Below are positions 1 through 64,000 of a stretch of DNA of 64,000 bases, piece by piece. Within the stretch, counting starts at the first letter, position 1; each line of letters begins with the position of its first letter. Location: positions 62,001 through 126,000 of the forward strand of contig JAIQFC010000015.1 of the NCBI GenBank assembly GCA_020073465.1, written 5' to 3'. The stretch comes from Terriglobia bacterium (GTDB lineage Bacteria; Acidobacteriota; Terriglobia; Terriglobales; Acidobacteriaceae). Under the pieces are notes generated by a model. It made no database searches, was not told the origin of the DNA, and saw only the letters and a program-made list of their open reading frames with translations. Position numbers and translations under genes: made by a program.

Positions 1-900
1 TCTGAAGGGCGATTTGGTGAGAACCGTTAATCCACCCCCCGAGTCAATCGTGTACGCAGCAAGGGTGCCGGAACTGGTGTCGTTTGCCACGTAGAGAAAC
101 TCTCCGGAAGGATCGATCAGGAGCGCGATCGGAGCCGTCAACGAGCCGCCAATCGGGGAACCGGAGAGCGGAGCCAGAGATCCGTCGGACCCGATGCTGA
201 ATTCCGCGATGGAATTGCTTCCCTGATTCGCCGCATAGAGAAAGGTTCCTGTGGGATCGATCACAAGTCCATAAGGGCTAGTGCCATCGGTTGAAACGCT
301 CCCGACCGCCGCGAGGACTCCAGCATTCACGGTGAAGATCTCAATCAACCCGGGAGAGCCTGCTCCGCCGCCGACATATAGAAAATTGCCGGAAGGCGAC
401 AGCTTCATGCTGATAGCCGAAATGCCAATCGGAAAGGGCGATCCGGAAACTGGGCTCAGGGCGCCGCTGCTGGAATCAATGGAAAAAACAGAAATGCTGT
501 TCGATCCGGCGTTCCCCACATAAAGGAATCCGCCCGCGGCATCCATCGTAAGAAGTGTGGGCGCCGTGCCACCCGTGGCGGTTCGCGGGGTCACTTCCGT
601 GAGCGCGCCGCCGCTGGCAATCGTGAACAACGAGATATTGTTGTCCGTAGAACCTGAGTTCGCAACGTACAAGAACTTGTTGGAAGGATGAAGGACCAGG
701 GCCTGGGCCGCCGATCCGGCGGCAAACGGGCTTCCAGGGAGGGCAGTCAGCACACCAGAGTTGGGATCCTCACGATATGCGAGTATCTGGTTTGCCTGCG
801 GAATGGTGGCGTAAACGTAATGGCTCGAAGTGGTGCCGCACGCCGTCCACATGGCGATGCCGGCACAAGTGATCAACAGAGCCGCTGCTTTTCTTAGCAT
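1..900 (-). CDS. YVTN/lactonase-type beta-propeller lipoprotein (3' part outside window)
   Basis: Secreted or surface-anchored beta-propeller protein of unknown substrate; 300 codons are visible and the frame runs open off the left edge. The ATG at 898-900 has a GGAG Shine-Dalgarno 8 bases upstream. The N-terminus MLRKAAALLITCAGIAMWTAC is a signal peptide ending in a cysteine, so a lipoprotein is possible, although W-T-A-C is not a textbook lipobox. The rest is a series of roughly 45-55 residue blades carrying FLYVAN/FLYVGN motifs followed by S-I-x-x-F/Y and x-G-S-P-F, typical of the 6-phosphogluconolactonase/YVTN fold. Such proteins are abundant in Acidobacteria. It could be a lactonase by fold only; no catalytic role can be assigned. 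Confidence 0.85.
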   Translation of the reverse strand, partial: MLRKAAALLITCAGIAMWTACGTTSSHYVYATIPQANQILAYREDPNSGVLTALPGSPFAAGSAAQALVLHPSNKFLYVANSGSTDNNISLFTIASGGALTEVTPRTATGGTAPTLLTMDAAGGFLYVGNAGSNSISVFSIDSSSGALSPVSGSPFPIGISAISMKLSPSGNFLYVGGGAGSPGLIEIFTVNAGVLAAVGSVSTDGTSPYGLVIDPTGTFLYAANQGSNSIAEFSIGSDGSLAPLSGSPIGGSLTAPIALLIDPSGEFLYVANDTSSGTLAAYTIDSGGGLTVLTKSPFR

Positions 901-1208
901 CCGTGACTCCAGAAAGAAATTTTGCGAAGCGAAAGAATAGACAAATGCTGGTTCACCTGGCAACGCCCCAGGCGAAATCGACTCTACGCCGCCTTCTCAG
1001 TAGGTATCCCTATCATACCGGGACAATCGCTCCCTCGTCGTCTCCGCAAGGATTGGCGAGCTGGTTTTTTCGTTCTACGCTGCTGCAATGCGGGCCGCCT
1101 CAATCGAGGTTGTACCGCGCCCTTGGCCGTGAACTCGTCTGTGACGCCGTGCCGTAGACTCGAAATTTGTAACGTTACCCGTATGAGAGCCGCCAGGAAC
1201 GGGATTGC
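901..1208. other. Intergenic gap, no gene seen
   Basis: About 308 bases between the RND operon end and the beta-propeller start, both on the minus strand. Open frames on the plus strand here (for example 922-1308) run into the permease gene and have no recognisable protein features. Apart from the candidate promoter at 934-963 nothing is seen; no clear terminator for the efflux operon was found. Confidence 0.5.
934..963 (-). promoter_or_regulatory. Candidate sigma70-type promoter for the beta-propeller gene
   Basis: On the minus strand a TTGCCA -35 (complement of 958-963) and a TATTCT -10 (complement of 934-939) are separated by 18 bases and lie about 35 bases upstream of the start codon. 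The match is 5/6 and 4/6. This is pattern matching by eye only. Confidence 0.3.
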
Positions 1209-4200
1209 TCAGTGCGCAAGACTCGGTCGAGAACTTGCCGGCGCCGAAGTATCCGGCAGGGCTTTGTCTTCACCGCCGCGCAAGAAGAGCCGCAGACGAT
1301 CGAGATAGACGTACACGACCGGAGTCGTAAACAGCGTCAGAGCCTGGCTGACAATCAATCCGCCAACGATTGTGATGCCCAACGGCCGGTGTAGTTCGGA
1401 GCCGGTTCCTGTGCCAAGAGCGAGCGGAAGGCCGCCGAGCAGAGCCGCCATCGTGGTCATCATGATCGGCCGGAAGCGCAGAATGCAGGCATCGTAAATC
1501 GCTTCCGCGGGCTTCTTCCCCTGCGTGCGCTCTACATCGAGCGCGACGTCGATCATCATGATCGCATTCTTTTTTACCAGCCCGATCAGCAGGATGATTC
1601 CGATCGTTCCGATTACGTTCAGTTCGTTGTGTGTAAGGCGCAGGGCGAGGAGCGCGCCAACTCCAGCCGAGGGCAGAGTCGAAAGGATGGTAATGGGATG
1701 GATGTAGCTTTCGTAAAGCATGCCGAGCACGATGTACACGGTGATCAGGGCGGTAAGAATGAGAATCAGTTCACTTGAAAGCGAATCCTTGAAAGCAGCC
1801 GCGGTGCCTTGAAAGCCGGCCTGCACCGATGGCGGGAAGCCAATGTTGCGCTCGGCGGTTTCAATCGCCTGCGTGGCCTGGCCGAGCGAAATGCCCGGCG
1901 CGAGGTTGAACGATATCGTCACCGATGGCACCTGGCTCTGGTGGTTCACCGCGAGTGGAGTGTTGGACGTCTCATAGTGCGTGAATGCGGCCAGAGGAAC
2001 TGGCGTTCCACTCGTAGAGCGCAGATAAATATTCTGCAAGGCCTCGGGAGTCTGCTGGAACTGGGGCGCGACCTCCATCACTACGTGGTACTGGTTGAGC
2101 GGCCGGTACATGGTCGAGACCTGGCGCTGACCAAAAGCGTCATAGAGCGCGTTATCCAGGGTTTGTGGCGTAATGCCCAGACGGCTTGCCGTGTCACGAT
2201 CGATGACCAGTTTCGCCTGCAATCCACGGTCCTGCTGGTCGGTATTCACATCGCGCAGCTCGGGCAAGGTGCGCATCTTCTCAAACAACCGCGGCGCCCA
2301 CTGGTTCAAATCGTCGAGGTTCTCCCCCTGTAGTGTGTACTGATATTGCGCTCCGCCGAAGCGGCCTCCGATCGTCAAGTCTTGCGCCGACTGCAGGAAG
2401 AGCGTCGCACCCGGAACCACCGCCAGTTTGCCGCGAAGACGGTTGATGACATCGTCAGCACTCACATTCGGGCAGGGCCGCCAGAAGTGACGAGCTTCGC
2501 ATCTGGACCGCTGCTCCAGAGGCTTGAGCATGACAAAAAACCGGCCTTGATTCGAGGCTCCTGCGTTTCCGCCAGCGAATCCAACCACCGTGTCCACAGC
2601 CGGATCCTTCATCACCAGCTTCACGTACTGCTCCATCTTGCCCTGCATGGACTGGAAAGAAGTATCCTGGTCGGCCTGTACCTGACCCATGATGCGGCCG
2701 GTGTCCTGCTGCGGGAAGAAGCCTTTGGGCACCTGGACGTACAGGTACACACTCAGGCATGCTACCAGGATCGTCACAAACAGCGTGACCGGTTGGTGCG
2801 CCAGCACCCATTTCAAACTGTGGCGGTACGTGGTTAGAATCCGATCGAACACCCACTCACTGGCCCGATAGAAGAGATTGTGTCGCTCGCTATTGGCCGG
2901 CCGCAGGAACTTTGCGCACATGGTCGGTGTGGTTGTGAGCGAAACCAGCAACGAAACGCCGATTGCCATACTCAACGTAACCGCAAATTCGCGGAAGAGC
3001 CGGCCCACAATTCCGCCCATCATCAGCAAGGGGATAAACACGGCAATCAGGGACGTGCTCATGGAGAGAACGGTGAAACCGATTTCCCGCGCTCCCTTGA
3101 ATGCCGCCCGCACCGGGTCCATGCCGCGTTCCACGTAGCGCGTAATGTTCTCCAGCACGACAATGGCATCGTCAACCACGAATCCCGTCGAAATCGCCAG
3201 GGCCATGAGTGACAGGTTGTCCAGGCTGTAGCCCAGCAGGTACATTCCTCCGAAGGTGCCAACCAGAGAAAGCGGAACAGCGATGCTTGGGATGATCGTG
3301 GCCCGCACGGTTCTCAGAAAGGCGAATACCACCAGGATCACCAGGGCGATGGAAACCAGCAGCGTGAGCTCGATGTCCTTCACCGAAGCACGCACGGTGA
3401 TGGTGCGATCCAGAACAATGTCGAGCTTGATAGCGGGGGAGATCGAAGATTGCAGGTACGGCATCAATGCCCGTACCCGGTCGACCGTTTCGATAATGTT
3501 AGCTCCGGGTTGCCGAAAGAGAACGATCAGAACGCCGGGTTTGCCGTTGGCCAGGCCGACGTTGCGCACGTCCGCAACCGAGTCTTCGACCTCGGCCACA
3601 TCCTGTACTCGCACAGGCGCGCCGTGACTGTAGGCCACGAGCAGGGGGCGATACTCGGCTGCAGTGAACAGCTGGTCGGTATCGCTGAGAGAGTAGGAAG
3701 TGTTGCTGTCAGATACCTGGCCCTTGGGACGGTTTGCGTTCGCGGCATTCAGAGCGGTGCGAACGGTATCGAGACCAACGCCCAGCTTGTTCAGCAGCAT
3801 GGGGTTCACTTCGACCCGTACGGCAGGTGGCGCGGAACCGAACACAAACACCTGACCGACACCGTCCACTTGCGAAAGCTTTTGCGCGAGAATCGAATCT
3901 GCCGTGTCGTACAGGCGGGGCACGGGAATCGTGTCCGAGGTCAAGGCCACAATCGTGATGGGTGCATCCGCCGGGTTCGCTTTGCGATAGTTCGGATTAT
4001 TGGGCAGGTTGGCGGGGAGCTGACTGCGCGCGGCGTTGATCGCCGCCTGAACATCACGTGCGGCCGCGTCGATATTCCGATTCAAATCAAACTGCAGAGT
4101 GACACCAGTCGAGCCCAGTTGGCTCGACGAGGTCATCTGGTTGACGCCCGAGATGCGGCCGAACTGCCGCTCCAGGGGAGTGGCCACGGCAGAGGCCATG

Positions 4201-4373
4201 GTCTGCGGGTCGGCGCCGGGCAGGCCTGCACCCACGCCAATCACGGGAAAATCCACTCTCGGCAGGGAAGCTACCGGGAGATAGTTGAAGGCGAGTATCC
4301 CCGACAGCAGCAGCGCCGCTGCTAACAGCGACGTGCCAATCGGACGCCGGATAAATGGACCCGAGATACTCAT
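1209..4373 (-). CDS. RND efflux transporter permease (second of two, MdtC-like)
   Basis: Inner-membrane proton-drug antiporter of the HAE1/AcrB family, 1054 residues, the usual family length. It has an N-terminal transmembrane helix, a first porter loop, a helix bundle with the GFVVDDAIV motif (the two Asp of the proton relay, near residue 400), a second porter loop and a C-terminal helix bundle. It lies 3 bases downstream of a second permease in a three-gene operon with one adaptor, the layout of MdtABC, where the two permeases form one heterotrimer. No TolC-like gene is in the window. Oddity: near 2470-2510 about 12 extra residues with three Cys/Trp-rich positions (RCEARHFWRPCPN) are inserted where relatives go from KPLxxR directly to VSADDVI. 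Substrate unknown. Confidence 0.95.
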   Translation of the reverse strand: MSISGPFIRRPIGTSLLAAALLLSGILAFNYLPVASLPRVDFPVIGVGAGLPGADPQTMASAVATPLERQFGRISGVNQMTSSSQLGSTGVTLQFDLNRNIDAAARDVQAAINAARSQLPANLPNNPNYRKANPADAPITIVALTSDTIPVPRLYDTADSILAQKLSQVDGVGQVFVFGSAPPAVRVEVNPMLLNKLGVGLDTVRTALNAANANRPKGQVSDSNTSYSLSDTDQLFTAAEYRPLLVAYSHGAPVRVQDVAEVEDSVADVRNVGLANGKPGVLIVLFRQPGANIIETVDRVRALMPYLQSSISPAIKLDIVLDRTITVRASVKDIELTLLVSIALVILVVFAFLRTVRATIIPSIAVPLSLVGTFGGMYLLGYSLDNLSLMALAISTGFVVDDAIVVLENITRYVERGMDPVRAAFKGAREIGFTVLSMSTSLIAVFIPLLMMGGIVGRLFREFAVTLSMAIGVSLLVSLTTTPTMCAKFLRPANSERHNLFYRASEWVFDRILTTYRHSLKWVLAHQPVTLFVTILVACLSVYLYVQVPKGFFPQQDTGRIMGQVQADQDTSFQSMQGKMEQYVKLVMKDPAVDTVVGFAGGNAGASNQGRFFVMLKPLEQRSRCEARHFWRPCPNVSADDVINRLRGKLAVVPGATLFLQSAQDLTIGGRFGGAQYQYTLQGENLDDLNQWAPRLFEKMRTLPELRDVNTDQQDRGLQAKLVIDRDTASRLGITPQTLDNALYDAFGQRQVSTMYRPLNQYHVVMEVAPQFQQTPEALQNIYLRSTSGTPVPLAAFTHYETSNTPLAVNHQSQVPSVTISFNLAPGISLGQATQAIETAERNIGFPPSVQAGFQGTAAAFKDSLSSELILILTALITVYIVLGMLYESYIHPITILSTLPSAGVGALLALRLTHNELNVIGTIGIILLIGLVKKNAIMMIDVALDVERTQGKKPAEAIYDACILRFRPIMMTTMAALLGGLPLALGTGTGSELHRPLGITIVGGLIVSQALTLFTTPVVYVYLDRLRLFLRGGEDKALPDTSAPASSRPSLAH

Positions 4374-4376
4374 CGT

Positions 4377-7300
4377 TCAATCTGCTGACGCATCTCCCGG
4401 AAAGGCCTCGTGCGGAATGGGATTGCCGATCCTGTACTTTGCAAATCGCCGCGCTAACCGGTCGAACCACAGGTAAACGACAGGAGTGGTGTACAGCGTC
4501 AGCAACTGGCTCAGCAGCAGGCCGCCGACGATCGTGATTCCCAGCGGCCGGCGCAACTCCGCGCCTGTGCCCGGGATCAGCGCCAGGGGCAAGCCGCCCA
4601 GCAGAGCGGCCATCGTCGTCATCATGATGGGGCGGAAGCGCAGCAAGCACGCCTGATAGATCGCTTCCTCGGGAGGCTTGTGCTCGTCGCGCTCCGCCTC
4701 GAGGGCGAAGTCGATCATCATAATGGCGTTTTTCTTCACGATACCGATCAGCAGGATGATGCCGATGAGCGCGACGACGGTGAGGTCGTTATGGGTTACC
4801 TGCAACGCCAGAATCGCGCCGACGCCCGCCGACGGTAGCGTCGAGAGAATCGTGATGGGGTGGATGTAGCTCTCGTACAAGACGCCCAGCACAATGTAGA
4901 CAGTGATCACGGCTGCCAGAATCAGCCACGGTTCGCTGGATAGAGAGTTCTGGAAAGCGGCGGCCGTCCCTTGGAATGCAGCGTGGATGCTGGGGGGCAA
5001 TTGAATTTCCGCCTCGGCCTGTTGAATCGCGCGGGTCGCCTCGCCCAGGGATGCTCCCGGGGCAAGATTGAAGGAGAGAGTCACCACCGGGAACTGTCCC
5101 TGGTGATTGACCGCAAGCGAAGCACTCGACGATTGCATCCGGGTGAAAGCGGTAAGCGGAACCGGGGCGCCCGATGTGGTTGCGGTCGCGGCGTTGGCGG
5201 TAGGCGCGCCCGTGTTCTGCGCCACAGTGCCGGGCCGGATGTAGATATCCTTCAGCGAATCGGGATTCTGGGCAAAACTCGGCAAAACTTCGAGCACGAC
5301 GTGGTACTGGTTCAGCTGTGTGAAGATGGTAGACACCTGCCGCTGCCCGAATGCGTCATACAGCGTATTATCGATGGCCTGCGGAAAAATTCCGAGCCGG
5401 GACGCGGTATCGCGATCAATTGAGATGTTCGTCCGGAGGCCGTTGTTGAGTTGGTCCGTGGCAACGTCGCGCAGTTCCGGCAGCGTTCGCAGCTTGTCGA
5501 CCAGTTTCGGCGTCCACTGTGCCAGTTCCTGCGCGTCCGCATCCTCCACCGAATACTGGAACTGCGTGCGGCTGACCCGATCTTCCACGGTCAGGTCCTG
5601 CACTGGCTGCATGTAGAGGGTGATGCCCTCCACCCGGGTCAATTCCGGCTGCAGTCGCCGGATGATCGCGGAGGCGTCGTCCCTGCGCTGGTCGCGCGGC
5701 TTGAGATTGATCTGGATGCGCCCGCTGTTCGGAGTCGGGTTAGTGCCGTCCACACCGATGAAGGACGAGAGACTCTCCACATCTTTGTCTTGAAGGATTA
5801 CCTTCGCCAGTTCCTGCTGGCGCTGGGTCATGGCATCAAATGAAACGCTGTCGGGTGCCTCTGAGACGCCGAGAATCACCCCCGTATCCTGCACCGGAAA
5901 GAATCCCTTCGGGACAATGACGTAGAGAACCAACGTCAGGACCAGAGTTCCGAAGGTGACCAGCAAAGTTGCGGTCTGATGCTTCAGCACCCATTTCACG
6001 GTGCGGCCATAGAAGGCGATGACCCCGTTGTAGTAGCGCTCCGTGACCTCGTAGAAGCGTCCTCGCTCGCCTTCTCTCCGGTGCTTGAGCAGCTTGGCGC
6101 ACATCATGGGCGTCAAGCTCAACGACACTCCAGCCGAGACCAGAATCGTCACCGCCAGGGTCACCGCGAACTCACGGAAGAGCCTGCCCACGATATCTCC
6201 CATGAACAACAACGGAATCAGCACGGCGATCAACGAAACCGTCAGCGATACGATCGTGAACCCGATTTGCCCTGATCCCTTTAACGCCGCTTCCAGCGGC
6301 GTTTCGCCGGCTTCGAGGTAGCGATCAATGTTCTCGATCATGACGATAGCGTCGTCCACCACGAAGCCGGTCGAGATGGTCAACGCCATGAGCGTCAGAT
6401 TGTTCAGGCTGTAGCCCAGCAGGTACATCACACCAAAAGTTCCGACCAATGAGAGTGGAACCGCCACACTCGGGATTACGGTTGCGGAAAGATTGCGAAG
6501 GAATAGGAAGATGACCATCACGACCAGCGCAATCGTCAGCATCAGTTCAAACTCGACGTCCTTCACCGATGCGCGGATGGTCGTGGTCCGGTCGGTCAGA
6601 ATCTGTATCTTCACTGCGGAAGGCAGCGACGCCTGCAACTGCGGGAGCAGTTTCTTGATCCGATCGACCACGCTGATGATGTTGGCCCCGGGCTGGCGCT
6701 GAATGTTGACGATGACGGCCGGCGACAGGTTCATCCACGCCGCCAGGCGGGTGTTCTCGGTTCCGTCCACCACATTGGCGACATTGCTGAGCCGGACGGG
6801 CGCCCCATTGCGAAAGGCGACCACAATGGGCTTGTACTGGTCGCCGGAAAGCAGCTGATCGTTTGCCCCAATCGTGTAGGACTGCCGCTCGCCGTCGATC
6901 ACGCCCTTGGCCTGATCGACATTCGCCTGAATGAGAGCGGCACGGAGATCCTCGAGACTGAGGCCATAAGAGGCGAGCGCGGTCGGGTTCGCCTGAATGC
7001 GCACCGCCGGTTTCTGTCCACCGCTGATTGAAACCAGGCCCACTCCGGGCAGTTGCGAAATTTTCTGTGCCAGCGCGGTGTCGGCGAGATCCTCGACCTT
7101 CGACAGCGGCAGCGAGTCCGAACTCATCGCCAGCGTGAGGATCGGAGCATCCGCCGGATTCACCTTGTTGTAGATGGGCGGATTCGGCAGGTCCTGCGGC
7201 AGGTAGGTCGCTCCGGAATTGATCGCAGCTTGTACCTGTTGTTCTTCGACGTCGATGTTCTGGTCAAGTCCAAACTGCAGCGTGATGACCGAACTACCAA

Positions 7301-7556
7301 ACGAACTCGTCGAGGTCATCTGGGTGAGGCCGGGGACTTGTCCGAACTGGCGTTCAAGGGGCGAGGTTACGGACGACGCCATCACCTCCGGATCCGCCCC
7401 GGGATAGAACGTCACCACCTGAATGGTTGGGTAATCAACTTCCGGCAGGGCGGAAACCGGCAGCTGCATGAACGCTACCCAACCCACCAACAGCACTCCA
7501 ACCATCAGCAGCGTGGTCGCTACCGGCCGGAGAATAAATAGTCGTGAAGGACTCAT
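4377..7556 (-). CDS. RND efflux transporter permease (first of two, MdtB-like)
   Basis: HAE1/AcrB-family inner-membrane permease, 1059 residues. It shows the N-terminal helix with the [10 protein letters not shown] start, the proton-relay motif GFVVDDAIV near residue 400, a second porter domain and a duplicated C-terminal helix bundle ([14 protein letters not shown]). Its start overlaps the adaptor stop by 4 bases, implying translational coupling, and its stop is 3 bases before the next permease. The two permeases are clearly homologous but divergent, which fits a heterotrimeric MdtBC-like pump rather than a recent duplication. A Pro/Ala/Thr-rich insert (around [19 protein letters not shown]) lies in the second porter domain. 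Substrates cannot be read from sequence. Confidence 0.95.
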
Positions 7557-8761
7557 GAAGCAGGCGTCCCTGAGGGTGCGATGCTATGGCTCGTACCAGG
7601 ATTGGGAGCGTTGCGCGGTTCAATCTTGCTTCCGGATTGCAGTTTGTCCTGCCCATCGGTGACCACGACGTCGCCCGGATTCACACCAGTCGTGATGGAG
7701 GACGTATTTCCCTGGGTCAAGGCCACCGTAACCGAGCGGGCCTCCACCGTCTTGTCGGGCTTGACGGCGTAAACATAGGCGCCTTGCGGACCGCGCTGAA
7801 CCGCCGCGCTCGGAATCACGGTGCTGTTCTTTCGCACCTCAAGCAGAAGATCGGCATTCACGAACTGGTTCGGCCAGAGCTGGCCGTCCTTGTTGTCGAA
7901 CACAGCTTTGAGTTTGGCCGTGCCCGTGGTTGGATCGATCTGATTGTCGATGGTCAGCAGCTTCCCGGAAGCAAGCTTGGTCTGATCGTCGCGGCTGAAA
8001 GCGTCCACCTGGAGCGTGGACTTCTTCATGCGCTGCGCAACCGTCGGCAGCAAGTCCTCAGGCAAAGTGAAGATTACCGCGATGGGCTGCAACTGCATGA
8101 GCACCAGCATGGGATTCGAGTCGCTGGCGTGGACAATATTTCCGGGATCGACCTGCCGCAACCCGACTCGTCCGTTGAAGGGGGCGGTGATGTGACAATA
8201 GACGATCTGCAACTTGGCGTTGTCGATCTGTGCCTTGTCGTTATTGACGGTGCCCTCGATCTGATGCACTAACGCGCGCTGCGTGTCCACTTGCTGCTGG
8301 GAGATGCTGCCGGAGGGAATCAAGGCCGTGTACCGCTCCAGGTTCAGCTTGACATCGCCAAGCTGGGCCTGGTCGCGAGACAGCTGCGCCTGGGCCTGCT
8401 CAAGCTGCACTTCGTAGGGACGCGAGTCAATCTCGATCAGCAGGTCTCCCTGCCTCACATTCTGTCCCTCGCGGACATGCACCTGCATGATCTGGCCGTC
8501 GATGCGGCTTTTGATGTTCGCGGTATTAAAGGCGGTGACCGATCCCAATCCGGACAAGTAGACCGGCATGTCCTGCCGTTGTACGGGAGCGGTAGCAACC
8601 GACACGGCGTGTGGCGCGGCCGCATGCGCTGGCTGCTTGGATTCTGCGGTGCAGGCCGAGAGAAATGCACCCATTCCGGCCAGAGCAAACGCCAGGACCA
8701 GACGAGAGACCGGAGAAATCGCAGATCCGGATCGCGGTTGAGAAGAATTCGAATCGATCAT
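7553..8761 (-). CDS. RND efflux periplasmic adaptor subunit (HlyD/MdtA family) lipoprotein
   Basis: Membrane fusion protein linking the RND permeases to an outer-membrane channel, about 402 residues. The start chosen (8759-8761) places a signal peptide with lipobox LSAC near residue 27; longer in-frame starts up to 8887 exist but add a non-signal leader, and neither has a strong ribosome site. Downstream come a short periplasmic strand, the biotinyl-lipoyl half motifs around the alpha-hairpin ([20 protein letters not shown]) with [12 protein letters not shown] closing the lipoyl domain, and a beta-barrel/MP domain. First gene of the operon; its stop overlaps the next start by 4 bases. A direct repeat resembling a CpxR/OmpR-type box lies about 230 bases upstream. 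Confidence 0.93.
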
Positions 8762-8970
8762 ATTCACATTATCAGTCCGTCGCTCGTTCAATTTGAGGAT
8801 CGCATGAGCAAGCTGACTATTAGACGTATTCATTTTCGGCTCGGTTGCGGGAATCGGTCCCAAATGGCGGGAAATATTCAGGCACAAGTCCGTCCATCAG
8901 GCAGTCCGAGCAGGAATGCATCTGCTATCGCAGAAGCGTATGAAACCAGCATCAACTGCGGCGTTGCGAA

Positions 8971-9005
8971 GGTCAAGTCCCGCGCACAGTTTTACAAAAC
9001 TTTAC
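8971..9005 (-). promoter_or_regulatory. GTAAA-N5-GTAAA direct repeat and -35-like hexamer upstream of the RND operon
   Basis: On the minus strand the sequence reads GTAAA GTTTT GTAAA (complement of 8991-9005), the exact spacing of a CpxR/OmpR-family box, followed 14 bases later by TTGACC (complement of 8971-8976), a possible -35. A third GTAAA (complement of 9022-9026) overlaps the leuD stop, 21 bases further out. E. coli mdtABC is controlled by OmpR-family regulators, so the location is sensible. No matching -10 is convincing. Confidence 0.35.
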
Positions 9006-9022
9006 GCCTTTTGACGATGCTT

Positions 9023-9640
9023 TTACTGTGTGAAAGAACTCAGCTGGGGCGCGGCCGGATGGCGCGCTTCGTAGTCGGCTATCTCCGCTTCGTGCTGCAG
9101 GGTGAGGCCAATGTCGTCGAGGCCATTCAACAGGCAGTGGCGCACGAACTCGTCGATGGGAAATTTCGCTCGAAATCCTTGGTCGTCTCGTACCTCGCAT
9201 TGTTCCAGGTCGATGGTGACATGGTAGTCGCTGGTCTCCCGGGCCCGGCGCATTAGCTCAGCAACGTCGCTCTCGTTGAGACGGACCGTGAGGAATCCAT
9301 TCTTCGTGCTGTTGTTGGCAAAGATGTCGGCGAAGGAAGAGGAAATCACGGCGCGGAAGCCGAAATCAGCGAGGGCCCACACTGCATGCTCGCGCGAAGA
9401 CCCACAACCGAAATTCTTTCCCGCGACCAGAATGCTCGCACCTTGGTATCGGGGCTCGTCCAGCACGAACTCGGAGTTCTTCTTCCCGTCGGCGCTGAAC
9501 CGCCAGTCGTAGAACACAAACTCGCCAAAGCCGGTGCGCTCGATGCGCTTCAGAAACTGCTTGGGAATGATCTGGTCGGTATCGACGTTGACGCGATCGA
9601 GCGGCGCAACCAAGCCGCGGTGTACACGAAACGGATTCAT
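9023..9640 (-). CDS. leuD: 3-isopropylmalate dehydratase small subunit
   Basis: Swivel-domain subunit of isopropylmalate isomerase, which interconverts 2- and 3-isopropylmalate in leucine synthesis in the cytoplasm. It has 205 residues, normal for the family, beginning MNPFRVHRGLVAPLDRVNVD, with DTDQIIPKQFL, the GKNFGCGSSREHA substrate-binding loop and an FANNSTKNG segment. The start at 9640 is set by GAGGAA 6 bases upstream; a longer frame to 9700 overlaps leuC and is unlikely. It follows leuC by 16 bases, so the two subunits are co-transcribed. Confidence 0.96.
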   Translation of the reverse strand: MNPFRVHRGLVAPLDRVNVDTDQIIPKQFLKRIERTGFGEFVFYDWRFSADGKKNSEFVLDEPRYQGASILVAGKNFGCGSSREHAVWALADFGFRAVISSSFADIFANNSTKNGFLTVRLNESDVAELMRRARETSDYHVTIDLEQCEVRDDQGFRAKFPIDEFVRHCLLNGLDDIGLTLQHEAEIADYEARHPAAPQLSSFTQ

Positions 9641-9656
9641 CGCGCGTTCCTCGTAA

Positions 9657-11066
9657 TCATTGGAATTTCCAGTTGCGGATATCGGTGAAGTGTCCCACAA
9701 TCGCTGCGGCGGCTGCCATCATGGGGCTGACCAGGTGCGTCCGTCCTCCGCGTCCCTGCCGTCCTTCAAAATTCCGGTTGCTGGTGGAGGCGCAACGCTC
9801 GCCGGGTTGCAGGATGTCGGGATTCATCCCCAAGCACATCGAACATCCAGACTCGCGCCACTCGAACCCCGCCTCCAGAAAGATCTTGTGCAGACCCTCC
9901 GCCTCGGCCGCGCGCTTCACGGTCTGCGATCCCGGCACGACCATGGCACGCACTTTCGCGTTCACATGATGCCCTCGCGCCACTCGCGCCGCCGCTCGCA
10001 GATCCTCAATTCGCGAATTGGTGCACGATCCGATGAATACCCGGTCAATGCCGATATCTTCGATACGCTTGCCGGGCTCCAGACCCATGTACTGCAAGGC
10101 AAGCTCAGTCGCCCTCTGATCGGCTTCGTTCAGTCGCGCAAAATCGGGCACGCGCCCAGTCACCGGCGCCACCATCCCCGGATTCGTCCCCCAGGTGACA
10201 AATGGGCAGAGCTGTGCGGCATCGATCTCGACGACTTTGTCGAATGATGCACCGGCATCTGTGGGCAGGCTGCGCCAGTAGTCAACGGCCTTGTCCCACG
10301 CAGCATCACGCGGAGCAAATCGCTTGCCCTTCACATAGGCGAAGGTCGTATCGTCCGGCGCGACCATGCCCGCCCGCGCGCCCGCCTCGATGCTCATATT
10401 GCACAACGTCATGCGACCTTCCACCGACAACCCGCGCACGGCTTCGCCCGCGTATTCGATCACGTGGCCCGTTGCCCCGTCGGTGCCAATCTGTCCGATG
10501 ATGCCGAGCGCGAGGTCCTTCGCCGTGACTCCTTCCGCCAGGCGCCCGTGCACGTCGATCTTCATCGTCTTCGGCTTCTGCTGCGCCAGACATTGTGTGG
10601 CCAGCACGTGCTCGACCTCCGACGTCCCAATGCCAAAGGCCAGCCCTCCGAAAGCTCCATGCGTGCTGGTATGGCTGTCACCGCACACAATCGTCATCCC
10701 CGGCTGCGTCAGCCCGAGTTCCGGCCCAATCACGTGGACGATGCCTTGCTCCGGCGAGTCCATGTCAAACAAGTGGATGCCGAACTCTTTGCAGTTGCTC
10801 TGCAGGGCAGAGATTTGTTTCGCCGCAATCACATCGGTGATTGGAGTACCACGCGGTTCCGTAGGAATGTTGTGGTCAACCGTGGCCACAGTGCGCGAAG
10901 GTTGACGAACTTTCCTTCCTGCCGCGCGCAGGCCGTCAAAGGCTTGAGGCGAGGTCACCTCGTGAACCAGGTGCAGGTCAATGTAGATGATCGGAGACCG
11001 ACCGCCCGGTTGGGCGACCAGGTGCGCGTCCCAAATCTTCTCAAACAATGTCCGTTTCGTTGCCAT
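9657..11066 (-). CDS. leuC: 3-isopropylmalate dehydratase large subunit
   Basis: Aconitase-superfamily catalytic subunit carrying the [4Fe-4S] cluster, 469 residues. Cluster cysteines are visible in FIGSCTNSR (near residue 346) and [10 protein letters not shown] (near 406-409). Other family motifs are [21 protein letters not shown] and [14 protein letters not shown]. It works with leuD immediately downstream. No leuA or leuB is in the window. The gene starts 180 bases from the divergent glycosyltransferase gene, so the promoter must lie in 11067-11247, where no attenuator or T-box was recognised. Confidence 0.97.
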
Positions 11067-11247
11067 GAAAAGTGTGAACAGGCCCGAACGATACCGGAAA
11101 GGCCTGGAGACATCAGAACCCAGATTTCTAGTTTTTCACAGCTGGGAGACTGGGGGCAAGCCGCTAAGCTGACTTTCGAAGCCGGCCTCCCCAACATAGT
11201 TTCCAGCCATCGCTCTCAGGTATCATGAAGTCAGCTCTCCCTGAGAA

Positions 11248-12054
11248 ATGATCAACGGCAAACGCATTGCGGTCGTCATGCCCGCTTACAACGCGGAGAA
11301 GACGCTCGAAGTGACGGTCGGAGAACTGCCGGATCTCGTTGACATCCGCATCCTCGTCGACGACCACAGTTCCGACGCCACCGTCGATCTCGCGCACCGC
11401 CTCGGGCTGCACGTCTTCCAGCACGACCGCAACTACGGCTACGGGCGCAACCAGCAAACCTGCTACCGCGAGGCTCTGGCCGCGGGCGCCGACGTTGTGA
11501 TCATGCTTCACCCCGACTACCAGTACACGCCGCTGCTGGTGACGGCCCTGGCCAGCATGGTGGCCCACGATGTCTACGATGTGGTGCTGGGCTCGCGCAT
11601 CATTGGCGGGACGGCATTAAGAGGCGGGATGCCGCTCTACAAATATGTCGCCAACCGTCTGCTCACCGCGTTCGAAAATATCTTCCTGGGTGTGAAGCTC
11701 TCCGAATACCACACCGGATATCGCGCCTTCAGCCGCAAAGTTCTGCTGGAGTTGCCGCTGCTCGAAAATTCAGACGACTTCGTCTTCGACAACCAGATGC
11801 TGGCGCAGTGCGTCCACTTCGGCTTTCGCATCGGGGAAGTGTCGTGCCCTACGAAGTACTTCGAAGAGGCCTCATCGATCAACTTCCGCCGCAGCGTGAA
11901 ATATGGCTTCGGTGTGTTGGGCACAACCCTGACATTTGCCCTGCAGAGAATCGGGCTCGTCCACCTGCGCCGTTTCAGCGACAAGGGCCGAAAACTCGAC
12001 CCCGGCTATCCCACCTACTACGCGCGGAGCACGGAGAGTGCAAGGTCCGCGTAA
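11248..12054 (+). CDS. Family 2 glycosyltransferase (dolichyl-phosphate-mannose synthase-like)
   Basis: 268 residues with a GT-A fold: [16 protein letters not shown] at the N-terminus, the [13 protein letters not shown] nucleotide-binding segment, a metal-site region around HPDYQYTP and a conserved GSRIIGG loop. The sequence resembles bacterial DPM1-like enzymes that transfer a sugar from a nucleotide donor to a lipid or glycan acceptor at the inner face of the membrane. The [13 protein letters not shown] segment is typical. No transmembrane helix is evident except a weak hydrophobic stretch near the C-terminus ([17 protein letters not shown]). It converges on a polytopic membrane protein 15 bases away, so the two are not in one operon. 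Donor and acceptor unknown. Confidence 0.88.
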
Positions 12055-12069
12055 CCAAGGCAACCACAC

Positions 12070-13515
12070 TCAGGGCAAGCGGCAGACCCGCACTGTAGCG
12101 TTCTGGTAGGGACACTCCAAACCTTGGACGCCCGGCTGCTGCACAACAATCCAACCCACACCGTACCGCTCTCTCAGACGCAGAAAGTCCGGGGTGTGAA
12201 AGCTCTTCCAGCCGCGGAGCGCCTGGAATTGTTCCCACCACGTTTCCGCCAGCGGAGGAAACATGCTGACGGCTCCGCTGTCCTTATTCACATCGACGGT
12301 TCTGCTTCTCAGTGCCAGGCAGCGGAATCCGACCGTGTCTTCCCCGGAGATTCGCATGTAGTAAGGATCGATCGAGAAGACTGCATTCTCCGGCGTGTTT
12401 TCGCGGATCCAGACGAAGGCCTGTGCCCAGGGATTCTTTGGGGGCACTCCCGGCAGTTCGATGTGAGCACTAGCCGGAAACAGAGACCGCTGCGCCGCGA
12501 ACATTCCAACGCCCAGGGGCACGAAAAGCACGAGCCAGCGCCAGAATCGAGACTCCAGTACATACTCGCCCAGCAGTCCTCCCGCCATGAGGAACGTCAG
12601 GATGTAGAGCAGGTGAAGGCTGCGCATGGGCTGTAGACGGGCCAAGGCTTCAAAGGATTTTGGGATCGAGAAAAGCAGCGCCGCCGCAAAATACGCCAGA
12701 TCGTAGAAGATCAGCGCACGGCACATTCTTTCCATTGCTCGCCATTGCCGAACCCAGGCGATGCGGCCAAACCACCACAGCAGCCCCACCGGAGCGAGGA
12801 TTCCGAGCCACTCATACCACGCCCAACGCAGGACGTAGTGCGCAGAGTGAAACTGTACGGCCTCGTGGTAAGCCGGAGTCGCCGCAGAAAAAAGGGCGCC
12901 TAGTGGCAGCAGGAAAGCCATCGCGGCATTCGAGACGACGGGCGTCTCTGGTGCTGGACGCCTCTCGAGTCTTTCCATAGCCGCCAGCAGAAGGCAGAAG
13001 GAAATCGTGTACATCGGCATCAGCGGGTGCACGCTGAGCGCGAATGCCAGCCAGAGCCCGGCTCGCAGATATTTCTTCTCGACGATTCGAATGATCGCGA
13101 AGACGCAGGCAAACGCAGAAAGATTCCGCGGATTCAGATACTGATCCACGATGTACAGATCGGTCCCGGCGACCGGCAAGGTCAGCAGAGCCGCAACCAG
13201 CGTAACCCCCGCCCACCGCGCCCTGGGATTCGGAAAGCACCGGCCACTCAACTCCCAGCAAGCCAGAAGAAAGAAGAAAATCGAGAGCAAGTGCCATAGG
13301 AATAGCCCCGCCTCAAACGGCAGATGCAGCGCCTGAAGCGAGAGCGCAATGAGGTTGGGGAAGAATGTCAGGTTGGCGTGTGAGCCAAAGAACTCCTGCC
13401 CGGCAGGAAACAATTCCGGATGCAGAATCCTTTCCACGCCCGGCAGGTAGATCTCCGCATCCTCGGCGAAGGGATGGTACCCATGCACCAGCAGCGCGCC
13501 CGCTGTCAGCGCCAA
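12070..13515 (-). CDS. Polytopic membrane protein of unknown function
   Basis: At least 481 residues with about ten hydrophobic helices and an HGYHPFAEDAEIYLPGVERI motif after the first helix, followed by a soluble C-terminal part (after about residue 360) with FVWIRENTPENAVFSIDP. The overall pattern resembles lipid-linked glycosyltransferase/mannosyltransferase-type membrane proteins found in Acidobacteria, with acidic residues in the first periplasmic loop, but the family is not recognised with certainty. Start is unclear: the only good start in frame is a TTG at 13515, which cuts into the first helix; the frame stays open for about 70 more bases upstream without an ATG or GTG. Confidence 0.7.
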   Translation of the reverse strand: MALTAGALLVHGYHPFAEDAEIYLPGVERILHPELFPAGQEFFGSHANLTFFPNLIALSLQALHLPFEAGLFLWHLLSIFFFLLACWELSGRCFPNPRARWAGVTLVAALLTLPVAGTDLYIVDQYLNPRNLSAFACVFAIIRIVEKKYLRAGLWLAFALSVHPLMPMYTISFCLLLAAMERLERRPAPETPVVSNAAMAFLLPLGALFSAATPAYHEAVQFHSAHYVLRWAWYEWLGILAPVGLLWWFGRIAWVRQWRAMERMCRALIFYDLAYFAAALLFSIPKSFEALARLQPMRSLHLLYILTFLMAGGLLGEYVLESRFWRWLVLFVPLGVGMFAAQRSLFPASAHIELPGVPPKNPWAQAFVWIRENTPENAVFSIDPYYMRISGEDTVGFRCLALRSRTVDVNKDSGAVSMFPPLAETWWEQFQALRGWKSFHTPDFLRLRERYGVGWIVVQQPGVQGLECPYQNATVRVCRLP

Positions 13516-13594
13516 AAGAATGAGTGCGGTCTTGTGGTTCTTAGCGGAGATTCTGCCCCCTTTTGACTCTCTGAAGCCCGGTTACCCGGCCTCT

Positions 13595-13682
13595 AGTGAT
13601 CAGTGCCCAGTGGCCAGCGTGCAAACCACAAGTCGTTTCCGATCGGTACTGGCCACTGACCACTGCCCTTGGCCACTGATTA
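13595..13682. repeat. Intergenic word-repeat hairpin, CAGTGGCC family
   Basis: Left arm 13597-13619 (TCAGTGCCCAGTGGCCAG words) and right arm 13647-13681 (ACTGGCCACTGACCACTG words, ending GGCCACTGATTA) are inverted copies of the same short word repeated two to three times, around a unique 27-base spacer. It lies between a minus-strand and a plus-strand gene, so here it sits in both 5' regions. Same architecture as the other word repeats in this window but a different word. Confidence 0.7.
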
Positions 13683-13725
13683 CCTTGCCAGTCCCCCCGG
13701 CGCGACGTAGCATCTAACTGAAAGC

Positions 13726-14970
13726 ATGAGCACTGCCACCACCACCGGAACGCGGCCTCGCACGGGAATGGCTCTAGGCGAGATTATCAGTTTCGCCTAC
13801 GACACATTCTGCAGCAACAAGGTGCGCTTTATCTTAACCGCGCTGGGAATGGTCATCGGCACGGCTTCGCTGATCCTGGTGGTGACCATCGGCATGACCG
13901 GTCGCCAGTACGTTCTCAGCCAGATTCAGGCTATCGGCACCAACGAAGTCTGGGCGGAATACCTCGGTGGCGCACCCCACATCAGCAATTCCAACCCGGA
14001 CCCGCTGACCATTGAGGATCTGCAGGCGGTGAAGCAGGGGGTCCCCGGTGTTGCGGCCTCTTCTCCTGTGGTCCAACTTTCCGATCGCGTTCCTGTGGGC
14101 AACGGCAAAGAAAAGGACGTCACGATTCTCGGCGTGTACCCTGAGTACCAGGGTGTACGGAATCTCGTGATTCCCACCGGCCGTTTTTTCGACGAGGAAG
14201 ACTCGCAAGCCCACAACAAGGTTGGCGTGATCACCGAGAAAATGGCGATCGAAGTTTACGGCTCGCCGCAGGCAGCGGTCGGAAAGATCCTCAAGCTGAC
14301 CGGACTCCCCTTCACCATCATCGGCACGTTCAAGGAGCGGGTCGAAACCTTCGGCCAGTCGGAAATCGTGGACAACACCATGTTGATCCCCTACTCGGTC
14401 AGCCGTTATTTCATGGAGATTCCTACAGTCAAGCTTCTCTATTTCTCCATGGCGGACCCGGCGATGGTGATCTCGGCCAGCGCGCAGATCAAGCGCATTC
14501 TGCAGTCGCGCCACCGCGCCGAATCGGTCTACAACGTGTCGAACCTCACCGCGTTGCTGGCGATGGCGGACCGAATTGCCACCGGCCTGACCTGGGTGCT
14601 TCTTCTGATTTCGATGGTTACTCTGCTGGTCAGCGGGATTGGCATCATGAATATCATGCTAGCGACGGTTACCTCGCGCATCCGCGAGATCGGAGTCCGC
14701 AAGGCCATCGGCGCCACCAACCGCGAGATTCGCTTCCAGTTTCTGGCCGAGGCCATCCTGATCTCGCTCATCGGCGGCATCGCCGGCATCGTGATCGGCC
14801 TGGCGATTCCCTACTCAGTCCGCTTCCTCACCGAATACCGCATTCCGATCTCAGGATTGTCCGCGATCATCGCGATTCTGGTCTCGTCCGTAGTCGGTGT
14901 GATCTTCGGAACCGTCCCCGCCACCCGCGCCGCGCAACTCGATCCGGTGGAGAGCCTGCGCTACGAATGA
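13726..14970 (+). CDS. ABC transporter permease, FtsX/MacB type
   Basis: 414 residues: a cytoplasmic N-terminus with a helix at about 40-62 (FILTALGMVIGTASLILVVT), a MacB-type periplasmic core domain at about 65-270, and three C-terminal helices (near 290, 340 and 380) around the FtsX motif MNIMLATVTSRIREIGVRKA. Such permeases form tripartite export or mechanotransmission complexes with an ATPase of the LolD/MacB class and often a HlyD adaptor. No ATPase or adaptor gene is adjacent, and a strong terminator follows, so the gene appears to be a single-gene unit that needs a partner encoded elsewhere. Substrate unknown. Confidence 0.9.
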   Translation: MSTATTTGTRPRTGMALGEIISFAYDTFCSNKVRFILTALGMVIGTASLILVVTIGMTGRQYVLSQIQAIGTNEVWAEYLGGAPHISNSNPDPLTIEDLQAVKQGVPGVAASSPVVQLSDRVPVGNGKEKDVTILGVYPEYQGVRNLVIPTGRFFDEEDSQAHNKVGVITEKMAIEVYGSPQAAVGKILKLTGLPFTIIGTFKERVETFGQSEIVDNTMLIPYSVSRYFMEIPTVKLLYFSMADPAMVISASAQIKRILQSRHRAESVYNVSNLTALLAMADRIATGLTWVLLLISMVTLLVSGIGIMNIMLATVTSRIREIGVRKAIGATNREIRFQFLAEAILISLIGGIAGIVIGLAIPYSVRFLTEYRIPISGLSAIIAILVSSVVGVIFGTVPATRAAQLDPVESLRYE

Positions 14971-15029
14971 GCTGTGGACTTTCGGGGCTGGGCTGGATGT
15001 AAATTACGGGGGACGACCGCAAACACCAC

Positions 15030-15060
15030 AAAGCCGGGCTGGTTGGCCCGGCTTTCTTTT
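15030..15060 (+). terminator. Rho-independent terminator of the permease gene
   Basis: Perfect 10-base-pair stem (AAAGCCGGGC at 15030-15039, GCCCGGCTTT at 15046-15055) with a 6-base loop followed by CTTTT, 60 bases after the permease stop codon. Confidence 0.88.
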
Positions 15061-15168
15061 CGTGGAACTGGTTCGCTCAATCTTGTTTCGATTGTCGACC
15101 CAGAATGTCTTAGGCGACTCTGGGTGGTGTGCAACCGTTACATCCCATCACCGGCTTCCATCGCCTAC

Positions 15169-15405
15169 TTACATAACCAGGGCCAGATTCTCCAATTCAT
15201 GCTGCAGAACGGGCAGGGCGCATCCGGCCATTTCCACGCGGCTGGCGGCGTCCAGGGCCGCTTTCGGGGAAACCCCGTAACCACGGCCCATCAAGAATAC
15301 CTGTAGCAGCTCGGCGGCCTCGTAAGAGTCGATCATGCCACTCTGCAGCAGATCGCTCCGCAATGCCGTTAGCTCGGTCACCGTAAATCTGTCTTTGTCT
15401 TGCAT
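15169..15405 (-). CDS. Small hypothetical protein
   Basis: 78 residues, beginning MQDKDRFTVTELTALRSDLLQ. The start is decided by a strong GGAGGT 10 bases upstream of the ATG at 15403-15405; the ATG three codons earlier would sit only 1-2 bases from that site. The protein is acidic and probably all-helical (SYEAAELLQVFLMGRGYGVS, PKAALDAASRVEMAG), with no transmembrane helix, no cysteine pair and no recognised domain. It is transcribed alone, convergent with the permease unit. Confidence 0.7.
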   Translation of the reverse strand: MQDKDRFTVTELTALRSDLLQSGMIDSYEAAELLQVFLMGRGYGVSPKAALDAASRVEMAGCALPVLQHELENLALVM

Positions 15406-15460
15406 GGCCGTCATCACCTCCGACTCCGACCTTGTTACGCCTTGCCCTATTAGACTCATC

Positions 15461-15499
15461 GGCAGCTATACAAGTTGCATGCAATTAAGCTGCCTTTTT
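15461..15499 (+). other. Nested palindrome followed by T-run (possible terminator)
   Basis: GGCAGCT (15461-15467) pairs with AGCTGCC (15488-15494), enclosing a perfect TTGCATGCAA palindrome (15475-15484), followed by TTTTT on the plus strand. It lies in the upstream region of the minus-strand 78-residue gene. It may act as a terminator for plus-strand readthrough or as a regulator site; neither is proven. Confidence 0.35.
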
Positions 15500-15959
15500 C
15501 CTCACCGGCTCTGTCCGTGATCCGAAAAGTTCGTTACATTGATTAACCCCTGTGATTATCGGAAGTTGCAGGCAACCCCGCGGCCCAGGACCCACTTCGG
15601 GAGGTCTCTTTGGTACCCTCCGTGGTCTCAAAACTGACACGTTGTGTCGTTTCCGAACAGTGCAGAATGGGTGAAGTAACCATTACCTCGTGCCGGGATG
15701 CTACTCCGCGGAAGTTTCAGGGCCGTGAAAACCGCGTCAGAACTGCATCCGCGGCCTGAGGTTTTCTCGTAATCCGGCGGCATATTGAGGGCTTTCCGAG
15801 CAACTTCTCCCATTCGAATGCCGCCATTTTTCTGAGCCGCAGCCTGCGAGTCGGTATAGAATGTCCGAAGCTCGACAGTCGGAAGACCCCCGGGTACCTC
15901 TCCCAAGCAGCACCTACAAAACAAAGACCTTGTCTAGAGTTGTCGCTAGTGGAGCGTCT
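15500..15959. other. Intergenic region, no gene seen
   Basis: Roughly 460 bases upstream of the phosphoesterase. The open frames here on the minus strand (15628-15924, 15717-16436) lack protein-like features. A small inverted repeat GACAC-GTT-GTGTC is at 15636-15648. Nothing else is supported. Confidence 0.4.
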
Positions 15960-17897
15960 ATGAAGCTCATGAGTCTGCGGGTTCGCGGGTCGCACCTTGC
16001 GGCCGGTCTCGCCACCATCGCTTTTGCGGTGCCTTTCTGCGCACAGACTGTCCCGATTCTGCCCCAGCCGGTTCCGATTAAGCACATCGTTTTCATCGTC
16101 AAGGAGAACCGGAGCTTCGATAACTACTTTGGAACGTTCCCCGGTGCCAATGGCGCCACAAGCGGAACCCTCTCCAACGGCCAAGTGATGGCCCTCGGGC
16201 ACACACCCGACCAGTCTCGGGATATTGGCCACGACTGGTATTCGGCGATCGAGGTGATCGATAGCGGGAAGATGGACCGGTTTGATCTCAACTACTCGTC
16301 TAACCAGGGTGGGGACTATCTGGCCTACAGCCAGCTGACCCAGGCCGACATTCCCAACTATTTCACCTATGCCAAGACTTTCGTGCTGGCCGACCACATG
16401 TATTCCTCCGAGCACGGTCCCAGCCTGCCGAACCACCTCTACACCATCGCTGCCAGCGCCAACGGCGTGATCAGTGTTCCTGACATCGACTCACCGAACT
16501 ACTCCTGGGGTTGTGACACCGATGTTGCGATGACCGTGCAGGTTATCGATCCCCTGGGCAACATCACCAACCAACCCCCCTGCTTCGATTTCCAGACGCT
16601 GGGCGACCAGATGGACAGCGCCGGAGTCGGGTGGAAGTACTACGCGCCACAGTTCGGTCAGCGGGGATACACGTTTTCGGTTTACAACAACGTCCGGCAC
16701 ATCCGCTACGGCAGCGATTGGACGAGCAATGTCGTGCCCGAAGCGCAGTTTATCGCCGATGCCCTGGCCGGAAACCTGCCCTCGGTGAGCTGGCTGGTCA
16801 CCGGCATTGCCAGCGAGCACCCTCCGAACAGCACCTGCTATGGCGAAAACTGGACGGTGAACCAGGTAAACGCGGTGATGCAGGGGCCAGACTGGCCGAG
16901 CACTGCAATCTTCATCATGTGGGACGATTTCGGCGGCTTCTACGACCACGTCGCGCCGCCCCAGATCGATCAATTCGGACTTGGTCCGCGCGTGCCGTTG
17001 CTGATTATTTCTCCCTACGCGAAGCCGGGATACATCTCTCATAAGCGCTATGAGGGTTCCACCATCCTGAAGTTCATGGAGGAGGTCTTCAAGATTCCCT
17101 CTCTCGGGTTGCGCGACGCCACGGCCAACGACCCGGTGGATAGCTTCAACTTTTCCCAAACACCTCTGCCGCCCCTGGTTCTTTCCACCCACCCCTGCCC
17201 GCTGGTCAACAGCAGCGCTCAGTTCGGACAGCAGTTGCTCAAGACCTCGGTTACCAACACGGTGAAGGTCTTCAATCCTCATACGACCACGATGAATGTG
17301 TCGTCGACCAAGGTTACGGCGGGAGACTTTACTATTTCTGGTTGCTCCGGCGCCAAGGTTAAGCCGGCAGATACTTGCTCGCTGAATATCACGTTTGTAC
17401 CTACCGCACTGGGGCCTCGGAGTGCGACGGTTACAGTGACGGACGATGATGCCAGTAGTCCACAGACGGTTGCGGTCACGGGAATCGGCTCGGGGGTTAA
17501 GACTTCGGATCGAGTGCTTTTCACCAACCCGCAAGTGATTGGGACCACCACCAGCATGGTGTTCACAATCACCAACACCAACGCCACGCCGCTGTCCATT
17601 ACCTCGATCAGCGAGGTGGGGGAGGACTTTACCCAGACGAATAACTGCCCGGCGTCGTTGGCGGCAAATGCGAACTGCAAAGTGACGGTGAACTTCACTC
17701 CGATCACCGCCGGACCGCGCTGGGGTCAGCTCACCATGGTGGATAGCGACCCGGGGAGCCCGCATCTGACACGGCTGGTTGGGACGGGAGTGAAGGCAGG
17801 AACGGCTCCTCCAGTACTGGCTCCGCCGAACGTGGAGCAACCGACCCATCTGGACGAGGATGACATCGCCGCGGCGAAGGACGACGATGACGACTAG
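15960..17897 (+). CDS. Secreted phosphoesterase (phospholipase C / AcpA superfamily) with C-terminal ASH-like domains
   Basis: 645 residues. The ATG at 15960 has GGAG 7 bases upstream and gives a signal peptide cleaved near VPFCAQT. Residues 40-420 form the bacterial phosphoesterase domain: [11 protein letters not shown] at 48-58, [24 protein letters not shown] and [14 protein letters not shown], matching phospholipase C and acid phosphatase AcpA. From about 440 to 620 there are two Ig-like choice-of-anchor D/ASPM-SPD-2-Hydin repeats ([19 protein letters not shown] and [19 protein letters not shown] starts; [21 protein letters not shown]). The tail ends in a run of Asp residues. Likely hydrolyses phosphate esters outside the cytoplasm; phospholipid versus other substrate cannot be decided. 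Confidence 0.9.
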
Positions 17898-17966
17898 CCA
17901 CAACCGAACATCTCCAGGCGCGCCTTCACCATAGGCTCGGCCCGAGATCTTGATTGAGCTTCAGCC

Positions 17967-18395
17967 CTACGCGGGTACCAGCATCTTCTGTTGGGCCTGG
18001 GCGGCCAGGCTCTCGAACTGGGAGTGCTCCAGGCAGAGAGCATGCTGGCCAAACCGGGCCTCTTTTCCCACCACATGCCAGTAGGGCATCCAGCAGAACT
18101 GCTTGCTCTCGCCCGCCCCCTGCAGCACGACCAGAAACGGATACAGGGTGACTTCCTCTTCGTCCTCGCCGAGCCAGGATTCCAGCTTATCGGGAAGGAA
18201 GGCGTGCACCACCTTGAAGTCTCCGTCGCCTACGCCCAGTTGGAAGTCCAGGGTGATATGCAACTCCCGGGCACTGCCGCATGCAGGGCAGTTTTCCGGC
18301 GCCGCTTTCGAAAAGTCGTACAGCGTGTCGAATAACCGCAGGTGGGTCGAATACTTCTTATGACATTGCGGGCAGTATAAGCATTGTGCGGCCAC
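17967..18395 (-). CDS. CpXC-type zinc-ribbon protein
   Basis: 142 residues. CPQCHKKY at about 8-15 and CPACGSAR near 37-44 provide four Cys for a zinc ribbon, as in CpXC-domain proteins. The rest is a beta-rich domain (ELHITLDFQLGVGDGDFK) without known catalytic residues. It is followed upstream on the same strand by a Trm112-like protein, another small zinc ribbon, about 66 bases away. Function unknown. Confidence 0.7.
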   Translation of the reverse strand: MAAQCLYCPQCHKKYSTHLRLFDTLYDFSKAAPENCPACGSARELHITLDFQLGVGDGDFKVVHAFLPDKLESWLGEDEEEVTLYPFLVVLQGAGESKQFCWMPYWHVVGKEARFGQHALCLEHSQFESLAAQAQQKMLVPA

Positions 18396-18461
18396 GTCTG
18401 AACCTCCCTTTCCGGAAACCCAGATTCAGCCGGACGAGAGCGCCGAACGAAACGTATAAAA

Positions 18462-18632
18462 CTATGAAGCCTCGACCGTCGCCTCATCGATGAGCATGAT
18501 GGGGATGTCGTCTTTCACCGCATACACCCGGCGGCACTGCTTGCATTTCAAACTCTCCGGGTTCTGGCGGTACTCGAGCGGCTGCTTACACGCCGGGCAT
18601 ACCAGGATTTCCAGCAAATCTTTGGCAACCAT
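18462..18632 (-). CDS. Trm112/YcaR family small zinc-ribbon protein
   Basis: 56 residues beginning MVAKDLLEILVCPACKQPL, with LKCKQCRRVYAVKDDIPIMLIDEA at the end. The two CxxC pairs and the VYAVKDDIPIML signature match the Trm112/UPF0434 family, whose eukaryotic member activates methyltransferases; the bacterial role is not established. The start at 18632 matches family length; the frame stays open upstream but without family sequence, and no good ribosome site is visible. Confidence 0.85.
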   Translation of the reverse strand: MVAKDLLEILVCPACKQPLEYRQNPESLKCKQCRRVYAVKDDIPIMLIDEATVEAS

Positions 18633-18690
18633 GATCAGGCATTGTACGACACGGCCGCGAAGGCGGACTGTGACCGGGCTCACAATCCAT

Positions 18691-18817
18691 TTCACCACGG
18701 AGTCACGGAGTCACGGAGAAACCTAACTGCGTGGAAGTACGATCCAGCATTTGTCTCGCGGCACAGAACCCGATGGCTCTTTGCCTTTCTCCGTGTCTCA
18801 GTGCCTCCGTGGTGAAT
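18691..18817. repeat. Intergenic word-repeat hairpin, CACGGAG family
   Basis: Left arm 18693-18722 consists of CACGGAGT words (CACGGAGTCACGGAGTCACGG) and right arm 18786-18817 of the inverted words (CTCCGTGTCTCAGTGCCTCC), both flanked by TTCACCA/TGGTGAA. The 64-base spacer is unique. It separates the divergent Trm112-like gene and folD. Confidence 0.75.
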
Positions 18818-18903
18818 GAATGTTCAATTCCTCGGCGCGCTCGGCGGCCTCGGCGGTGTAAGATTTTGTAGCCGAAGCCCGAAAGCTGAAGCCCGGAGCC
18901 CGA

Positions 18904-19845
18904 ATGCCCGCCACTATTCTTGACGGCACCAAGATCGCAAACGACATACGCGGCGAAGTCGCGGCGGAAGTCGCGGCCATGGCCGCCGCCGGAGTGCGCC
19001 CGGGTCTCGCCGTGGTCCTCGTCGGGCACAATCCTGCGTCGGAGATTTACGTTCGCGGCAAGGTCAAAGCCTGTGAAGAAGTTGGCGTCTACAGCGAAAA
19101 GCACACGCCGTCAGAAGCCGCCACCACCTCCGAACTGCTCCGGTTGGTGGAAGATCTGAACCGGCGCGATGAGATCGATGGCATCCTGGTGCAGCTTCCG
19201 CTGCCCGCGCACGTGGACTCGAAAACAGTGCTGATGGCAGTTGATCCAGCCAAAGATGTCGACGGCTTCCATCCCGTCAACGTTGGTTTTCTCTCCACGC
19301 AGCGGCCCGGGCTGGTACCCTGCACGCCGGCGGGCGTGATGGAAATCCTGAAGCGCAGCAACATCGCGATCGCCGGGCAGGAAGCGGTGGTCATTGGCCG
19401 CAGTGACATCGTGGGCAAGCCTGTTGCCATGTTGCTCACCAACGCCAATGCCACGGTTACGGTCTGTCATTCGAAAACGCACGACCTCCCCGGGGTCTGC
19501 CGCCGCGCCGACATTCTCGTGGCTGCGATCGGGCGCGCGGGCATGATCACGCGGGAATTCGTCAAACCCGGCGCAACCGTGATTGACGTTGGCATGAACA
19601 AAGTGTCCGATCTGCCAGAATTCCAACGCCTTTTTGCGGGCAACGCGAAGCGTGAAGAGACCTTCCGGGCGAGAGGCTCAACCTTGGTAGGCGATGTCCA
19701 TCCAGAGGTCGCCGAAGTCGCAGGCGCGATTACGCCGGTGCCCGGCGGAGTCGGGCCGCTCACCATCGCCATGCTGATGTTCAACACGGTAAAAGCAGCC
19801 AAGATGCGTCGGGGCAGCAATGTGCCGGAGTTTGCTGGCAAGTGA
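18904..19845 (+). CDS. folD: Bifunctional methylenetetrahydrofolate dehydrogenase / cyclohydrolase
   Basis: Cytoplasmic one-carbon enzyme that oxidises 5,10-methylene-THF with NADP+ and hydrolyses methenyl-THF to 10-formyl-THF. 313 residues, slightly longer than E. coli FolD because of an insert near EFQRLFAGNAKREETFRARG and a short tail. Catalytic Y-x-x-x-K is in SEIYVRGKVKAC, the substrate loop in DGILVQLPLP, the cofactor segment in VIGRSDIVGKPVA and the C-terminal signature in TPVPGGVGPLTIAML. The ATG at 18904 is preceded by GAGCCCGA rather than a strong ribosome site; a degenerate GAAGCCCGAAAGCTG word repeat sits just upstream. Confidence 0.96.
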   Translation: MPATILDGTKIANDIRGEVAAEVAAMAAAGVRPGLAVVLVGHNPASEIYVRGKVKACEEVGVYSEKHTPSEAATTSELLRLVEDLNRRDEIDGILVQLPLPAHVDSKTVLMAVDPAKDVDGFHPVNVGFLSTQRPGLVPCTPAGVMEILKRSNIAIAGQEAVVIGRSDIVGKPVAMLLTNANATVTVCHSKTHDLPGVCRRADILVAAIGRAGMITREFVKPGATVIDVGMNKVSDLPEFQRLFAGNAKREETFRARGSTLVGDVHPEVAEVAGAITPVPGGVGPLTIAMLMFNTVKAAKMRRGSNVPEFAGK

Positions 19846-19852
19846 AAGGCTA

Positions 19853-19962
19853 TTCACAACAGAGACAACCCTTGGCTGCGCTCGGGGCAGGCTCCGACGC
19901 AGAGAAACCCAAAGAAAGGGGAAAAGGGTTTTCTCCGTGTCTCTGTGTCTCCGTGGTAAACG
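19853..19962. repeat. Word-repeat element, eroded CACGGAG family
   Basis: Second copy of the family seen at 18691-18817. The right arm 19928-19962 (TTTTCTCCGTGTCTCTGTGT then CTCCGTGGTAAAC) is well kept; the left arm (TTCACAACAGAGACAACCC and GCAGAGAAACCC) is degraded and interrupted. It fills the gap between the folD stop and the coaE start. Confidence 0.6.
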
Positions 19963-19981
19963 TCCTTTCTGGGGAGGCAGC

Positions 19982-20638
19982 TTGCTGAGAGTCGGTCTCA
20001 CTGGCGGCATTGGCTCCGGCAAATCGGCAGTCGGAGAGATGTTCGTCGCCTTGGGCGCACACCTGGCGCAGGCGGATCGCATTGCTCACGAACTGATGCG
20101 GCCTGGCGAGGCCGTGTACAACAAAGTCGTCGGCCACTTCGGCCGAAGCATTCTGAATCCCGATGGAAGCCTGAGCCGGGAAAAGTTGGCCGAGCTCGCC
20201 TTTGGAGTACACGCAGATTCGCCGGGAAGTCAGGTCTCGCGGAACTCCCGCATCGAAGAACTGAACCGGATCGTGCATCCTGCCGTCATTCGCAGCCAGG
20301 AAGAATGGATGGAGCAAATCGGCCGCCAGGATCCCAACGCGGTCACAATCGTAGAGGCCGCTCTCATTCTGGAGGCCGGGGTAGCGAAGCGCTTCGACCG
20401 CCTCATCGTGGTTACGTGCAACGAAGAGGCTCGAGTCGCACGTTTCGCGGCCCGCCAGAAGCTCGAGCTTGATGCCGCCCGGAAGGAGGTCGCCCGACGA
20501 ATGGCGGCACAACTTCCCGAAGCCGAAAAAATCAAAGTAGCCGATTACGTGATCGACAACTCCGGCTCGCTGGACGCGACGAAGGAGCAAGTGAGGCGAG
20601 TCTGGGAGAGTCTGCGGTCGGAAGCCAGCAAGTCCTGA
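19982..20638 (+). CDS. coaE: Dephospho-CoA kinase
   Basis: Last step of coenzyme A synthesis: ATP-dependent phosphorylation of the 3'-hydroxyl of dephospho-CoA. 218 residues starting at a TTG (19982) with GGGGAGG 4 bases upstream; the protein then begins MLRVGLTGGIGSGKSAV, placing the P-loop at residues 8-15 as in all CoaE. The conserved ADRIAHELM, IVHPAVI and IVEAALILEAG segments are present. Longer in-frame starts run through the word repeat and into folD and are not credible. It lies in the same direction as folD, so co-transcription is likely. Confidence 0.94.
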   Translation: MLRVGLTGGIGSGKSAVGEMFVALGAHLAQADRIAHELMRPGEAVYNKVVGHFGRSILNPDGSLSREKLAELAFGVHADSPGSQVSRNSRIEELNRIVHPAVIRSQEEWMEQIGRQDPNAVTIVEAALILEAGVAKRFDRLIVVTCNEEARVARFAARQKLELDAARKEVARRMAAQLPEAEKIKVADYVIDNSGSLDATKEQVRRVWESLRSEASKS

Positions 20639-21072
20639 GTTGCATTGGCTGCCCGTCGCAACTCCTTTCCTTGCAACATATTATCTGTAAGTTATTGATT
20701 CTGGGTGAATCTCTCCTGCCCGCGCGAGGGCTTGGCCGGGACTGACCGTCGTCGGAGATGCCTCCAGAAAGCACAGATTTGACTTGTAGACGCGATTCAG
20801 GTCCGGGATGACCTTCCCGGGCCCGTCCACGCTCAAGAGCGCTCCTAAATCGTCTCTAATTGCTAAATTATCTTTTAGCTATTACCCAAGGCTGCAGGTC
20901 GCACGGAATCCCAGACGCCCCGTTTCGGGCACGGAGATGGGAACATGACGAAACATGCCTGCGGTGTCATCCTGGGAATGAAGCCACGTGCTACGCGGCG
21001 GCACATTGTTTAGAATCAAATACAGGGATCTTCCAGCTCCCCAACTTCGTATCACAGTCGAGTGGTTTGATT
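20639..21072. other. Intergenic region upstream of htrA-like gene
   Basis: About 434 bases. The frame of the protease stays open upstream to 20860 but this part has no protease features or signal sequence. A small CCCGGG-containing inverted repeat near 20801-20825 and AT-rich sequence around 20860-20880 may belong to a promoter; no consensus pair is convincing. Confidence 0.4.
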
Positions 21073-22224
21073 ATGAAACTCATACGCCCTCTGATCCTGG
21101 CGCTGGCGATTGCCGGCGGATTCTTTTACTTCACCACCTGGCGTTCGAACGGGAAATCGAGCGCCCTGCATCCGTCGAACTGGCTCAGCCATCCGGCCAA
21201 CGTCGAGATCACTGAGGCTGCGGGTGGAGAGCAGCTCGACAGCGAAGAGCAGAACAATATCTCCGTCTACCGTAAGAACATTCCCTCGGTGGTGAACATC
21301 ACCTCGCGCGCCATGACCTTCGATTTCTTCTACGGGCTGGTACCGCAGGAAGGCCAGGGCTCCGGCTTTGTCATCGACAAGGACGGACACATCCTGACCA
21401 ACTACCACGTCATCGCCGACGCACGGCAGGTGGAAGTCACCATGCATAACCGCAAGAAGTACAAGGCGACCGTCGTGGGCACCGACCCGTCGCATGACCT
21501 TGCGGTCATTCAGATCAAGGCGCCTGACCTGGTTCCATCGGTTCTGGGCGACTCGCGCAATCTGCAGGTGGGCCAGAAGGTTTACGCGATCGGCAATCCG
21601 TTTGGACTTTCAGGAACGATGACGCGCGGCATCGTGAGCTCGATCCGTCCGGTACGTGAGCCGAACGGCGCGACCATTGACGAAGCCATTCAGACCGATG
21701 CCGCCATCAACCCGGGAAACTCCGGCGGCCCGCTGATGAACTGGCACGGCGAGGTCATCGGCATCAACACCATGATCCTTTCCAGCGTGAATCAGAATGC
21801 GGGCATCGGCTTCGCGATTCCCATCAACACGGCCAAGGCGGTGCTGAACGATCTGATGACGCTGGGCCGCGTGCGCCGGCCGGCGCTGGGCGTGCGCACG
21901 ATTCCCATCAGTCCGGAACTGGCCGACGAGATCGGACTTGCCGCTGATTATGGCCTCCTCATCGTGCAGGTGACTCCCGGTGGCTCGGCAGATCTGGCCG
22001 GACTCCGGGGCGGCACGGAACGCGCATACCTGGGCAATATCCCCATTATGCTGGGCGGGGACCTGATTGTCGCCATTGACGGCGAGAAGGTTCAGGACGA
22101 GCAGGACCTGGCACAGATGATGAACAACCACCGCGCTGGCGACACCGTGAAGGTCACCATCTACCGCGGCAAGAAGAAGGTGGATGTGGAAGTTCCCCTG
22201 GGCGAAGCGCGACAGCAGGTGTGA
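21073..22224 (+). CDS. Trypsin-like serine protease, HtrA/DegS type with one PDZ domain
   Basis: Periplasmic quality-control protease, 383 residues. The start at 21073 gives a single N-terminal anchor helix (residues 4-22, PLILALAIAGGFFYF). The catalytic triad is visible: His112 in LTNYHVIADA, Asp142 in DPSHDLAVI and Ser217 in NPGNSGGP. One PDZ domain spans about 285-375 with GLLIVQVTPGGSADLAGLRG. The single PDZ and uncleaved anchor suggest a DegS-like, membrane-tethered enzyme rather than soluble DegP. Its stop codon forms the first bases of a long inverted repeat. Confidence 0.93.
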   Translation: MKLIRPLILALAIAGGFFYFTTWRSNGKSSALHPSNWLSHPANVEITEAAGGEQLDSEEQNNISVYRKNIPSVVNITSRAMTFDFFYGLVPQEGQGSGFVIDKDGHILTNYHVIADARQVEVTMHNRKKYKATVVGTDPSHDLAVIQIKAPDLVPSVLGDSRNLQVGQKVYAIGNPFGLSGTMTRGIVSSIRPVREPNGATIDEAIQTDAAINPGNSGGPLMNWHGEVIGINTMILSSVNQNAGIGFAIPINTAKAVLNDLMTLGRVRRPALGVRTIPISPELADEIGLAADYGLLIVQVTPGGSADLAGLRGGTERAYLGNIPIMLGGDLIVAIDGEKVQDEQDLAQMMNNHRAGDTVKVTIYRGKKKVDVEVPLGEARQQV

Positions 22225-22357
22225 GAAAGGCAGCGGTCAGCTTTCAGCCTTCAGCTAAAACCCCTTGGCGCCGCAGGTGCGGCGCCTTCCCATGCCTCTC
22301 TGCTATCCGAGTTGGCGACTGACAGCTGATCCTGAAAGCTGACAGCTGCCTTTCTCA
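22222..22357. repeat. Long inverted repeat joining two facing stop codons, TCAGCTTTCAGC family
   Basis: The left arm starts at 22222 with TGAGAAAGGCAGCGGTCAGC and continues TTTCAG; the right arm, read on the other strand from 22357 via the gene stop, reads TGAGAAAGGCAGCTGTCAGC then TTTCAG. The arms match over 26 positions with one difference, and each begins with the TGA stop of the adjacent gene. The spacer holds a second perfect hairpin, GGCGCCGC-AGGT-GCGGCGCC at 22267-22286. It probably acts as a bidirectional terminator between convergent genes. Confidence 0.8.
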
Positions 22358-24712
22358 GAACTCGTAGCGCAACGACAGGGTTGCGGAGTTGCTCTGGAAG
22401 TCTCGAGCCAGTAGCGGAGCTGGCAGGAACTTCTCGTTGTAGTCGTAGTATCCCCAGGCGGTGCGCCAGCTGAGTCCCTTCACTAATTCAACATCCATCG
22501 AAGCCGTTGGCTTGTGAAAATTGAAGCCGAAGGAAGTTAGCACGCTGGGATCGGCCAGAGTCGGCGTAGCGCCGGTAGTGTTCGTCAGGTTGTACCCGAC
22601 ATTGGCGGTGACCCGTTTCACCGGCTTGAACATGAAGTTGGTGTACCCGAAGTGGACTTTGTTCTTGTAAAGCGAAATAGCGTTGAAGTACGGGGAACCT
22701 GAACTGCAAATTGTGGAATTCACAGGTGGCGTGGATGTCGTCACGTAGCAGATGTTGGTGGTGGAAAAGACATCGTCATAGTTGTAGCCGAATTCGACGC
22801 CGAACCTCGGCTTGGGATTCAGAGCCACGGTGAAACCGTAGTTGCGATTGTGTTCGCGGTGGAGGATGTCGGGCACGTTATTTCGGCTCTCCAGCACATT
22901 CACGGTTCCCGCCAGGTTAACCCAGGGCTTCGGTTTGTAGCTTGCCCGTCCCTTATAGTGCTGCAAGTTCTTCGGCGAGATGCGCGTTGGCGTCTTATCG
23001 GCGGAGAACAGTTCCAGGTCGAAGCTGGCGCGGAAGGCGTTGGTCGGGCGGGCGGAAAAACCCGCCAGCAGAGAATGGGCGTGGACGTCGGTCACTTCAC
23101 TCGAGCTGTCGGTCGTCGTGGTTTGGCAGCTGCCATCGGCCAGAATCGTGGTGCACCCTCCGCGCGTAGCCAGGCTCGGATACCAGGTGAGATCGGCGAA
23201 GTCGACCTGGTTATTGGTGATTTCCCGGGTTTCGTAGCGGTAGCCGACGTGTCCGGTAATGCGTTGTGTGAAGTCATATTCCAGCTCGAAAGTGTTGAGC
23301 TTGGAGTTCTGGCCGAGAAAGTCCCAGCGGTGATCCTGGGTGATGTCTGCTCCGGAGCTGGCGCTGTGCTGCGGGCAGGTGGCGGCCGTGTAGGGTGGTG
23401 GGCAGGTTGCGGTATCGAACACGTTGGGCGTCGACAGCAACGTCGCGCCAAACAAGGACGTGGTGAGCAGGTTCCAGCTCGCCGGGATGCGGAAGTTAGA
23501 GAAGCGAAAGCTGTCGACCACGCGGAATTTCTGCGTGACCTTTACAGTGGCGCCGAAATCGGCGTTCGCGACCACACGCTTCGAGATGGAGGGGCCACTC
23601 ATCGCCGACGCACGTTGGCGGGACCGGGTGGCCAGGCCGGTGAAATCTTCGAACCAGTTTCCAGCATTGCTTTCGGAAGAGCTGTACGAGGCTCTGGCCG
23701 ACAGATCCAGGTTGCGGAAATAACTGGATTGCACAGTGAGCTGTTCGGTTGGATATGACACTCGTACCGGCGCCCAGCGGGTGTAGGCCTGATAGCCATT
23801 GCACGCGGGATTCATGGTGACGGGCGTGGTGGTGGCATCCAGGATAGGAGCGGCGCAGGGCTGGCTCCCCGCAGGGTTGTAACTGATGCCGGGATCCACC
23901 AGCGTCCCGCCCGCCAACTGGAAAATGAAGTTCTGGTCCATCCAGCTGCTGTCGCCTTTGTAGTACTGGAGGAACTGGTCGTAGCTGATGTTGGTGCGCG
24001 GAATGAACTTGATGTCGACGCCCACCTGGTAGGCGTCCAGCAGAGTGCGGGTGTTCTGGAACAGACCTGCGTCCGTTCCTTCATGCACGCTGCTGAAGGC
24101 CGGGCCTTCCATGTTGTTGCGGGAAAAGCCCAGCCGGAAGCGCACCCCCGATTGCGGCAGTAGCGTGAGGTTGTAGTTGTACATCCGCCGGACCGTCTGG
24201 AATTCGTGAGGGGAACTATTCACCTGCACGTAGGGATTGGCCGGGTTCAGCGGGTTGGCGAGCTGGTTGTAATCCCAGAAGTTCCGGTCCCGCCGGAACG
24301 TCATGCCGAAGTTGTACCACTTGTTTTTCGACATGCGCAGGCGCCCGGCATTCTCCGGATCGCCGCCCCATCCGAAACTGGTTAGAAAGAGGTCGTCAAA
24401 CAGCCCGCCCTGATGGTCGAGGGAGCGCATGTTCAGAGTCTGTTCCAGCAGGCGAGGGCCTTGCTGCTCATTGACGAAGGTGTTGTACACGGGCTGGCTG
24501 CCGTTGGTATTCACGAAGCGGTAGCCAAGTTCAAACGATCCTTGATAGTGATAGTTGCCGTTGTCAACGCCCTGGTCGCCGGCGTTTTGGGCAGTGGCCA
24601 TTGCCAGCAGGAGAGGCAGAAGCGTCAGCGCCGCTGCTGTGCGATTTCGCATCAAGCGCAGGAGACCACCGCAGGATATCAACATCGTTCGCGCAAGCCG
24701 GAAGTTCTGCAT
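22355..24712 (-). CDS. MtrB/PioB family decaheme-associated outer-membrane beta-barrel protein
   Basis: 785 residues. Signal peptide at about 20-42 (TLLPLLLAMATAQNAGDQ), then an all-beta protein with alternating aromatic strands, ending in LSLRYEF, a typical C-terminal strand with a final Phe for BAM insertion. Motifs such as YRFVNTNGSQPVYNTFV, LNMRSLDHQGGLFDDLFLTS and GHVGYRYETREI match the MtrB/PioB porins that sheath a decaheme cytochrome across the outer membrane. It follows the decaheme cytochrome by 9 bases; AGGAGG 5 bases before the ATG overlaps the cytochrome stop. The CxxC near the N-terminus of Shewanella MtrB is not present. Function: conduit for electron exchange with extracellular acceptors or donors (inferred). 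Confidence 0.88.
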   Translation of the reverse strand: MQNFRLARTMLISCGGLLRLMRNRTAAALTLLPLLLAMATAQNAGDQGVDNGNYHYQGSFELGYRFVNTNGSQPVYNTFVNEQQGPRLLEQTLNMRSLDHQGGLFDDLFLTSFGWGGDPENAGRLRMSKNKWYNFGMTFRRDRNFWDYNQLANPLNPANPYVQVNSSPHEFQTVRRMYNYNLTLLPQSGVRFRLGFSRNNMEGPAFSSVHEGTDAGLFQNTRTLLDAYQVGVDIKFIPRTNISYDQFLQYYKGDSSWMDQNFIFQLAGGTLVDPGISYNPAGSQPCAAPILDATTTPVTMNPACNGYQAYTRWAPVRVSYPTEQLTVQSSYFRNLDLSARASYSSSESNAGNWFEDFTGLATRSRQRASAMSGPSISKRVVANADFGATVKVTQKFRVVDSFRFSNFRIPASWNLLTTSLFGATLLSTPNVFDTATCPPPYTAATCPQHSASSGADITQDHRWDFLGQNSKLNTFELEYDFTQRITGHVGYRYETREITNNQVDFADLTWYPSLATRGGCTTILADGSCQTTTTDSSSEVTDVHAHSLLAGFSARPTNAFRASFDLELFSADKTPTRISPKNLQHYKGRASYKPKPWVNLAGTVNVLESRNNVPDILHREHNRNYGFTVALNPKPRFGVEFGYNYDDVFSTTNICYVTTSTPPVNSTICSSGSPYFNAISLYKNKVHFGYTNFMFKPVKRVTANVGYNLTNTTGATPTLADPSVLTSFGFNFHKPTASMDVELVKGLSWRTAWGYYDYNEKFLPAPLLARDFQSNSATLSLRYEF

Positions 24713-24721
24713 GGTCTCCTC

Positions 24722-25678
24722 CTACTTAAAGAAAAAGTGGTCGAAGTTCGAGCCATGGATCGTTGTGTGACACATGGTGCACGCCGAATACTTCTGGCTC
24801 TGGTTATGGAATGACGGCACGGGTGGCACGCCGGAATCCTGCGTCAGCGTGTGGCACTCCAGGCACAACAGGTTGACTTGGGCTCGCTTCAGCAGCCGCG
24901 GATTGGTCGACCCGTGCGGCGAGTGGCAGGAGATGCAGCCCTCAGTCTTAACCGGTTCGTGCTCGAACGCGAAGGGACCCGCCTTGTCGGCGTGGCACTT
25001 GAAGCAGACCTGGTCCTGGGCCGCGGTCGCCCGCAACTGTTTGGTCAGAAAGCCGCCGTGCTGGTTGTGGCAGTCGGTGCATTGCACCAGTCCCTGATCG
25101 ACGCGGTGACGAAAGGGCCGGGAGAAGTCCTGCTTGGTCTCAGTGTGGCAGGTGTAACAGAGTAACGGCTGCTTCTCGACCAACAAAAATTGCCGCTCCT
25201 TAGCATGATGCGGCGAATGGCAGGCAATGCAGCTCACACCGTTCTTGTTGTGCTGAGACCGGTCGAAGTTGGCGTGCTCTTCTCCGAACTCGTGACACGA
25301 CATGCAGCGCTTGCTGATTTCCTCAGTCTTGGCTCCGGTGAAGGTGAAGATCTTGCTCTTGTCACCGCCGCCGTCGACGTGCGCTTTCCCCGGACCGTGA
25401 CAGGCCTCACAGCCCTGCCACTCCGGGCCTTTGTGGTTGAGCGTGGTCTTCCAGTGGGGCGTGGCCTCGAAGTTCTTGAAGATGTCTTCGTGGCAGGTCT
25501 TGCAGGTGTCCGAGCCCACATACTGGGAAGTGTCGATCGAGGCGCCGGGTGTGGGCGGCTTGGACTTGTCGCCCTGGTCCTTGGCGATGGCGGGCAAAAC
25601 TGCAAATAGCAAGAGAGCGGCCACGACAGGCAGTTCGATCCGCAACCACTTAAGATTTCTGCGTTTCATTCTGTTCAC
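24722..25678 (-). CDS. DmsE/MtrA-type periplasmic decaheme c-type cytochrome
   Basis: 318 residues from a GTG start at 25678 with GGAGG 5 bases upstream (an ATG three codons later lacks good spacing). Signal peptide LPVVAALLLFAVLPAIAK, then ten CxxCH haem sites: CKTCH, CEACH, CMSCH, CIACH, CYTCH, CTDCH, CFKCH, CISCH, CLECH and CTMCH, the last close to the C-terminus. The number and spacing match the MtrA/PioA/DmsE family. Distal His ligands are plentiful. First gene of a two-gene operon with an MtrB-like barrel. No outer-surface cytochrome (MtrC/OmcA) or inner-membrane quinol oxidase (CymA) is in the window, so their partners are elsewhere or different. Confidence 0.93.
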   Translation of the reverse strand: MNRMKRRNLKWLRIELPVVAALLLFAVLPAIAKDQGDKSKPPTPGASIDTSQYVGSDTCKTCHEDIFKNFEATPHWKTTLNHKGPEWQGCEACHGPGKAHVDGGGDKSKIFTFTGAKTEEISKRCMSCHEFGEEHANFDRSQHNKNGVSCIACHSPHHAKERQFLLVEKQPLLCYTCHTETKQDFSRPFRHRVDQGLVQCTDCHNQHGGFLTKQLRATAAQDQVCFKCHADKAGPFAFEHEPVKTEGCISCHSPHGSTNPRLLKRAQVNLLCLECHTLTQDSGVPPVPSFHNQSQKYSACTMCHTTIHGSNFDHFFFK

Positions 25679-25737
25679 ACGCTCCTCCCGCAAATGCTCA
25701 TGGAGCCCACGACAGATATATACGACATGATGGGGAG

Positions 25738-25780
25738 ATTATCGAGAGTCAGGCGGAAGCGGTTGTGATAACTGTCACAA
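25738..25780 (-). promoter_or_regulatory. CRP-consensus palindrome and -10 element upstream of the decaheme cytochrome operon
   Basis: TTGTGATAACTGTCACAA at 25763-25780 is a perfect inverted repeat that contains TGTGA-N6-TCACA, the CRP consensus. On the minus strand GATAAT (complement of 25738-25743) is a 5/6 -10 hexamer; it would place the start site near 25731 and the palindrome centre at about -40.5, the class II activator position. No -35 is needed or seen. Confidence 0.6.
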
Positions 25781-25805
25781 GGAGAGCTTACTTTTGGGCA
25801 AGACA

Positions 25806-25820
25806 GTCCCAATCTGGGAC
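25806..25820. promoter_or_regulatory. Perfect short inverted repeat GTCCCA-ATC-TGGGAC
   Basis: A 6-3-6 perfect inverted repeat 26 bases from the CRP-like site, in the shared region between the divergent cytochrome and GNAT genes. It could be a second operator; the regulator is unknown. Confidence 0.3.
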
Positions 25821-26028
25821 GGAGGGTGGATGAGTTCTCTCGGGGCTTTGGCAAGGATGCAGGTTGGCTTCCGCTTGAAAAAGCCTCCTTCTCCGCGATA
25901 GTCTATGGCCCTGCCTATGACCGCCGTCCGCTAACTCCGCTGGTTGCAACTCTGAGCGATGCGCAGGTCGAAGTGTGTGCCTCGTTTCTCGCCCGGGTTC
26001 TTTTCTTCAAACAGAAAGGATTACTGAC

Positions 26029-26841
26029 ATGCAATTTGTGGATAAGGTACTGGCCCGCCGCTTTGAGTCGGGGGAAGAGATGCCGCAGGTGTTTTACGCG
26101 CGGGCGTTCCACCAGACGCGGCCAGAAATCGGGGCCGCCGAGGAGGAGTTTTGTGGCGGGCACATGATCTTCGCGGGGCTGGAATCGCCCATCGGACGGG
26201 CGACCGGGATGGGGCTGGACCGGCCGTTTACTGCGGAGGATCTGGACCGGGTGGAGGAGTTCTACCGCTCGCACAAGGCTCCGTCGCAGGTGGACTTGTG
26301 TCCGCTGCATGAGGCGGCGGTGTTTGAGATGTTCAAGGAGCGAGGCTACGGAATCGCCGAGCTCAATAATGTGCTCTACCGGAGGCTGGATGCGAAGGAG
26401 GAGTTTCCGCCGGCTCCGGACGGGTGCGAAATACGCCGCGGTCTTCGCGAGGAGGCCGAGGCGGCGTCTGCCATCGTGGAGCGGGCGTTCTTTCCTGACG
26501 GCGCGCCTGAGGCATTTCGAGGGTTGCTCACCCCGCTCTACCAGATGGAGGGGGCCGTAACCTTCACCGCCAGCGTTGAGGGCAAGATGGTGGCTTGTGG
26601 CGCCGGGCTCATCATTCCGGAACACGGAACCTTCGCGGTCTGTGGGGCCGGAACGCTCACCGAGTTTCGGGGCCGCGGTTTGCAGACGGCGTTGCTGCGA
26701 GCCCGTCTCGCTGCTGCGGCTGCGTCGGGAAGCGAGTACGCGGTGATGGTAACCCAGGGCGGCACCACCTCTCAGCGGAACTGTGAGCGGCTGGGCTTTC
26801 AGGTGGCGTACAGCAAGGTGACGGTGATCAAGAATTTGTAA
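26029..26841 (+). CDS. GNAT family N-acetyltransferase
   Basis: 270 residues from the ATG at 26029 (AAGGA 9 bases upstream). The acetyl-CoA binding motif A is in the C-terminal half (LTEFRGRGLQTALLRARLA), followed by QGGTTSQRNCERLGFQVAYSK, the usual motif B region. The N-terminal half has weaker similarity and may be a degenerate second GNAT fold. Substrate unknown. It is followed by a word-repeat element and the MmcQ/YjbR-like gene. Confidence 0.85.
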   Translation: MQFVDKVLARRFESGEEMPQVFYARAFHQTRPEIGAAEEEFCGGHMIFAGLESPIGRATGMGLDRPFTAEDLDRVEEFYRSHKAPSQVDLCPLHEAAVFEMFKERGYGIAELNNVLYRRLDAKEEFPPAPDGCEIRRGLREEAEAASAIVERAFFPDGAPEAFRGLLTPLYQMEGAVTFTASVEGKMVACGAGLIIPEHGTFAVCGAGTLTEFRGRGLQTALLRARLAAAAASGSEYAVMVTQGGTTSQRNCERLGFQVAYSKVTVIKNL

Positions 26842-26928
26842 TTGAGTAATTGGGGAATCGGGTAATTTAGTGTGGCGCATCTTGGTGTTCAATTACCCGA
26901 TTTCCCGATTGCCAGATTACTCAATTTC
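26839..26928. repeat. Intergenic word-repeat hairpin, AATTGGGTAATTGAG family
   Basis: Left arm 26839-26870 (starting in the GNAT stop codon: TAATTGAGTAATTGGGGAAT) and right arm 26889-26928 (CAATTACCCGATTTCCCGAT, then ATTACTCAATTT) are inverted. The right arm ends directly at the next ATG (26929), so the downstream gene has no ordinary ribosome-binding site. Confidence 0.8.
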
Positions 26929-27324
26929 ATGAGTGTGGATTCCATTCGCGCTTACTGCTTGTCGTTTCTTCGGACGACCGAGAAGCTGCAGTGGGGCGAT
27001 GCCCTCTGCTTCAAAGTCGGCGGGAAGATGTTCGCGGTCCTGGGGCTGGATCGTCTGCGGCTGTCTTTCAAGTGCACGCCGGATAGCTTTGCCGAGTTGA
27101 TTGAGCGGCAGAACATTCGCCCGTCGCCTTACGTCGGACGCTACAAGTGGGTGATGCTGGACCGGCTGGACGCGTTGCGCGATGACGAAATGGAGGACTT
27201 GATCCGCCAATCGTACGAAATGGTGGCGGCGAAGGCGCTGAAGTCGAGGAGTGGGAAGGCTGAGGGCAAGAAGAAGGGTGGACGGAGGAAGCCTATCAAG
27301 GCTCAGGCTCGGAAGAGGAAATGA
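26929..27324 (+). CDS. MmcQ/YjbR family protein
   Basis: 131 residues: SVDSIRAYCLSFLRTTEKLQWGDALCFKVGGKMF at the N-terminus and YKWVMLDRLDALRDDEMEDLIRQSYEMV are the family signature; the last 25 residues are Lys/Arg-rich (KSRSGKAEGKKKGGRRKP). The YjbR fold resembles double-wing DNA-binding domains, but a role is not established. The ATG abuts a word-repeat arm, so initiation must be weak or leaderless-like. A GC-rich hairpin without a T-run (GGCGGGC-GAGGC-GCCCGCC, 27348-27366) follows the stop. Confidence 0.88.
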   Translation: MSVDSIRAYCLSFLRTTEKLQWGDALCFKVGGKMFAVLGLDRLRLSFKCTPDSFAELIERQNIRPSPYVGRYKWVMLDRLDALRDDEMEDLIRQSYEMVAAKALKSRSGKAEGKKKGGRRKPIKAQARKRK

Positions 27325-27451
27325 GATTCTAGCCTACTCGCAGCGTTGGCGGGCGAGGCGCCCGCCCCACACAAAGAACGGGGATTTGACTCTCCTCGGG
27401 GGCGTCGGCTAGCCTCAAGAGTCCCTGCATTCCCGGACGTCTTCAATCTTC

Positions 27452-29215
27452 ATGCGCTCCCGGCATAAATCATTGATTTTGTTGCTGATGGCAACTCTGG
27501 CGGTGTGCACGGCGAGCCCTGCCATGGGCTCGGTGCGTCCCGTGCACGCGGAGCACGGCATCGTGGTCAGCGTGCATGAATTGGCCTCCCGGGCTGGGGT
27601 CGACATGATGCAGGCCGGGGGCAACGCCGTCGATGCCGCCGTGGCTACGGGCTTCGCGCTGGCGGTCGTGCATCCACCGGCGGGAAATCTGGGTGGCGGC
27701 GGGTTCATGCTCATCCGGATGGCCGATGGCAAGGTGCACTTCGTCGATTACCGGGAAAAAGCTCCTGCAGCCGCAACCCGCGACATGTATCTTGACGCCC
27801 AAGGCAACGTGATCGAAGGCGCCAGCGAATATGGCTACAAGGCAATCGGCGTGCCGGGATCGGTTGCAGGCATGGTGTATGCGGAGCAGAAGTACGGCAA
27901 GCTTACCCTCAAGCAGGTAATGGCCCCGGCCATCAAGCTGGCCCGCGAGGGATATGCGCTGACCTGGGAAGAAGCGCGGGATATGCAGGAAGACGAATAT
28001 TTGGGGAAGTTTCCCGAGTCGCGGCGGGTGTTCCAGCGGAATGGAGACTACTACAAGCCGGGCGAGATTTTCCGCCAGCCGGACCTGGCGCGCACGCTGG
28101 AGCGGATCGCCGGAAATCCGGACGACTTCTATCACGGCGCCCTGGCGAAGGAACTGGCAGCGGCGTTGCAGAAAGGCGGAGGGCTGATTACCGCCGACGA
28201 TCTGGCGCACTACGAAGTCAAAGAGCGGGAGCCGGTTCGAGGAACGTATCGCGGGTACGAGATTATCAGCGCACCGCCGCCGTCGTCGGGGGGAACGGTA
28301 CTGCTGGAGTCGCTGAACATTCTGGAAGCGTACGATCTGGCCAAGCTGGGGAACCGGTCTGCACAATCCATTCATTTCACGATTGAGGCCTTCCGGCGGG
28401 CATTTTTCGATCGGGCGGAGTTCCTGGGTGATCCTGATTTCTCAAAAATTCCGGTGGCACAACTAATTGACAAGAAGTACGCTGCGGCGTGGCGGGAGTC
28501 GATTCAGCCGGCACACGCAAGTGCGAGCAAGGAACTGAAACGGCCGTCAATTTTCAGCGAACTGGAACAGTACGCGGAAGCACATCCGCAACCGCTCGCG
28601 TGGCACGAATCGACGCACACGACGCATTTCTCGGTTGTGGACGCGGGCGGCAATGCTGTGGCCGTGACCACGACTATCAACGATTGGTTCGGGTCTCGCG
28701 TGACCGCAGAGGGACTGGGATTCCTGTTGAACGACGAAATGGATGACTTCTCGGCAAAGCCGGGCGTGCCGAATTCTGATGGCCTGATTCAGGGAGCGGC
28801 CAACTCGATTGGGCCGGGGAAGCGTCCCTTGTCATCGATGACACCAACCATCGTTTTGCACGATGGCAAGCCTGTGCTCGTCTTAGGTTCGCCGGGAAGT
28901 TCGAAGATCATTACGACCGTGGCGAACGTGCTGATGGGGGTTGTCGATTACGGGATGAATATTCAAGAGGCGGTCAACGCGCCTCGTTTTCACAACCAGT
29001 GGCTGCCGGATGTAGTGAACGTCGAGCGCTGGTCCTCTCCCGACACGGTGAGCATGCTGAAGCAGATGGGATACAACGTTGAAGTCGGGCTGCATGACAG
29101 TGAGAGTGTCTCTCCCTACTGGAGTGATGCCGAGTGCATTGCAATCGACGAGAAAACCGGGGAGCGGCTGGGCGCGAGCGACGGGCGGAACAACGGTAAG
29201 GCGGTAGGGTACTGA
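27452..29215 (+). CDS. ggt: Gamma-glutamyltransferase
   Basis: Periplasmic N-terminal nucleophile hydrolase that cleaves gamma-glutamyl bonds, mainly of glutathione. 587 residues with signal peptide (SLILLLMATLAVCTASPAMG). The proenzyme is expected to self-cleave before Thr390 in HTTHFSVVDAGGN. The substrate-binding Arg lies in VDYREKAPAA, and GGTVLLESLNIL and PLSSMTPTIVL are family motifs; the small subunit ends near ERLGASDGRNNGKAVGY. Its TGA stop is followed by GAAAGGCA and a word-repeat element, as seen after the htrA-like gene. Confidence 0.95.
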   Translation: MRSRHKSLILLLMATLAVCTASPAMGSVRPVHAEHGIVVSVHELASRAGVDMMQAGGNAVDAAVATGFALAVVHPPAGNLGGGGFMLIRMADGKVHFVDYREKAPAAATRDMYLDAQGNVIEGASEYGYKAIGVPGSVAGMVYAEQKYGKLTLKQVMAPAIKLAREGYALTWEEARDMQEDEYLGKFPESRRVFQRNGDYYKPGEIFRQPDLARTLERIAGNPDDFYHGALAKELAAALQKGGGLITADDLAHYEVKEREPVRGTYRGYEIISAPPPSSGGTVLLESLNILEAYDLAKLGNRSAQSIHFTIEAFRRAFFDRAEFLGDPDFSKIPVAQLIDKKYAAAWRESIQPAHASASKELKRPSIFSELEQYAEAHPQPLAWHESTHTTHFSVVDAGGNAVAVTTTINDWFGSRVTAEGLGFLLNDEMDDFSAKPGVPNSDGLIQGAANSIGPGKRPLSSMTPTIVLHDGKPVLVLGSPGSSKIITTVANVLMGVVDYGMNIQEAVNAPRFHNQWLPDVVNVERWSSPDTVSMLKQMGYNVEVGLHDSESVSPYWSDAECIAIDEKTGERLGASDGRNNGKAVGY

Positions 29216-29222
29216 GAAAGGC

Positions 29223-29305
29223 ATTGTTGATTGTTGAATTTTGATTGTTGATTGAAAATCAAAGGCGTGTCGGCTTGAGCTCTTAATCAACAATCATCAA
29301 TTTCC
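29223..29305. repeat. Intergenic word-repeat hairpin, TTGTTGATTG family
   Basis: Left arm 29224-29263 (TTGTTGATTGTTGAATTTTG and ATTGTTGATTGAAAATC) and right arm 29284-29304 (AATCAACAATCATCAATTT) around a 20-base spacer. It fills the space between ggt and the next gene. Confidence 0.75.
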
Positions 29306-29316
29306 AAGGGACGCGC

Positions 29317-30138
29317 ATGCTGAAAGCAGTTTCAACGTATGTGTACGTGAAAGAGCGGCTGCATCCAGGCATTCTGGATGGATTGGTCCGCAGCGGCGTG
29401 CAGGCGATCGAGATCTTTGCGGCGCGGCAGCATTTTGACTATGCCAACCGCAAGGCGCACGTCAAAGAGATTGCGGAGTGGTTCCGCGAGAGCGGTGTAC
29501 CGCTGAACTCGGTGCACGCGCCCCTCTACGCCGACTACGAGTGGGGACGCGCGGGCGCGCCTCCGGTGAATATTGCTTCCACGGATCGCGCGGGCCGCAT
29601 TGAGGCGATGGACGAGATCAAGCGCGCCCTGGAAATCGCCGAGCAGATTCCGTTCCGGTTCCTGGTGCAGCATCTTGGAACGAGCAACGAGAGCTTCGAC
29701 GAGAAGAAGTTCGAGGCGGCGATGACCTCCATCGAGCATCTGCGGGCCTTCGCTAAGCCGCTGGGGGTGCGCATTCTGCTGGAGAATATCCCCAACGAGC
29801 TCTCTACGCCCGACAAGCTGGTTGAGATGATTCATGGGGCACATTTCGACGATGTCGGCGTCTGTTTCGATTTCGGGCATGCGCACATGACGAGTTCGGT
29901 GCGCGAGGCGTTCGAGATTGTGAGGAAGTACATTTGTTCAACGCACGTTCATGACAACGGGAAGGACAAGGACTCGCACCTGTGGCCGGGAGGGGGAACG
30001 ATTGACTGGAAGGAAGCGATGGAACTGCTGCGCTCCGCCCCGCACACTCCGCCGCTGCTGCTGGAGTTGGAAAGCGACGAGAAGGTAAACCCGCTGGAGA
30101 AGCTGGGGGCGACGTTCGACAAACTGGAAACGGCTTAG
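29317..30138 (+). CDS. Sugar phosphate isomerase/epimerase family TIM-barrel protein
   Basis: 273 residues, AP-endonuclease-2-like TIM barrel: [67 protein letters not shown] and [22 protein letters not shown] give the usual Glu/Asp/His metal ligands of the family. The last block is strongly conserved in this group. The ATG at 29317 has AAGGGA 6 bases upstream. No neighbouring sugar gene fixes the substrate. It could be an isomerase, an epimerase or a nuclease-like member; isomerase/epimerase is favoured by length. Confidence 0.85.
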
Positions 30139-30228
30139 AAATTGAGCAATTTGGTAATTTTGTAATTGAAGAACCTTGCGGTCGCAGCGTGTTCAATTTC
30201 CTCAATTACCCGATTACTCAATTACGAA
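30139..30228. repeat. Intergenic word-repeat hairpin, AATTGGGTAATTGAG family
   Basis: Left arm 30139-30170 (AATTGAGCAATTTGGTAATT and TTGTAATTG) starts at the stop codon of the upstream gene; right arm 30192-30228 (TCAATTTCCTCAATTACCCG then ATTACTCAATTAC) ends 5 bases before the asnS ATG. Confidence 0.8.
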
Positions 30229-30233
30229 ATCAC

Positions 30234-31556
30234 ATGTCACCTGTAACTACCATTGCAGAAGTCGGCAAGCACGAGGGCCAAACCGTCACCATCCGGGGCT
30301 GGCTCTATAACCTGCGCGAGAGCGGGAAGCTCCTGTTTCCGCAGTTTCGCGACGGCTCGGGGGTGATTCAGGGTGTCGTGCCCAAGAACGCGGTCACTCC
30401 GGAGGTCTTCGAAGCGATCAAAACGCTCACGCAGGAATCGAGCGTGATCGTCGAAGGGAAAGTCCGCGCCGACAAGCGCGCGCCCGGCGGCTACGAGCTT
30501 GATGTGGCGAATGTACAAGTTGTGCAGCGGGTGCCGGAATCATCGCCTTACCCGATCACTCCCAAGGAACATGGCACCGACTTCCTGATGGAGCATCGGC
30601 ATCTCTGGGTGCGGTCGCAGCGCCAGGCGGCAATTCTGCGGGTACGCGCCGAGATCATCAAAGCAGCGCGTGATTTCTTCGACGAGCGGGGATTTACGCT
30701 GACCGATCCGCCGATCATTACTCCAGCGGCGTGCGAGGGTACGACGACACTTTTTCCGGTCGATTATTTCGATGAGCAGGCCTACCTGACGCAGTCCGGC
30801 CAGCTCTACATCGAGGCCACCGCGATGGCTCTGGGCAAGGTGTACTCGTTCGGCCCGACGTTTCGCGCGGAGAAGTCGAAGACGCGACGGCATCTGACCG
30901 AGTTCTGGATGGTTGAGCCCGAAGTTGCCTACGCCCAGCTCGATGACATCATGGAACTCGCGGAAGGATTGATCAGCTTCCTGGTGAAGCGCTGCCTGGA
31001 GCGGAGGCGTGCGGATCTGCAGACCATTGGACGCGACATTTCAAAGCTCGAGAAAATTGAACCGCCGTTCCCGCGAATCAGTTACGACGAAGCGGTGAAG
31101 AACCTGCAGGAAGGGCACGCGAAGGGCGCGCTCGAATCGAAATTTGAGTGGGGCGGCGATCTTGGCTCTCCGGACGAGACGTATCTCTCAGCGCAGTTCG
31201 AGAAGCCGGTGATGGTGCATCGCTATCCGGCGAAAGTGAAGGCGTTTTATATGGAGCCCGATCCGCAGCGGCCGGAGTTGGCCTTGTGCGTCGATGTGCT
31301 GGCGCCGGAGGGTTACGGCGAGATCATCGGCGGCTCGCAGCGCATGGCATCCCACGAGTTGCTGGTGCAACGCATCCACGAACACGGGCTGCCGGAAGAG
31401 GCGTTTAAATGGTATCTCGACCTGCGCAAGTACGGCAGCGTGCCGCACGGCGGTTTTGGCATGGGGATTGAGCGGGCCGTAGCGTGGATCTGCGGGCTAG
31501 AGCACGTGCGGGAGACAATCCCGTTCCCGCGGATGCTGTACCGGTTGTACCCATAA
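30234..31556 (+). CDS. asnS: Asparaginyl-tRNA synthetase
   Basis: Class IIb aminoacyl-tRNA synthetase that charges tRNA-Asn, 440 residues. An OB-fold anticodon-binding domain (residues 1-105: [20 protein letters not shown]) is followed by the catalytic core with motif 2 ([25 protein letters not shown]) and motif 3 ([18 protein letters not shown]). AsnRS rather than AspRS is favoured by the [19 protein letters not shown] region and by the lack of the bacterial AspRS insertion domain. The start at 30234 gives the OB-fold at the expected place; the region before it is a word repeat and contains no ribosome-binding site. Confidence 0.93.
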
Positions 31557-31560
31557 AGGG

Positions 31561-31652
31561 ATTGAGAAATTGGGTAATTTGGCAATTGAGTGATTGGAAG
31601 GCCGTCAGCGGGTTTAATTGCTCAATTACACAATTTCCCAATTCCTCAATTG
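31561..31652. repeat. Intergenic word-repeat hairpin, AATTGGGTAATTGAG family
   Basis: Left arm 31561-31600 (ATTGAGAAATTGGGTAATTT and GGCAATTGAGTGATTGG) and right arm 31614-31652 (TTAATTGCTCAATTACACAA then TTTCCCAATTCCTCAATTG). It begins 4 bases after the asnS stop and ends 15 bases before the arginase ATG. Confidence 0.8.
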
Positions 31653-31667
31653 TTGCTTGATCCTAAG

Positions 31668-32489
31668 ATGACAACCACAACTTCCACCAACATCATTCCC
31701 AAGAAAATCCGTGTGATTGGCGTGCCGCTCGACCTGGGCCAATCTCGTCGCGGTGTCGATATGGGTCCGTCGGCCGTGCGTGTGGCTGGACTTGAAGCGC
31801 GGCTCGAGGCGCTCGGGCACCAGGTTGAGGACGGCGGCAATGTGGCCGTCGCCATTCCTGAGCAGAAGAAGGAAGGCGACACACACGCAAAATACCTGAA
31901 GGAGATTACAGCCACCTGCACCAAGCATGCGGAGCTGGTGATCAAGACGCTCGAAGCGGGGAAAGTCCCGTTGACCCTGGGTGGCGACCATTCGGTTGCG
32001 GCGGGGACTGTGTCCGGGGTGGCGGAATTTTATCGCCGGCAGAACCAGCGGGTCGGGCTGATCTGGATTGATGCGCACACTGACATCAACACGCCGGAGA
32101 CTTCGCCCAGCGGCAACGTGCACGGGATGCCGTTAGCCGCGCTGATGGGGCTGGGGCCGTCAGAGCTGTCAAATATTTTTGAATTCTCTCCAAAGGTAAA
32201 GCCGGAGAATTGCGTGCTGGTAGGTGTGCGCGACATCGACGCTATTGAAAAGGAAAATGTGCGGCGCGCGGGCATCGGCGTCTTCACCATGCGCGACATC
32301 GACGAGCGCGGCATGCGCACCGTGATGGAAGAGGCTCTGCGTATGGCAGGGCGCGGCACCGCCGGATATCACATTTCGCTCGACATGGACTGGATCGATC
32401 CCGAGGATGCGCCTGGCGTGGGCACTCCAGTGCGCGGTGGCGCGACCTACCGCGAGGCTCACCTGGAACTCGCTGATGAAATGAGGTAG
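31668..32489 (+). CDS. rocF: Arginase, C-terminally truncated
   Basis: Ureohydrolase family enzyme that would hydrolyse arginine to ornithine and urea. All six Mn ligands are present: His108 in GGDHSV, Asp135, His137 and Asp139 in WIDAHTDIN, Asp239 and Asp241 in SLDMDWID. The sequence tracks Bacillus arginases closely (GVPLDLGQSRRGVDMGPSA; GVGTPVRGGATYREAHL) but stops at residue 273 just after ELADEMR. Relatives continue about 43 residues, including the FVEVNP segment with the Glu that holds the guanidinium group. The next gene starts 3 bases later and no continuation is found in other frames, so this is a real truncation, perhaps a deletion. Activity is doubtful. Confidence 0.88.
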   Translation: MTTTTSTNIIPKKIRVIGVPLDLGQSRRGVDMGPSAVRVAGLEARLEALGHQVEDGGNVAVAIPEQKKEGDTHAKYLKEITATCTKHAELVIKTLEAGKVPLTLGGDHSVAAGTVSGVAEFYRRQNQRVGLIWIDAHTDINTPETSPSGNVHGMPLAALMGLGPSELSNIFEFSPKVKPENCVLVGVRDIDAIEKENVRRAGIGVFTMRDIDERGMRTVMEEALRMAGRGTAGYHISLDMDWIDPEDAPGVGTPVRGGATYREAHLELADEMR

Positions 32490-32492
32490 ACG

Positions 32493-33353
32493 ATGAACAT
32501 CCGTTTCCGCTCTATTTTCCTGGCTGCGACATTTCTCGCAGTTGCGCCCTTCGCCTTTCCGCAGAACCAACCCGCTCCTCCACCCGAGAAAACGGCTTTA
32601 GTCTACGGGCAGAATATTCGCTATGTCGAAGCGGGGCAGGGGTCAGCCGTGATCCTGCTGCATGGACTCGGTGCAGTGAAGGAAATCTGGTTGGGCAATT
32701 TCCCTGCGCTGACTGCCAAGCATCACGTCTACGCTGTGGATCAGCTCGGCTTCGGTCATTCCGACAAGCCCCTGATCGACTACAAGATCGCCACCTGGGT
32801 GGACTTTCTCTACGGTTTCATGCAGTCGCAAAACATCAGCAAGGCAACGCTGGTGGGCAACTCCCTGGGAGGATGGATTGCCTTGGAGTTTACCGCGCAG
32901 CATCCGGAGATGGTGGATAAGTTGGTGCTCGTGGATTCGGCGGGGCTGATGTGGGGACAGGGAGGCCCGGTGGTCGATCTGAATCCCCCTTCCCTGGCGA
33001 GCACCCGGGCGTTGCTCGAATCCATCTTCTATGACAAGAAGATGGTAACTGACGAGTTTGTGCTGCATGTGTATACCAGCCATCTGAGCAACAACGACGG
33101 ATACACCATTCAGCGCACGCTCGCGGGTTTCGCGCAGCCTCAGTTTGAGGATGAAAAGCTCAAGTCGATTCACGCACCCACGCTGGTGGTATGGGGACGC
33201 GAGGACAAGCTGATCGCAGTCGACCGTGGCGAGAAATTCCGCGACGGAATTCCAGGAGCCAAGCTGGTTGTGTTCGAACAATGCGGGCATGTCCCGCAGA
33301 TGGAGAAACCTGCGGAGTTTAGCCAGGCGCTGCTGGAGTTTCTCGGAAAGTAA
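32493..33353 (+). CDS. Secreted alpha/beta hydrolase
   Basis: 286 residues with a signal peptide (SIFLAATFLAVAPFAFPQNQ). The catalytic triad is visible: nucleophile Ser124 in GNSLGG, acid in WGREDKLI and His in CGHVPQMEKP, plus the oxyanion HGLG motif (LLHGLGAVKE). The overall sequence resembles meta-cleavage-product hydrolases and other small-ester hydrolases, but the exported location argues against a catabolic ring-cleavage role. Its start lies 3 bases after the truncated arginase stop, with GAGG 8 bases upstream inside the arginase 3' end, so translation is probably coupled. Confidence 0.88.
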   Translation: MNIRFRSIFLAATFLAVAPFAFPQNQPAPPPEKTALVYGQNIRYVEAGQGSAVILLHGLGAVKEIWLGNFPALTAKHHVYAVDQLGFGHSDKPLIDYKIATWVDFLYGFMQSQNISKATLVGNSLGGWIALEFTAQHPEMVDKLVLVDSAGLMWGQGGPVVDLNPPSLASTRALLESIFYDKKMVTDEFVLHVYTSHLSNNDGYTIQRTLAGFAQPQFEDEKLKSIHAPTLVVWGREDKLIAVDRGEKFRDGIPGAKLVVFEQCGHVPQMEKPAEFSQALLEFLGK

Positions 33354-33412
33354 CTCGAGACGCTCCGTTTCCAGCCTGAGTCAACAAGTGATCCTGCGGG
33401 TAGTAGAGCGGC

Positions 33413-34093
33413 TCAATATACACGCTCAATCAGGGCCGGAAGGTCGGCGACGCTGGCGATGATGTGGTTGTGAGGCTCGCGCTTCAGACGCTCTTCGCCG
33501 TGCGTGCCCGTCAGTACCCCTACAACCCCGCGTACCCCCGCGTTGGTTCCGGCTTGAAGATCGAGCGGCGTGTCTCCGACATTGATGACCTGCCTCACGT
33601 CCTGTACACCTGTGGCTTCCATGGCGCGAAAGATCATGAAGGGAGCGGGACGGCCTTGGCGTACGTCGCTGCTGGAAATGTTGGCGGTGAACAGGTCACG
33701 CCATCCGGTCTTCTCCAGAATTAACTCGCTCACTTCGCGATAGAAGCCGGTGGTCGCAGCGATCTGAATGTCGTGTTGGCGACACCAGGAGAATGTCGAA
33801 GCCGCGCCCTTGATCGGGACTATGCGTTCCGCGTAGAGGTCCTGCAGTTCGGTCCGAAAGCAATCGTAGGTCGCCTCGATCTTTTCCGTCTGAGCCGGGC
33901 CTGGTCCGATCTGATGCTCGACGAAGTGGCGGATCACCTCGCGCTTGGAGGCTCCCTTCCACTCCTTCAGTTCGTCCTCCGTGAAGGGAATGCCGCTCTT
34001 CTGCAAGGCCAGAGAGAAGGCGGCGAGAACCTCCCCGCGGTCTTCAATGATGGTTCCGGCGATGTCGAAAACAACCAGCCTGATCACGGCCAT
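33413..34093 (-). CDS. HAD-superfamily phosphonatase-like hydrolase
   Basis: 226 residues from the ATG at 34093. HAD motif 1 is VVFDIAGTI (DxAGT, as in phosphonatase-like proteins rather than DxDGT), motif 2 is the Thr in IAATTGFYREV, motif 3 a Lys in the cap/core junction region, and motif 4 is VINVGDTPLDLQAG. The cap domain (residues 15-95) is helical with EWKGASKREVIRHFVE. No phn genes are near, so the substrate is open; a general phosphatase is as likely as phosphonoacetaldehyde hydrolase. Divergent from ddl by 81 bases. Confidence 0.85.
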   Translation of the reverse strand: MAVIRLVVFDIAGTIIEDRGEVLAAFSLALQKSGIPFTEDELKEWKGASKREVIRHFVEHQIGPGPAQTEKIEATYDCFRTELQDLYAERIVPIKGAASTFSWCRQHDIQIAATTGFYREVSELILEKTGWRDLFTANISSSDVRQGRPAPFMIFRAMEATGVQDVRQVINVGDTPLDLQAGTNAGVRGVVGVLTGTHGEERLKREPHNHIIASVADLPALIERVY

Positions 34094-34174
34094 AGCCGAC
34101 GAAGATTCTAGCAGTGCCGGGGAATGTTCCCCGCGATTGACGGAAGACTTGGCGCGCGTCCACACTGAGAGGTC

Positions 34175-35365
34175 ATGAAAAAGCTACGCGTCGGCATTCT
34201 GTTTGGCGGGCGCAGCGGGGAACATGAGGTTTCTCTGCTCTCGGCTGCGTCAGTGGTCAACGCTGTTGATAAGGACAAGTACGAGGTGGTGCCGATCGGC
34301 ATCACCAAGGACGGGCGCTGGCTGACGGCGGAGCACGCGGAGAATCTGCTGCAGGGCAAGCCGGTGCACGAACCCCGCCATCTGCGCGCGGGCGATCCCG
34401 AAACTACTCCTGGGGCGGCGGTGCTGGCTCAAGGAGAGTCGGTGGTGGTACCTCCCGAGCCGGTGCACCGCCAAAGTGGCTTGGTGCCTTTTCAGAGTGA
34501 CGCCGGACTCACTCGCCGTGCCAGCGATCGTGCCATCAACGTGGATGTGATCTTCCCCGTGCTGCATGGGACGTTTGGCGAGGATGGGACCATTCAGGGC
34601 CTGCTCGAACTGGCCGATATTGCTTACGTTGGCGCGGGCGTGTTGGGTTCAGCGGCGGGCATGGACAAGGACATCATGAAGTCTCTGTTCATCGCCGCGG
34701 GGATTCCGATTGTGAAGCACGTCACGATCCTGCGTGGCGCGTGGGAGAAGGAGCCGAAGAAAGTTCAGAAGTTGGTGGAGAGCAAGCTGAAGTATCCCGT
34801 GTTCGTGAAGCCTGCGAACCTGGGATCGTCAGTCGGCATCAGCAAGGCGCATGATCGCAAGGAACTCGGTCCGGCCATCGAGGAAGCCGCAAAGTTCGAC
34901 CGCAAGATTGTCATTGAGGAAGGCGTTGGCGGGAAAAAGAACAAGGCCCGCGAGGTCGAATGCTCGGTGCTGGGTAATGACGAGCCGGTCGCGTCGGTCC
35001 CGGGCGAGATCGTGCCGGGCAAGGAGTTCTATGACTACACGGCGAAGTATCTCGACGAAGGCTCGCAGCTGATTATTCCTGCAAAATTGAACAAGGCTGA
35101 AACCAAGAAAGTGCAGCAACTCGCAGTACAGGCTTTTCAGGCAGTGGACTGCTCAGGCCTTGCCCGCGTCGACTTTCTGATGGACCCGAAAACTCGCAAG
35201 ATCTACCTGAATGAGATCAATACCATGCCAGGATTCACCGCGATCAGCATGTATCCCAAGCTGTGGGCGGCGTCGGGACTGGCGTACTCCGACTTGATTG
35301 ACCGGCTGATTCAGTTGGGTCTCGAGCGCCACGAGGACAAGAAGAAGAATCAGTACAGCCGGTAA
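34175..35365 (+). CDS. ddl: D-alanine--D-alanine ligase
   Basis: ATP-grasp ligase making the D-Ala-D-Ala dipeptide for peptidoglycan, 396 residues. N-terminal [25 protein letters not shown]-grasp region [30 protein letters not shown] and the C-terminal metal site [21 protein letters not shown] are all present. It belongs to the long (VanA/DdlA-like) form with a Pro-rich insert at about 65-110 ([21 protein letters not shown]). The Tyr-bearing omega loop ([20 protein letters not shown]) fits D-Ala rather than D-lactate specificity. No mur genes are adjacent. Confidence 0.94.
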
Positions 35366-35368
35366 CTC

Positions 35369-35402
35369 TCATTGTTGATTGTTGATTTCCTGATTGCTGA
35401 TT
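35369..35402. repeat. Solo arm of the TTGTTGATTG word repeat
   Basis: ATTGTTGATTGTTGATTTCC and TGATTGCTGATTGG after the ddl stop, without an inverted partner arm before the next gene. Probably a half-element. Confidence 0.55.
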
Positions 35403-35449
35403 GGAAACCGATGACCGGCCAGATGCTGCCGGTGTGTGACAATACATCT

Positions 35450-36280
35450 ATGCCCAAACCTCTCATCGCAGTGGTAAGTATCCTGGCAGGGGTGTTGCTG
35501 CTGGGGAGTACTCATGTTTATGCCCAGCAGACTCCTGCGGCTACAACTCAGGCTGCCCCTTCCGCGAAAACTCACACTCCAACTGCCGCGACGAAAACGG
35601 CGACTACGGCGAAGAGCCCGGTTCCTCTTGCTCTCAAAACGCAGAAGGACAAGTTCAGCTATGCCCTGGGAATGAATCTCGGAGCGAACCTGCACAGGCA
35701 GTCCGTGCCGGTGGACGCCAGCATTCTGGCGCGAGGTTTGAGGGATGCCCTGGCCGGGGGCAAGATGCTGCTGACGGAAGACGAAGCTCGCGCCGCGCTC
35801 ATGGCCGTGCAGAGCGAAGTCCGCCAAAAACAGCAGGCAGAAATGCAGAAGATTGGGGACGCGAACAAAAAGGAAGGCGAGGCATTTCTCGCCTTCAACA
35901 AGACCAAGGAAGGCGTGGTCGAGCTGCCCAGTGGCCTGCAGTACAAGATTCTGCAGGCGGGTACGGGAGCGAAGCCGACGGCTACCGACTCTGTCGTCTG
36001 TAACTATCGGGGCATGCTGATCGACGGCACGGAGTTCGACGCCTCCAGCAAGCACGGCGGGCCCGCGACGTTCCATGTGACGGGCGTGATCAAAGGCTGG
36101 ACCGAAGCCCTTCAGCTCATGCCGGTCGGATCGAAGTGGCAGCTATTTGTCCCATCTGACCTCGCCTACGGCGAACGCGGCATGGGCGGTGACATTCCTC
36201 CCAACAAGACGCTGATTTTTGAAGTGGAGCTGGTCAAGATTGCCGACAAGAGCCAGGAGAAGGAACAGGAGCAGAAGTAG
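35450..36280 (+). CDS. FKBP-type peptidyl-prolyl isomerase, secreted (FkpA/Mip-like)
   Basis: 276 residues: signal peptide (VVSILAGVLLLGSTHVYAQQ), a Thr/Ala/Pro-rich linker, an N-terminal helical dimerisation domain (about 65-155: KDKFSYALGMNLGANLHRQS, LLTEDEARAALMAVQ) and a C-terminal FKBP domain (GLQYKILQAGTGAKPTATDS, YRGMLIDGTEFDASS, GVIKGWTEALQLMPVGSKW, GDIPPNKTLIFEVELV). The layout matches Mip/FkpA, which act as chaperone-isomerases in the periplasm. The ATG at 35450 is chosen because it gives a full signal peptide. Short charged tail. Confidence 0.93.
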   Translation: MPKPLIAVVSILAGVLLLGSTHVYAQQTPAATTQAAPSAKTHTPTAATKTATTAKSPVPLALKTQKDKFSYALGMNLGANLHRQSVPVDASILARGLRDALAGGKMLLTEDEARAALMAVQSEVRQKQQAEMQKIGDANKKEGEAFLAFNKTKEGVVELPSGLQYKILQAGTGAKPTATDSVVCNYRGMLIDGTEFDASSKHGGPATFHVTGVIKGWTEALQLMPVGSKWQLFVPSDLAYGERGMGGDIPPNKTLIFEVELVKIADKSQEKEQEQK

Positions 36281-36789
36281 GGTGCGCCCCAAGCTGTCGA
36301 CCACGTCTGAGATGGTAAACGAGGACTTGACCGACTAGCTGATTTGGCTTGGGATCAGCGGCACGAGGATAAAAGAAGCGTAACGGCTGGTGAGGGCGTG
36401 TGAGCAGGGGGATCAAGAATCTTGTACCACTTCTTGTGGTACTCGCTGCAACCATGTGCCTGGGGCAGTCCAGCACGAGGAAGGACCCTGCGTTCAACCC
36501 TGCGGACTACCCTAAAGCGGAGTTCGAGGTCAGCCAGAGCTCGCGCACTCTTGGCGCGATCAAGATTCGAATTATCCATGTAAAAAGGCGCAACTCAAAT
36601 GCGTCTTCACCACCGCGTTCTCGAATTGGCGGTAACTGCATCTCGAGTGCCCATTCGTAATTTGAAAGCGACAGTTGGGAGTGGTCAACTGAACCTGCCC
36701 ACCACTTCACTATTCAGCATCCAGTGCAGACCGTATGGATGCCTTGCAGGACCACCAGCACACTCTGGCCGAACGGGAAGCAGGTAGAA
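36281..36789. other. 509-base stretch without an intact recognised gene
   Basis: Between the FKBP gene and the receiver gene. It contains one short signal-peptide-bearing frame (36400-36660, listed separately). Other frames are fragmentary; no hairpin word repeat is present. Confidence 0.4.
36400..36660 (+). pseudogene. Short secreted-protein frame, possibly a degraded gene
   Basis: A GTG at 36400 with GAGGG 6 bases upstream opens a frame of 86 residues that begins with a convincing signal peptide (NLVPLLVVLAATMCLGQSS) and a further 30 plausible residues (FNPADYPKAEFEVSQSSRTL). After about residue 55 the sequence becomes Arg/Ser-rich and shadow-like, suggesting a frameshift or replacement of the 3' part. 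The first half looks like the beginning of small acidobacterial secreted proteins. It could instead be a real 86-residue gene. Confidence 0.4.
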
Positions 36790-37218
36790 ATGTCGCGGCT
36801 AAAGACCACAATTCTCTGTGTGGATGACCACTGGAATGGACTCCTCGGGCGCAAGATGCTGCTGGAGAGCCACGGCTACCGCGTTCTGGAAGCGACTGGC
36901 GGAGAGGAGGGGATGAAACTGTTTCACACTCACGCCGTGGATGCGGTGGTTCTCGACTACCAGATGCCCGGAATGAACGGCGATGTGGTCGCGGCCAAGA
37001 TGAAACGCCTGAAGGCGCACGTCCCCATCATGCTGTTGTCAGCCTTTGGGCCCCTCCCCAAGAACAAACTGCGATCGGTGGACACTTTCCTGCCGAAGGC
37101 CCAGGAGACGAAGCTGCTGGTGCCTTCCCTGCGGGAGCTGCTCAACAGCCGGCCTAAGCCATTCTTTCACCGGTGGCTCGACACCTGGCGGGTCCGCAAC
37201 CGGGCGGTGCTGCCATGA
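36790..37218 (+). CDS. Stand-alone response-regulator receiver protein
   Basis: 142 residues, one CheY-like domain. Acidic pocket Asp12-Asp13 (LCVDDHW), phospho-acceptor Asp56 (VLDYQMPG), Ser84 (LLSAFG) and Lys103 (FLPKAQ) are all present. There is no output domain; the last 35 residues are basic and may contact a partner. Its TGA overlaps the ATG of the next small gene (ATGA), implying translational coupling. No histidine kinase is nearby. Confidence 0.88.
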   Translation: MSRLKTTILCVDDHWNGLLGRKMLLESHGYRVLEATGGEEGMKLFHTHAVDAVVLDYQMPGMNGDVVAAKMKRLKAHVPIMLLSAFGPLPKNKLRSVDTFLPKAQETKLLVPSLRELLNSRPKPFFHRWLDTWRVRNRAVLP

Positions 37219-37460
37219 ACTTTTTGAGACTCCTTCTAGGCAAGGGGTGCTCCCACCGCTTTTCGTGGCCACGGATCGATAGCGAGGGCCGCCACTACCA
37301 GATATGCCTGCTGTGCGGCACGGCTTATGAATACGACTGGGGATTGATGCACCGGACAAATCGATTGCTGAAGGCAGGTGTGCCGCTGCATGTGGTCCTC
37401 GCCCACAGGTCAGCCAGACCGAAGAGCTTGCCGTTACCGTTGGTTCCACCAAGTTCTTGA
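37215..37460 (+). CDS. Small hypothetical protein coupled to the receiver gene
   Basis: 81 residues, MNFLRLLLGKGCSHRFSWPR start. A Cys-His near residues 12-14 (GCSHRFSWP) and a CLLCGTAYEYDW motif at about 31-42 may together bind one zinc; the rest is Pro/Leu-rich. It overlaps the receiver gene by 4 bases. The combination of short N-terminal C-x-H and later CxxC is seen in small acidobacterial proteins next to regulators, but I know no function. Confidence 0.65.
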   Translation: MNFLRLLLGKGCSHRFSWPRIDSEGRHYQICLLCGTAYEYDWGLMHRTNRLLKAGVPLHVVLAHRSARPKSLPLPLVPPSS

Positions 37461-37485
37461 CGAACGGCCACTCCCGCGATACCAT
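37457..37485 (+). promoter_or_regulatory. Candidate sigma70 promoter for the riboswitch-thrC-like operon
   Basis: TTGACG (37457-37462) and TACCAT (37480-37485) with a 17-base spacer put the start site near 37492, about 30 bases before the SAM-I aptamer. It overlaps the stop of the small upstream gene. Confidence 0.45.
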
Positions 37486-37519
37486 CATCAGACCAAGTTC
37501 GCTCTTCGGGGCGGACCTG

Positions 37520-37648
37520 AATTTCATGCAGAGTGGCTGAGGGACGAGCCCTGAGACGCCACGGCAACCGAACCGGGATCATATATCCCGGCTGTCTGGT
37601 GCCAACTCTCTCCTGGAAACAGGGAACATGGGATTCGGCATGCGAGCT
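37520..37648 (+). promoter_or_regulatory. SAM-I (S-box) riboswitch aptamer
   Basis: The S-box core can be followed by eye. P1: CATGC (37525-37529) with GCATG (37638-37642). AGAGTGGCTGAGGGACGAGC and then CCTGAGACGCCACGGCAACC hold P2 (GTGGC 37533-37537 / GCCAC 37558-37562), the kink-turn and pseudoknot loop, and the hallmark GGCAACC (37563-37569). P3 is a perfect CCGGGAT/ATCCCGG hairpin (37573-37591). GGTGCCAA (37598-37605) is the second hallmark. P4 is TCCTG-GAAA-CAGGGA (37611-37625). Binding of S-adenosylmethionine would be expected to favour termination at the hairpin downstream. It precedes the threonine-synthase-like gene and is on the same strand. Confidence 0.88.
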
Positions 37649-37664
37649 GTATTTGCATCCGATA

Positions 37665-37705
37665 GCCTCTTTTCCTTTTCCTGGAAAAAGAGGCCTTTGC
37701 TTTTT
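37665..37705 (+). terminator. Candidate intrinsic terminator of the SAM riboswitch
   Basis: GCCTCTTTTCC (37665-37675) pairs with GGAAAAAGAGGC (37683-37694) with one bulge, followed by CTTTGCTTTTT. It lies 20 bases after the aptamer and about 95 bases before the coding start, where an S-box expression platform would be. Confidence 0.6.
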
Positions 37706-37798
37706 GGGCCGCTTTTTCCGGCTCGTCCTCAGCTATTCGCGGGTGCCCCAGCCTTCGCGGTTTTCGAAGGGTGGGTGACGAAGAAAGCGAGTAGCGAC

Positions 37799-39103
37799 AT
37801 GTCTCACTACGAACTGCGGTGCCGGGAATGCGGTCGAACCTGGGGAAACCAGCCCCGTTCGATCTGCGACGAGTGTTTCTCTCCTCTGGAAGTTGCTTAC
37901 GACTATGACGCGATTCGGGGCTCGAATGGCTCCGGGATCAGCCGTGAGCGCATTGCCCAGCGGCCGCCGAACATGTGGCGCTATGCCGAACTCTTACCCC
38001 TCCCCCAGGGATTTGAGCCGCGCCTGCCAGTCGGGTTCACGCCGCTGTTCCAGGCGCCCCATCTGGCCGAGCGGCTTGGGGCCCTCCCCCCCAATCTCTA
38101 CATCAAGAACGATGCCGTCTGCCTGCCGACTTTGAGCTTCAAGGACCGGGTCGTGGCAGTGGCGTTGGCCCAGGCCCGCAACTTCGGATTCGACACGGTG
38201 TCTTGCTCCTCCACCGGCAACCTCGCCAACGCCGTGGCGGCCCATGCGGCACGAGAAGGGCTCAAGGCGTGGATCTTCATCCCCTCCGATCTGGAGCCAG
38301 CGAAAATTCTGGGCACGAACGTCTTTGGCGCGAAAGTCGTCCGCATCGCGGGAAGCTACGACCAGGTGAACCGCCTCTGCTCACAGATTGCCGACGAGCG
38401 CAACTGGGGCTTCGTCAATGTGAACCTGCGTCCCTACTATGCGGAGGGATCGAAGACCGTGGGCTTCGAAATCGCCGAGCAATTGGGCTGGCGTTTGCCG
38501 GACAACGTAGTCGTCCCAATGGCCGGTGGGTCGCTGATTACGAAGATCAAGAAGGCGTTTTCAGAGCTGGTGCAGTTGGGACTGGTGGAGGATAAGCCGG
38601 TGAAGTTCTTCGGCGCACAGGCGACGGGATGCTCCCCGATCTCGACCGCGGTGAAGACCGGAGCCTCGGAAATCGAGCCGCAGAAGCCGGCAACCATCGC
38701 GCGATCACTGGCGATCGGCAATCCCGCCGACGGGCACTATGCGATCAAGACCATCACGCAGAGTGGCGGATGGAGCGAGGACATCAGCGATCCCGAGGTG
38801 GTCGATTCGATCCGCCTGCTGGCCGAGACCGAAGGCATCTTCACAGAAACTGCTGGCGGCGTGACCGTGGGCACGGCGGGCAAGTTGTATCGCCAGGACC
38901 GCATTCTGCCCGAGGAGACGACGGTGCTGTGCATCACCGGCAACGGCCTGAAGACCACCGATGTGCTCGCCGGCGTCTACCAGGCGGAGCGCCCGATTGC
39001 GCCCAAGTTAGCCGAGTTCGAGAACTACTTGCAGCAGACGCTGGATGTCGCCGAAGTGGCCAAGGCGGAAGTTGCCAGAGAAGCGTCAGCGGTGGGAGCG
39101 TAA
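37799..39103 (+). CDS. thrC: Threonine-synthase-fold PLP enzyme, divergent, under SAM riboswitch
   Basis: 434 residues of PLP fold type II. An N-terminal zinc ribbon (Cys8, Cys11, Cys23, Cys26) precedes the catalytic domain with the PLP lysine Lys115 in LSFKDR, phosphate loop SSTGN (137-141), VPMAGGS (239-245), GIFTETAGGV (346-355) and ITGNGLK (379-385). Threonine synthases normally have EPAS(A) where this has ETAG, so active-site loops differ. A GTG at 37775 with AAGG upstream is an alternative start adding eight residues. It is 2 bases from a CysO-like sulfur carrier gene. Annotation by family is threonine synthase (O-phosphohomoserine to threonine), but the riboswitch and partner suggest a sulfur-incorporating enzyme; the two cannot be separated by sequence alone. 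Confidence 0.85.
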   Translation: MSHYELRCRECGRTWGNQPRSICDECFSPLEVAYDYDAIRGSNGSGISRERIAQRPPNMWRYAELLPLPQGFEPRLPVGFTPLFQAPHLAERLGALPPNLYIKNDAVCLPTLSFKDRVVAVALAQARNFGFDTVSCSSTGNLANAVAAHAAREGLKAWIFIPSDLEPAKILGTNVFGAKVVRIAGSYDQVNRLCSQIADERNWGFVNVNLRPYYAEGSKTVGFEIAEQLGWRLPDNVVVPMAGGSLITKIKKAFSELVQLGLVEDKPVKFFGAQATGCSPISTAVKTGASEIEPQKPATIARSLAIGNPADGHYAIKTITQSGGWSEDISDPEVVDSIRLLAETEGIFTETAGGVTVGTAGKLYRQDRILPEETTVLCITGNGLKTTDVLAGVYQAERPIAPKLAEFENYLQQTLDVAEVAKAEVAREASAVGA

Positions 39104-39105
39104 CC

Positions 39106-39387
39106 ATGTCGATCACAGTGCAGATTCCGACCGCGTTGCGGCGGCACACGGCGGGCGTGGGCTCGATCCAGTGCGCGCCCGCGAATCTCGATCAACTCTT
39201 TTCCGTACTCGACGAGAAGTTTCCGGATCTGCGGCCACACCTGCGCGATGAGAAAGGGCAAGTGCGCCGCTTCCTCAACATCTACGTGAACGAAGAAGAC
39301 ATCCGCTTCCTGGGCGGCCCCAGCTATGCCTTCCAGGAAGGAGATGAAGTTCTGCTCGTGCCGTCGATTGCCGGCGGCGCGAGATAG
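39106..39387 (+). CDS. MoaD/ThiS-family sulfur carrier protein, CysO-like
   Basis: 93 residues, beta-grasp ubiquitin-like fold. VQIPTALRRHTAG at the start and RFLNIYVNEEDIRFLGG in the middle are very close to Mycobacterium CysO, which carries sulfur as a C-terminal thiocarboxylate. The C-terminus is SIAGGAR: two residues beyond the Gly-Gly that CysO ends with, so a protease would have to expose Gly91 before activation by an E1-like enzyme. Translationally linked to the upstream PLP enzyme (2 bases between stop and start). No MoeZ/ThiF-like activator or JAMM protease is in the window. Confidence 0.88.
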   Translation: MSITVQIPTALRRHTAGVGSIQCAPANLDQLFSVLDEKFPDLRPHLRDEKGQVRRFLNIYVNEEDIRFLGGPSYAFQEGDEVLLVPSIAGGAR

Positions 39388-39405
39388 GCACCCCGAACAG
39401 CTGGC

Positions 39406-40401
39406 CTACTGGGCCGGCGGCGTCACGGGTACCGTCGCTTGCGGCAGCTGCAGCACCTTTGATCGATCAATCACCCATTGCGGAAACACGGGAGCACCCT
39501 GTGGCGGCTTTCCGATCGTGATCGCCCAGTGATCGAGCCAGCCCGTGCCTTCCTCTCCCACGTACATGTCGGGGAGGCTGTAGGCCTGATCCCCGAGTGC
39601 TTCCTCGAGCGTGATGAAGCGATAGCCTCGTTTCCGCAGCATATCCATGAGCTCGCCGATGTGGTCAGCTTCGAGCTGGCTGGCATGTAGAAGCAGAATC
39701 TGCTTGGGCTCGTACCCAATTGTCTGCACCGCAAGCTTTTCCGTGTAGGCGCAGACGGCATCGTGGTAGGAAAGATAGGATTTCACCAGATCCTGCTGCA
39801 GAGCCGTGTCCCCGCGCTTTTTGGCGTCTTCGTAGACGCCGGCGTACATCCAGTCCCATCCGTCGAGGGTTACGGGAGCAATGCGGTAGCCGCGTTCCAC
39901 GAGGAATGCTTCGGCTTGCCGGCGGGTCTGCAGATCGCGGCCGGTGTCAAGAAACGGATGGCGGAAATACCGGAGTTTCTTGTTGCGTTGCGCCAGCAAC
40001 AATTTGATCACGCTCTCGCCCTGAATTACGTCGTCTTCCCAGGCCTTCAACCCCACCTGGTTCAGTGAGGGATGGCTGAACGTGTGATTGCCCAAATCAA
40101 ATCCGTAATCGAGCCACATCTGCAGGGCCTTGATGCGCTCGTCTACCTCGCCAAGCTTGTAGAGTTTCCTTTCGTTGACGAAGCCGACCGCTGGAATCTT
40201 TTGATCGCGCAACGTACCCAGCAACTTGGCAGTCATCGCCGTGATGTCGGCGGCGGGGAGTCGGTCTGACATGCCGGCGGGAAGGTCGTCAATCGTGACG
40301 GCCACCTGGCGGTCGGGCTGCTTTGTGGCCTGTGCACTTGAAGAGGTAGCGAGCAGGCATAGCGTGCAAAGGATGGCGAGAAGTACGGAGTGAGGTTTCA
40401 C
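39406..40401 (-). CDS. Secreted polysaccharide deacetylase
   Basis: Carbohydrate esterase 4-type enzyme, 331 residues. The GTG at 40401 is chosen because GGAGG lies 9 bases upstream and a signal peptide follows (SVLLAILCTLCLLATSSSAQ); an ATG at 40431 is the alternative. NodB motifs: VAVTIDDLPAG (Asp-Asp), GNHTFSHPSL (metal His-His), RHPFLDTG and a C-terminal LLLHASQLEADH. It removes acetyl groups from N-acetylated glycans, possibly peptidoglycan. Divergent from the TetR gene; the operator-like palindrome at 40561-40578 could serve both. Confidence 0.9.
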   Translation of the reverse strand: MKPHSVLLAILCTLCLLATSSSAQATKQPDRQVAVTIDDLPAGMSDRLPAADITAMTAKLLGTLRDQKIPAVGFVNERKLYKLGEVDERIKALQMWLDYGFDLGNHTFSHPSLNQVGLKAWEDDVIQGESVIKLLLAQRNKKLRYFRHPFLDTGRDLQTRRQAEAFLVERGYRIAPVTLDGWDWMYAGVYEDAKKRGDTALQQDLVKSYLSYHDAVCAYTEKLAVQTIGYEPKQILLLHASQLEADHIGELMDMLRKRGYRFITLEEALGDQAYSLPDMYVGEEGTGWLDHWAITIGKPPQGAPVFPQWVIDRSKVLQLPQATVPVTPPAQ

Positions 40402-40560
40402 GAAAGCAGTCCTCCTGCTGGGGATAGACATTGCGTGGAACCGTATTAGAACACGGCGAGCGGGTCGGCCTCGGTGGTTTTGTAGCGCACTTCCACTTGA
40501 TGAAAAGAGCAACGAACGACATTCGCGGCTTGGCGAGTCTTCTCCCCGTGTGTTAGCATC

Positions 40561-40578
40561 TAACTAACTGGTTAATTA
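40561..40578. promoter_or_regulatory. TetR-type operator candidate
   Basis: TAACTAACTGGTTAATTA is an 18-base imperfect palindrome (TAAYTAAC/GTTARTTA arms) 20 bases before the ATG of the TetR-family gene, the usual place for an autoregulatory operator. Confidence 0.5.
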
Positions 40579-40597
40579 AGAGAAGCGACAGTTCCTT

Positions 40598-41293
40598 ATG
40601 GCTCACGTTTTCCATCCCCGAAGCCAATCGCCCCGCATGGGCACCCGCGGGCAGCCGGAGGAGAGCCGTGCCGCAATTCTGCAGGCCGCCGCGAAGGAGT
40701 TTGCCGAGCACGGCATTGCCGGAGCCCGCACCGATGCCATTGCCCGCCAGGCAAAGGTCAACAAGGCGCTCCTCTACTACTACTTCAAGGACAAGGAGAC
40801 GCTCTACGGAGCGGTGCTTGACAGCGCGTTCTCGGGATTGAAGGCGACGGTCTTTCAGGTGCTGGACAGCGACCAGCCGGCGCGGGAGAAATTCCTGTCC
40901 TACGTGGGAGCCTACTTCGATTTTGTTGCCGCCAACCAGGTCTATCCCAAGTTAATGCAGCGGGAGATGATGCGCGCCCGCGAAGGCCAGTCCTCGCACA
41001 TTGACAAGGTGATCAAGAACTACATCCAGCCCATCTATATGCGAGTGGGCGAATTGCTGCGGAAGGGCATCGCCGAAGGCGAGTTTCGCCCCGTCGAGCC
41101 GGCACACTTTATTCCATCCATGATCTCCATGATCGTGTTCTATTTCAGCAGCGCCCCGGTAATGCAGAAGATCGTGCGCTTCAATCCCTTGGCTCCGGAG
41201 CGGATCGCAGAGCGGCGAGCCGCCGTGCTGGACTTTGTCTCTGCGGCACTGTTTCGTCCGGAAGTACGCACCTCGCAAGGAGCACGCCCATGA
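40598..41293 (+). CDS. TetR/AcrR family transcriptional regulator (CecR/YbiH-like)
   Basis: 231 residues. N-terminal helix-turn-helix (RAAILQAAAKEFAEHGIAGA, then TDAIARQAKVNKALLYYYFKDKETLY) and a ligand-binding C-terminal domain ending in FVSAALFRPE. It is the first gene of a four-gene operon; its stop overlaps the next start by 4 bases. The layout TetR-HlyD-ABC ATPase-ABC permease matches the E. coli CecR/YbhGFSR arrangement, where the regulator controls a drug exporter. Effector unknown. Confidence 0.9.
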   Translation: MAHVFHPRSQSPRMGTRGQPEESRAAILQAAAKEFAEHGIAGARTDAIARQAKVNKALLYYYFKDKETLYGAVLDSAFSGLKATVFQVLDSDQPAREKFLSYVGAYFDFVAANQVYPKLMQREMMRAREGQSSHIDKVIKNYIQPIYMRVGELLRKGIAEGEFRPVEPAHFIPSMISMIVFYFSSAPVMQKIVRFNPLAPERIAERRAAVLDFVSAALFRPEVRTSQGARP

Positions 41294-42384
41294 GCGCGCG
41301 CAACCGTTTTTTCATACTTCTCGGAATTATCCTCGTGATTGCGACGGTCTATTACTTTTTCTCCGCCGACCACTCCCGCGACCTGGTGATGATCGGCACC
41401 GTCGACTCGAATCAGGTCATCGTAAGCGCTCAGGTGAGCGGCCGCCTGCAGAAGTTGCTGGTCGATGAAGGCACGCCCGTCAAGGCGGGAGACCTGATTG
41501 CCGTGCTGGATCCCTCGGAACTGCAGGCACAGGAAGCCGCGGCGGCTGCCACAATTTCCAGCCTGCAGCATAAGGTTGCGGAGATGCAGCACACGGAGGA
41601 GTCGACCTCCGGCTCAACCACCAGCGACGTCGCGAATGCGCAAGCCCGGCTCTCTTCGGCGAAAGCACAACTGCTGCAAGCCAAGGCCACGTTAGATCGT
41701 ACGGAATCCGACAGCCGCAGAGTGATCGAGCTGGCCAAGGTGGGTGTGGCCTCAGATCAGGACCGTGTGCAGGCTGAGACCAGCCTGCAGGCTGCCCAAG
41801 CGAGCGTGCAGGCACAGCAGGATCTGGTGAAAGCTGCAGAAGCCGATTTGAACTCGGCGATCGCACGCACGCACCAGGCAAATGCAGCCAAGAGCACGGT
41901 GGCGGCTACCGAGGCCGACCTGAAGAACGCGATTGCGCAGAAGAATCAGGCGGCCGTCCGGCTCGGCTATACCAACATCTACGCCCCGGTGACCGGGACT
42001 GTGTCGGTGCGGGCGGCGCGTCAGGGAGAGGTGATCAACATTGGCTCCCCAATCGTGACCATCGTCGACCTGAGTGATACCTGGGTGCGGGCGGCAATTC
42101 CTGAGACTTATGCAGACCACATCGGCTATGGAGATACGCTGCGCGTGCGGCTTCCGGGCGGGACGATTACCAACGGCAAGGTCTTCTTTAAAGGAGTCGA
42201 GGGCGATTTCGCGACCCAGCGCGACGTGAGCCGGCGCAAGCGGGATATCAAGACCATCGTGTTGAAAGTGCGGCTCGACAATCCCAAGGGCGCGTTTGTA
42301 CCGGGGATGACGGCAGAAGTCTTGGTCTCACCCGAGCAACTGAAAGGCGGCACAGCGCAGAGCACGGCGGCGGGGCAGCAATGA
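41290..42384 (+). CDS. HlyD family secretion adaptor (YbhG-like)
   Basis: 364 residues: N-terminal anchor helix (FFILLGIILVIATVYYFFSA), split lipoyl domain (VIVSAQVSGRLQKLLVDEG and YTNIYAPVTGTVSVRAARQG) and a long alpha-hairpin with several Ala/Gln-rich coiled-coil heptads (residues 75-215). The C-terminal beta-barrel covers about 245-345. It connects the ABC exporter of this operon to the cell envelope. It starts within the TetR stop (ATGA) and ends within the next start. Confidence 0.92.
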   Translation: MSARNRFFILLGIILVIATVYYFFSADHSRDLVMIGTVDSNQVIVSAQVSGRLQKLLVDEGTPVKAGDLIAVLDPSELQAQEAAAAATISSLQHKVAEMQHTEESTSGSTTSDVANAQARLSSAKAQLLQAKATLDRTESDSRRVIELAKVGVASDQDRVQAETSLQAAQASVQAQQDLVKAAEADLNSAIARTHQANAAKSTVAATEADLKNAIAQKNQAAVRLGYTNIYAPVTGTVSVRAARQGEVINIGSPIVTIVDLSDTWVRAAIPETYADHIGYGDTLRVRLPGGTITNGKVFFKGVEGDFATQRDVSRRKRDIKTIVLKVRLDNPKGAFVPGMTAEVLVSPEQLKGGTAQSTAAGQQ

Positions 42385-43478
42385 TCTCAGACTCAAATCC
42401 AAGGGCGAACGGCGGCAGGTCTTCGGTGCCCGCGGGTGCGGCGGCGAAGGGTGGAGACCAGCCTGTGCCTGGCTCTGAGGCGCCTTATGCGATCGAGGTC
42501 GAGCACATCGTCAAGAAGTTCGGCGACTTCACTGCTGTCGATGACGTCTCCTTCAATGTGAAAGAAGGCGAAATCTTCGGACTGCTGGGACCGAACGGAG
42601 CGGGGAAGTCGACGTTGATTCGCATGATGACTACGCTCATTCCCATCACTGCAGGGAAGGCGCGTATCGCCGGGCACGACGTCGCCAGGGAGCCGAACCA
42701 GGCGCGGCGCATGATCGGCGTGATCCCGCAGGCGCTGACCAGTGATCTCGATTTAACGGTGGAAGAGAACCTGCATATTTACGCCAAGCTTTACGATGTG
42801 CCCAAGAAGGAGCGAGAGCGCTCAATTGCAGAACTCCTCGAAGTGGTCGACCTGACCAAGTGGCGCGATGCACAGACGAAAACGCTTTCGGGTGGCATGC
42901 GGCGGCGGCTCGAGATCGCGCGCGGGCTGGTGCATCATCCGAGAATTTTCTTTCTGGATGAACCCACGACCGGCCTGGATCCGGTTTCGCGCGTCTCGGT
43001 CTGGGAAATGTTGGGGAACATCAAGAGCCAACGGCAATTGACGATCCTGATCACGACCCACTACATGGATGAAGCCGACCGGCTCTGCGACCGCATCGCC
43101 ATCGTCGACCACGGCAAGCTGGTGGCGCTCGATGCACCGATGGCTTTGAAGGCCAGCGTCCCGGGATCGACTGTGATTGAAGCACAATTCGAGAATCCGC
43201 CGGACGATTGGGAAAAGCGCCTGCACACGCTGGATGATGCGACGTCGGTTCAGCACGAGGGGGCGGGGATGTACCGGATTCTCACTGGCAATGGTTCCCG
43301 GACTACGACCGAACTGGTAGAGATGGCGGTAGTAGCCGGTGTCGGCGTGAAATCACTGACCGTGCAAAACACGACTCTGGATGACGTCTTTGTGCACTAC
43401 ACGGGCCGGCAGTTGCGCGATGAATTGCAGAAAGCCCATGCCTTCGTCATGCCGCAACGCCCGGGGTTGAGGCCATGA
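42381..43478 (+). CDS. ABC exporter ATP-binding protein
   Basis: 365 residues. Walker A GLLGPNGAGKST, Q-loop VIPQ, signature TLSGGMRRRLEIARGL, Walker B IFFLDEPTTGLDP and switch His in TTHYMDEAD; then a C-terminal regulatory extension (DUF4162-like, about residues 250-340). Typical of DrrA/YbhF-type drug or polyketide exporters. N-terminus has a 35-residue Gly/Ala-rich leader. Overlaps the adaptor gene by 4 bases. Confidence 0.95.
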   Translation: MISDSNPRANGGRSSVPAGAAAKGGDQPVPGSEAPYAIEVEHIVKKFGDFTAVDDVSFNVKEGEIFGLLGPNGAGKSTLIRMMTTLIPITAGKARIAGHDVAREPNQARRMIGVIPQALTSDLDLTVEENLHIYAKLYDVPKKERERSIAELLEVVDLTKWRDAQTKTLSGGMRRRLEIARGLVHHPRIFFLDEPTTGLDPVSRVSVWEMLGNIKSQRQLTILITTHYMDEADRLCDRIAIVDHGKLVALDAPMALKASVPGSTVIEAQFENPPDDWEKRLHTLDDATSVQHEGAGMYRILTGNGSRTTTELVEMAVVAGVGVKSLTVQNTTLDDVFVHYTGRQLRDELQKAHAFVMPQRPGLRP

Positions 43479-43494
43479 GGGCGTCGAGGTTGCT

Positions 43495-44607
43495 ATGAAT
43501 CGAATGATGGCCATCGTCGAGCGCGAGATGCGCAAGTTTTTCCGTTCCCCGGCGCTGATGCTGGCGTCCATGATCTTTCCCCTGGTCCAGCTCATCATTC
43601 TGGGCAACGCGTTCGGCGGGAAGATCCGCGATGCCAAGCTTGCGGTGGTCGATCAGGACGGAGGCACGCAAGCTCTGAGGATCCGTGAGGCTTTTGACTC
43701 TGTGCGAGCGAATATCCGCACCTTCGACACGGTCTACTACGACAGCGACAAGCGGGCAGTCGAAGATGTCCGCAACGGCAAGATTCAGGGAGCGGTGATC
43801 ATTCCGCCGCAGTTCTCGCGGCGCGTCTACGAGGATAACCATCCCCGCATCGCGCTGGTCGTGGACAACAGCGATAACTTTATGAGCTCGGCGGTGGAGG
43901 CGGAACTTGCCGAACTGACCAACGCTCTGAACCAACCGACCGTGTCGCCGCGCATCCTGCAGCAGACCGCGCTCGACATCGTCGAACTCTATCCCTACAT
44001 CGAGTACATGAAATACCTGCTGCCGGGCTCCCTGGTGCTGGCCATGTTCGTCTCCGTGATGATCGGCGGCGGCATGCTGTACATCGACGACAAGGCCCGC
44101 GGCATCCACGAGGGCTACCTGGTCACACCGATCACGAAGCTGGAACTCGTGCTGGGCCTGAATCTCGCGGGCGCGATTAAGGCGGTCATGACCGGAGTAA
44201 TCATCGTGACCATCGGGTCGCTGCTGGCGGGAGTCAGCAGCCTCTTTAATCCCGTGACCATGTTAGGGCTTCTGGTGATGATCGTGCTCACCTCGCTGGC
44301 CTTCAACACGATGATGTTCCTGCTGATGGTGCGCATTGAGGATCCGCTGGTTCCGCGCGCCATGTTCGGCATTCTCAATACGCTGCTGTTTTTCCCCAGC
44401 GGCTCGGTCTATCCCATTCAAGCGTTTCCCAAGTGGCTGCGGGCGATTGCCCGGGTGGACCCGTTCACCTACGCCGTCGATGGTTTCAAGTGCCTGCTGC
44501 TGAAAGAGACGACGCTGTCGGCGGTATGGGGAGACATGTTGTTCTTGACCGTCTTTGCCGCGGTTACCCTGGGAATCGCCATTCCGTTGTTCAAGCGCAC
44601 GCTGTAG
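43495..44607 (+). CDS. ABC-2 type exporter permease
   Basis: 370 residues of the ABC-2/YbhR-DrrB type: one N-terminal helix (LMLASMIFPLVQLIILGNAF), a large extracytoplasmic loop (about 45-165) and five C-terminal helices with GGGMLYIDDKARGIHEGYLVTPI and FFPSGSVYPIQAFPKWLRAIARVDP. Only one permease gene is present, whereas E. coli has two (YbhS, YbhR), so it may form a homodimer. The last gene of the operon; a word repeat follows 4 bases after the stop. Confidence 0.92.
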   Translation: MNRMMAIVEREMRKFFRSPALMLASMIFPLVQLIILGNAFGGKIRDAKLAVVDQDGGTQALRIREAFDSVRANIRTFDTVYYDSDKRAVEDVRNGKIQGAVIIPPQFSRRVYEDNHPRIALVVDNSDNFMSSAVEAELAELTNALNQPTVSPRILQQTALDIVELYPYIEYMKYLLPGSLVLAMFVSVMIGGGMLYIDDKARGIHEGYLVTPITKLELVLGLNLAGAIKAVMTGVIIVTIGSLLAGVSSLFNPVTMLGLLVMIVLTSLAFNTMMFLLMVRIEDPLVPRAMFGILNTLLFFPSGSVYPIQAFPKWLRAIARVDPFTYAVDGFKCLLLKETTLSAVWGDMLFLTVFAAVTLGIAIPLFKRTL

Positions 44608-44610
44608 GGG

Positions 44611-44701
44611 ATTGCGCAATTGAGTAATTTGGGAATTGTGTAATTGAGAAGGCCCGAGTCTTTGCAATTACTCGATTTCTCAATTGCTCAATTACCCAAT
44701 T
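44611..44701. repeat. Intergenic word-repeat hairpin, AATTGGGTAATTGAG family
   Basis: Left arm 44611-44650 (GCAATTGAGTAATTTGGGAA, TTGTGTAATTGAGAA) and right arm 44664-44701 (CAATTACTCGATTTCTCAAT, TGCTCAATTACCCAATT). The clearest member in the window, about three words per arm. Confidence 0.82.
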
Positions 44702-44752
44702 CCTCCTGGGAACTTTTGACATCCACCCGGCGTCCGTTATGCTAGAGAGGTC

Positions 44753-45229
44753 ATGACCCTGCTGGATGCGAAAGAGTACGACGCAGAGAAGGAACGGAAG
44801 AAGAGAAAACGCATTATTACCACCGTAGCTCTGGTACTGGTGGTGAGCTTTCTCCTGGAAGTGACGGGCACGGTTTTGCTCAAAACACCGCTGTGGTTTC
44901 TCTATTGGCCGGAGGAGCGCGTGGCGGACAGGTTTTTCGACGCGCTGCAAAAGCAGAATTACGAAGCCGCCTATGGTGTCTGGATGAACGATCCGCAGTG
45001 GCAGCAGCATCCGGACCGGTATCAGAAGTACCCTTTCAACGAGTTCTACCGCGACTGGGGCCCGGGTGGTGAGTGGGGATTGATCAAGTCACACAAGCTC
45101 TACGCGGCAGGAGCGCCTCCCGGCGGAGGCACTGGCGTGATCGTCGACGTTACCGTCAATGACCGGGCCCAGCCGGCCCGGGTCTGGGTGGAGAAGCGCG
45201 ACAAGACGATGAGCTTCTCGCCGTTCTGA
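44753..45229 (+). CDS. Membrane-anchored protein of unknown function
   Basis: 158 residues: a basic N-terminus (EKERKKRKR), one transmembrane helix (IITTVALVLVVSFLLEVTGTVLL, about 22-44) and a soluble domain (VADRFFDALQKQNYEAAYGVWMNDPQWQQHP) resembling small NTF2/DUF4878-like domains by pattern only. Conserved Trp and Tyr residues. Single-gene unit between two word repeats. No function assigned. Confidence 0.75.
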   Translation: MTLLDAKEYDAEKERKKRKRIITTVALVLVVSFLLEVTGTVLLKTPLWFLYWPEERVADRFFDALQKQNYEAAYGVWMNDPQWQQHPDRYQKYPFNEFYRDWGPGGEWGLIKSHKLYAAGAPPGGGTGVIVDVTVNDRAQPARVWVEKRDKTMSFSPF

Positions 45230-45239
45230 CCAGAGGGAC

Positions 45240-45335
45240 TGTCGATTTTTGATTTTTGATTGTTGATTGAAGACTGAAGGGTGTCGGAGCTGCAATCGAC
45301 AATCAGGAAATCAACAATCAGCAATCAGCAATTCA
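45240..45335. repeat. Intergenic word-repeat hairpin, TTGTTGATTG family
   Basis: Left arm 45240-45275 (TTTTTGATTTTTGATTGTTG, ATTGAAG) and right arm 45293-45335 (AATCGACAATCAGGAAATCA, ACAATCAGCAATCAGCAATT). The right arm meets the fabD stop codon (complement of 45333-45335). Between convergent genes. Confidence 0.75.
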
Positions 45336-46286
45336 AGCCACTGCAGCCAAGTGCTCTGAGGCCTTCGCCAGCGACGCTTCATCCCCGACATTGAAACACG
45401 TTCGTGACCGGTCGATCTGCCGCATCAGGCCGCAGAGCACTTTCCCCGGGCCTACCTCCACGAAAGTCTGGACACCGTGTGCAATCAGCAGACGCATGCA
45501 TTGGTCCCACTTGACCGAGCCCGTTACCTGGCGGACAAGCGTGTCGCGGGAGCGACTTTCGTCGGTGACGAAGGCGGCATCGACATTGCAGGCTACGGGG
45601 TACACCGGCGTTTGCAGCTTGAGCGCGGCGAGGTCGGACTCCAGGCGGTCCTGCGCCGGCTTCATAAGTGAACAATGAAAAGGGGCGCTCACGGGCAGCA
45701 ACTTCGCGCGTTTAGCACCCCGTTCATCGGCAAGCTTCGCGGCTCGCTCCACCGCGGCGGTGCTGCCAGAAATCACAATCTGCTCGGGCGAGTTAATGTT
45801 GGCCGGCTCGCAGACTTCCCCGTGCGCTGCTTCGTGGCAGACGGACGCAACCTTGTCCGGCGCCATGCCGAGGATTGCGGCCATCGCCCCGACGCCCACG
45901 GGCACTGCTTCCTGCATGTACTTGCCCCGATTGCGCACGGTCCGGACGGCGTCGGCAAACGTTATCGTGCCTGACGCGACGTGCGCCGAGTATTCTCCCA
46001 AGCTGTGTCCCGCGACGTAGCTGGGCTTCGGAATCCGCATATCGAGCACACGCAGCGCGGCGACCGACACGGTGAGGATTGCCGGTTGCGTGATCTCGGT
46101 TAGGCGCAACTGCTCCTCCGGACCCTCAAAGCAGAGGCGCGAAAGCTTGTAGCCGAGAACATCGTCGGCTTCCTCAAATGTGAGGCGGGCGACGGAATGC
46201 TTCTCGAACAAGTCTCTGCCCATGCCCACGACCTGCGACCCTTGCCCGGGGAAAAGTAGTGCGATTGGGTTCTTGGTGTGCGTCAT
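45333..46286 (-). CDS. fabD: Malonyl-CoA:ACP transacylase
   Basis: Loads malonyl groups onto acyl carrier protein for fatty acid synthesis. 317 residues. LLFPGQGSQVVGMG at the N-terminus, nucleophile Ser in VAGHSLGEYSAH, VSAPFHCSLM with the catalytic His and EVGPGKVLCGLM near the end. The start at 46286 gives the standard N-terminus; longer in-frame sequence overlaps plsX. It follows plsX by 13 bases. fabH, fabG and acpP are not in the window. Confidence 0.96.
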   Translation of the reverse strand: MTHTKNPIALLFPGQGSQVVGMGRDLFEKHSVARLTFEEADDVLGYKLSRLCFEGPEEQLRLTEITQPAILTVSVAALRVLDMRIPKPSYVAGHSLGEYSAHVASGTITFADAVRTVRNRGKYMQEAVPVGVGAMAAILGMAPDKVASVCHEAAHGEVCEPANINSPEQIVISGSTAAVERAAKLADERGAKRAKLLPVSAPFHCSLMKPAQDRLESDLAALKLQTPVYPVACNVDAAFVTDESRSRDTLVRQVTGSVKWDQCMRLLIAHGVQTFVEVGPGKVLCGLMRQIDRSRTCFNVGDEASLAKASEHLAAVA

Positions 46287-46299
46287 GACCTGTATGGAA

Positions 46300-47349
46300 C
46301 TAGTCGGTGTGGGCCACTTCTGCTTCCGCGGGCACGGGCCGAAGCGCAGCCAGGCCGCGTTCGATGGAGTCGTTGATCCTTCGCCGGGAGAGTTCTGCCG
46401 CCACACGAATCGCATTTTTCATCGCATTGGCATTCGAGGACCCGTGCGTGATGATGCACACGCCCTTCACCCCCAGCAATGGCGCGCCGCCATATTCCGT
46501 ATGGTCCAACCGCTTCTTGAAATCAGTGAACGCGCTGCGCGAGAGCAGGGCTCCCACCTGGCGGGTGATAGTCGCCTTCAGCGATTCCTTCAGCGCGGTC
46601 CGGACCAGGTTAGCCACACCCTCAGAGATCTTCAGCGCTACGTTGCCCACAAAACCGTCGGCCACGATTACGTCGACCTGGCCGTTATAGAGATCGCGGC
46701 CCTCCACATTGCCAACAAAGTTCAGCGGCAACTGCTTGAGCAACCGGAACGCCTCGCGGGTAAGTTCGTTGCCCTTGGTTTCTTCTTCGCCGATGGAGAG
46801 CAGGCCCACGCGCGGCCGGAACGCGCTATGCCTTTTTCCAAACATGGCGCGGAAGTAGACGTCACCCATCACTGCGAATTGTTCGAGGTTCTGCGGTTTG
46901 CAGTCGACATTGGCGCCCACATCCAGCAGGATGGCGGCTGTGCCGGGCGCGGTAGGAAACACCGCGGCGAGAGCCGGGCGGTCGACTCCCGGGATTGCGC
47001 CCAGCACTACCTTCGCCGTCGCCATGGCAGCGCCGGTATTGCCGGCAGTAACAAATCCCGAGGCGCGCCCCTCGCGCACCAGGCGCAGCCCGACGCGCAT
47101 GGAGGAGTCCCGCTTGGCGCGTACTGCTTCCACCTTGTCTTCCATCGTGATGTATTCGCCGGCGTGTACGACCTCAATGGGCAGGCGGGCGGCAGAAGGA
47201 TGCCGCTCCAACTCCGCCTTGACCGTGGCTTCCGGACCGATCAGCAGGACGCGCACGTCATAATTGCGCGCAGCCTGAATCGCGCCCTCAATCTCTGGTT
47301 TGGGCGCGCGGTCCGAACCCATCGCATCCAGCGCGATCACGCTAGGCAT
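46300..47349 (-). CDS. plsX: Phosphate acyltransferase PlsX
   Basis: Makes acyl-phosphate from acyl-ACP for phosphatidic acid synthesis. 349 residues beginning [25 protein letters not shown]-like phosphate segments and [22 protein letters not shown]-type [11 protein letters not shown] and [14 protein letters not shown] motifs are present. The tail after about 320 is extended ([20 protein letters not shown]). Located between rpmF and fabD as in many bacteria. Confidence 0.96.
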
Positions 47350-47376
47350 GGTTGATGAGAAAAACGAATCCAGAAA

Positions 47377-47562
47377 CTAGCTGGCTTCTTCGACGTCGAG
47401 AACTTCGCGTCCCTTATAGTAGCCGCACTTGGGGCAAGCGCGATGCGGCATTTTCTTCTCGTGACAGTTGGGGCACTCGGACAGGGAGTGGCCCTTCAGT
47501 GCATCGTGCGCCCGCCGGGTCGAGGTGCGCTTCTGGGAGTGTCGCCGTTTCGGATTAGGCAT
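47377..47562 (-). CDS. rpmF: 50S ribosomal protein L32
   Basis: 61 residues, MPNPKRRHSQKRTSTRRAHD start with the zinc form CxxC...CxxC: CPNCHEKKMPHRACPKCGYY. The start at 47562 is the family start. It lies 27 bases upstream of plsX in the conserved yceD-rpmF-plsX order. Confidence 0.97.
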   Translation of the reverse strand: MPNPKRRHSQKRTSTRRAHDALKGHSLSECPNCHEKKMPHRACPKCGYYKGREVLDVEEAS

Positions 47563-47649
47563 GGTTAAGGATTCCTCTCGCGGGGCCTGGGGCCATCCGC
47601 CAAAATCTGTCATTGTTTCTTGCTGAATGCTGAATGCTAATTGCTTGCC

Positions 47650-48201
47650 TCAGTGCTCCAGTCTGCCGCGGATCTGTTTCAACGCCGACCACCGCGGATC
47701 GTCTATCGCAGCCGTGCAGGAACAACGCTGCTCATTCAGATTTGTACCGCAATGCGGGCACAAGCCCCTGCAATCCTCGCGGCAAGTCACCTTCAAGGGC
47801 AATGCCAACAGAACCTGCTCGCGTAAAACGTCCTCGAGCAGAAGACCTTCGCCTTGATAATAGCCGATCTCGGCTTCCGCGTCGGTCACCGACAGCTCGT
47901 CCCGACCCGCGTCTGTGCCCAGCGGCCGGTACAGCAGCTCAAAGTCGCGCTTTACGTCCTGCGCCACCGGCTCGAGACAGCGGGCGCAACTCAATTCGAA
48001 GCCCGCGGACAATTGTCCACGTAGCCGTATGTCTTTGATTATCTTGTGCTTGCCGTGATGCTCCTCGACCAGTTCGGCGCGTCCAGTTGCCTTCACCGGC
48101 GAACGCTGCCGAGCCTCGTCCCCCAGATCGATGACATCGGGCTGAAACTCCTCCTTGAATTCAATGGGGTGGAGTTCCAATTCTTTGATGTCCAGGAACA
48201 T
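47650..48201 (-). CDS. yceD: DUF177 / YceD family protein
   Basis: 183 residues. Conserved features: CARCLEPVAQDVKRDF in the middle and LPLKVTCREDCRGLCPHCGTNLNEQRC near the C-terminus with several Cys. YceD is linked to 23S rRNA maturation in plants and bacteria, and it commonly precedes rpmF. The ATG at 48201 has GGAGG 6 bases upstream. The gap to rpmF includes a GCTGAATGCT word run (47621-47640). Confidence 0.92.
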   Translation of the reverse strand: MFLDIKELELHPIEFKEEFQPDVIDLGDEARQRSPVKATGRAELVEEHHGKHKIIKDIRLRGQLSAGFELSCARCLEPVAQDVKRDFELLYRPLGTDAGRDELSVTDAEAEIGYYQGEGLLLEDVLREQVLLALPLKVTCREDCRGLCPHCGTNLNEQRCSCTAAIDDPRWSALKQIRGRLEH

Positions 48202-48335
48202 GAGGAACCTCCGCGCAACTACCGTTGTCTACCAGCCCGCGGAAGCACGCCAAGGGGACGTAAGTACCGCAAGGAGCAAGACTTAAGGATAAAGGGCAGG
48301 GAAACGAGTGTCAAGGAAAGGAGTGGCGCATTTCT

Positions 48336-48371
48336 CTAGGGAAATGCTAGACTATTCCTAGGGAAATACTA
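48336..48371 (+). promoter_or_regulatory. Tandem operator for the vapBC-like pair
   Basis: Direct repeats CTAGGGAAATGCTA (48336-48349) and CTAGGGAAATACTA (48358-48371) with a 22-base period, two helical turns, the second reaching the start codon. Each is the core of a near-palindrome (TTTCTCTAGGGAAA; TTCCTAGGGAA). This fits autoregulation by a ribbon-helix-helix antitoxin. Confidence 0.6.
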
Positions 48372-48622
48372 TGGCGACACTCTACGTTGAAAATGTCCCG
48401 GACGCCGTCTACAAAGCACTGCGCCTACGTGCCCGCAAGAACCGCAAGTCGATTGCGGCGGAAGTCATCTCTCTGCTGGAGCAGAACATTCCTACCGAAG
48501 AAGCGCTTAAGCGGCGGCGCAAGGCATTTGAGGGTTTGGCACGCCTTCGGGCGACGCCACCTCTTAGCCCGGGGCCTTTTCCCTCTGCGGAGGAAATGAT
48601 CCGCGAGGATCGTGAACGGTGA
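48371..48622 (+). CDS. Ribbon-helix-helix antitoxin (FitA/VapB type)
   Basis: 83 residues. ATLYVENVPDAVYKALRLRA with RKNRKSIAAEVISLLEQ is the RHH DNA-binding core (strand plus two helices) of FitA-type antitoxins; the C-terminal tail (PPLSPGPFPSAEEMIREDRE) would bind and inhibit the toxin. It overlaps the toxin gene by 4 bases (GTGA). Direct repeats at the start are a likely operator. Confidence 0.9.
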   Translation: MATLYVENVPDAVYKALRLRARKNRKSIAAEVISLLEQNIPTEEALKRRRKAFEGLARLRATPPLSPGPFPSAEEMIREDRER

Positions 48623-49050
48623 CGTGCGTCGTAGTTGACGCCAGTGTTGCCGTGAAATGGTGCCTGCCGGCTGAGCAGGAAGAATTTGTCCTGCAGGCAG
48701 AAGAATTGCTGGCATCTTATCGTCGTAACGAAATTCGGTTTGTCGTACCAGATCTATTCTGGGTGGAAATCGCAAATGCGCTCTGGAAGGCGGTCCGAAG
48801 AGGGAAGATCTCGACGGAAAATGCTAACGCGGCGATGTCGCTGGTCGGCGACCTCGACATTCCGACAATTCCTTCTTTCGGCCTTTTGCCCCAAGCTTTG
48901 GCTTTAGCCGTACGCCACGACCGTACAGTCTACGACAGTCTGTATGTAGCTCTGGCGGTGCAATCCGACAGTGAAATGGTTACTGCGGACGAGCGCCTGG
49001 CGAACGCCCTCGCCGCGCACTTGCCGGTCAAATGGCTGGGTGCGCTGTGA
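48619..49050 (+). CDS. vapC: PIN-domain ribonuclease toxin (VapC type)
   Basis: 143 residues from a GTG at 48619. Acidic triad of the PIN domain: Asp8 in VVVDASVAVKW, Glu in FWVEIANALW, Asp in HDRTVYDSLYVALA and a further Asp in TADERLANA. The expected activity is cleavage of RNA, often tRNA, when the antitoxin is degraded. Translationally coupled to the antitoxin. Confidence 0.92.
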   Translation: MTCVVVDASVAVKWCLPAEQEEFVLQAEELLASYRRNEIRFVVPDLFWVEIANALWKAVRRGKISTENANAAMSLVGDLDIPTIPSFGLLPQALALAVRHDRTVYDSLYVALAVQSDSEMVTADERLANALAAHLPVKWLGAL

Positions 49051-49062
49051 GTGCTGCGACAA

Positions 49063-50196
49063 CTATGGCAGTCCCAACGCTTTCACGGTTATCTCATCCG
49101 GAGTGGGCTTGCCATCTTTTTTCTTCACCACTCCGAAGCTGCCGGAGTAATCCCACATCGCCCAGCCAATCTCGTGACGTTCGAGGGCAGTGCGCACGTC
49201 CTTGATCCACGCGGCACGATCGCGCGGATCGGTAAAGTTGCGGAACACGCCAAACTCATTGCAGATCAGCGGCACCTTGCGTTGCCTGGCCCAGTCGGCG
49301 ACCTGGTTGATTTCCGCCTCGATGCGGGAAGGGTCCCAGTGATCCTGCCCGTAGCGAATCACGTAGAACCGATCCACTGCCTCGGGCACGCCTGCTGCGA
49401 CTTGCGCCGCATTCTCGGGCGATGATGGATAATGCAGCCCCTTCAGCCAGTGCCAGTAATACGCTCCCCAGGTGGCACCCTGATGGGTGAAGATGTGCGG
49501 TTCGTAGAAATGGAAAACATAAATCACGTTGGAATCGGGTAAGGGCTCGAGGAATACGAGGTCGTCATCGTCATCCCAGCGTGCGCCGGTGGCGATAATG
49601 GTGTGTTGCGGTGCGGCCCGCCGGATGGCCGCGGCCAGCTTGGCTTCCACTCCGTACCAGCGGTAGGCGTCCTTGAACTCAGGCTCGTTGAGGATCTCGA
49701 AGAACACGCGCTCGGGATCCCACGAAGCGTAGTGTCGTGCCACCATGCTCCAGAAGTCGGCGTAGCGCTCGACCGGTTCGGTGTCTTTCGTCAGGCGCTC
49801 TTTGAAATCCGAGTCGGGATGCATGTCGATCTCCACGGCGAGGCCAGCGTCGAGAATCATCTTCACCGCGTCGTCGAGATAGCCGAAATATTCCGCCGTT
49901 CCGTCGTTTTGCCGGGCGGCATCCATCATGGGCTGCGGATTCACGCTCAGCCGCACATGATCGAATCCCATGGATTTGATCAGCGCGATGTCAGCGGGGG
50001 TGTTCCAGCTTTGGAAGTGCTCTTTCGTGTATCCCTTCGGGTCCCAAACCTGGGCGAACCACTCGCTGAGGTTGATCCCTCGCCGAATATGTGCGAGCCG
50101 GGCGGGCGGAACGGAAGACAGTGTTTGAGGTGCAGTCTGCGCCAGTGCGGCGGCAGCAAGGAAGAACAGAATTAGACCGGTCCACTTCCGCCTCAT
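49063..50196 (-). CDS. Secreted glycoside hydrolase family 5 enzyme
   Basis: 377 residues: signal peptide (GLILFFLAAAALAQTAPQT), then a TIM barrel. RRGINLSEWF, the acid/base Glu in VFFEILNEPEF and the nucleophile Glu in VPLICNEFGVFRN are visible, as is VIYVFHFYEPHIFTHQG. Likely endo-beta-glucanase or related beta-glycanase; substrate class not fixed. It ends 12 bases from the convergent vapC, and is divergent from nothing; the molybdenum enzyme gene follows upstream on the same strand. Confidence 0.9.
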   Translation of the reverse strand: MRRKWTGLILFFLAAAALAQTAPQTLSSVPPARLAHIRRGINLSEWFAQVWDPKGYTKEHFQSWNTPADIALIKSMGFDHVRLSVNPQPMMDAARQNDGTAEYFGYLDDAVKMILDAGLAVEIDMHPDSDFKERLTKDTEPVERYADFWSMVARHYASWDPERVFFEILNEPEFKDAYRWYGVEAKLAAAIRRAAPQHTIIATGARWDDDDDLVFLEPLPDSNVIYVFHFYEPHIFTHQGATWGAYYWHWLKGLHYPSSPENAAQVAAGVPEAVDRFYVIRYGQDHWDPSRIEAEINQVADWARQRKVPLICNEFGVFRNFTDPRDRAAWIKDVRTALERHEIGWAMWDYSGSFGVVKKKDGKPTPDEITVKALGLP

Positions 50197-50224
50197 GATC
50201 GTCTCTCCTTGAGGTATTAGGTCG

Positions 50225-52345
50225 TTAGCTCAGAATCGGCAACGCCCGGATTCTCTTCTTTGTCGCCGCATAGATCGCGTTGCAGAGAGCGGGCGCGACC
50301 GGTGGTACCGACGGTTCTCCAATCCCGGTAGGCGTCTCCGCGCTGGGGACGGCATACACTTCGACCACGGGCGTCTCGTCCATCCGGAGCGGGGCGTAGT
50401 CGTCGAAATTGCCTTGCACGACGCGACCCTTGTCGATCGTAATCTTGGCGCGCAGTGCATTGGAGAGTCCGTATACGATTCCGCCCTGAATCTGCTGCTC
50501 GAGAATGCTCGGATTCACCACCTGGCCGCAATCGACTGCCGCTACCACCCGATGCACCCGCGGCTGGTTGTTCTCCATGCTGATCTCAACCACCTCGGCC
50601 ATGTAGGAAGCGAAGCATCCGAAGCAGGCGATACCGCAATACCGCCCCGCAGGCAGGGGCTTGTCCCAGCCCGACTTCTCCGCGGCAAGCTGCAGCACGC
50701 CGCGCATGCGGGCGGTGTGCCACGTGGTCGCGAAGTAGGGCAGATCCTGATCCTTGGCCAGAAGGTGCAGCCGGTACTGCAGCGGATCCTTCCCCGCGGC
50801 GACAGCAAGTTCGTCGATGAAGCTCTCCAAGGCAAAAGCTGCTTGCAGCGCGTAAACCGACCGCATCCAGCCCAGGGGCACAGCCGTTTCGGCCATCACA
50901 TACTCGAGCGAGTAGTTCGGTACTGGGTAGACCGGGCCCGCCTCGTCCGGCAGGTCGGGATCGACGCCGTTGGCACCCGGTTGCCCTTTCTGGCCGCTGA
51001 TCGAAGGCGCGATGAGGCGATGCGTCAACGAGACTGGGTAGCCGGAGCCATCCAGCGCGGCGGTAAGCTGATGCAGGCTGGCTGGACGGTAGGTTGAAAA
51101 CCGCATGTCATCCTCACGTGTCCAGATCACCTTCACTGGAGCGTTCGCTGCTTTCGATACCAGCGCCGCTTCGACCGCATAGTCGTGCTCGAGGCGGCGG
51201 CCGAAGCCTCCGCCCATCAGGGTAACGTTTAACTTCACCTGGTCAGACTCAAGCCCAATCGCCTGTGCGACCGAGTCGCGGCAGTCTTGCGGAACCTGCG
51301 TCGGGGCCCATAGCTCGCACTTCGTGCCCTGAAAGTGGGCCGTGCAGTTCCCCGGCTCCATGGGGGCGTGCGCCATGAAGGGCAGCTCGTACTCAGCGGA
51401 GATTCGTCGCCCAGCGGCCTTTGCGGGATCGCCCGCCGAATAGAGGCTTGCGCCCTTCTTCGAAGCCGCTTTCTTGAGCGACGCTGAGACAGCGGCAGTA
51501 TTCAGGTCTTTGTTGGGCCCATCGTCCCAGGTGACATTAAGTATGCGGCGCCCTTCCATTGCTCCCCACACGCTGTCGGCGACGACAGCGATCGCCGAAT
51601 CGCTGACCTTGCCCACATAGCTCACGCCGGGAATTTTCTTCGACTCTTTATCGTCGAAACCCGTCACCTTCCCGCCGATCGTGGGACAGCGCGACAGCAC
51701 TGCGTACTTCATCCCCGGCAAACGGAAGTCGATGCCAAATACCGCCTCGCCCTTTACTTTCGAAGGACTATCCACTCGGGGCAGGCGCTGGCCGACGATC
51801 TTGTAGTCCTTGGGCTGCTTCAGCGGTACATCCGTTGGAATCGGCAGCGTGGACGCCTTCTGTGCGAGCTCGCCGTAACTCAGCTTCCGGTTGGAGGCCG
51901 CATGCTTGACGCTCCCATTCTCCGCTGCGCATGTCGAACGCGCGACGCCCCAGGTCAACGCAGCCGCTGAGATCAGCATCTCGCGTGCCATCGCTCCGGC
52001 TTTGCGCATCGGGTCCCAGGTGGTGCGTATGCTGGCGCTGCCGCCGGTAGTCTGATCTCCGTACAGCGTGCTGGCCCCGGCTTGTTCGATCTCGATTTGC
52101 TTCCAGTCGGCCTCGAGTTCTTCGGCCAGGATCATAGGAAGGGCTGTGCGGACGCCTTGGCCCATCTCGGAGCGCGCTACCACGATCGTCACTTTGTTAT
52201 CCGGAGTGATTCGCAGGTAGGCGTTGGGAGAGAATGCTTCGCTGCCGGAACCACCCTTCCCATGTGGGAGATAGAACCCGATCACCAGTCCGGCACCGGC
52301 GGCGACGCCGGCGGCGACAAACTCACGTCGTGAGAGTGGGCTCAT
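50225..52345 (-). CDS. Molybdopterin-binding subunit of a xanthine-oxidase-family hydroxylase (IorB type), Tat-exported
   Basis: 706 residues. A Tat signal [19 protein letters not shown] at the N-terminus, aldehyde-oxidase a/b-hammerhead domain and the Mo-cofactor domain ([67 protein letters not shown]). Similar to isoquinoline 1-oxidoreductase beta subunits: exported, with no FAD subunit. It overlaps the [2Fe-2S] subunit gene by 4 bases. Electrons probably go to a cytochrome. Substrate (N-heterocycle or aldehyde) unknown. Confidence 0.9.
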
Positions 52346-52809
52346 CGCGCACCTCCGTTCCCCGCGGCCCGATGCACCGCCTTGCGAATGCGTTCATAGG
52401 TTCCGCAGCGGCACAGGTTGCCGTTCATCGCCTGCGTGATCTGCTCGTCGGTGGGACGCGGTGTCGTGGCCAGTAATGCCGCAGCTGACATGATCTGGCC
52501 GGTCTGGCAATAGCCGCATTGTGGCACTTCCTCATCGATCCATGCCTGCTGCAGCACGTGCAAGCCGTTCACACTCAACCCCTCAATCGTTGTGACGCTC
52601 TTCCCCGCTACTTGCGAAACAGGAGTGGAGCACGAGCGTATAGGCGAGCCGTCGACGTGCACGGTGCAGGCACCGCACAATCCGGCGCCGCAGCCAAATT
52701 TTGTACCGGTGAGTTCGAGGGTGTCACGCAGAACCCAGAGGAGAGGAGTTTCCGGAGAGACGCTGACTTTCTTTTCACTACCGTTTACGCGCAGTGTGAT
52801 GTCGGCCAT
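52342..52809 (-). CDS. [2Fe-2S] subunit of the molybdenum hydroxylase (IorA type)
   Basis: 155 residues, two [2Fe-2S] clusters: [16 protein letters not shown] with a further Cys in SPIRSC (plant-type cluster) and [10 protein letters not shown] plus [15 protein letters not shown] (C-terminal cluster). No signal peptide, so it is likely co-exported with the Tat-bearing large subunit as a complex. First gene of the pair. Confidence 0.94.
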
Positions 52810-52930
52810 GTTGCTCCCGTGGTTGAGTGGGAATTAGGACAACATGGTACTGAACCGACAGAAAAAGGGGAAATGGGATTCGGGAGAAGGTGTTGTCAAC
52901 CGCCAAACGCCGGCATGTCCGAAGATCGAC

Positions 52931-54532
52931 TCAGCGAACCGAATCCGAAGCTATCTCCTGCGCAATCCTGTACCCGATCTCGGTCAGGAACTCCCGGAAC
53001 GAGGGGATCTCGTACAGCCGCATTCCGAGTTCCTGTTCATCCTGCTGGACATTCCACGCATGTGCGCCCGAACCCGCATCGCGCACGGCGCTGCGCAGCT
53101 TCGCTGCTGTTGTTACGTCAAAGCTCTCCGACACGACCACGCTGTTGTCGGCCCAGTGCTCGACAATCACCGGCCCCTCTTCGGTTGCAACTTGCACCGT
53201 TGAAACCGGGCAGTCTGCTCCTGTACAAGCCGGCTGAGCTTGCGTTGCGGCTGTGTGGTAGCGCTGGGAGACGGCTCCAGCATAGAAGTGGGCAAATCTC
53301 TCCGCGGCCTGGGGAGACTTCCAGCGTGAAACATACAGCAGTGCCAGATCGGAGGTGCTGGGCGCGATTTCGGACCCGGCTCCCGACTTCGTCCGGCGAT
53401 AGGTCACATACGCGCCACCCTGCCAGGCTGACGAAAGCTCATCAGCGATCTTTCGCTGGCCGTACTGCTTCAGCAGAGCGCGAACGTCCAGTTCTCCGAT
53501 CCCGCCCGAGTCATAGACGTCATATTCGTTGTTGAGGAGCTGGTGCATGTCCGGAATGCGTACAGGCGGCAGCTTCTCACCGTTGATATAGGTGTCCGGC
53601 TGCAGCACCTCACGCGAGTTGCGGGGAGGCCGGGCAAAGACTCCCGCGAACGCCATCTCCTTGCCGCCTTTGTGCAACAGTTCGCCTTCAAAGATCAGGC
53701 CTTCGTTGTAGGCAAACGTGCCGGCCTCGCGGAGAATCATGGGCGCGTCGTGCAACATCTGGGAGTCAGCCACGGCTTTCACGGCCGGCTCTTCCATCTG
53801 GTAGATCAAGCCCGGTGTATCGGCCAGATTGCGACCCAAGGGTGCCAGAACATAGTCGACATAAACCACCATCGCCTGCCCCTCGACCACAGCCTTGCGC
53901 GCGGTGGCGCTGTCATCGTTGCTACTGTCTTTATCTTTGTCCTTGGCCGCAGCCTCGGCGGCCTTCATCCACTTCCTCAAGTCGTAATTCTGGTCCTGAA
54001 GGGCATGGGTCAGCTCGTGGGCAAGGATCGGCTCCTGGCGGTCGGTGGGAACCCAGTTCAAGAGAGAGATCGTCTTGGTCTCGTCGTCGTAGTAACCGGC
54101 GACATTAGCTCCGGTTGCCTTCACCAGAAAGTCCCGCAGGTTAAACTCCCGCGGCAGGAAGCCGAGCTTCTTCATGCTCAACTCCGCCTGGGCAAAACGC
54201 TGGGTGTACTCTTCCTTGGCGAGGCGTCCGCTGGCATATTTCTCTACGTCGGTTTTGCCGACCATCTGGCGCTTCACGACGGCGCGCTTCGGCATCCCGG
54301 TATCTTGCGCCGCGAAGGCGAAGATCTTGTCGACCAAAGCAAAAAGCTTTTTCGTGTCGGAGTCGGTCATTCGGACTTCCTCCGTCGTGTCTTTGCGCAG
54401 CCGGCGCGCGACATCCCCAAGGCTCTGGCTCTGACCTGCCGCCTGCGGCTCGGTCTGCTGGCCAAAGGCTGGGACGAAGAAGAGTCCAAGGAAGCAGACT
54501 GAGAAGAACACACTCCAGCGCTGAAAGGTCAT
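52931..54532 (-). CDS. Secreted HExxH putative metalloprotease, family not recognised
   Basis: 533 residues from the ATG at 54532: signal peptide (FFSVCFLGLFFVPAFGQQ), helical N-terminal region (MTDSDTKKLFALVDKI), a zinc-protease motif AHELTHALQDQNYDL (His-Glu-xx-His) near residue 200 preceded by TISLLNWVPTDRQEPIL, then an alpha/beta region. A basic-acidic low-complexity stretch (AAKDKDKDSSNDDSA) follows the motif. A downstream Glu for gluzincin-type coordination could be the EGQAMVVYVDY Glu. No named family is certain. Confidence 0.75.
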   Translation of the reverse strand: MTFQRWSVFFSVCFLGLFFVPAFGQQTEPQAAGQSQSLGDVARRLRKDTTEEVRMTDSDTKKLFALVDKIFAFAAQDTGMPKRAVVKRQMVGKTDVEKYASGRLAKEEYTQRFAQAELSMKKLGFLPREFNLRDFLVKATGANVAGYYDDETKTISLLNWVPTDRQEPILAHELTHALQDQNYDLRKWMKAAEAAAKDKDKDSSNDDSATARKAVVEGQAMVVYVDYVLAPLGRNLADTPGLIYQMEEPAVKAVADSQMLHDAPMILREAGTFAYNEGLIFEGELLHKGGKEMAFAGVFARPPRNSREVLQPDTYINGEKLPPVRIPDMHQLLNNEYDVYDSGGIGELDVRALLKQYGQRKIADELSSAWQGGAYVTYRRTKSGAGSEIAPSTSDLALLYVSRWKSPQAAERFAHFYAGAVSQRYHTAATQAQPACTGADCPVSTVQVATEEGPVIVEHWADNSVVVSESFDVTTAAKLRSAVRDAGSGAHAWNVQQDEQELGMRLYEIPSFREFLTEIGYRIAQEIASDSVR

Positions 54533-54647
54533 GATCCGGGCCTCGCTCAAGGAACAAGATGCACTGCTGAAGATTTTCCTTGAGTCAGGGCAGGGACTCA
54601 CGACAAAAGAACGGCGATCGTCTTACGAAGGTAATGAAAGGAAGGTT

Positions 54648-55526
54648 CTACGGCCTCGTTTTCGCGATTTCGGGCAAAACCTCGCGCTGTTTGCTCGGGG
54701 TGCCGCCGAGGTGGTGCTTGGTCAGGCCGTCCCGCAGGAATTCGAAGCCTTCCTCCGGAGTATCTACGAACTTGAACAGATCGAGGTCTTCCTGCGCAAC
54801 CGTGCCCGCATCGACAAAAGCCTGGAAGTTCATGATGCGGTGCCAGTACTCGCTGCCGTAGATCACGACCAGAATCTTCTTGGCCAGCTTGTCGGTCTGC
54901 GCCAGGGTCAGGATCTCGAACAGTTCGTCCATGGTGCCAAATCCACCCGGAAAGATGACGAGCGCCTTGGCCAGATAGGCGAACCAGAACTTGCGCATGA
55001 AGAAGTAGTGAAACTCAAAGTTCAGTGACGGCGTGATGTACGGATTCGGGTTCTGCTCGAAGGGCAGGTTGATGTTCAAGCCGATCGTTTTCCCGCCCGC
55101 CTCGTGCGCGCCGAGGTTAGCTGCCTCCATGATGCCGGGCCCGCCTCCCGTGGTGACCACGAAACGCCGTCGCCGCGCGGGAATCTGGATCGACCACTCC
55201 GTCAGCAGGTAGGCCATGCGGCGGGCGTCCTCGTAATAGCGAGCCATGTCTACGCTCGCGAGCGCTCGTTTCAGGTCCTTTTCCTGCTGTCCGGGCGAAA
55301 TGTTGGCGCCATTATTCTCCACGCTGGTCAGGTTCGTCTTGGCGGCGGCGCTTCCCTGAAAGCGCGCCGAACCGAAGAACACGACTGTGTCCTGAATCTG
55401 CTCGCGGCGGAAGCGCGCCAGCGGCTCACTGTACTCGGAGAGAATGCGCAGCAGGCGCCCGTCCGGACTGTTCAGGAACGGCTCGTTGCGGTATGCCAGC
55501 GGCGCGGATTTCAGCTTTTCCGTCAT
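54648..55526 (-). CDS. LOG family protein (cytokinin-activating/nucleotide phosphoribohydrolase type)
   Basis: 292 residues, long form of the LOG/TIGR00730 group. Rossmann fold with VVFFGSARFQG, TTGGGPGIMEAANLGAHEAGG and the signature PGGFGTMDELFEILTLAQT (catalytic Glu with an upstream Arg). Bacterial LOG enzymes release free bases from nucleoside 5'-monophosphates. N-terminal extension of about 80 residues. The ATG at 55526 has GAGGGG 9 bases upstream. Confidence 0.9.
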   Translation of the reverse strand: MTEKLKSAPLAYRNEPFLNSPDGRLLRILSEYSEPLARFRREQIQDTVVFFGSARFQGSAAAKTNLTSVENNGANISPGQQEKDLKRALASVDMARYYEDARRMAYLLTEWSIQIPARRRRFVVTTGGGPGIMEAANLGAHEAGGKTIGLNINLPFEQNPNPYITPSLNFEFHYFFMRKFWFAYLAKALVIFPGGFGTMDELFEILTLAQTDKLAKKILVVIYGSEYWHRIMNFQAFVDAGTVAQEDLDLFKFVDTPEEGFEFLRDGLTKHHLGGTPSKQREVLPEIAKTRP

Positions 55527-55629
55527 GTAGGGATTCCCCTCAGAGATCTACGGCGCGCTTTGCGCAGGGTATCAGCATACCGAAGTGGGAACGGAATGGG
55601 TATGAGAGTTCCTGCGGGTGGCGTCGCGG

Positions 55630-55998
55630 CTAAGTGTGCTCGTGGTAGTGAAGCGCCTCCCAGAATCCAATCCAGACGTCGAGCAGTCCCAAGCCACTGC
55701 AAATGCCACGGAAGAAGCCGCTCGAAACAAACGTACGAAGGTTCGGGAACGAGAGCAGCAGGTAGTTGTCGGTCCACTCCGGAGTCCAAGGAAGGATGAT
55801 CAGGAGAACCCCCGCGACCGCACTGATCAAGACGAAGAGAAAGACTGAAGTCCGGTGCAGCCAGAGCTGCAGCCGGGTGTGCTCCTGCGAGTGCGCCGGT
55901 TTCGGCGGCGGATCGAGCAGCGCGGTTCCTGATTCCGCGGCGGGAGGTGCCACCGGCTTGCCAGGGCCGTTCGAAATTGGATTGGGATTGGTCGTCAC
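55630..55998 (-). CDS. Small membrane protein of unknown function
   Basis: 122 residues from a GTG at 55998 with GGAG 6 bases upstream. Pro-rich N-terminus (NPISNGPGKPVAPPAAESG), a helix SVFLFVLISAVAGVLLIILPW, and a C-terminal hydrophobic hairpin-like segment (GICSGLGLLDVWIGFWEALHYHEHT) ending in a His pair. No family recognised. Convergent orientation with nothing; followed downstream by the LOG gene on the same strand. Confidence 0.65.
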   Translation of the reverse strand: MTTNPNPISNGPGKPVAPPAAESGTALLDPPPKPAHSQEHTRLQLWLHRTSVFLFVLISAVAGVLLIILPWTPEWTDNYLLLSFPNLRTFVSSGFFRGICSGLGLLDVWIGFWEALHYHEHT

Positions 55999-56102
55999 AC
56001 GTGGCTCCGCCGCCAAGCCGCATAGGAGCGATTCTCACATGCACCCAGAACAGGGTGATCCGGATGATAAAGAGGATGAGGGCTCAAACCCATCGAGCTA
56101 TT

Positions 56103-59100
56103 CTACGACTTCAGGGCCTTGATGCGCTCGGCGACGTCACGGTAATCGATGTTGCTGCCGTAAACGTCCATGAAATGCCTGAGGGCCGCGGGTTTGTCTC
56201 CGGCACTCTCGTAGGCGGAGGCTAATTCGTAGTTCAGTGCTACGCGCGTCTCACCGTCAATACCCGGAACGTTGAGCGCCCTTTCATACCAGCGGACGGC
56301 GGCTTCCGGCACACCCTTCTCGAGGAAGCATTGCGCTAGCCAGGTATAGGCTTGCATGATCTGCGGGAAGGCGTGCCCGTGGTCCACCGACTGGCAAGCC
56401 TTCTGCAATTCTCCGATAGCCTCGTCCAGCAGCCCCATTTCTCGGAAAGCGATGCCGAGGTTGTAGTGCGTTTCAGGATCCTCATCTGCCGAGGCAACGT
56501 CGGATTCCAGATCCTGTTTCAGCTCGCCGAACATCTCAGCAAGATCGACTCCAGCCTCGTCGCCGAACGGCGAAGCCTTCGCAGCCGGAGCGGGAGCCGG
56601 TGCAGGTGCAGCAGGCGGCACGGCAGCCACCATCGGTTTCGCAGCCTGCACAACGGGCTGGGGCACAGGGGCCGGAGGCGTTGGAACGGAGGGACGTGCC
56701 GGAGTTCCGGCTGCCGCGGCGGCGCTCGCAGCCAGCGGCGAACTTACCTTGGGCTTTGCAACTGGAGCTGGCGGTGCTGGCGGCGCGGCCTTGGCTTTCG
56801 CCACAGGCGCGGCTGGTTGTGCTCCGGCGACCGGAGCCGCTTTCAGGAAATTGTCTCCCAGAGAGCTTTCCAGATCGGCCACGAACTCGCCCAGAACCGG
56901 GCCTTGGTGCTCGCCCGCAACTGCAGCCTCGACGTGTGCTGCCTCAACCTGCTCTGGCACTTCCGGGGCCTCGACTGGCTTGCCGGCGGCGCCGGGCAGG
57001 AACTCTTCGCCCAGCGAAGATTCCAGGTCAGCAACGAACTCCTTCAAGGCCGCGGGCTTCGGAGCCGGTTTGGTTTCAGGCTCGGGAGCGGAGGATACCT
57101 CCGCTTCCACCGGGACGTCTTCCACAGCAGGCGCAACGTCCTCCGCGACCGGCTCTTCCACGGCAACAGGGATGTCTTCAGCCACGGTCTCGGCAGCGGG
57201 GATGTCTTCAACTGTGATTTCTTCGCTTTCGACCGGAATCCCGAGTTCCTCTTCGCTTGCCGCTTGTGTCGCAGCTTCCACCTCAGCGCGGATCTCGGCC
57301 ACTCTGGCCTCGTCGCTGGTCAGCGTCTGGAGCTTGGCCAGCGCAGCCCATGCCTGTTCGCGCATGTGGTTCGAAAGGTAGAAACGAATCTCGTCAATCG
57401 TGTCGGTAATCTTGTCGGTTTCTTCTACGTCCTGAGCGCCAGCCGCTTCGGTGGCAGGAGCTTCGTCTTCCACCGTGACCGTATCTTCCCACTCCGACAG
57501 ATCGATTTCTGCCGGGGTCGCAGCCTGCTCGGCCGGAGCAGCCTCTGCCTCTTCCACCACAGCAAACTCGGCCTGGTCGCTCGGAGTGATCTCGATTTCA
57601 TCCGCCGCCGCGGATACGGCCGACGGCCAGGGTGGCGCGGACTCTTCGGCTTCCTCGACCGCCACTTCTTCCGTAGGAGCAGGAGCCTCTTCCACTCCAG
57701 CCGCCGCAAAAACTACCGGCATCTCCGAAGGAATCGGCATCTCCTCGCCGGAGTGGGGAACGGCTGACGTTGAAGTGCGTTCCTCGTAGCGCTCCGCAAG
57801 TTCGCCATACCGCGTGGCCTCTTCCGGATACTCGGCCTCGGAATAGATGTTTTGCAGGGTGCGGCAGCAGACCGCGGCCTCGGCAAAACGTCCCGCACGC
57901 GTATGCAGGGCTGCCAGCCGCTGGTTCAGACGCAAATCACCGGGCGCCTGGGGCAGGGCTGCCATCAAGGGCCCCAGCGCTTTGGCCGGCATGTTGTAGG
58001 AGATGAAGAGCTCCGCGTCGGTAAGAGCCGAACGTACTGCCAGTGCAACTTCGTCCGAGTAGTGCTGATGAATCGAGGGTGAGGTCGCTTCCAGTTCGTC
58101 CACGATGACGGCAGCTTCTTCCGCCGAGATCAGCTTTGTACCCGAGGTGCCGCCCAGCTGGCTGACCACCTGCTGGTAGTTCTGCATGTGCAGAGGGTTG
58201 CCGGGTTCGAGCGTGGCCAGCTTCTGATACAAGTCACGCGCCCGGACCAAATCGCCGGATTGAACGCTGGCATGTGCCAGAAGTTCGGTGACTTCGCTGA
58301 TATGCGTGGTTTCTCCAGCCTTGTGGAACAGGTCCAGCAACTTCTCCAACGAGGCCGGATTGTCCCGAACATGGCCGATTACGATATGCAGGTTTTCCAG
58401 GACCTTTGCAGAATTCTCCGCCAGCAAGCGGTCGGCATGCTGATCGTAGACCTGAAGCGCGTTTTCGTACTGTCCGGCCTGCATCAAGGCATCGGCGAAG
58501 GTCGCAATCGCAGGCAGGTCGTTGTGAATGGTGAGGAGCTTGCTCGCAACCGTTCCGGCATCGGAGAGCCGCCCGACCTGCAGGTAGGCCTTGAGCAGAT
58601 CGCGCAGGCCTTCGGGATTCGAATCGAGATCCCCAATCTTCTGCAGCGACGTGATGGCAGCTTCGGCATCGCCGGACTCGATCAGGTTCTTGCCCTGCAT
58701 CAGCAGCGCGTAGGTATTGCCCGGATCGAGCGTCAGCATGCGCTGCAGAATCTCTTCCGCGCCGCCCAGGGAACCCTTGGAGCGCATGCTCTCCGCAGCG
58801 GCTGAGAAGATCTGCCAGGCTTCGTTCTTCTTGCCCAGCCGGACGTAGACCTCGGCCAGACGTACTCGCATATTCACATTTTCCGGATCCATTTCCAGGA
58901 TCTTCTGGAAGATGCGGACAGCATTGTCCAACTCGCCCGATTTCAGGAATTCTTCCGCGACCTGCAGATACTGGGCGCGGGCGTCATTGAACAAACCCTG
59001 CTGGGTATAGAGTTCGGCCAGCTTCAGCACGCTCTCCAGCGATGGCTTGAGCTTGCTGATCTTCTTGTACATGGCGATGGCCTTGACCGTGAATCCCTGG

Positions 59101-59324
59101 CCGGCATAGGCATCGCCCACACTCTTGAAACATTCGGTAGCTTTATCGACCTCGCCGAGGCGGGAGTAGAGGTCGCCCACGGTGTTGGTCACCGTCAGGT
59201 CCTTGGCATCGTTCTTGAGGATTTTTTCGTACTCGGAGATGGCATTCTGCAGCTTGCCCTGCTGGACATACTTCTCCGCAGCGCTGAGTACCTTTTGCTT
59301 GTTGAATCCGAAACCGAACGCCAT
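56103..59324 (-). CDS. Large tetratricopeptide-repeat protein
   Basis: 1073 residues. Residues 1-510 are TPR units of about 34 residues (KYVQQGKLQNAISEYEKIL; YSRLGEVDKATECFKSVG; NAVRIFQKILEMDPENVNMR), about 520-900 is a low-complexity Ala/Pro/Glu linker (EEVAVEEAEESAPPWPS) with two copies of a short EFVADLESSLGxxFL motif, and 940-1073 is a further TPR block beginning DPETHYNLGIAFREMGLLDE. The C-terminal block is the conserved part in relatives. Probable scaffold; no enzymatic motif, no signal peptide, so cytoplasmic. No SD stronger than GGA 10 bases upstream. Confidence 0.9.
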   Translation of the reverse strand: MAFGFGFNKQKVLSAAEKYVQQGKLQNAISEYEKILKNDAKDLTVTNTVGDLYSRLGEVDKATECFKSVGDAYAGQGFTVKAIAMYKKISKLKPSLESVLKLAELYTQQGLFNDARAQYLQVAEEFLKSGELDNAVRIFQKILEMDPENVNMRVRLAEVYVRLGKKNEAWQIFSAAAESMRSKGSLGGAEEILQRMLTLDPGNTYALLMQGKNLIESGDAEAAITSLQKIGDLDSNPEGLRDLLKAYLQVGRLSDAGTVASKLLTIHNDLPAIATFADALMQAGQYENALQVYDQHADRLLAENSAKVLENLHIVIGHVRDNPASLEKLLDLFHKAGETTHISEVTELLAHASVQSGDLVRARDLYQKLATLEPGNPLHMQNYQQVVSQLGGTSGTKLISAEEAAVIVDELEATSPSIHQHYSDEVALAVRSALTDAELFISYNMPAKALGPLMAALPQAPGDLRLNQRLAALHTRAGRFAEAAVCCRTLQNIYSEAEYPEEATRYGELAERYEERTSTSAVPHSGEEMPIPSEMPVVFAAAGVEEAPAPTEEVAVEEAEESAPPWPSAVSAAADEIEITPSDQAEFAVVEEAEAAPAEQAATPAEIDLSEWEDTVTVEDEAPATEAAGAQDVEETDKITDTIDEIRFYLSNHMREQAWAALAKLQTLTSDEARVAEIRAEVEAATQAASEEELGIPVESEEITVEDIPAAETVAEDIPVAVEEPVAEDVAPAVEDVPVEAEVSSAPEPETKPAPKPAALKEFVADLESSLGEEFLPGAAGKPVEAPEVPEQVEAAHVEAAVAGEHQGPVLGEFVADLESSLGDNFLKAAPVAGAQPAAPVAKAKAAPPAPPAPVAKPKVSSPLAASAAAAAGTPARPSVPTPPAPVPQPVVQAAKPMVAAVPPAAPAPAPAPAAKASPFGDEAGVDLAEMFGELKQDLESDVASADEDPETHYNLGIAFREMGLLDEAIGELQKACQSVDHGHAFPQIMQAYTWLAQCFLEKGVPEAAVRWYERALNVPGIDGETRVALNYELASAYESAGDKPAALRHFMDVYGSNIDYRDVAERIKALKS

Positions 59325-59776
59325 ATCTAGTCCGAACTCCAGCCCCTGGTCTTGATTGCGCCCACTGACTACCTTGAACCCCTGACTCTGTACCTATCGG
59401 GACGGCAGTCTCCTACCTTGAAGATGGCCGACCGGACAAGGCCAATTGTACGTCTGGTCGTCACGAACCGCATGGTTACCAAGGGTTACCGAAAGGGAGT
59501 GTACGAAAGAGTTACCAAGGGAATCAGGCGGGACTGCAACCCTCATTCCTATAAAGATGGCCTCCCAGAGAATGATGAAAGGAAGACTCGGCCTGGACTC
59601 CCATAAATTCCCGCAATTTCGCGGGGAAAAACCGGGCTTCGGACTCCTCCCGCGGCTGATGATCGGCGGGAGCGGTAGTACGAATTTGCTATTTGGCGGC
59701 CAAAGCGTGACAGTGTACCTTTCCAGATGCAAAACTGTGGGGAACCCACAATATATAAGGAAGGCCCAGCGCGCAC
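59325..59776. other. Divergent intergenic region between TPR gene and selenoprotein-like gene
   Basis: 452 bases. Contains three GTTACC copies at 59475, 59485 and 59511 (two within GTTACCAAGG, 36 bases apart) and a perfect inverted repeat TGTGGG-GAA-CCCACA at 59736-59750, 26 bases before the selenoprotein-like start. No gene seen. Confidence 0.55.
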
Positions 59777-60343
59777 ATGACCTGGATTCGAACTCTCTCC
59801 CTCTCCGAAGCTGACGAAAAGCTCCGCCAGGCAATCGAAGGCGAGAAATCGCTCTATCCCAAGGAATACGCTGATCCGGTGCACCCTGATCCTTCGGGCG
59901 CCTCGTCGATCGTCGGCTCGCACACGCTGATTCCCGACGCGCTTTATCACGCCTTTAGCACCTTCGGCGCGCTCATGTCACCCGACCTTCCTCTCGAGCG
60001 CCGCCAGCACGAGATGATCGCGACCGTGGTCTCGGTCACGAACCGGTGCGTCTATTGAATCGAGTCGCACGCAGAGTTTCTGCGTAGGGTGACGTTGGAT
60101 AAGGGACTAGTCGAGGCGCTGGAGAAGGATTACACGACCGCCCCGATCTCGGCCCAGGATCGGCTAATGCTCGACTTTGTGGTCAAACTGACCAAAGATG
60201 CAACCAAAGTCTGGAAGGATGATATCGAGGGCCTGCGCGCAGCTGGATTTGACGACCGCGGAATCCTGCAGATCACGCTGATCGCCTCCTGGTTCAACTA
60301 CATCAACCGCGTGGCGGACGCGCTGGGAGTGGGAAGAGAGTAG
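59777..60343 (+). CDS. AhpD-like peroxidase-related protein with in-frame TGA (probable selenocysteine)
   Basis: 188 residues if TGA at 60056-60058 is read as selenocysteine (U94). The protein is a carboxymuconolactone decarboxylase/AhpD-type peroxidase-related enzyme: helices before the redox motif ([16 protein letters not shown]), motif C91-V-Y-U94-I-E-S-H98 where relatives have CxxCxxxH, and an uninterrupted downstream half ([20 protein letters not shown]). A hairpin ACGCAGA-GTT-TCTGCGT (60069-60085) starts 10 bases after TGA, with a G opening the loop at +18, as bacterial SECIS elements require. The alternative, a nonsense mutation in a Cys codon, is less likely because everything else in both halves is intact. 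AAGG about 14 bases before the ATG may be the ribosome site. Confidence 0.8.
60069..60085 (+). promoter_or_regulatory. SECIS-like stem-loop following the in-frame TGA
   Basis: Seven-base-pair perfect stem (ACGCAGA / TCTGCGT) with a GTT loop starting 18 bases after the TGA. Bacterial SECIS elements have a short stem with a G in the first two loop positions about 16-37 bases after the codon. SelB-type recognition is inferred. Confidence 0.65.
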
Positions 60344-60366
60344 GGACACGCCTTCCCACTCCGGCG

Positions 60367-60897
60367 TTACTGCTGCAGCGGTTGTTCCGGAACTGTTTCC
60401 GGAGCCACAAAGCGACTTTCGTCGCTGCCTGTCTTTGCTTCCGCCATCCACTCCCACACTCGCACTCCCCGCTCATCCAGGAAGCAGCGAGCTTCGCCGT
60501 ATGCCACCAGACGGTGGAACACCGTGGTCACCGATGCGCCCAGATCCTTGTGCCTCCCAGCCACTTCGGGAAATCTGCGCCACAATTCCTCGCAGCACTG
60601 CCGCGGATGCAGTGGAGTCCGCGATTCCATCAGGATCTGCCGGCATGCCCGCGTGAACCCCTTCTTGCGGTCCGAGATTCCCCGATCCAATGTGATGCGC
60701 AGCTCGTCGCTGAGCACGGAATCGCCGAAGAGATCCGCTAGACCAGCCAGCATTTGTTTGATCGTGCCAATCCGTTTCATGACCTCGGCCCGCCGCTGGA
60801 GGAGTCCGGCCAGCTCTTGCTCGGCTGTCCGGAGCACCTCCTGCACGTGCGGCAGCATGGTTGTTGCTGTGTCCTGCCCTGCTACGATCGTGTTCAT
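60367..60897 (-). CDS. Hypothetical protein, partly coiled-coil
   Basis: 176 residues from the ATG at 60897 with GGGGAGG 5 bases upstream. An N-terminal coiled coil (VLRTAEQELAGLLQRRAEVM) precedes a winged-helix-like region (RACRQILMESRTPLHPRQCCEELWRR; SVTTVFHRLVAYGEARCFLD). The second half resembles small DNA-binding or HTA-type domains by pattern; function unknown. Co-directional with the next upstream secreted protein gene, 32 bases away. Confidence 0.75.
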   Translation of the reverse strand: MNTIVAGQDTATTMLPHVQEVLRTAEQELAGLLQRRAEVMKRIGTIKQMLAGLADLFGDSVLSDELRITLDRGISDRKKGFTRACRQILMESRTPLHPRQCCEELWRRFPEVAGRHKDLGASVTTVFHRLVAYGEARCFLDERGVRVWEWMAEAKTGSDESRFVAPETVPEQPLQQ

Positions 60898-60929
60898 CAA
60901 GGCCTCCCCGGTCAAAGTGTTGGACTTGT

Positions 60930-61358
60930 TTACGGTTTGTTCCCACTTGCGCTGATCTGCACGGGGGCACGCGGGCGTTGCCTGGCTAAGGCAGTAGCCG
61001 TCTTCGACGGCGCCAGCTCGTATCCATAGCGGTCATTTTCCATCCAGACCTGCCTCAGCGCGCGCCCCCCTGCATCCGCTGAGAACACCAGCTTGGGCGC
61101 TGCCGGCCGGTCCAGCGACTCCACGGAATGGGTGAAGATCGTTGTCACCACGTGAGTTCGCGCGTCGCGCAGTTCAACACGGCCGGGTGTGCATGCCAGC
61201 GAGTATTCTCCCCCAGGAAAAGATTTGTCGCCGACGGTGAAGTCGAACGGGATGCTCACCTTAACGTAGTGTGGCGCATACTGCGCCTCGGCCACGCCGG
61301 CGAGCCACAAAACAGCAAACGAAAGCACTGTCAGGATTCGAACGTTTCGGTGATTCAT
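60930..61358 (-). CDS. Small secreted protein of unknown function
   Basis: 142 residues: signal peptide (ILTVLSFAVLWLAGVAEAQY) and a beta-rich domain with HYVKVSIPFDFTVGDKSFPGGEYSL, a pattern common in Acidobacteria secreted proteins. No catalytic residues recognised. A GTCACAC-N8-GTGTGAC inverted repeat lies upstream at 61410-61431. Confidence 0.75.
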   Translation of the reverse strand: MNHRNVRILTVLSFAVLWLAGVAEAQYAPHYVKVSIPFDFTVGDKSFPGGEYSLACTPGRVELRDARTHVVTTIFTHSVESLDRPAAPKLVFSADAGGRALRQVWMENDRYGYELAPSKTATALARQRPRAPVQISASGNKP

Positions 61359-61409
61359 ACATCCTCCTCAGTCTGATCCTCCTGTGTTGTTGTGATCGCG
61401 CCGACCTTG

Positions 61410-61431
61410 GTCACACGAAGGTGAGTGTGAC
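61410..61431. promoter_or_regulatory. Inverted repeat GTCACAC-N8-GTGTGAC
   Basis: Seven-base perfect arms 52 bases upstream of the secreted protein gene and 264 bases upstream of the LysR gene. Possibly an operator; no regulator assigned. Confidence 0.3.
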
Positions 61432-61544
61432 GCAAAGTTTTTTGCGACGCTATCCGTTTCTTGCGATCAATCTCTTGTGTGGAACATGCTGCATTAGACG
61501 AAAAGTCCATCCATGAGGATTATTGTTTGTTCTCATTGGCTAAA

Positions 61545-61557
61545 TGAGATATGTTCA
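61545..61557. promoter_or_regulatory. MetR-like binding site
   Basis: TGAGATATGTTCA matches the MetR consensus TGAA-N5-TTCA with one mismatch. It includes most of the GATATG-TT-CATATC inverted repeat (61548-61561) and lies 138 bases before the LysR gene start. Consistent with autoregulation, by analogy with E. coli metR. Confidence 0.4.
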
Positions 61558-61694
61558 TATCAGCGGATATCGATACACGCTGCGGTTGATGTTTTGTCAG
61601 AAGCGGGCGTACCTGCAGCGGCCACATTGCAGTAGACGCTGGGCCACTGTGTTGTCTTGGCTGGATTCCAATTGAATTGAAGAGGAAGACCTCC

Positions 61695-62618
61695 ATGTCG
61701 CTCAATCACGATGTGAGGCTGGAAATTCGCCACCTGAAGCTGCTGGCTGCGGTGGCCGAGCAAGGCAGTGTCACGGAGGCAGGCCGGCGCCTGCACGTAA
61801 CCCAGTCCGCGCTGAGTCACCAGCTGCGCGATGCAGAAGAAAGGCTGGGAACCGCGCTATTTCTGCGCCTGGGCAAGAAGATGGTGCTCACCCCAGCGGG
61901 CGAGAAGCTCCTGGACTCGGCCCACAAGGTACTTGATGAACTCCGCACCGCCGAGGCCCAGATCGAAGGACTCGACGGCGACACGCGCGGTGTCATCCGT
62001 GTGAGCACCGAGTGCTACACCTGTTATCACTGGCTGCCTCCAGTGCTTAAGAAGTTCACCACGAAGTTCCCAGGCGTCGAAGTCAACATTGTGCTCGAAG
62101 CCACCGCGCACCCCATTGCCGCCTTGCTCGACGGCCAGATCGATGTCGCGGTCACCAGCTGTCGGCCGGGCAACAAGAGTCTTCGGCTCACACCTACGTG
62201 TGAGGACGAGTTGGTGATTGTCATGGACCCGCGCCACCGGCTGACGGCGTCCACTCACGTCCAGCCGCGCGACTTGGCGGGAGAGTCGGTCTTCTGCTAC
62301 CCGCCAAAAGAAGAAAGCACCCTGGTTCTGAAAGTGCTTCGTCCTGCCGGCGTCCAGCCCGCGCGGGTTATGGAAGTTCCGCTGACCGAGTCGATCGTTG
62401 ATATGGTGTCGGCTGGCCTGGGAGTAGCCCTTCTGGCGCGCTGGGCGGTCAAGAATTACCTGGCCAGTGGAAAGATTGTGACCCGGCCGCTGAACAAGAG
62501 TGGATTCCGGCGGCGCTGGTACGCCGCCACTTTGCGCACCCGCCCCATGACACCCTATCTGACGGAATTTATCAACCTGCTGGTGCGGAGCTGCTCGTTG
62601 GATTCGGTGCCGAGCTAG
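61695..62618 (+). CDS. LysR family regulator, MetR-like
   Basis: 307 residues. The HTH (IRHLKLLAAVAEQGSVTEAG, RRLHVTQSALSHQLRDAEERLG) is followed by a co-inducer domain whose STECYTCYHWLPPVLKKF segment corresponds to the ECHSCIQWLTP segment of E. coli MetR, the homocysteine-responsive regulator of methionine genes. The start at 61695 has AGAGGA upstream. It is 26 bases upstream of an acyl-CoA ligase gene and not next to methionine genes. Effector could be homocysteine or another amino acid metabolite. Confidence 0.88.
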   Translation: MSLNHDVRLEIRHLKLLAAVAEQGSVTEAGRRLHVTQSALSHQLRDAEERLGTALFLRLGKKMVLTPAGEKLLDSAHKVLDELRTAEAQIEGLDGDTRGVIRVSTECYTCYHWLPPVLKKFTTKFPGVEVNIVLEATAHPIAALLDGQIDVAVTSCRPGNKSLRLTPTCEDELVIVMDPRHRLTASTHVQPRDLAGESVFCYPPKEESTLVLKVLRPAGVQPARVMEVPLTESIVDMVSAGLGVALLARWAVKNYLASGKIVTRPLNKSGFRRRWYAATLRTRPMTPYLTEFINLLVRSCSLDSVPS

Positions 62619-62644
62619 CCTGGCTAAGTAGTCGGCATCCGTGT

Positions 62645-64000
62645 ATGAAAGAACGCTCCTCAGTCGCCGGTTACCTGGAGGACTTCCAGAATCTCGGAGA
62701 GACCTGCGCGTACGTCCACCGCCGCGGATACCGGACCGAGCGCTGGTCGTACCGCCGCGTCGCGGAGACCGCTCTCCGCTTTGCACGAGAACTCGAGGAG
62801 CGCCGGATCAACAAAGGCGACCGCGTCATGCTCTGGGGTGAAAACTGCGCCGAATGGGTTGCAGTCTTCCTCGGATGTGCGAACCAGGGTGCAGTGGTCG
62901 TTCCCATGGACGACAGTGCATCCGTGGACTTCGCCAAGCGGGTCCTTCAGCAGGTTGCGGCGAAGCTAATCGTCTGCGCTCGCCGGCACACTGAACAAGC
63001 CGCCGGGGCAATGCCTAGCTCTTCCATCCTGATCCTCGAAGACCTCGAGCAAACGGCGGCTAATCATTCGGCTTCCGCAGTTCCCACAGCTGTCGTCAGC
63101 AGGGACGACATCTTGCAGATCGTCTTCACGTCCGGTACGACGGCCGAGCCTAAAGGTGTTGTCATCACGCACGGCAACGTGCTTGCCAACGTCGTGCCGC
63201 TGGAAAACCAAATACGCCCGTATCTGAAGTACGAGCGCCTCATGCATCCGGTCCGCTTTCTCAACCTGTTGCCGCTCAGCCACGTATTCGGGCAATTCCT
63301 GGGGATGTTTCTGCCTTCACTCCTGGGCGGCACGGTCATCTTTCAAGAAGAACTCAAACCCTCCGAAGTAGTCAGCACAATCCGGCGCGAGCGAGTGTCG
63401 GTGCTGGTCAGCGTGCCGAGAGTTCTGCAGTCATTGAAACAGAAGGTAGAGCGTGATCTGGAAGACCAGCGGGAACAGAGCGCCTTCCGCGAACGATTCC
63501 GTGCGTCCGAAGGCAAGCACTTCCTGCGCCGGTGGTGGGCGTTTCGCCACATTCACCGCCAATTCGGATGGAAGTTTTGGGCATTCATCTCCGGCGGCGC
63601 CGCACTCGACATCGACACCGAGGAATTCTGGGGACGCCTGGGGTATGCGGTGATCCAGGGCTACGGGCTCACTGAAACAACGTCGCTCATCAGCGTGAAT
63701 CATCCGTTCAAGTTGGGCAAGGGTTCGATCGGCAAAGTGTTGCAGGGACGCGAGGTCAAACTCGCTGATGACGGAGAAATACTTGTGCGTGGCGGCGGCG
63801 TGGCCGCAGGTTATTGGGCCGGAGTTGCTCCCGGAGCTGCAACTAGTCGAGTGTCTGACGATGAAGGCTGGTACCGCACTGGCGACATCGGTGCCCTGGA
63901 CGAAGCCGGCAACCTCTACTTCAAGGGACGCAAGAAAGAAGTGATCGTGACCCCGGCAGGAATGAACGTCTATCCTGAAGATCTCGAAGCCGGTCTGCGC
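62645..64000 (+). CDS. AMP-dependent long-chain acyl-CoA ligase-like enzyme (3' end outside window)
   Basis: 452 codons visible; the frame is open at the right edge. AMP-binding motifs: P-loop-like IVFTSGTTAEPKGVV, YGLTETT, GWYRTGDIG and the FKGRKKEVIV hinge. The N-terminus lacks a signal peptide. ANL-superfamily enzymes activate fatty acids as acyl-adenylates before transfer to CoA or another acceptor. It follows the MetR-like gene by 26 bases on the same strand. Confidence 0.92.
   Translation, partial: MKERSSVAGYLEDFQNLGETCAYVHRRGYRTERWSYRRVAETALRFARELEERRINKGDRVMLWGENCAEWVAVFLGCANQGAVVVPMDDSASVDFAKRVLQQVAAKLIVCARRHTEQAAGAMPSSSILILEDLEQTAANHSASAVPTAVVSRDDILQIVFTSGTTAEPKGVVITHGNVLANVVPLENQIRPYLKYERLMHPVRFLNLLPLSHVFGQFLGMFLPSLLGGTVIFQEELKPSEVVSTIRRERVSVLVSVPRVLQSLKQKVERDLEDQREQSAFRERFRASEGKHFLRRWWAFRHIHRQFGWKFWAFISGGAALDIDTEEFWGRLGYAVIQGYGLTETTSLISVNHPFKLGKGSIGKVLQGREVKLADDGEILVRGGGVAAGYWAGVAPGAATSRVSDDEGWYRTGDIGALDEAGNLYFKGRKKEVIVTPAGMNVYPEDLEAGLR

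Follow-up and report, generated by a model that had tools for sequence, protein, structure and literature searches.

Gene Structure and Reading Frame

The window, meaning the whole stretch of 64,000 nucleotides that was analyzed, carries a predicted AhpD-like selenoprotein gene, which begins with an ATG at 59777, ends with a terminal TAG at 60341-60343 and contains a single in-frame TGA at codon 94 (Table 1). The read-through product has 188 residues, starting with MTWIRT and ending with GVGRE, and its active-site motif is spelled C91-V-Y-U94-I-E-S-H98. Under the standard code the gene is split into two ORFs (59777-60058 and 60089-60343), as the first-pass annotation had expected of a naive gene caller, and the positions that it gave for the gene, TGA, and hairpin were all recovered on rechecking. 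The gene looks broken by a stop codon, yet it is almost certainly whole.

Table 1. Positions of the predicted selenoprotein gene and its features in the window.
Feature	Position	Strand	Remarks
Predicted AhpD-like (TIGR01926 peroxidase-related) selenoprotein gene	59777..60343	+	188 aa; UGA at residue 94 predicted to be read as Sec
Predicted selenocysteine UGA codon, residue 94	60056..60058	+	TGA in best 80/80 homologues; Cys in 2pfx, 3c1l, 2oyo, 6k40, 2prr
Candidate SECIS hairpin, inside coding region	60069..60085	+	7-bp stem, loop GUU, loop G 60076 (+18)
Active-site motif C91-x-x-U94-x-x-x-H98	60047..60070	+	Five relay residues invariant in 21 aligned homologues
E79 codon	60011-60013	+	Glu of active-site set
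Downstream half, a separate ORF for a standard gene caller	60089..60343	+	dN/dS about 0.02-0.06

Family Membership and Active Site

The read-through protein matched the Pfam CMD family (E = 1e-9) and scored 112.3 bits (E = 2e-32) against the NCBIfam profile TIGR01926 "peroxidase-related enzyme", above its cut-off of 81.8. This match supports the family part of the earlier name "AhpD-like peroxidase", in which "peroxidase" should be taken as a family name and not as a measured activity. The selenoproteins described by the profiles AhpD_rel_CFYUT (NF041238) and NF041047, the latter a distant AhpD homologue, belong to the same superfamily and share the CxxU motif. However, the protein encoded here scored 56.8 bits against NF041238, below the cut-off of 175, and is much shorter (188 vs. 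357), and the NF041047 profile gave no match to it.

The peroxidase-related AhpD-core structures 2pfx, 3c1l, 2oyo, 6k40, and 2prr align with the protein across the TGA, over residues ~53-185, with CxxC...H in the same place, whereas they carry Cys at residue 94, where Sec is predicted here. Together with the Cys at this position in a homologue from genome G014, described below, this agrees with the initial proposal that the in-frame TGA falls on the second cysteine of the CxxC motif, and the recommended alignment with AhpD/CMD relatives placed Sec or Cys exactly there. The invariant relay residues (Table 1) are E79, C91, Y93, residue 94, and H98, with Glu 12 residues before Cys. The corresponding sets are Glu118, Cys130, His132, Cys133, and His137 in Mycobacterium tuberculosis AhpD and Glu36, Cys48, Tyr50, Cys51, and His55 in Pseudomonas aeruginosa PA0269 (PMC3141380). 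The relay Glu-12-Cys-x-(His/Tyr)-Cys-x3-His is shared with identical spacing, although overall identity is low and the second catalytic residue is Cys in those proteins instead of Sec. Because the AhpD proton-relay residues map exactly, Sec would occupy the second catalytic position, where it probably stands in for the catalytic cysteine. An AlphaFold2 model built with 21 homologues was too poor to use (mean pLDDT 53), so the geometry rests on sequence alignment.

Conservation of the UGA Codon and Selection on the Protein

Scanning of genome contigs showed that the best 80 GTDB loci (72-96% identity) all have TGA at residue 94 and no other stop; they span Acidobacteriota, Gemmatimonadota, and one Latescibacterota record. 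Across the phylum (396 genomes), homologues with one TGA extend down to 30-45% identity among the matches listed. Codon 94 was never found as TAA or TAG in place of TGA, and it is TGC where the machinery is missing. The dN/dS ratio is about 0.03 for both halves of the gene; against near relatives, where the ratio is computable, it is 0.02-0.06 for the downstream half and alike for the upstream half, and synonymous sites are highly diverged in both. Decay of the downstream half was looked for and strong purifying selection was found instead, which agrees with the earlier description of both halves as intact and means that the gene is not a pseudogene.

The Latescibacterota-labelled record (L060) holds a UGA homologue of 76% identity and represents either a transfer or a misbinned contig. 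Stops besides the TGA were seen in one distant homologue only among the matches listed (G275:C68:233-652), which has a TAA as well as the TGA inside the match and is possibly a decayed copy.

The SECIS-Like Hairpin

The hairpin ACGCAGA-GUU-UCUGCGU has seven Watson-Crick pairs, and its loop G is the 18th nucleotide after the A of the TGA. The perfect stem, GTT loop, and +18 loop G reported at first all held, the bacterial SECIS layout fits, and the stem covaries. For the single sequence, the folding z-score of -2.6 is modest and alone not strong. When the window frames broken by one TGA were counted under simple length limits (85 frames), only that of the selenoprotein gene had a SECIS-like stem longer than 4 bp (7 vs. 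≤4).

Much stronger evidence comes from the family. Among 67 non-redundant relatives, 64 have a stem that is 6 bp or longer and carries a loop G at about the expected distance, while codon shuffles predict 8. Codons 98-103 (CAC GCA GAG TTT CTG CGT; H98-R103) are nearly frozen in 96 TGA-bearing homologues, with a codon homozygosity of 0.94-1.00 against 0.26-0.59 expected and a synonymous identity of 97-100%; no other stretch of the gene is as strongly constrained, and most of the codons around them stay close to background. Between nine homologues and the window gene, pS is 0.00 in these codons and 0.43-0.88 elsewhere. In distant relatives (HGEDLR, HGAGLR, and others) the protein is altered and the stem is kept, with compensatory changes at stem pair 4 (C-G or G-C) and pair 7 (A-U or C-G). 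Pairing holds in 93.4% of cells across 26 diverse sequences and falls to 29-52% when the partner is slid by 1-3 columns, and the covariation score was reached in 0 of 500 shuffles; the pairs changed on both sides number two, a count that by itself is not above shuffles. Such conservation indicates that the hairpin is selected as RNA, and the family evidence puts both the SECIS-like hairpin and the TGA decisively beyond chance.

A shifted hairpin register was observed in distant UGA homologues (L155, L164, L165, L173; L145, L159, L166, L172), where the loop is ~22 or 27 nt away, counted from the first base of the UGA, suggesting that the SECIS has changed place during the evolution of the family. 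No Rfam family matches the hairpin, the sole match being a meaningless miRNA far below the gathering score. A covariance model of the gene's SECIS, searched in its own genome, matched only the selenoprotein gene and missed the SECIS of SelD, and is therefore unusable for listing other selenoproteins.

Selenocysteine Machinery and Co-occurrence Across the Phylum

The genome that carries the gene (5.9 Mb, 99.99% complete) was searched for selA, selB, selC, and selD, as had been advised, and all four are present: SelA (E = 5e-118), full-length SelB (E = 3e-114), tRNA-Sec with anticodon UCA, and SelD (E = 5e-106). The selD gene (C14:28565-29536, minus strand; L099) is itself a selenoprotein gene, with an in-frame UGA at the active site (KAAGUASKL); downstream of this UGA, a 7-bp stem closed by a GGC loop has the same layout as the SECIS of the AhpD-like gene. 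Sequence comparison thus brings together an intact gene under selection, a conserved UGA, a conserved and covarying putative SECIS, and the Sec machinery.

Among the matches listed, UGA-bearing homologues were found in 89 of 396 phylum genomes, picked by hand from the phylum-wide matches. SelB exceeded its cut-off in 85 of these 89 genomes vs. 169 of the 307 others, again among the matches listed (Fisher p = 1e-14, with genomes counted singly and kinship ignored). The exceptions without SelB are four. G242 and G277 have a full SelA, and G277 and G080 have tRNA-Sec, so the missing SelB is probably an assembly gap in these three; the fourth, G266, is a genome only 72% complete.

The nearest stop-less homologue among the matches listed (61% identity; L132, C125:5461-6015) comes from G014 and has TGC at codon 94 and Thr at residue 91 (TxxC). 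Its hairpin is broken, with 3 of 7 pairs, and its genome lacks SelA, has no SelB above the cut-off, and gave only a tRNA-Ser as the best tRNA-Sec match. A quick tree, fit for broad grouping only, puts it among the Sec forms without firm support. It likely reverted from Sec to Cys once the machinery had been lost.

Across the 80 loci, the neighbourhood of the gene showed no conserved operon that included a reductase or peroxiredoxin. A LysR-family regulator gene lies nearby in the window (61677-62618, plus strand); the ORF cluster that includes it is common to only three loci and is not a conserved partner. A conserved opposite-strand ORF over the 3' half of the gene was considered and set aside, since it most probably results from the constraint on high-GC codons.

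Discussion

In this study, we consider it very probable (about 0.97), judging from sequence comparison, that the gene encodes a full-length AhpD-like CMD oxidoreductase with hairpin-directed Sec at UGA-94 and peroxide handling by Cys91/Sec94. The following account of Sec insertion, of the steps in catalysis, and of substrate and reductant is inferred. UGA-94 would be decoded as Sec by SelB and tRNA-Sec under the direction of the hairpin that lies 10 nt after the UGA, and the product would act as an AhpD-like thiol/selenol oxidoreductase of the CMD superfamily that may either reduce peroxides itself or pass electrons on to a peroxidase, its Cys91/Sec94 couple working in a predicted five-residue proton relay (E79, C91, Y93, U94, H98). 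By analogy with known selenol chemistry, Sec94 would become a selenenic acid on attacking the peroxide bond; resolution by Cys91 would then give a selenenylsulfide, from which a thiol reductant of the cell would regenerate the couple. To our knowledge, activity in the AhpD-like family has been assayed for Cys proteins only and was sometimes weak.

Standard translation yields two ORFs, as would be seen if a nonsense mutation had split a normal AhpD-like gene and left a pseudogene. This explanation was rejected on UGA conservation and dN/dS and appears extremely improbable: TGA stands at the same codon in all of the best 80 relatives (identity as low as 72%) as well as in others of ~35-45% identity, purifying selection acts on both halves while their synonymous sites are highly diverged, and the extra stop is confined to one distant match among the matches listed. 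Bacteria generally read the UGA of selenoprotein genes with low efficiency, and some truncated by-product is to be expected from it, which would suit non-Sec read-through or a regulated termination at the UGA with a 93-residue product and a regulatory hairpin. We find this hardly credible, given that codon 94 is never TAA or TAG and turns to TGC where the machinery is missing, that the downstream half has conserved residues under strong selection, and that the UGA sits exactly at the catalytic cysteine.

Sec usually favours peroxide chemistry and all five AhpD proton-relay residues are invariant, both of which speak against the alternative that the selenoprotein is a thiol-disulfide adaptor, or catalyzes another CMD reaction, without being the peroxidase itself. 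This alternative is a real possibility, to which we give a little less than even odds. Members of TIGR01926 are named "peroxidase-related" only, AhpD has been presented as an adaptor protein for AhpC (PMC3141380), and PA0269, with the same Cys-x-Tyr-Cys...His set, showed measurable peroxidase activity with H2O2 at a modest reported rate (PMC3141380).

AhpD-like selenoproteins were first found in the Sargasso Sea (PMC1088965), CxxU forms also occur in Global Ocean data (PMC2398784), and a 2026 review names "AhpD-like protein, TIGR01926, CxxU" as a selenoprotein family (PMC13188914). The first-pass annotation was right that such proteins are known elsewhere and overstated the novelty, the TIGR01926 CxxU family being already listed (PMC13188914). 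The present gene is a solid further member of that family, with a profile score above the cut-off, CxxU, and, after the in-frame UGA, a hairpin whose small loop contains a G (PMC13188914; PMC1088965). Unlike the marine AhpD-like selenoproteins, its clade belongs to Acidobacteriota and other soil bacteria, with proteins of ~188 aa and an N-terminal MTWIRT... extension. A 2006 survey put the number of selenoprotein families in Acidobacteria at three (PMC1794560), and for one acidobacterium deep-Sep lists three selenoprotein genes that were already known (PMC12013277). A search that covered mainly the open literature found no paper on this AhpD-like clade in Acidobacteriota.

What is new is how widely such genes are distributed among Acidobacteriota and the soil bacteria related to them, with TIGR01926-like UGA homologues in ~22% and the close clade in ~7% of the sampled phylum genomes, among the matches listed. 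We lean towards the view that a large, mostly unannotated AhpD-like Sec clade is common in Acidobacteriota and related soil phyla, that Sec is ancestral in it, and that at least one lineage went back to Cys on loss of the machinery. Soil acidobacteria are abundant and biochemically little studied; many of their genomes have Sec machinery, and, since gene callers cut at the UGA, the client proteins of this machinery readily escape notice. This gene is a clear Sec client, for which machinery, SECIS, and conservation agree in one genome. The G014 homologue, as a likely natural Sec-to-Cys swap, offers a handle on what selenium contributes to AhpD chemistry.
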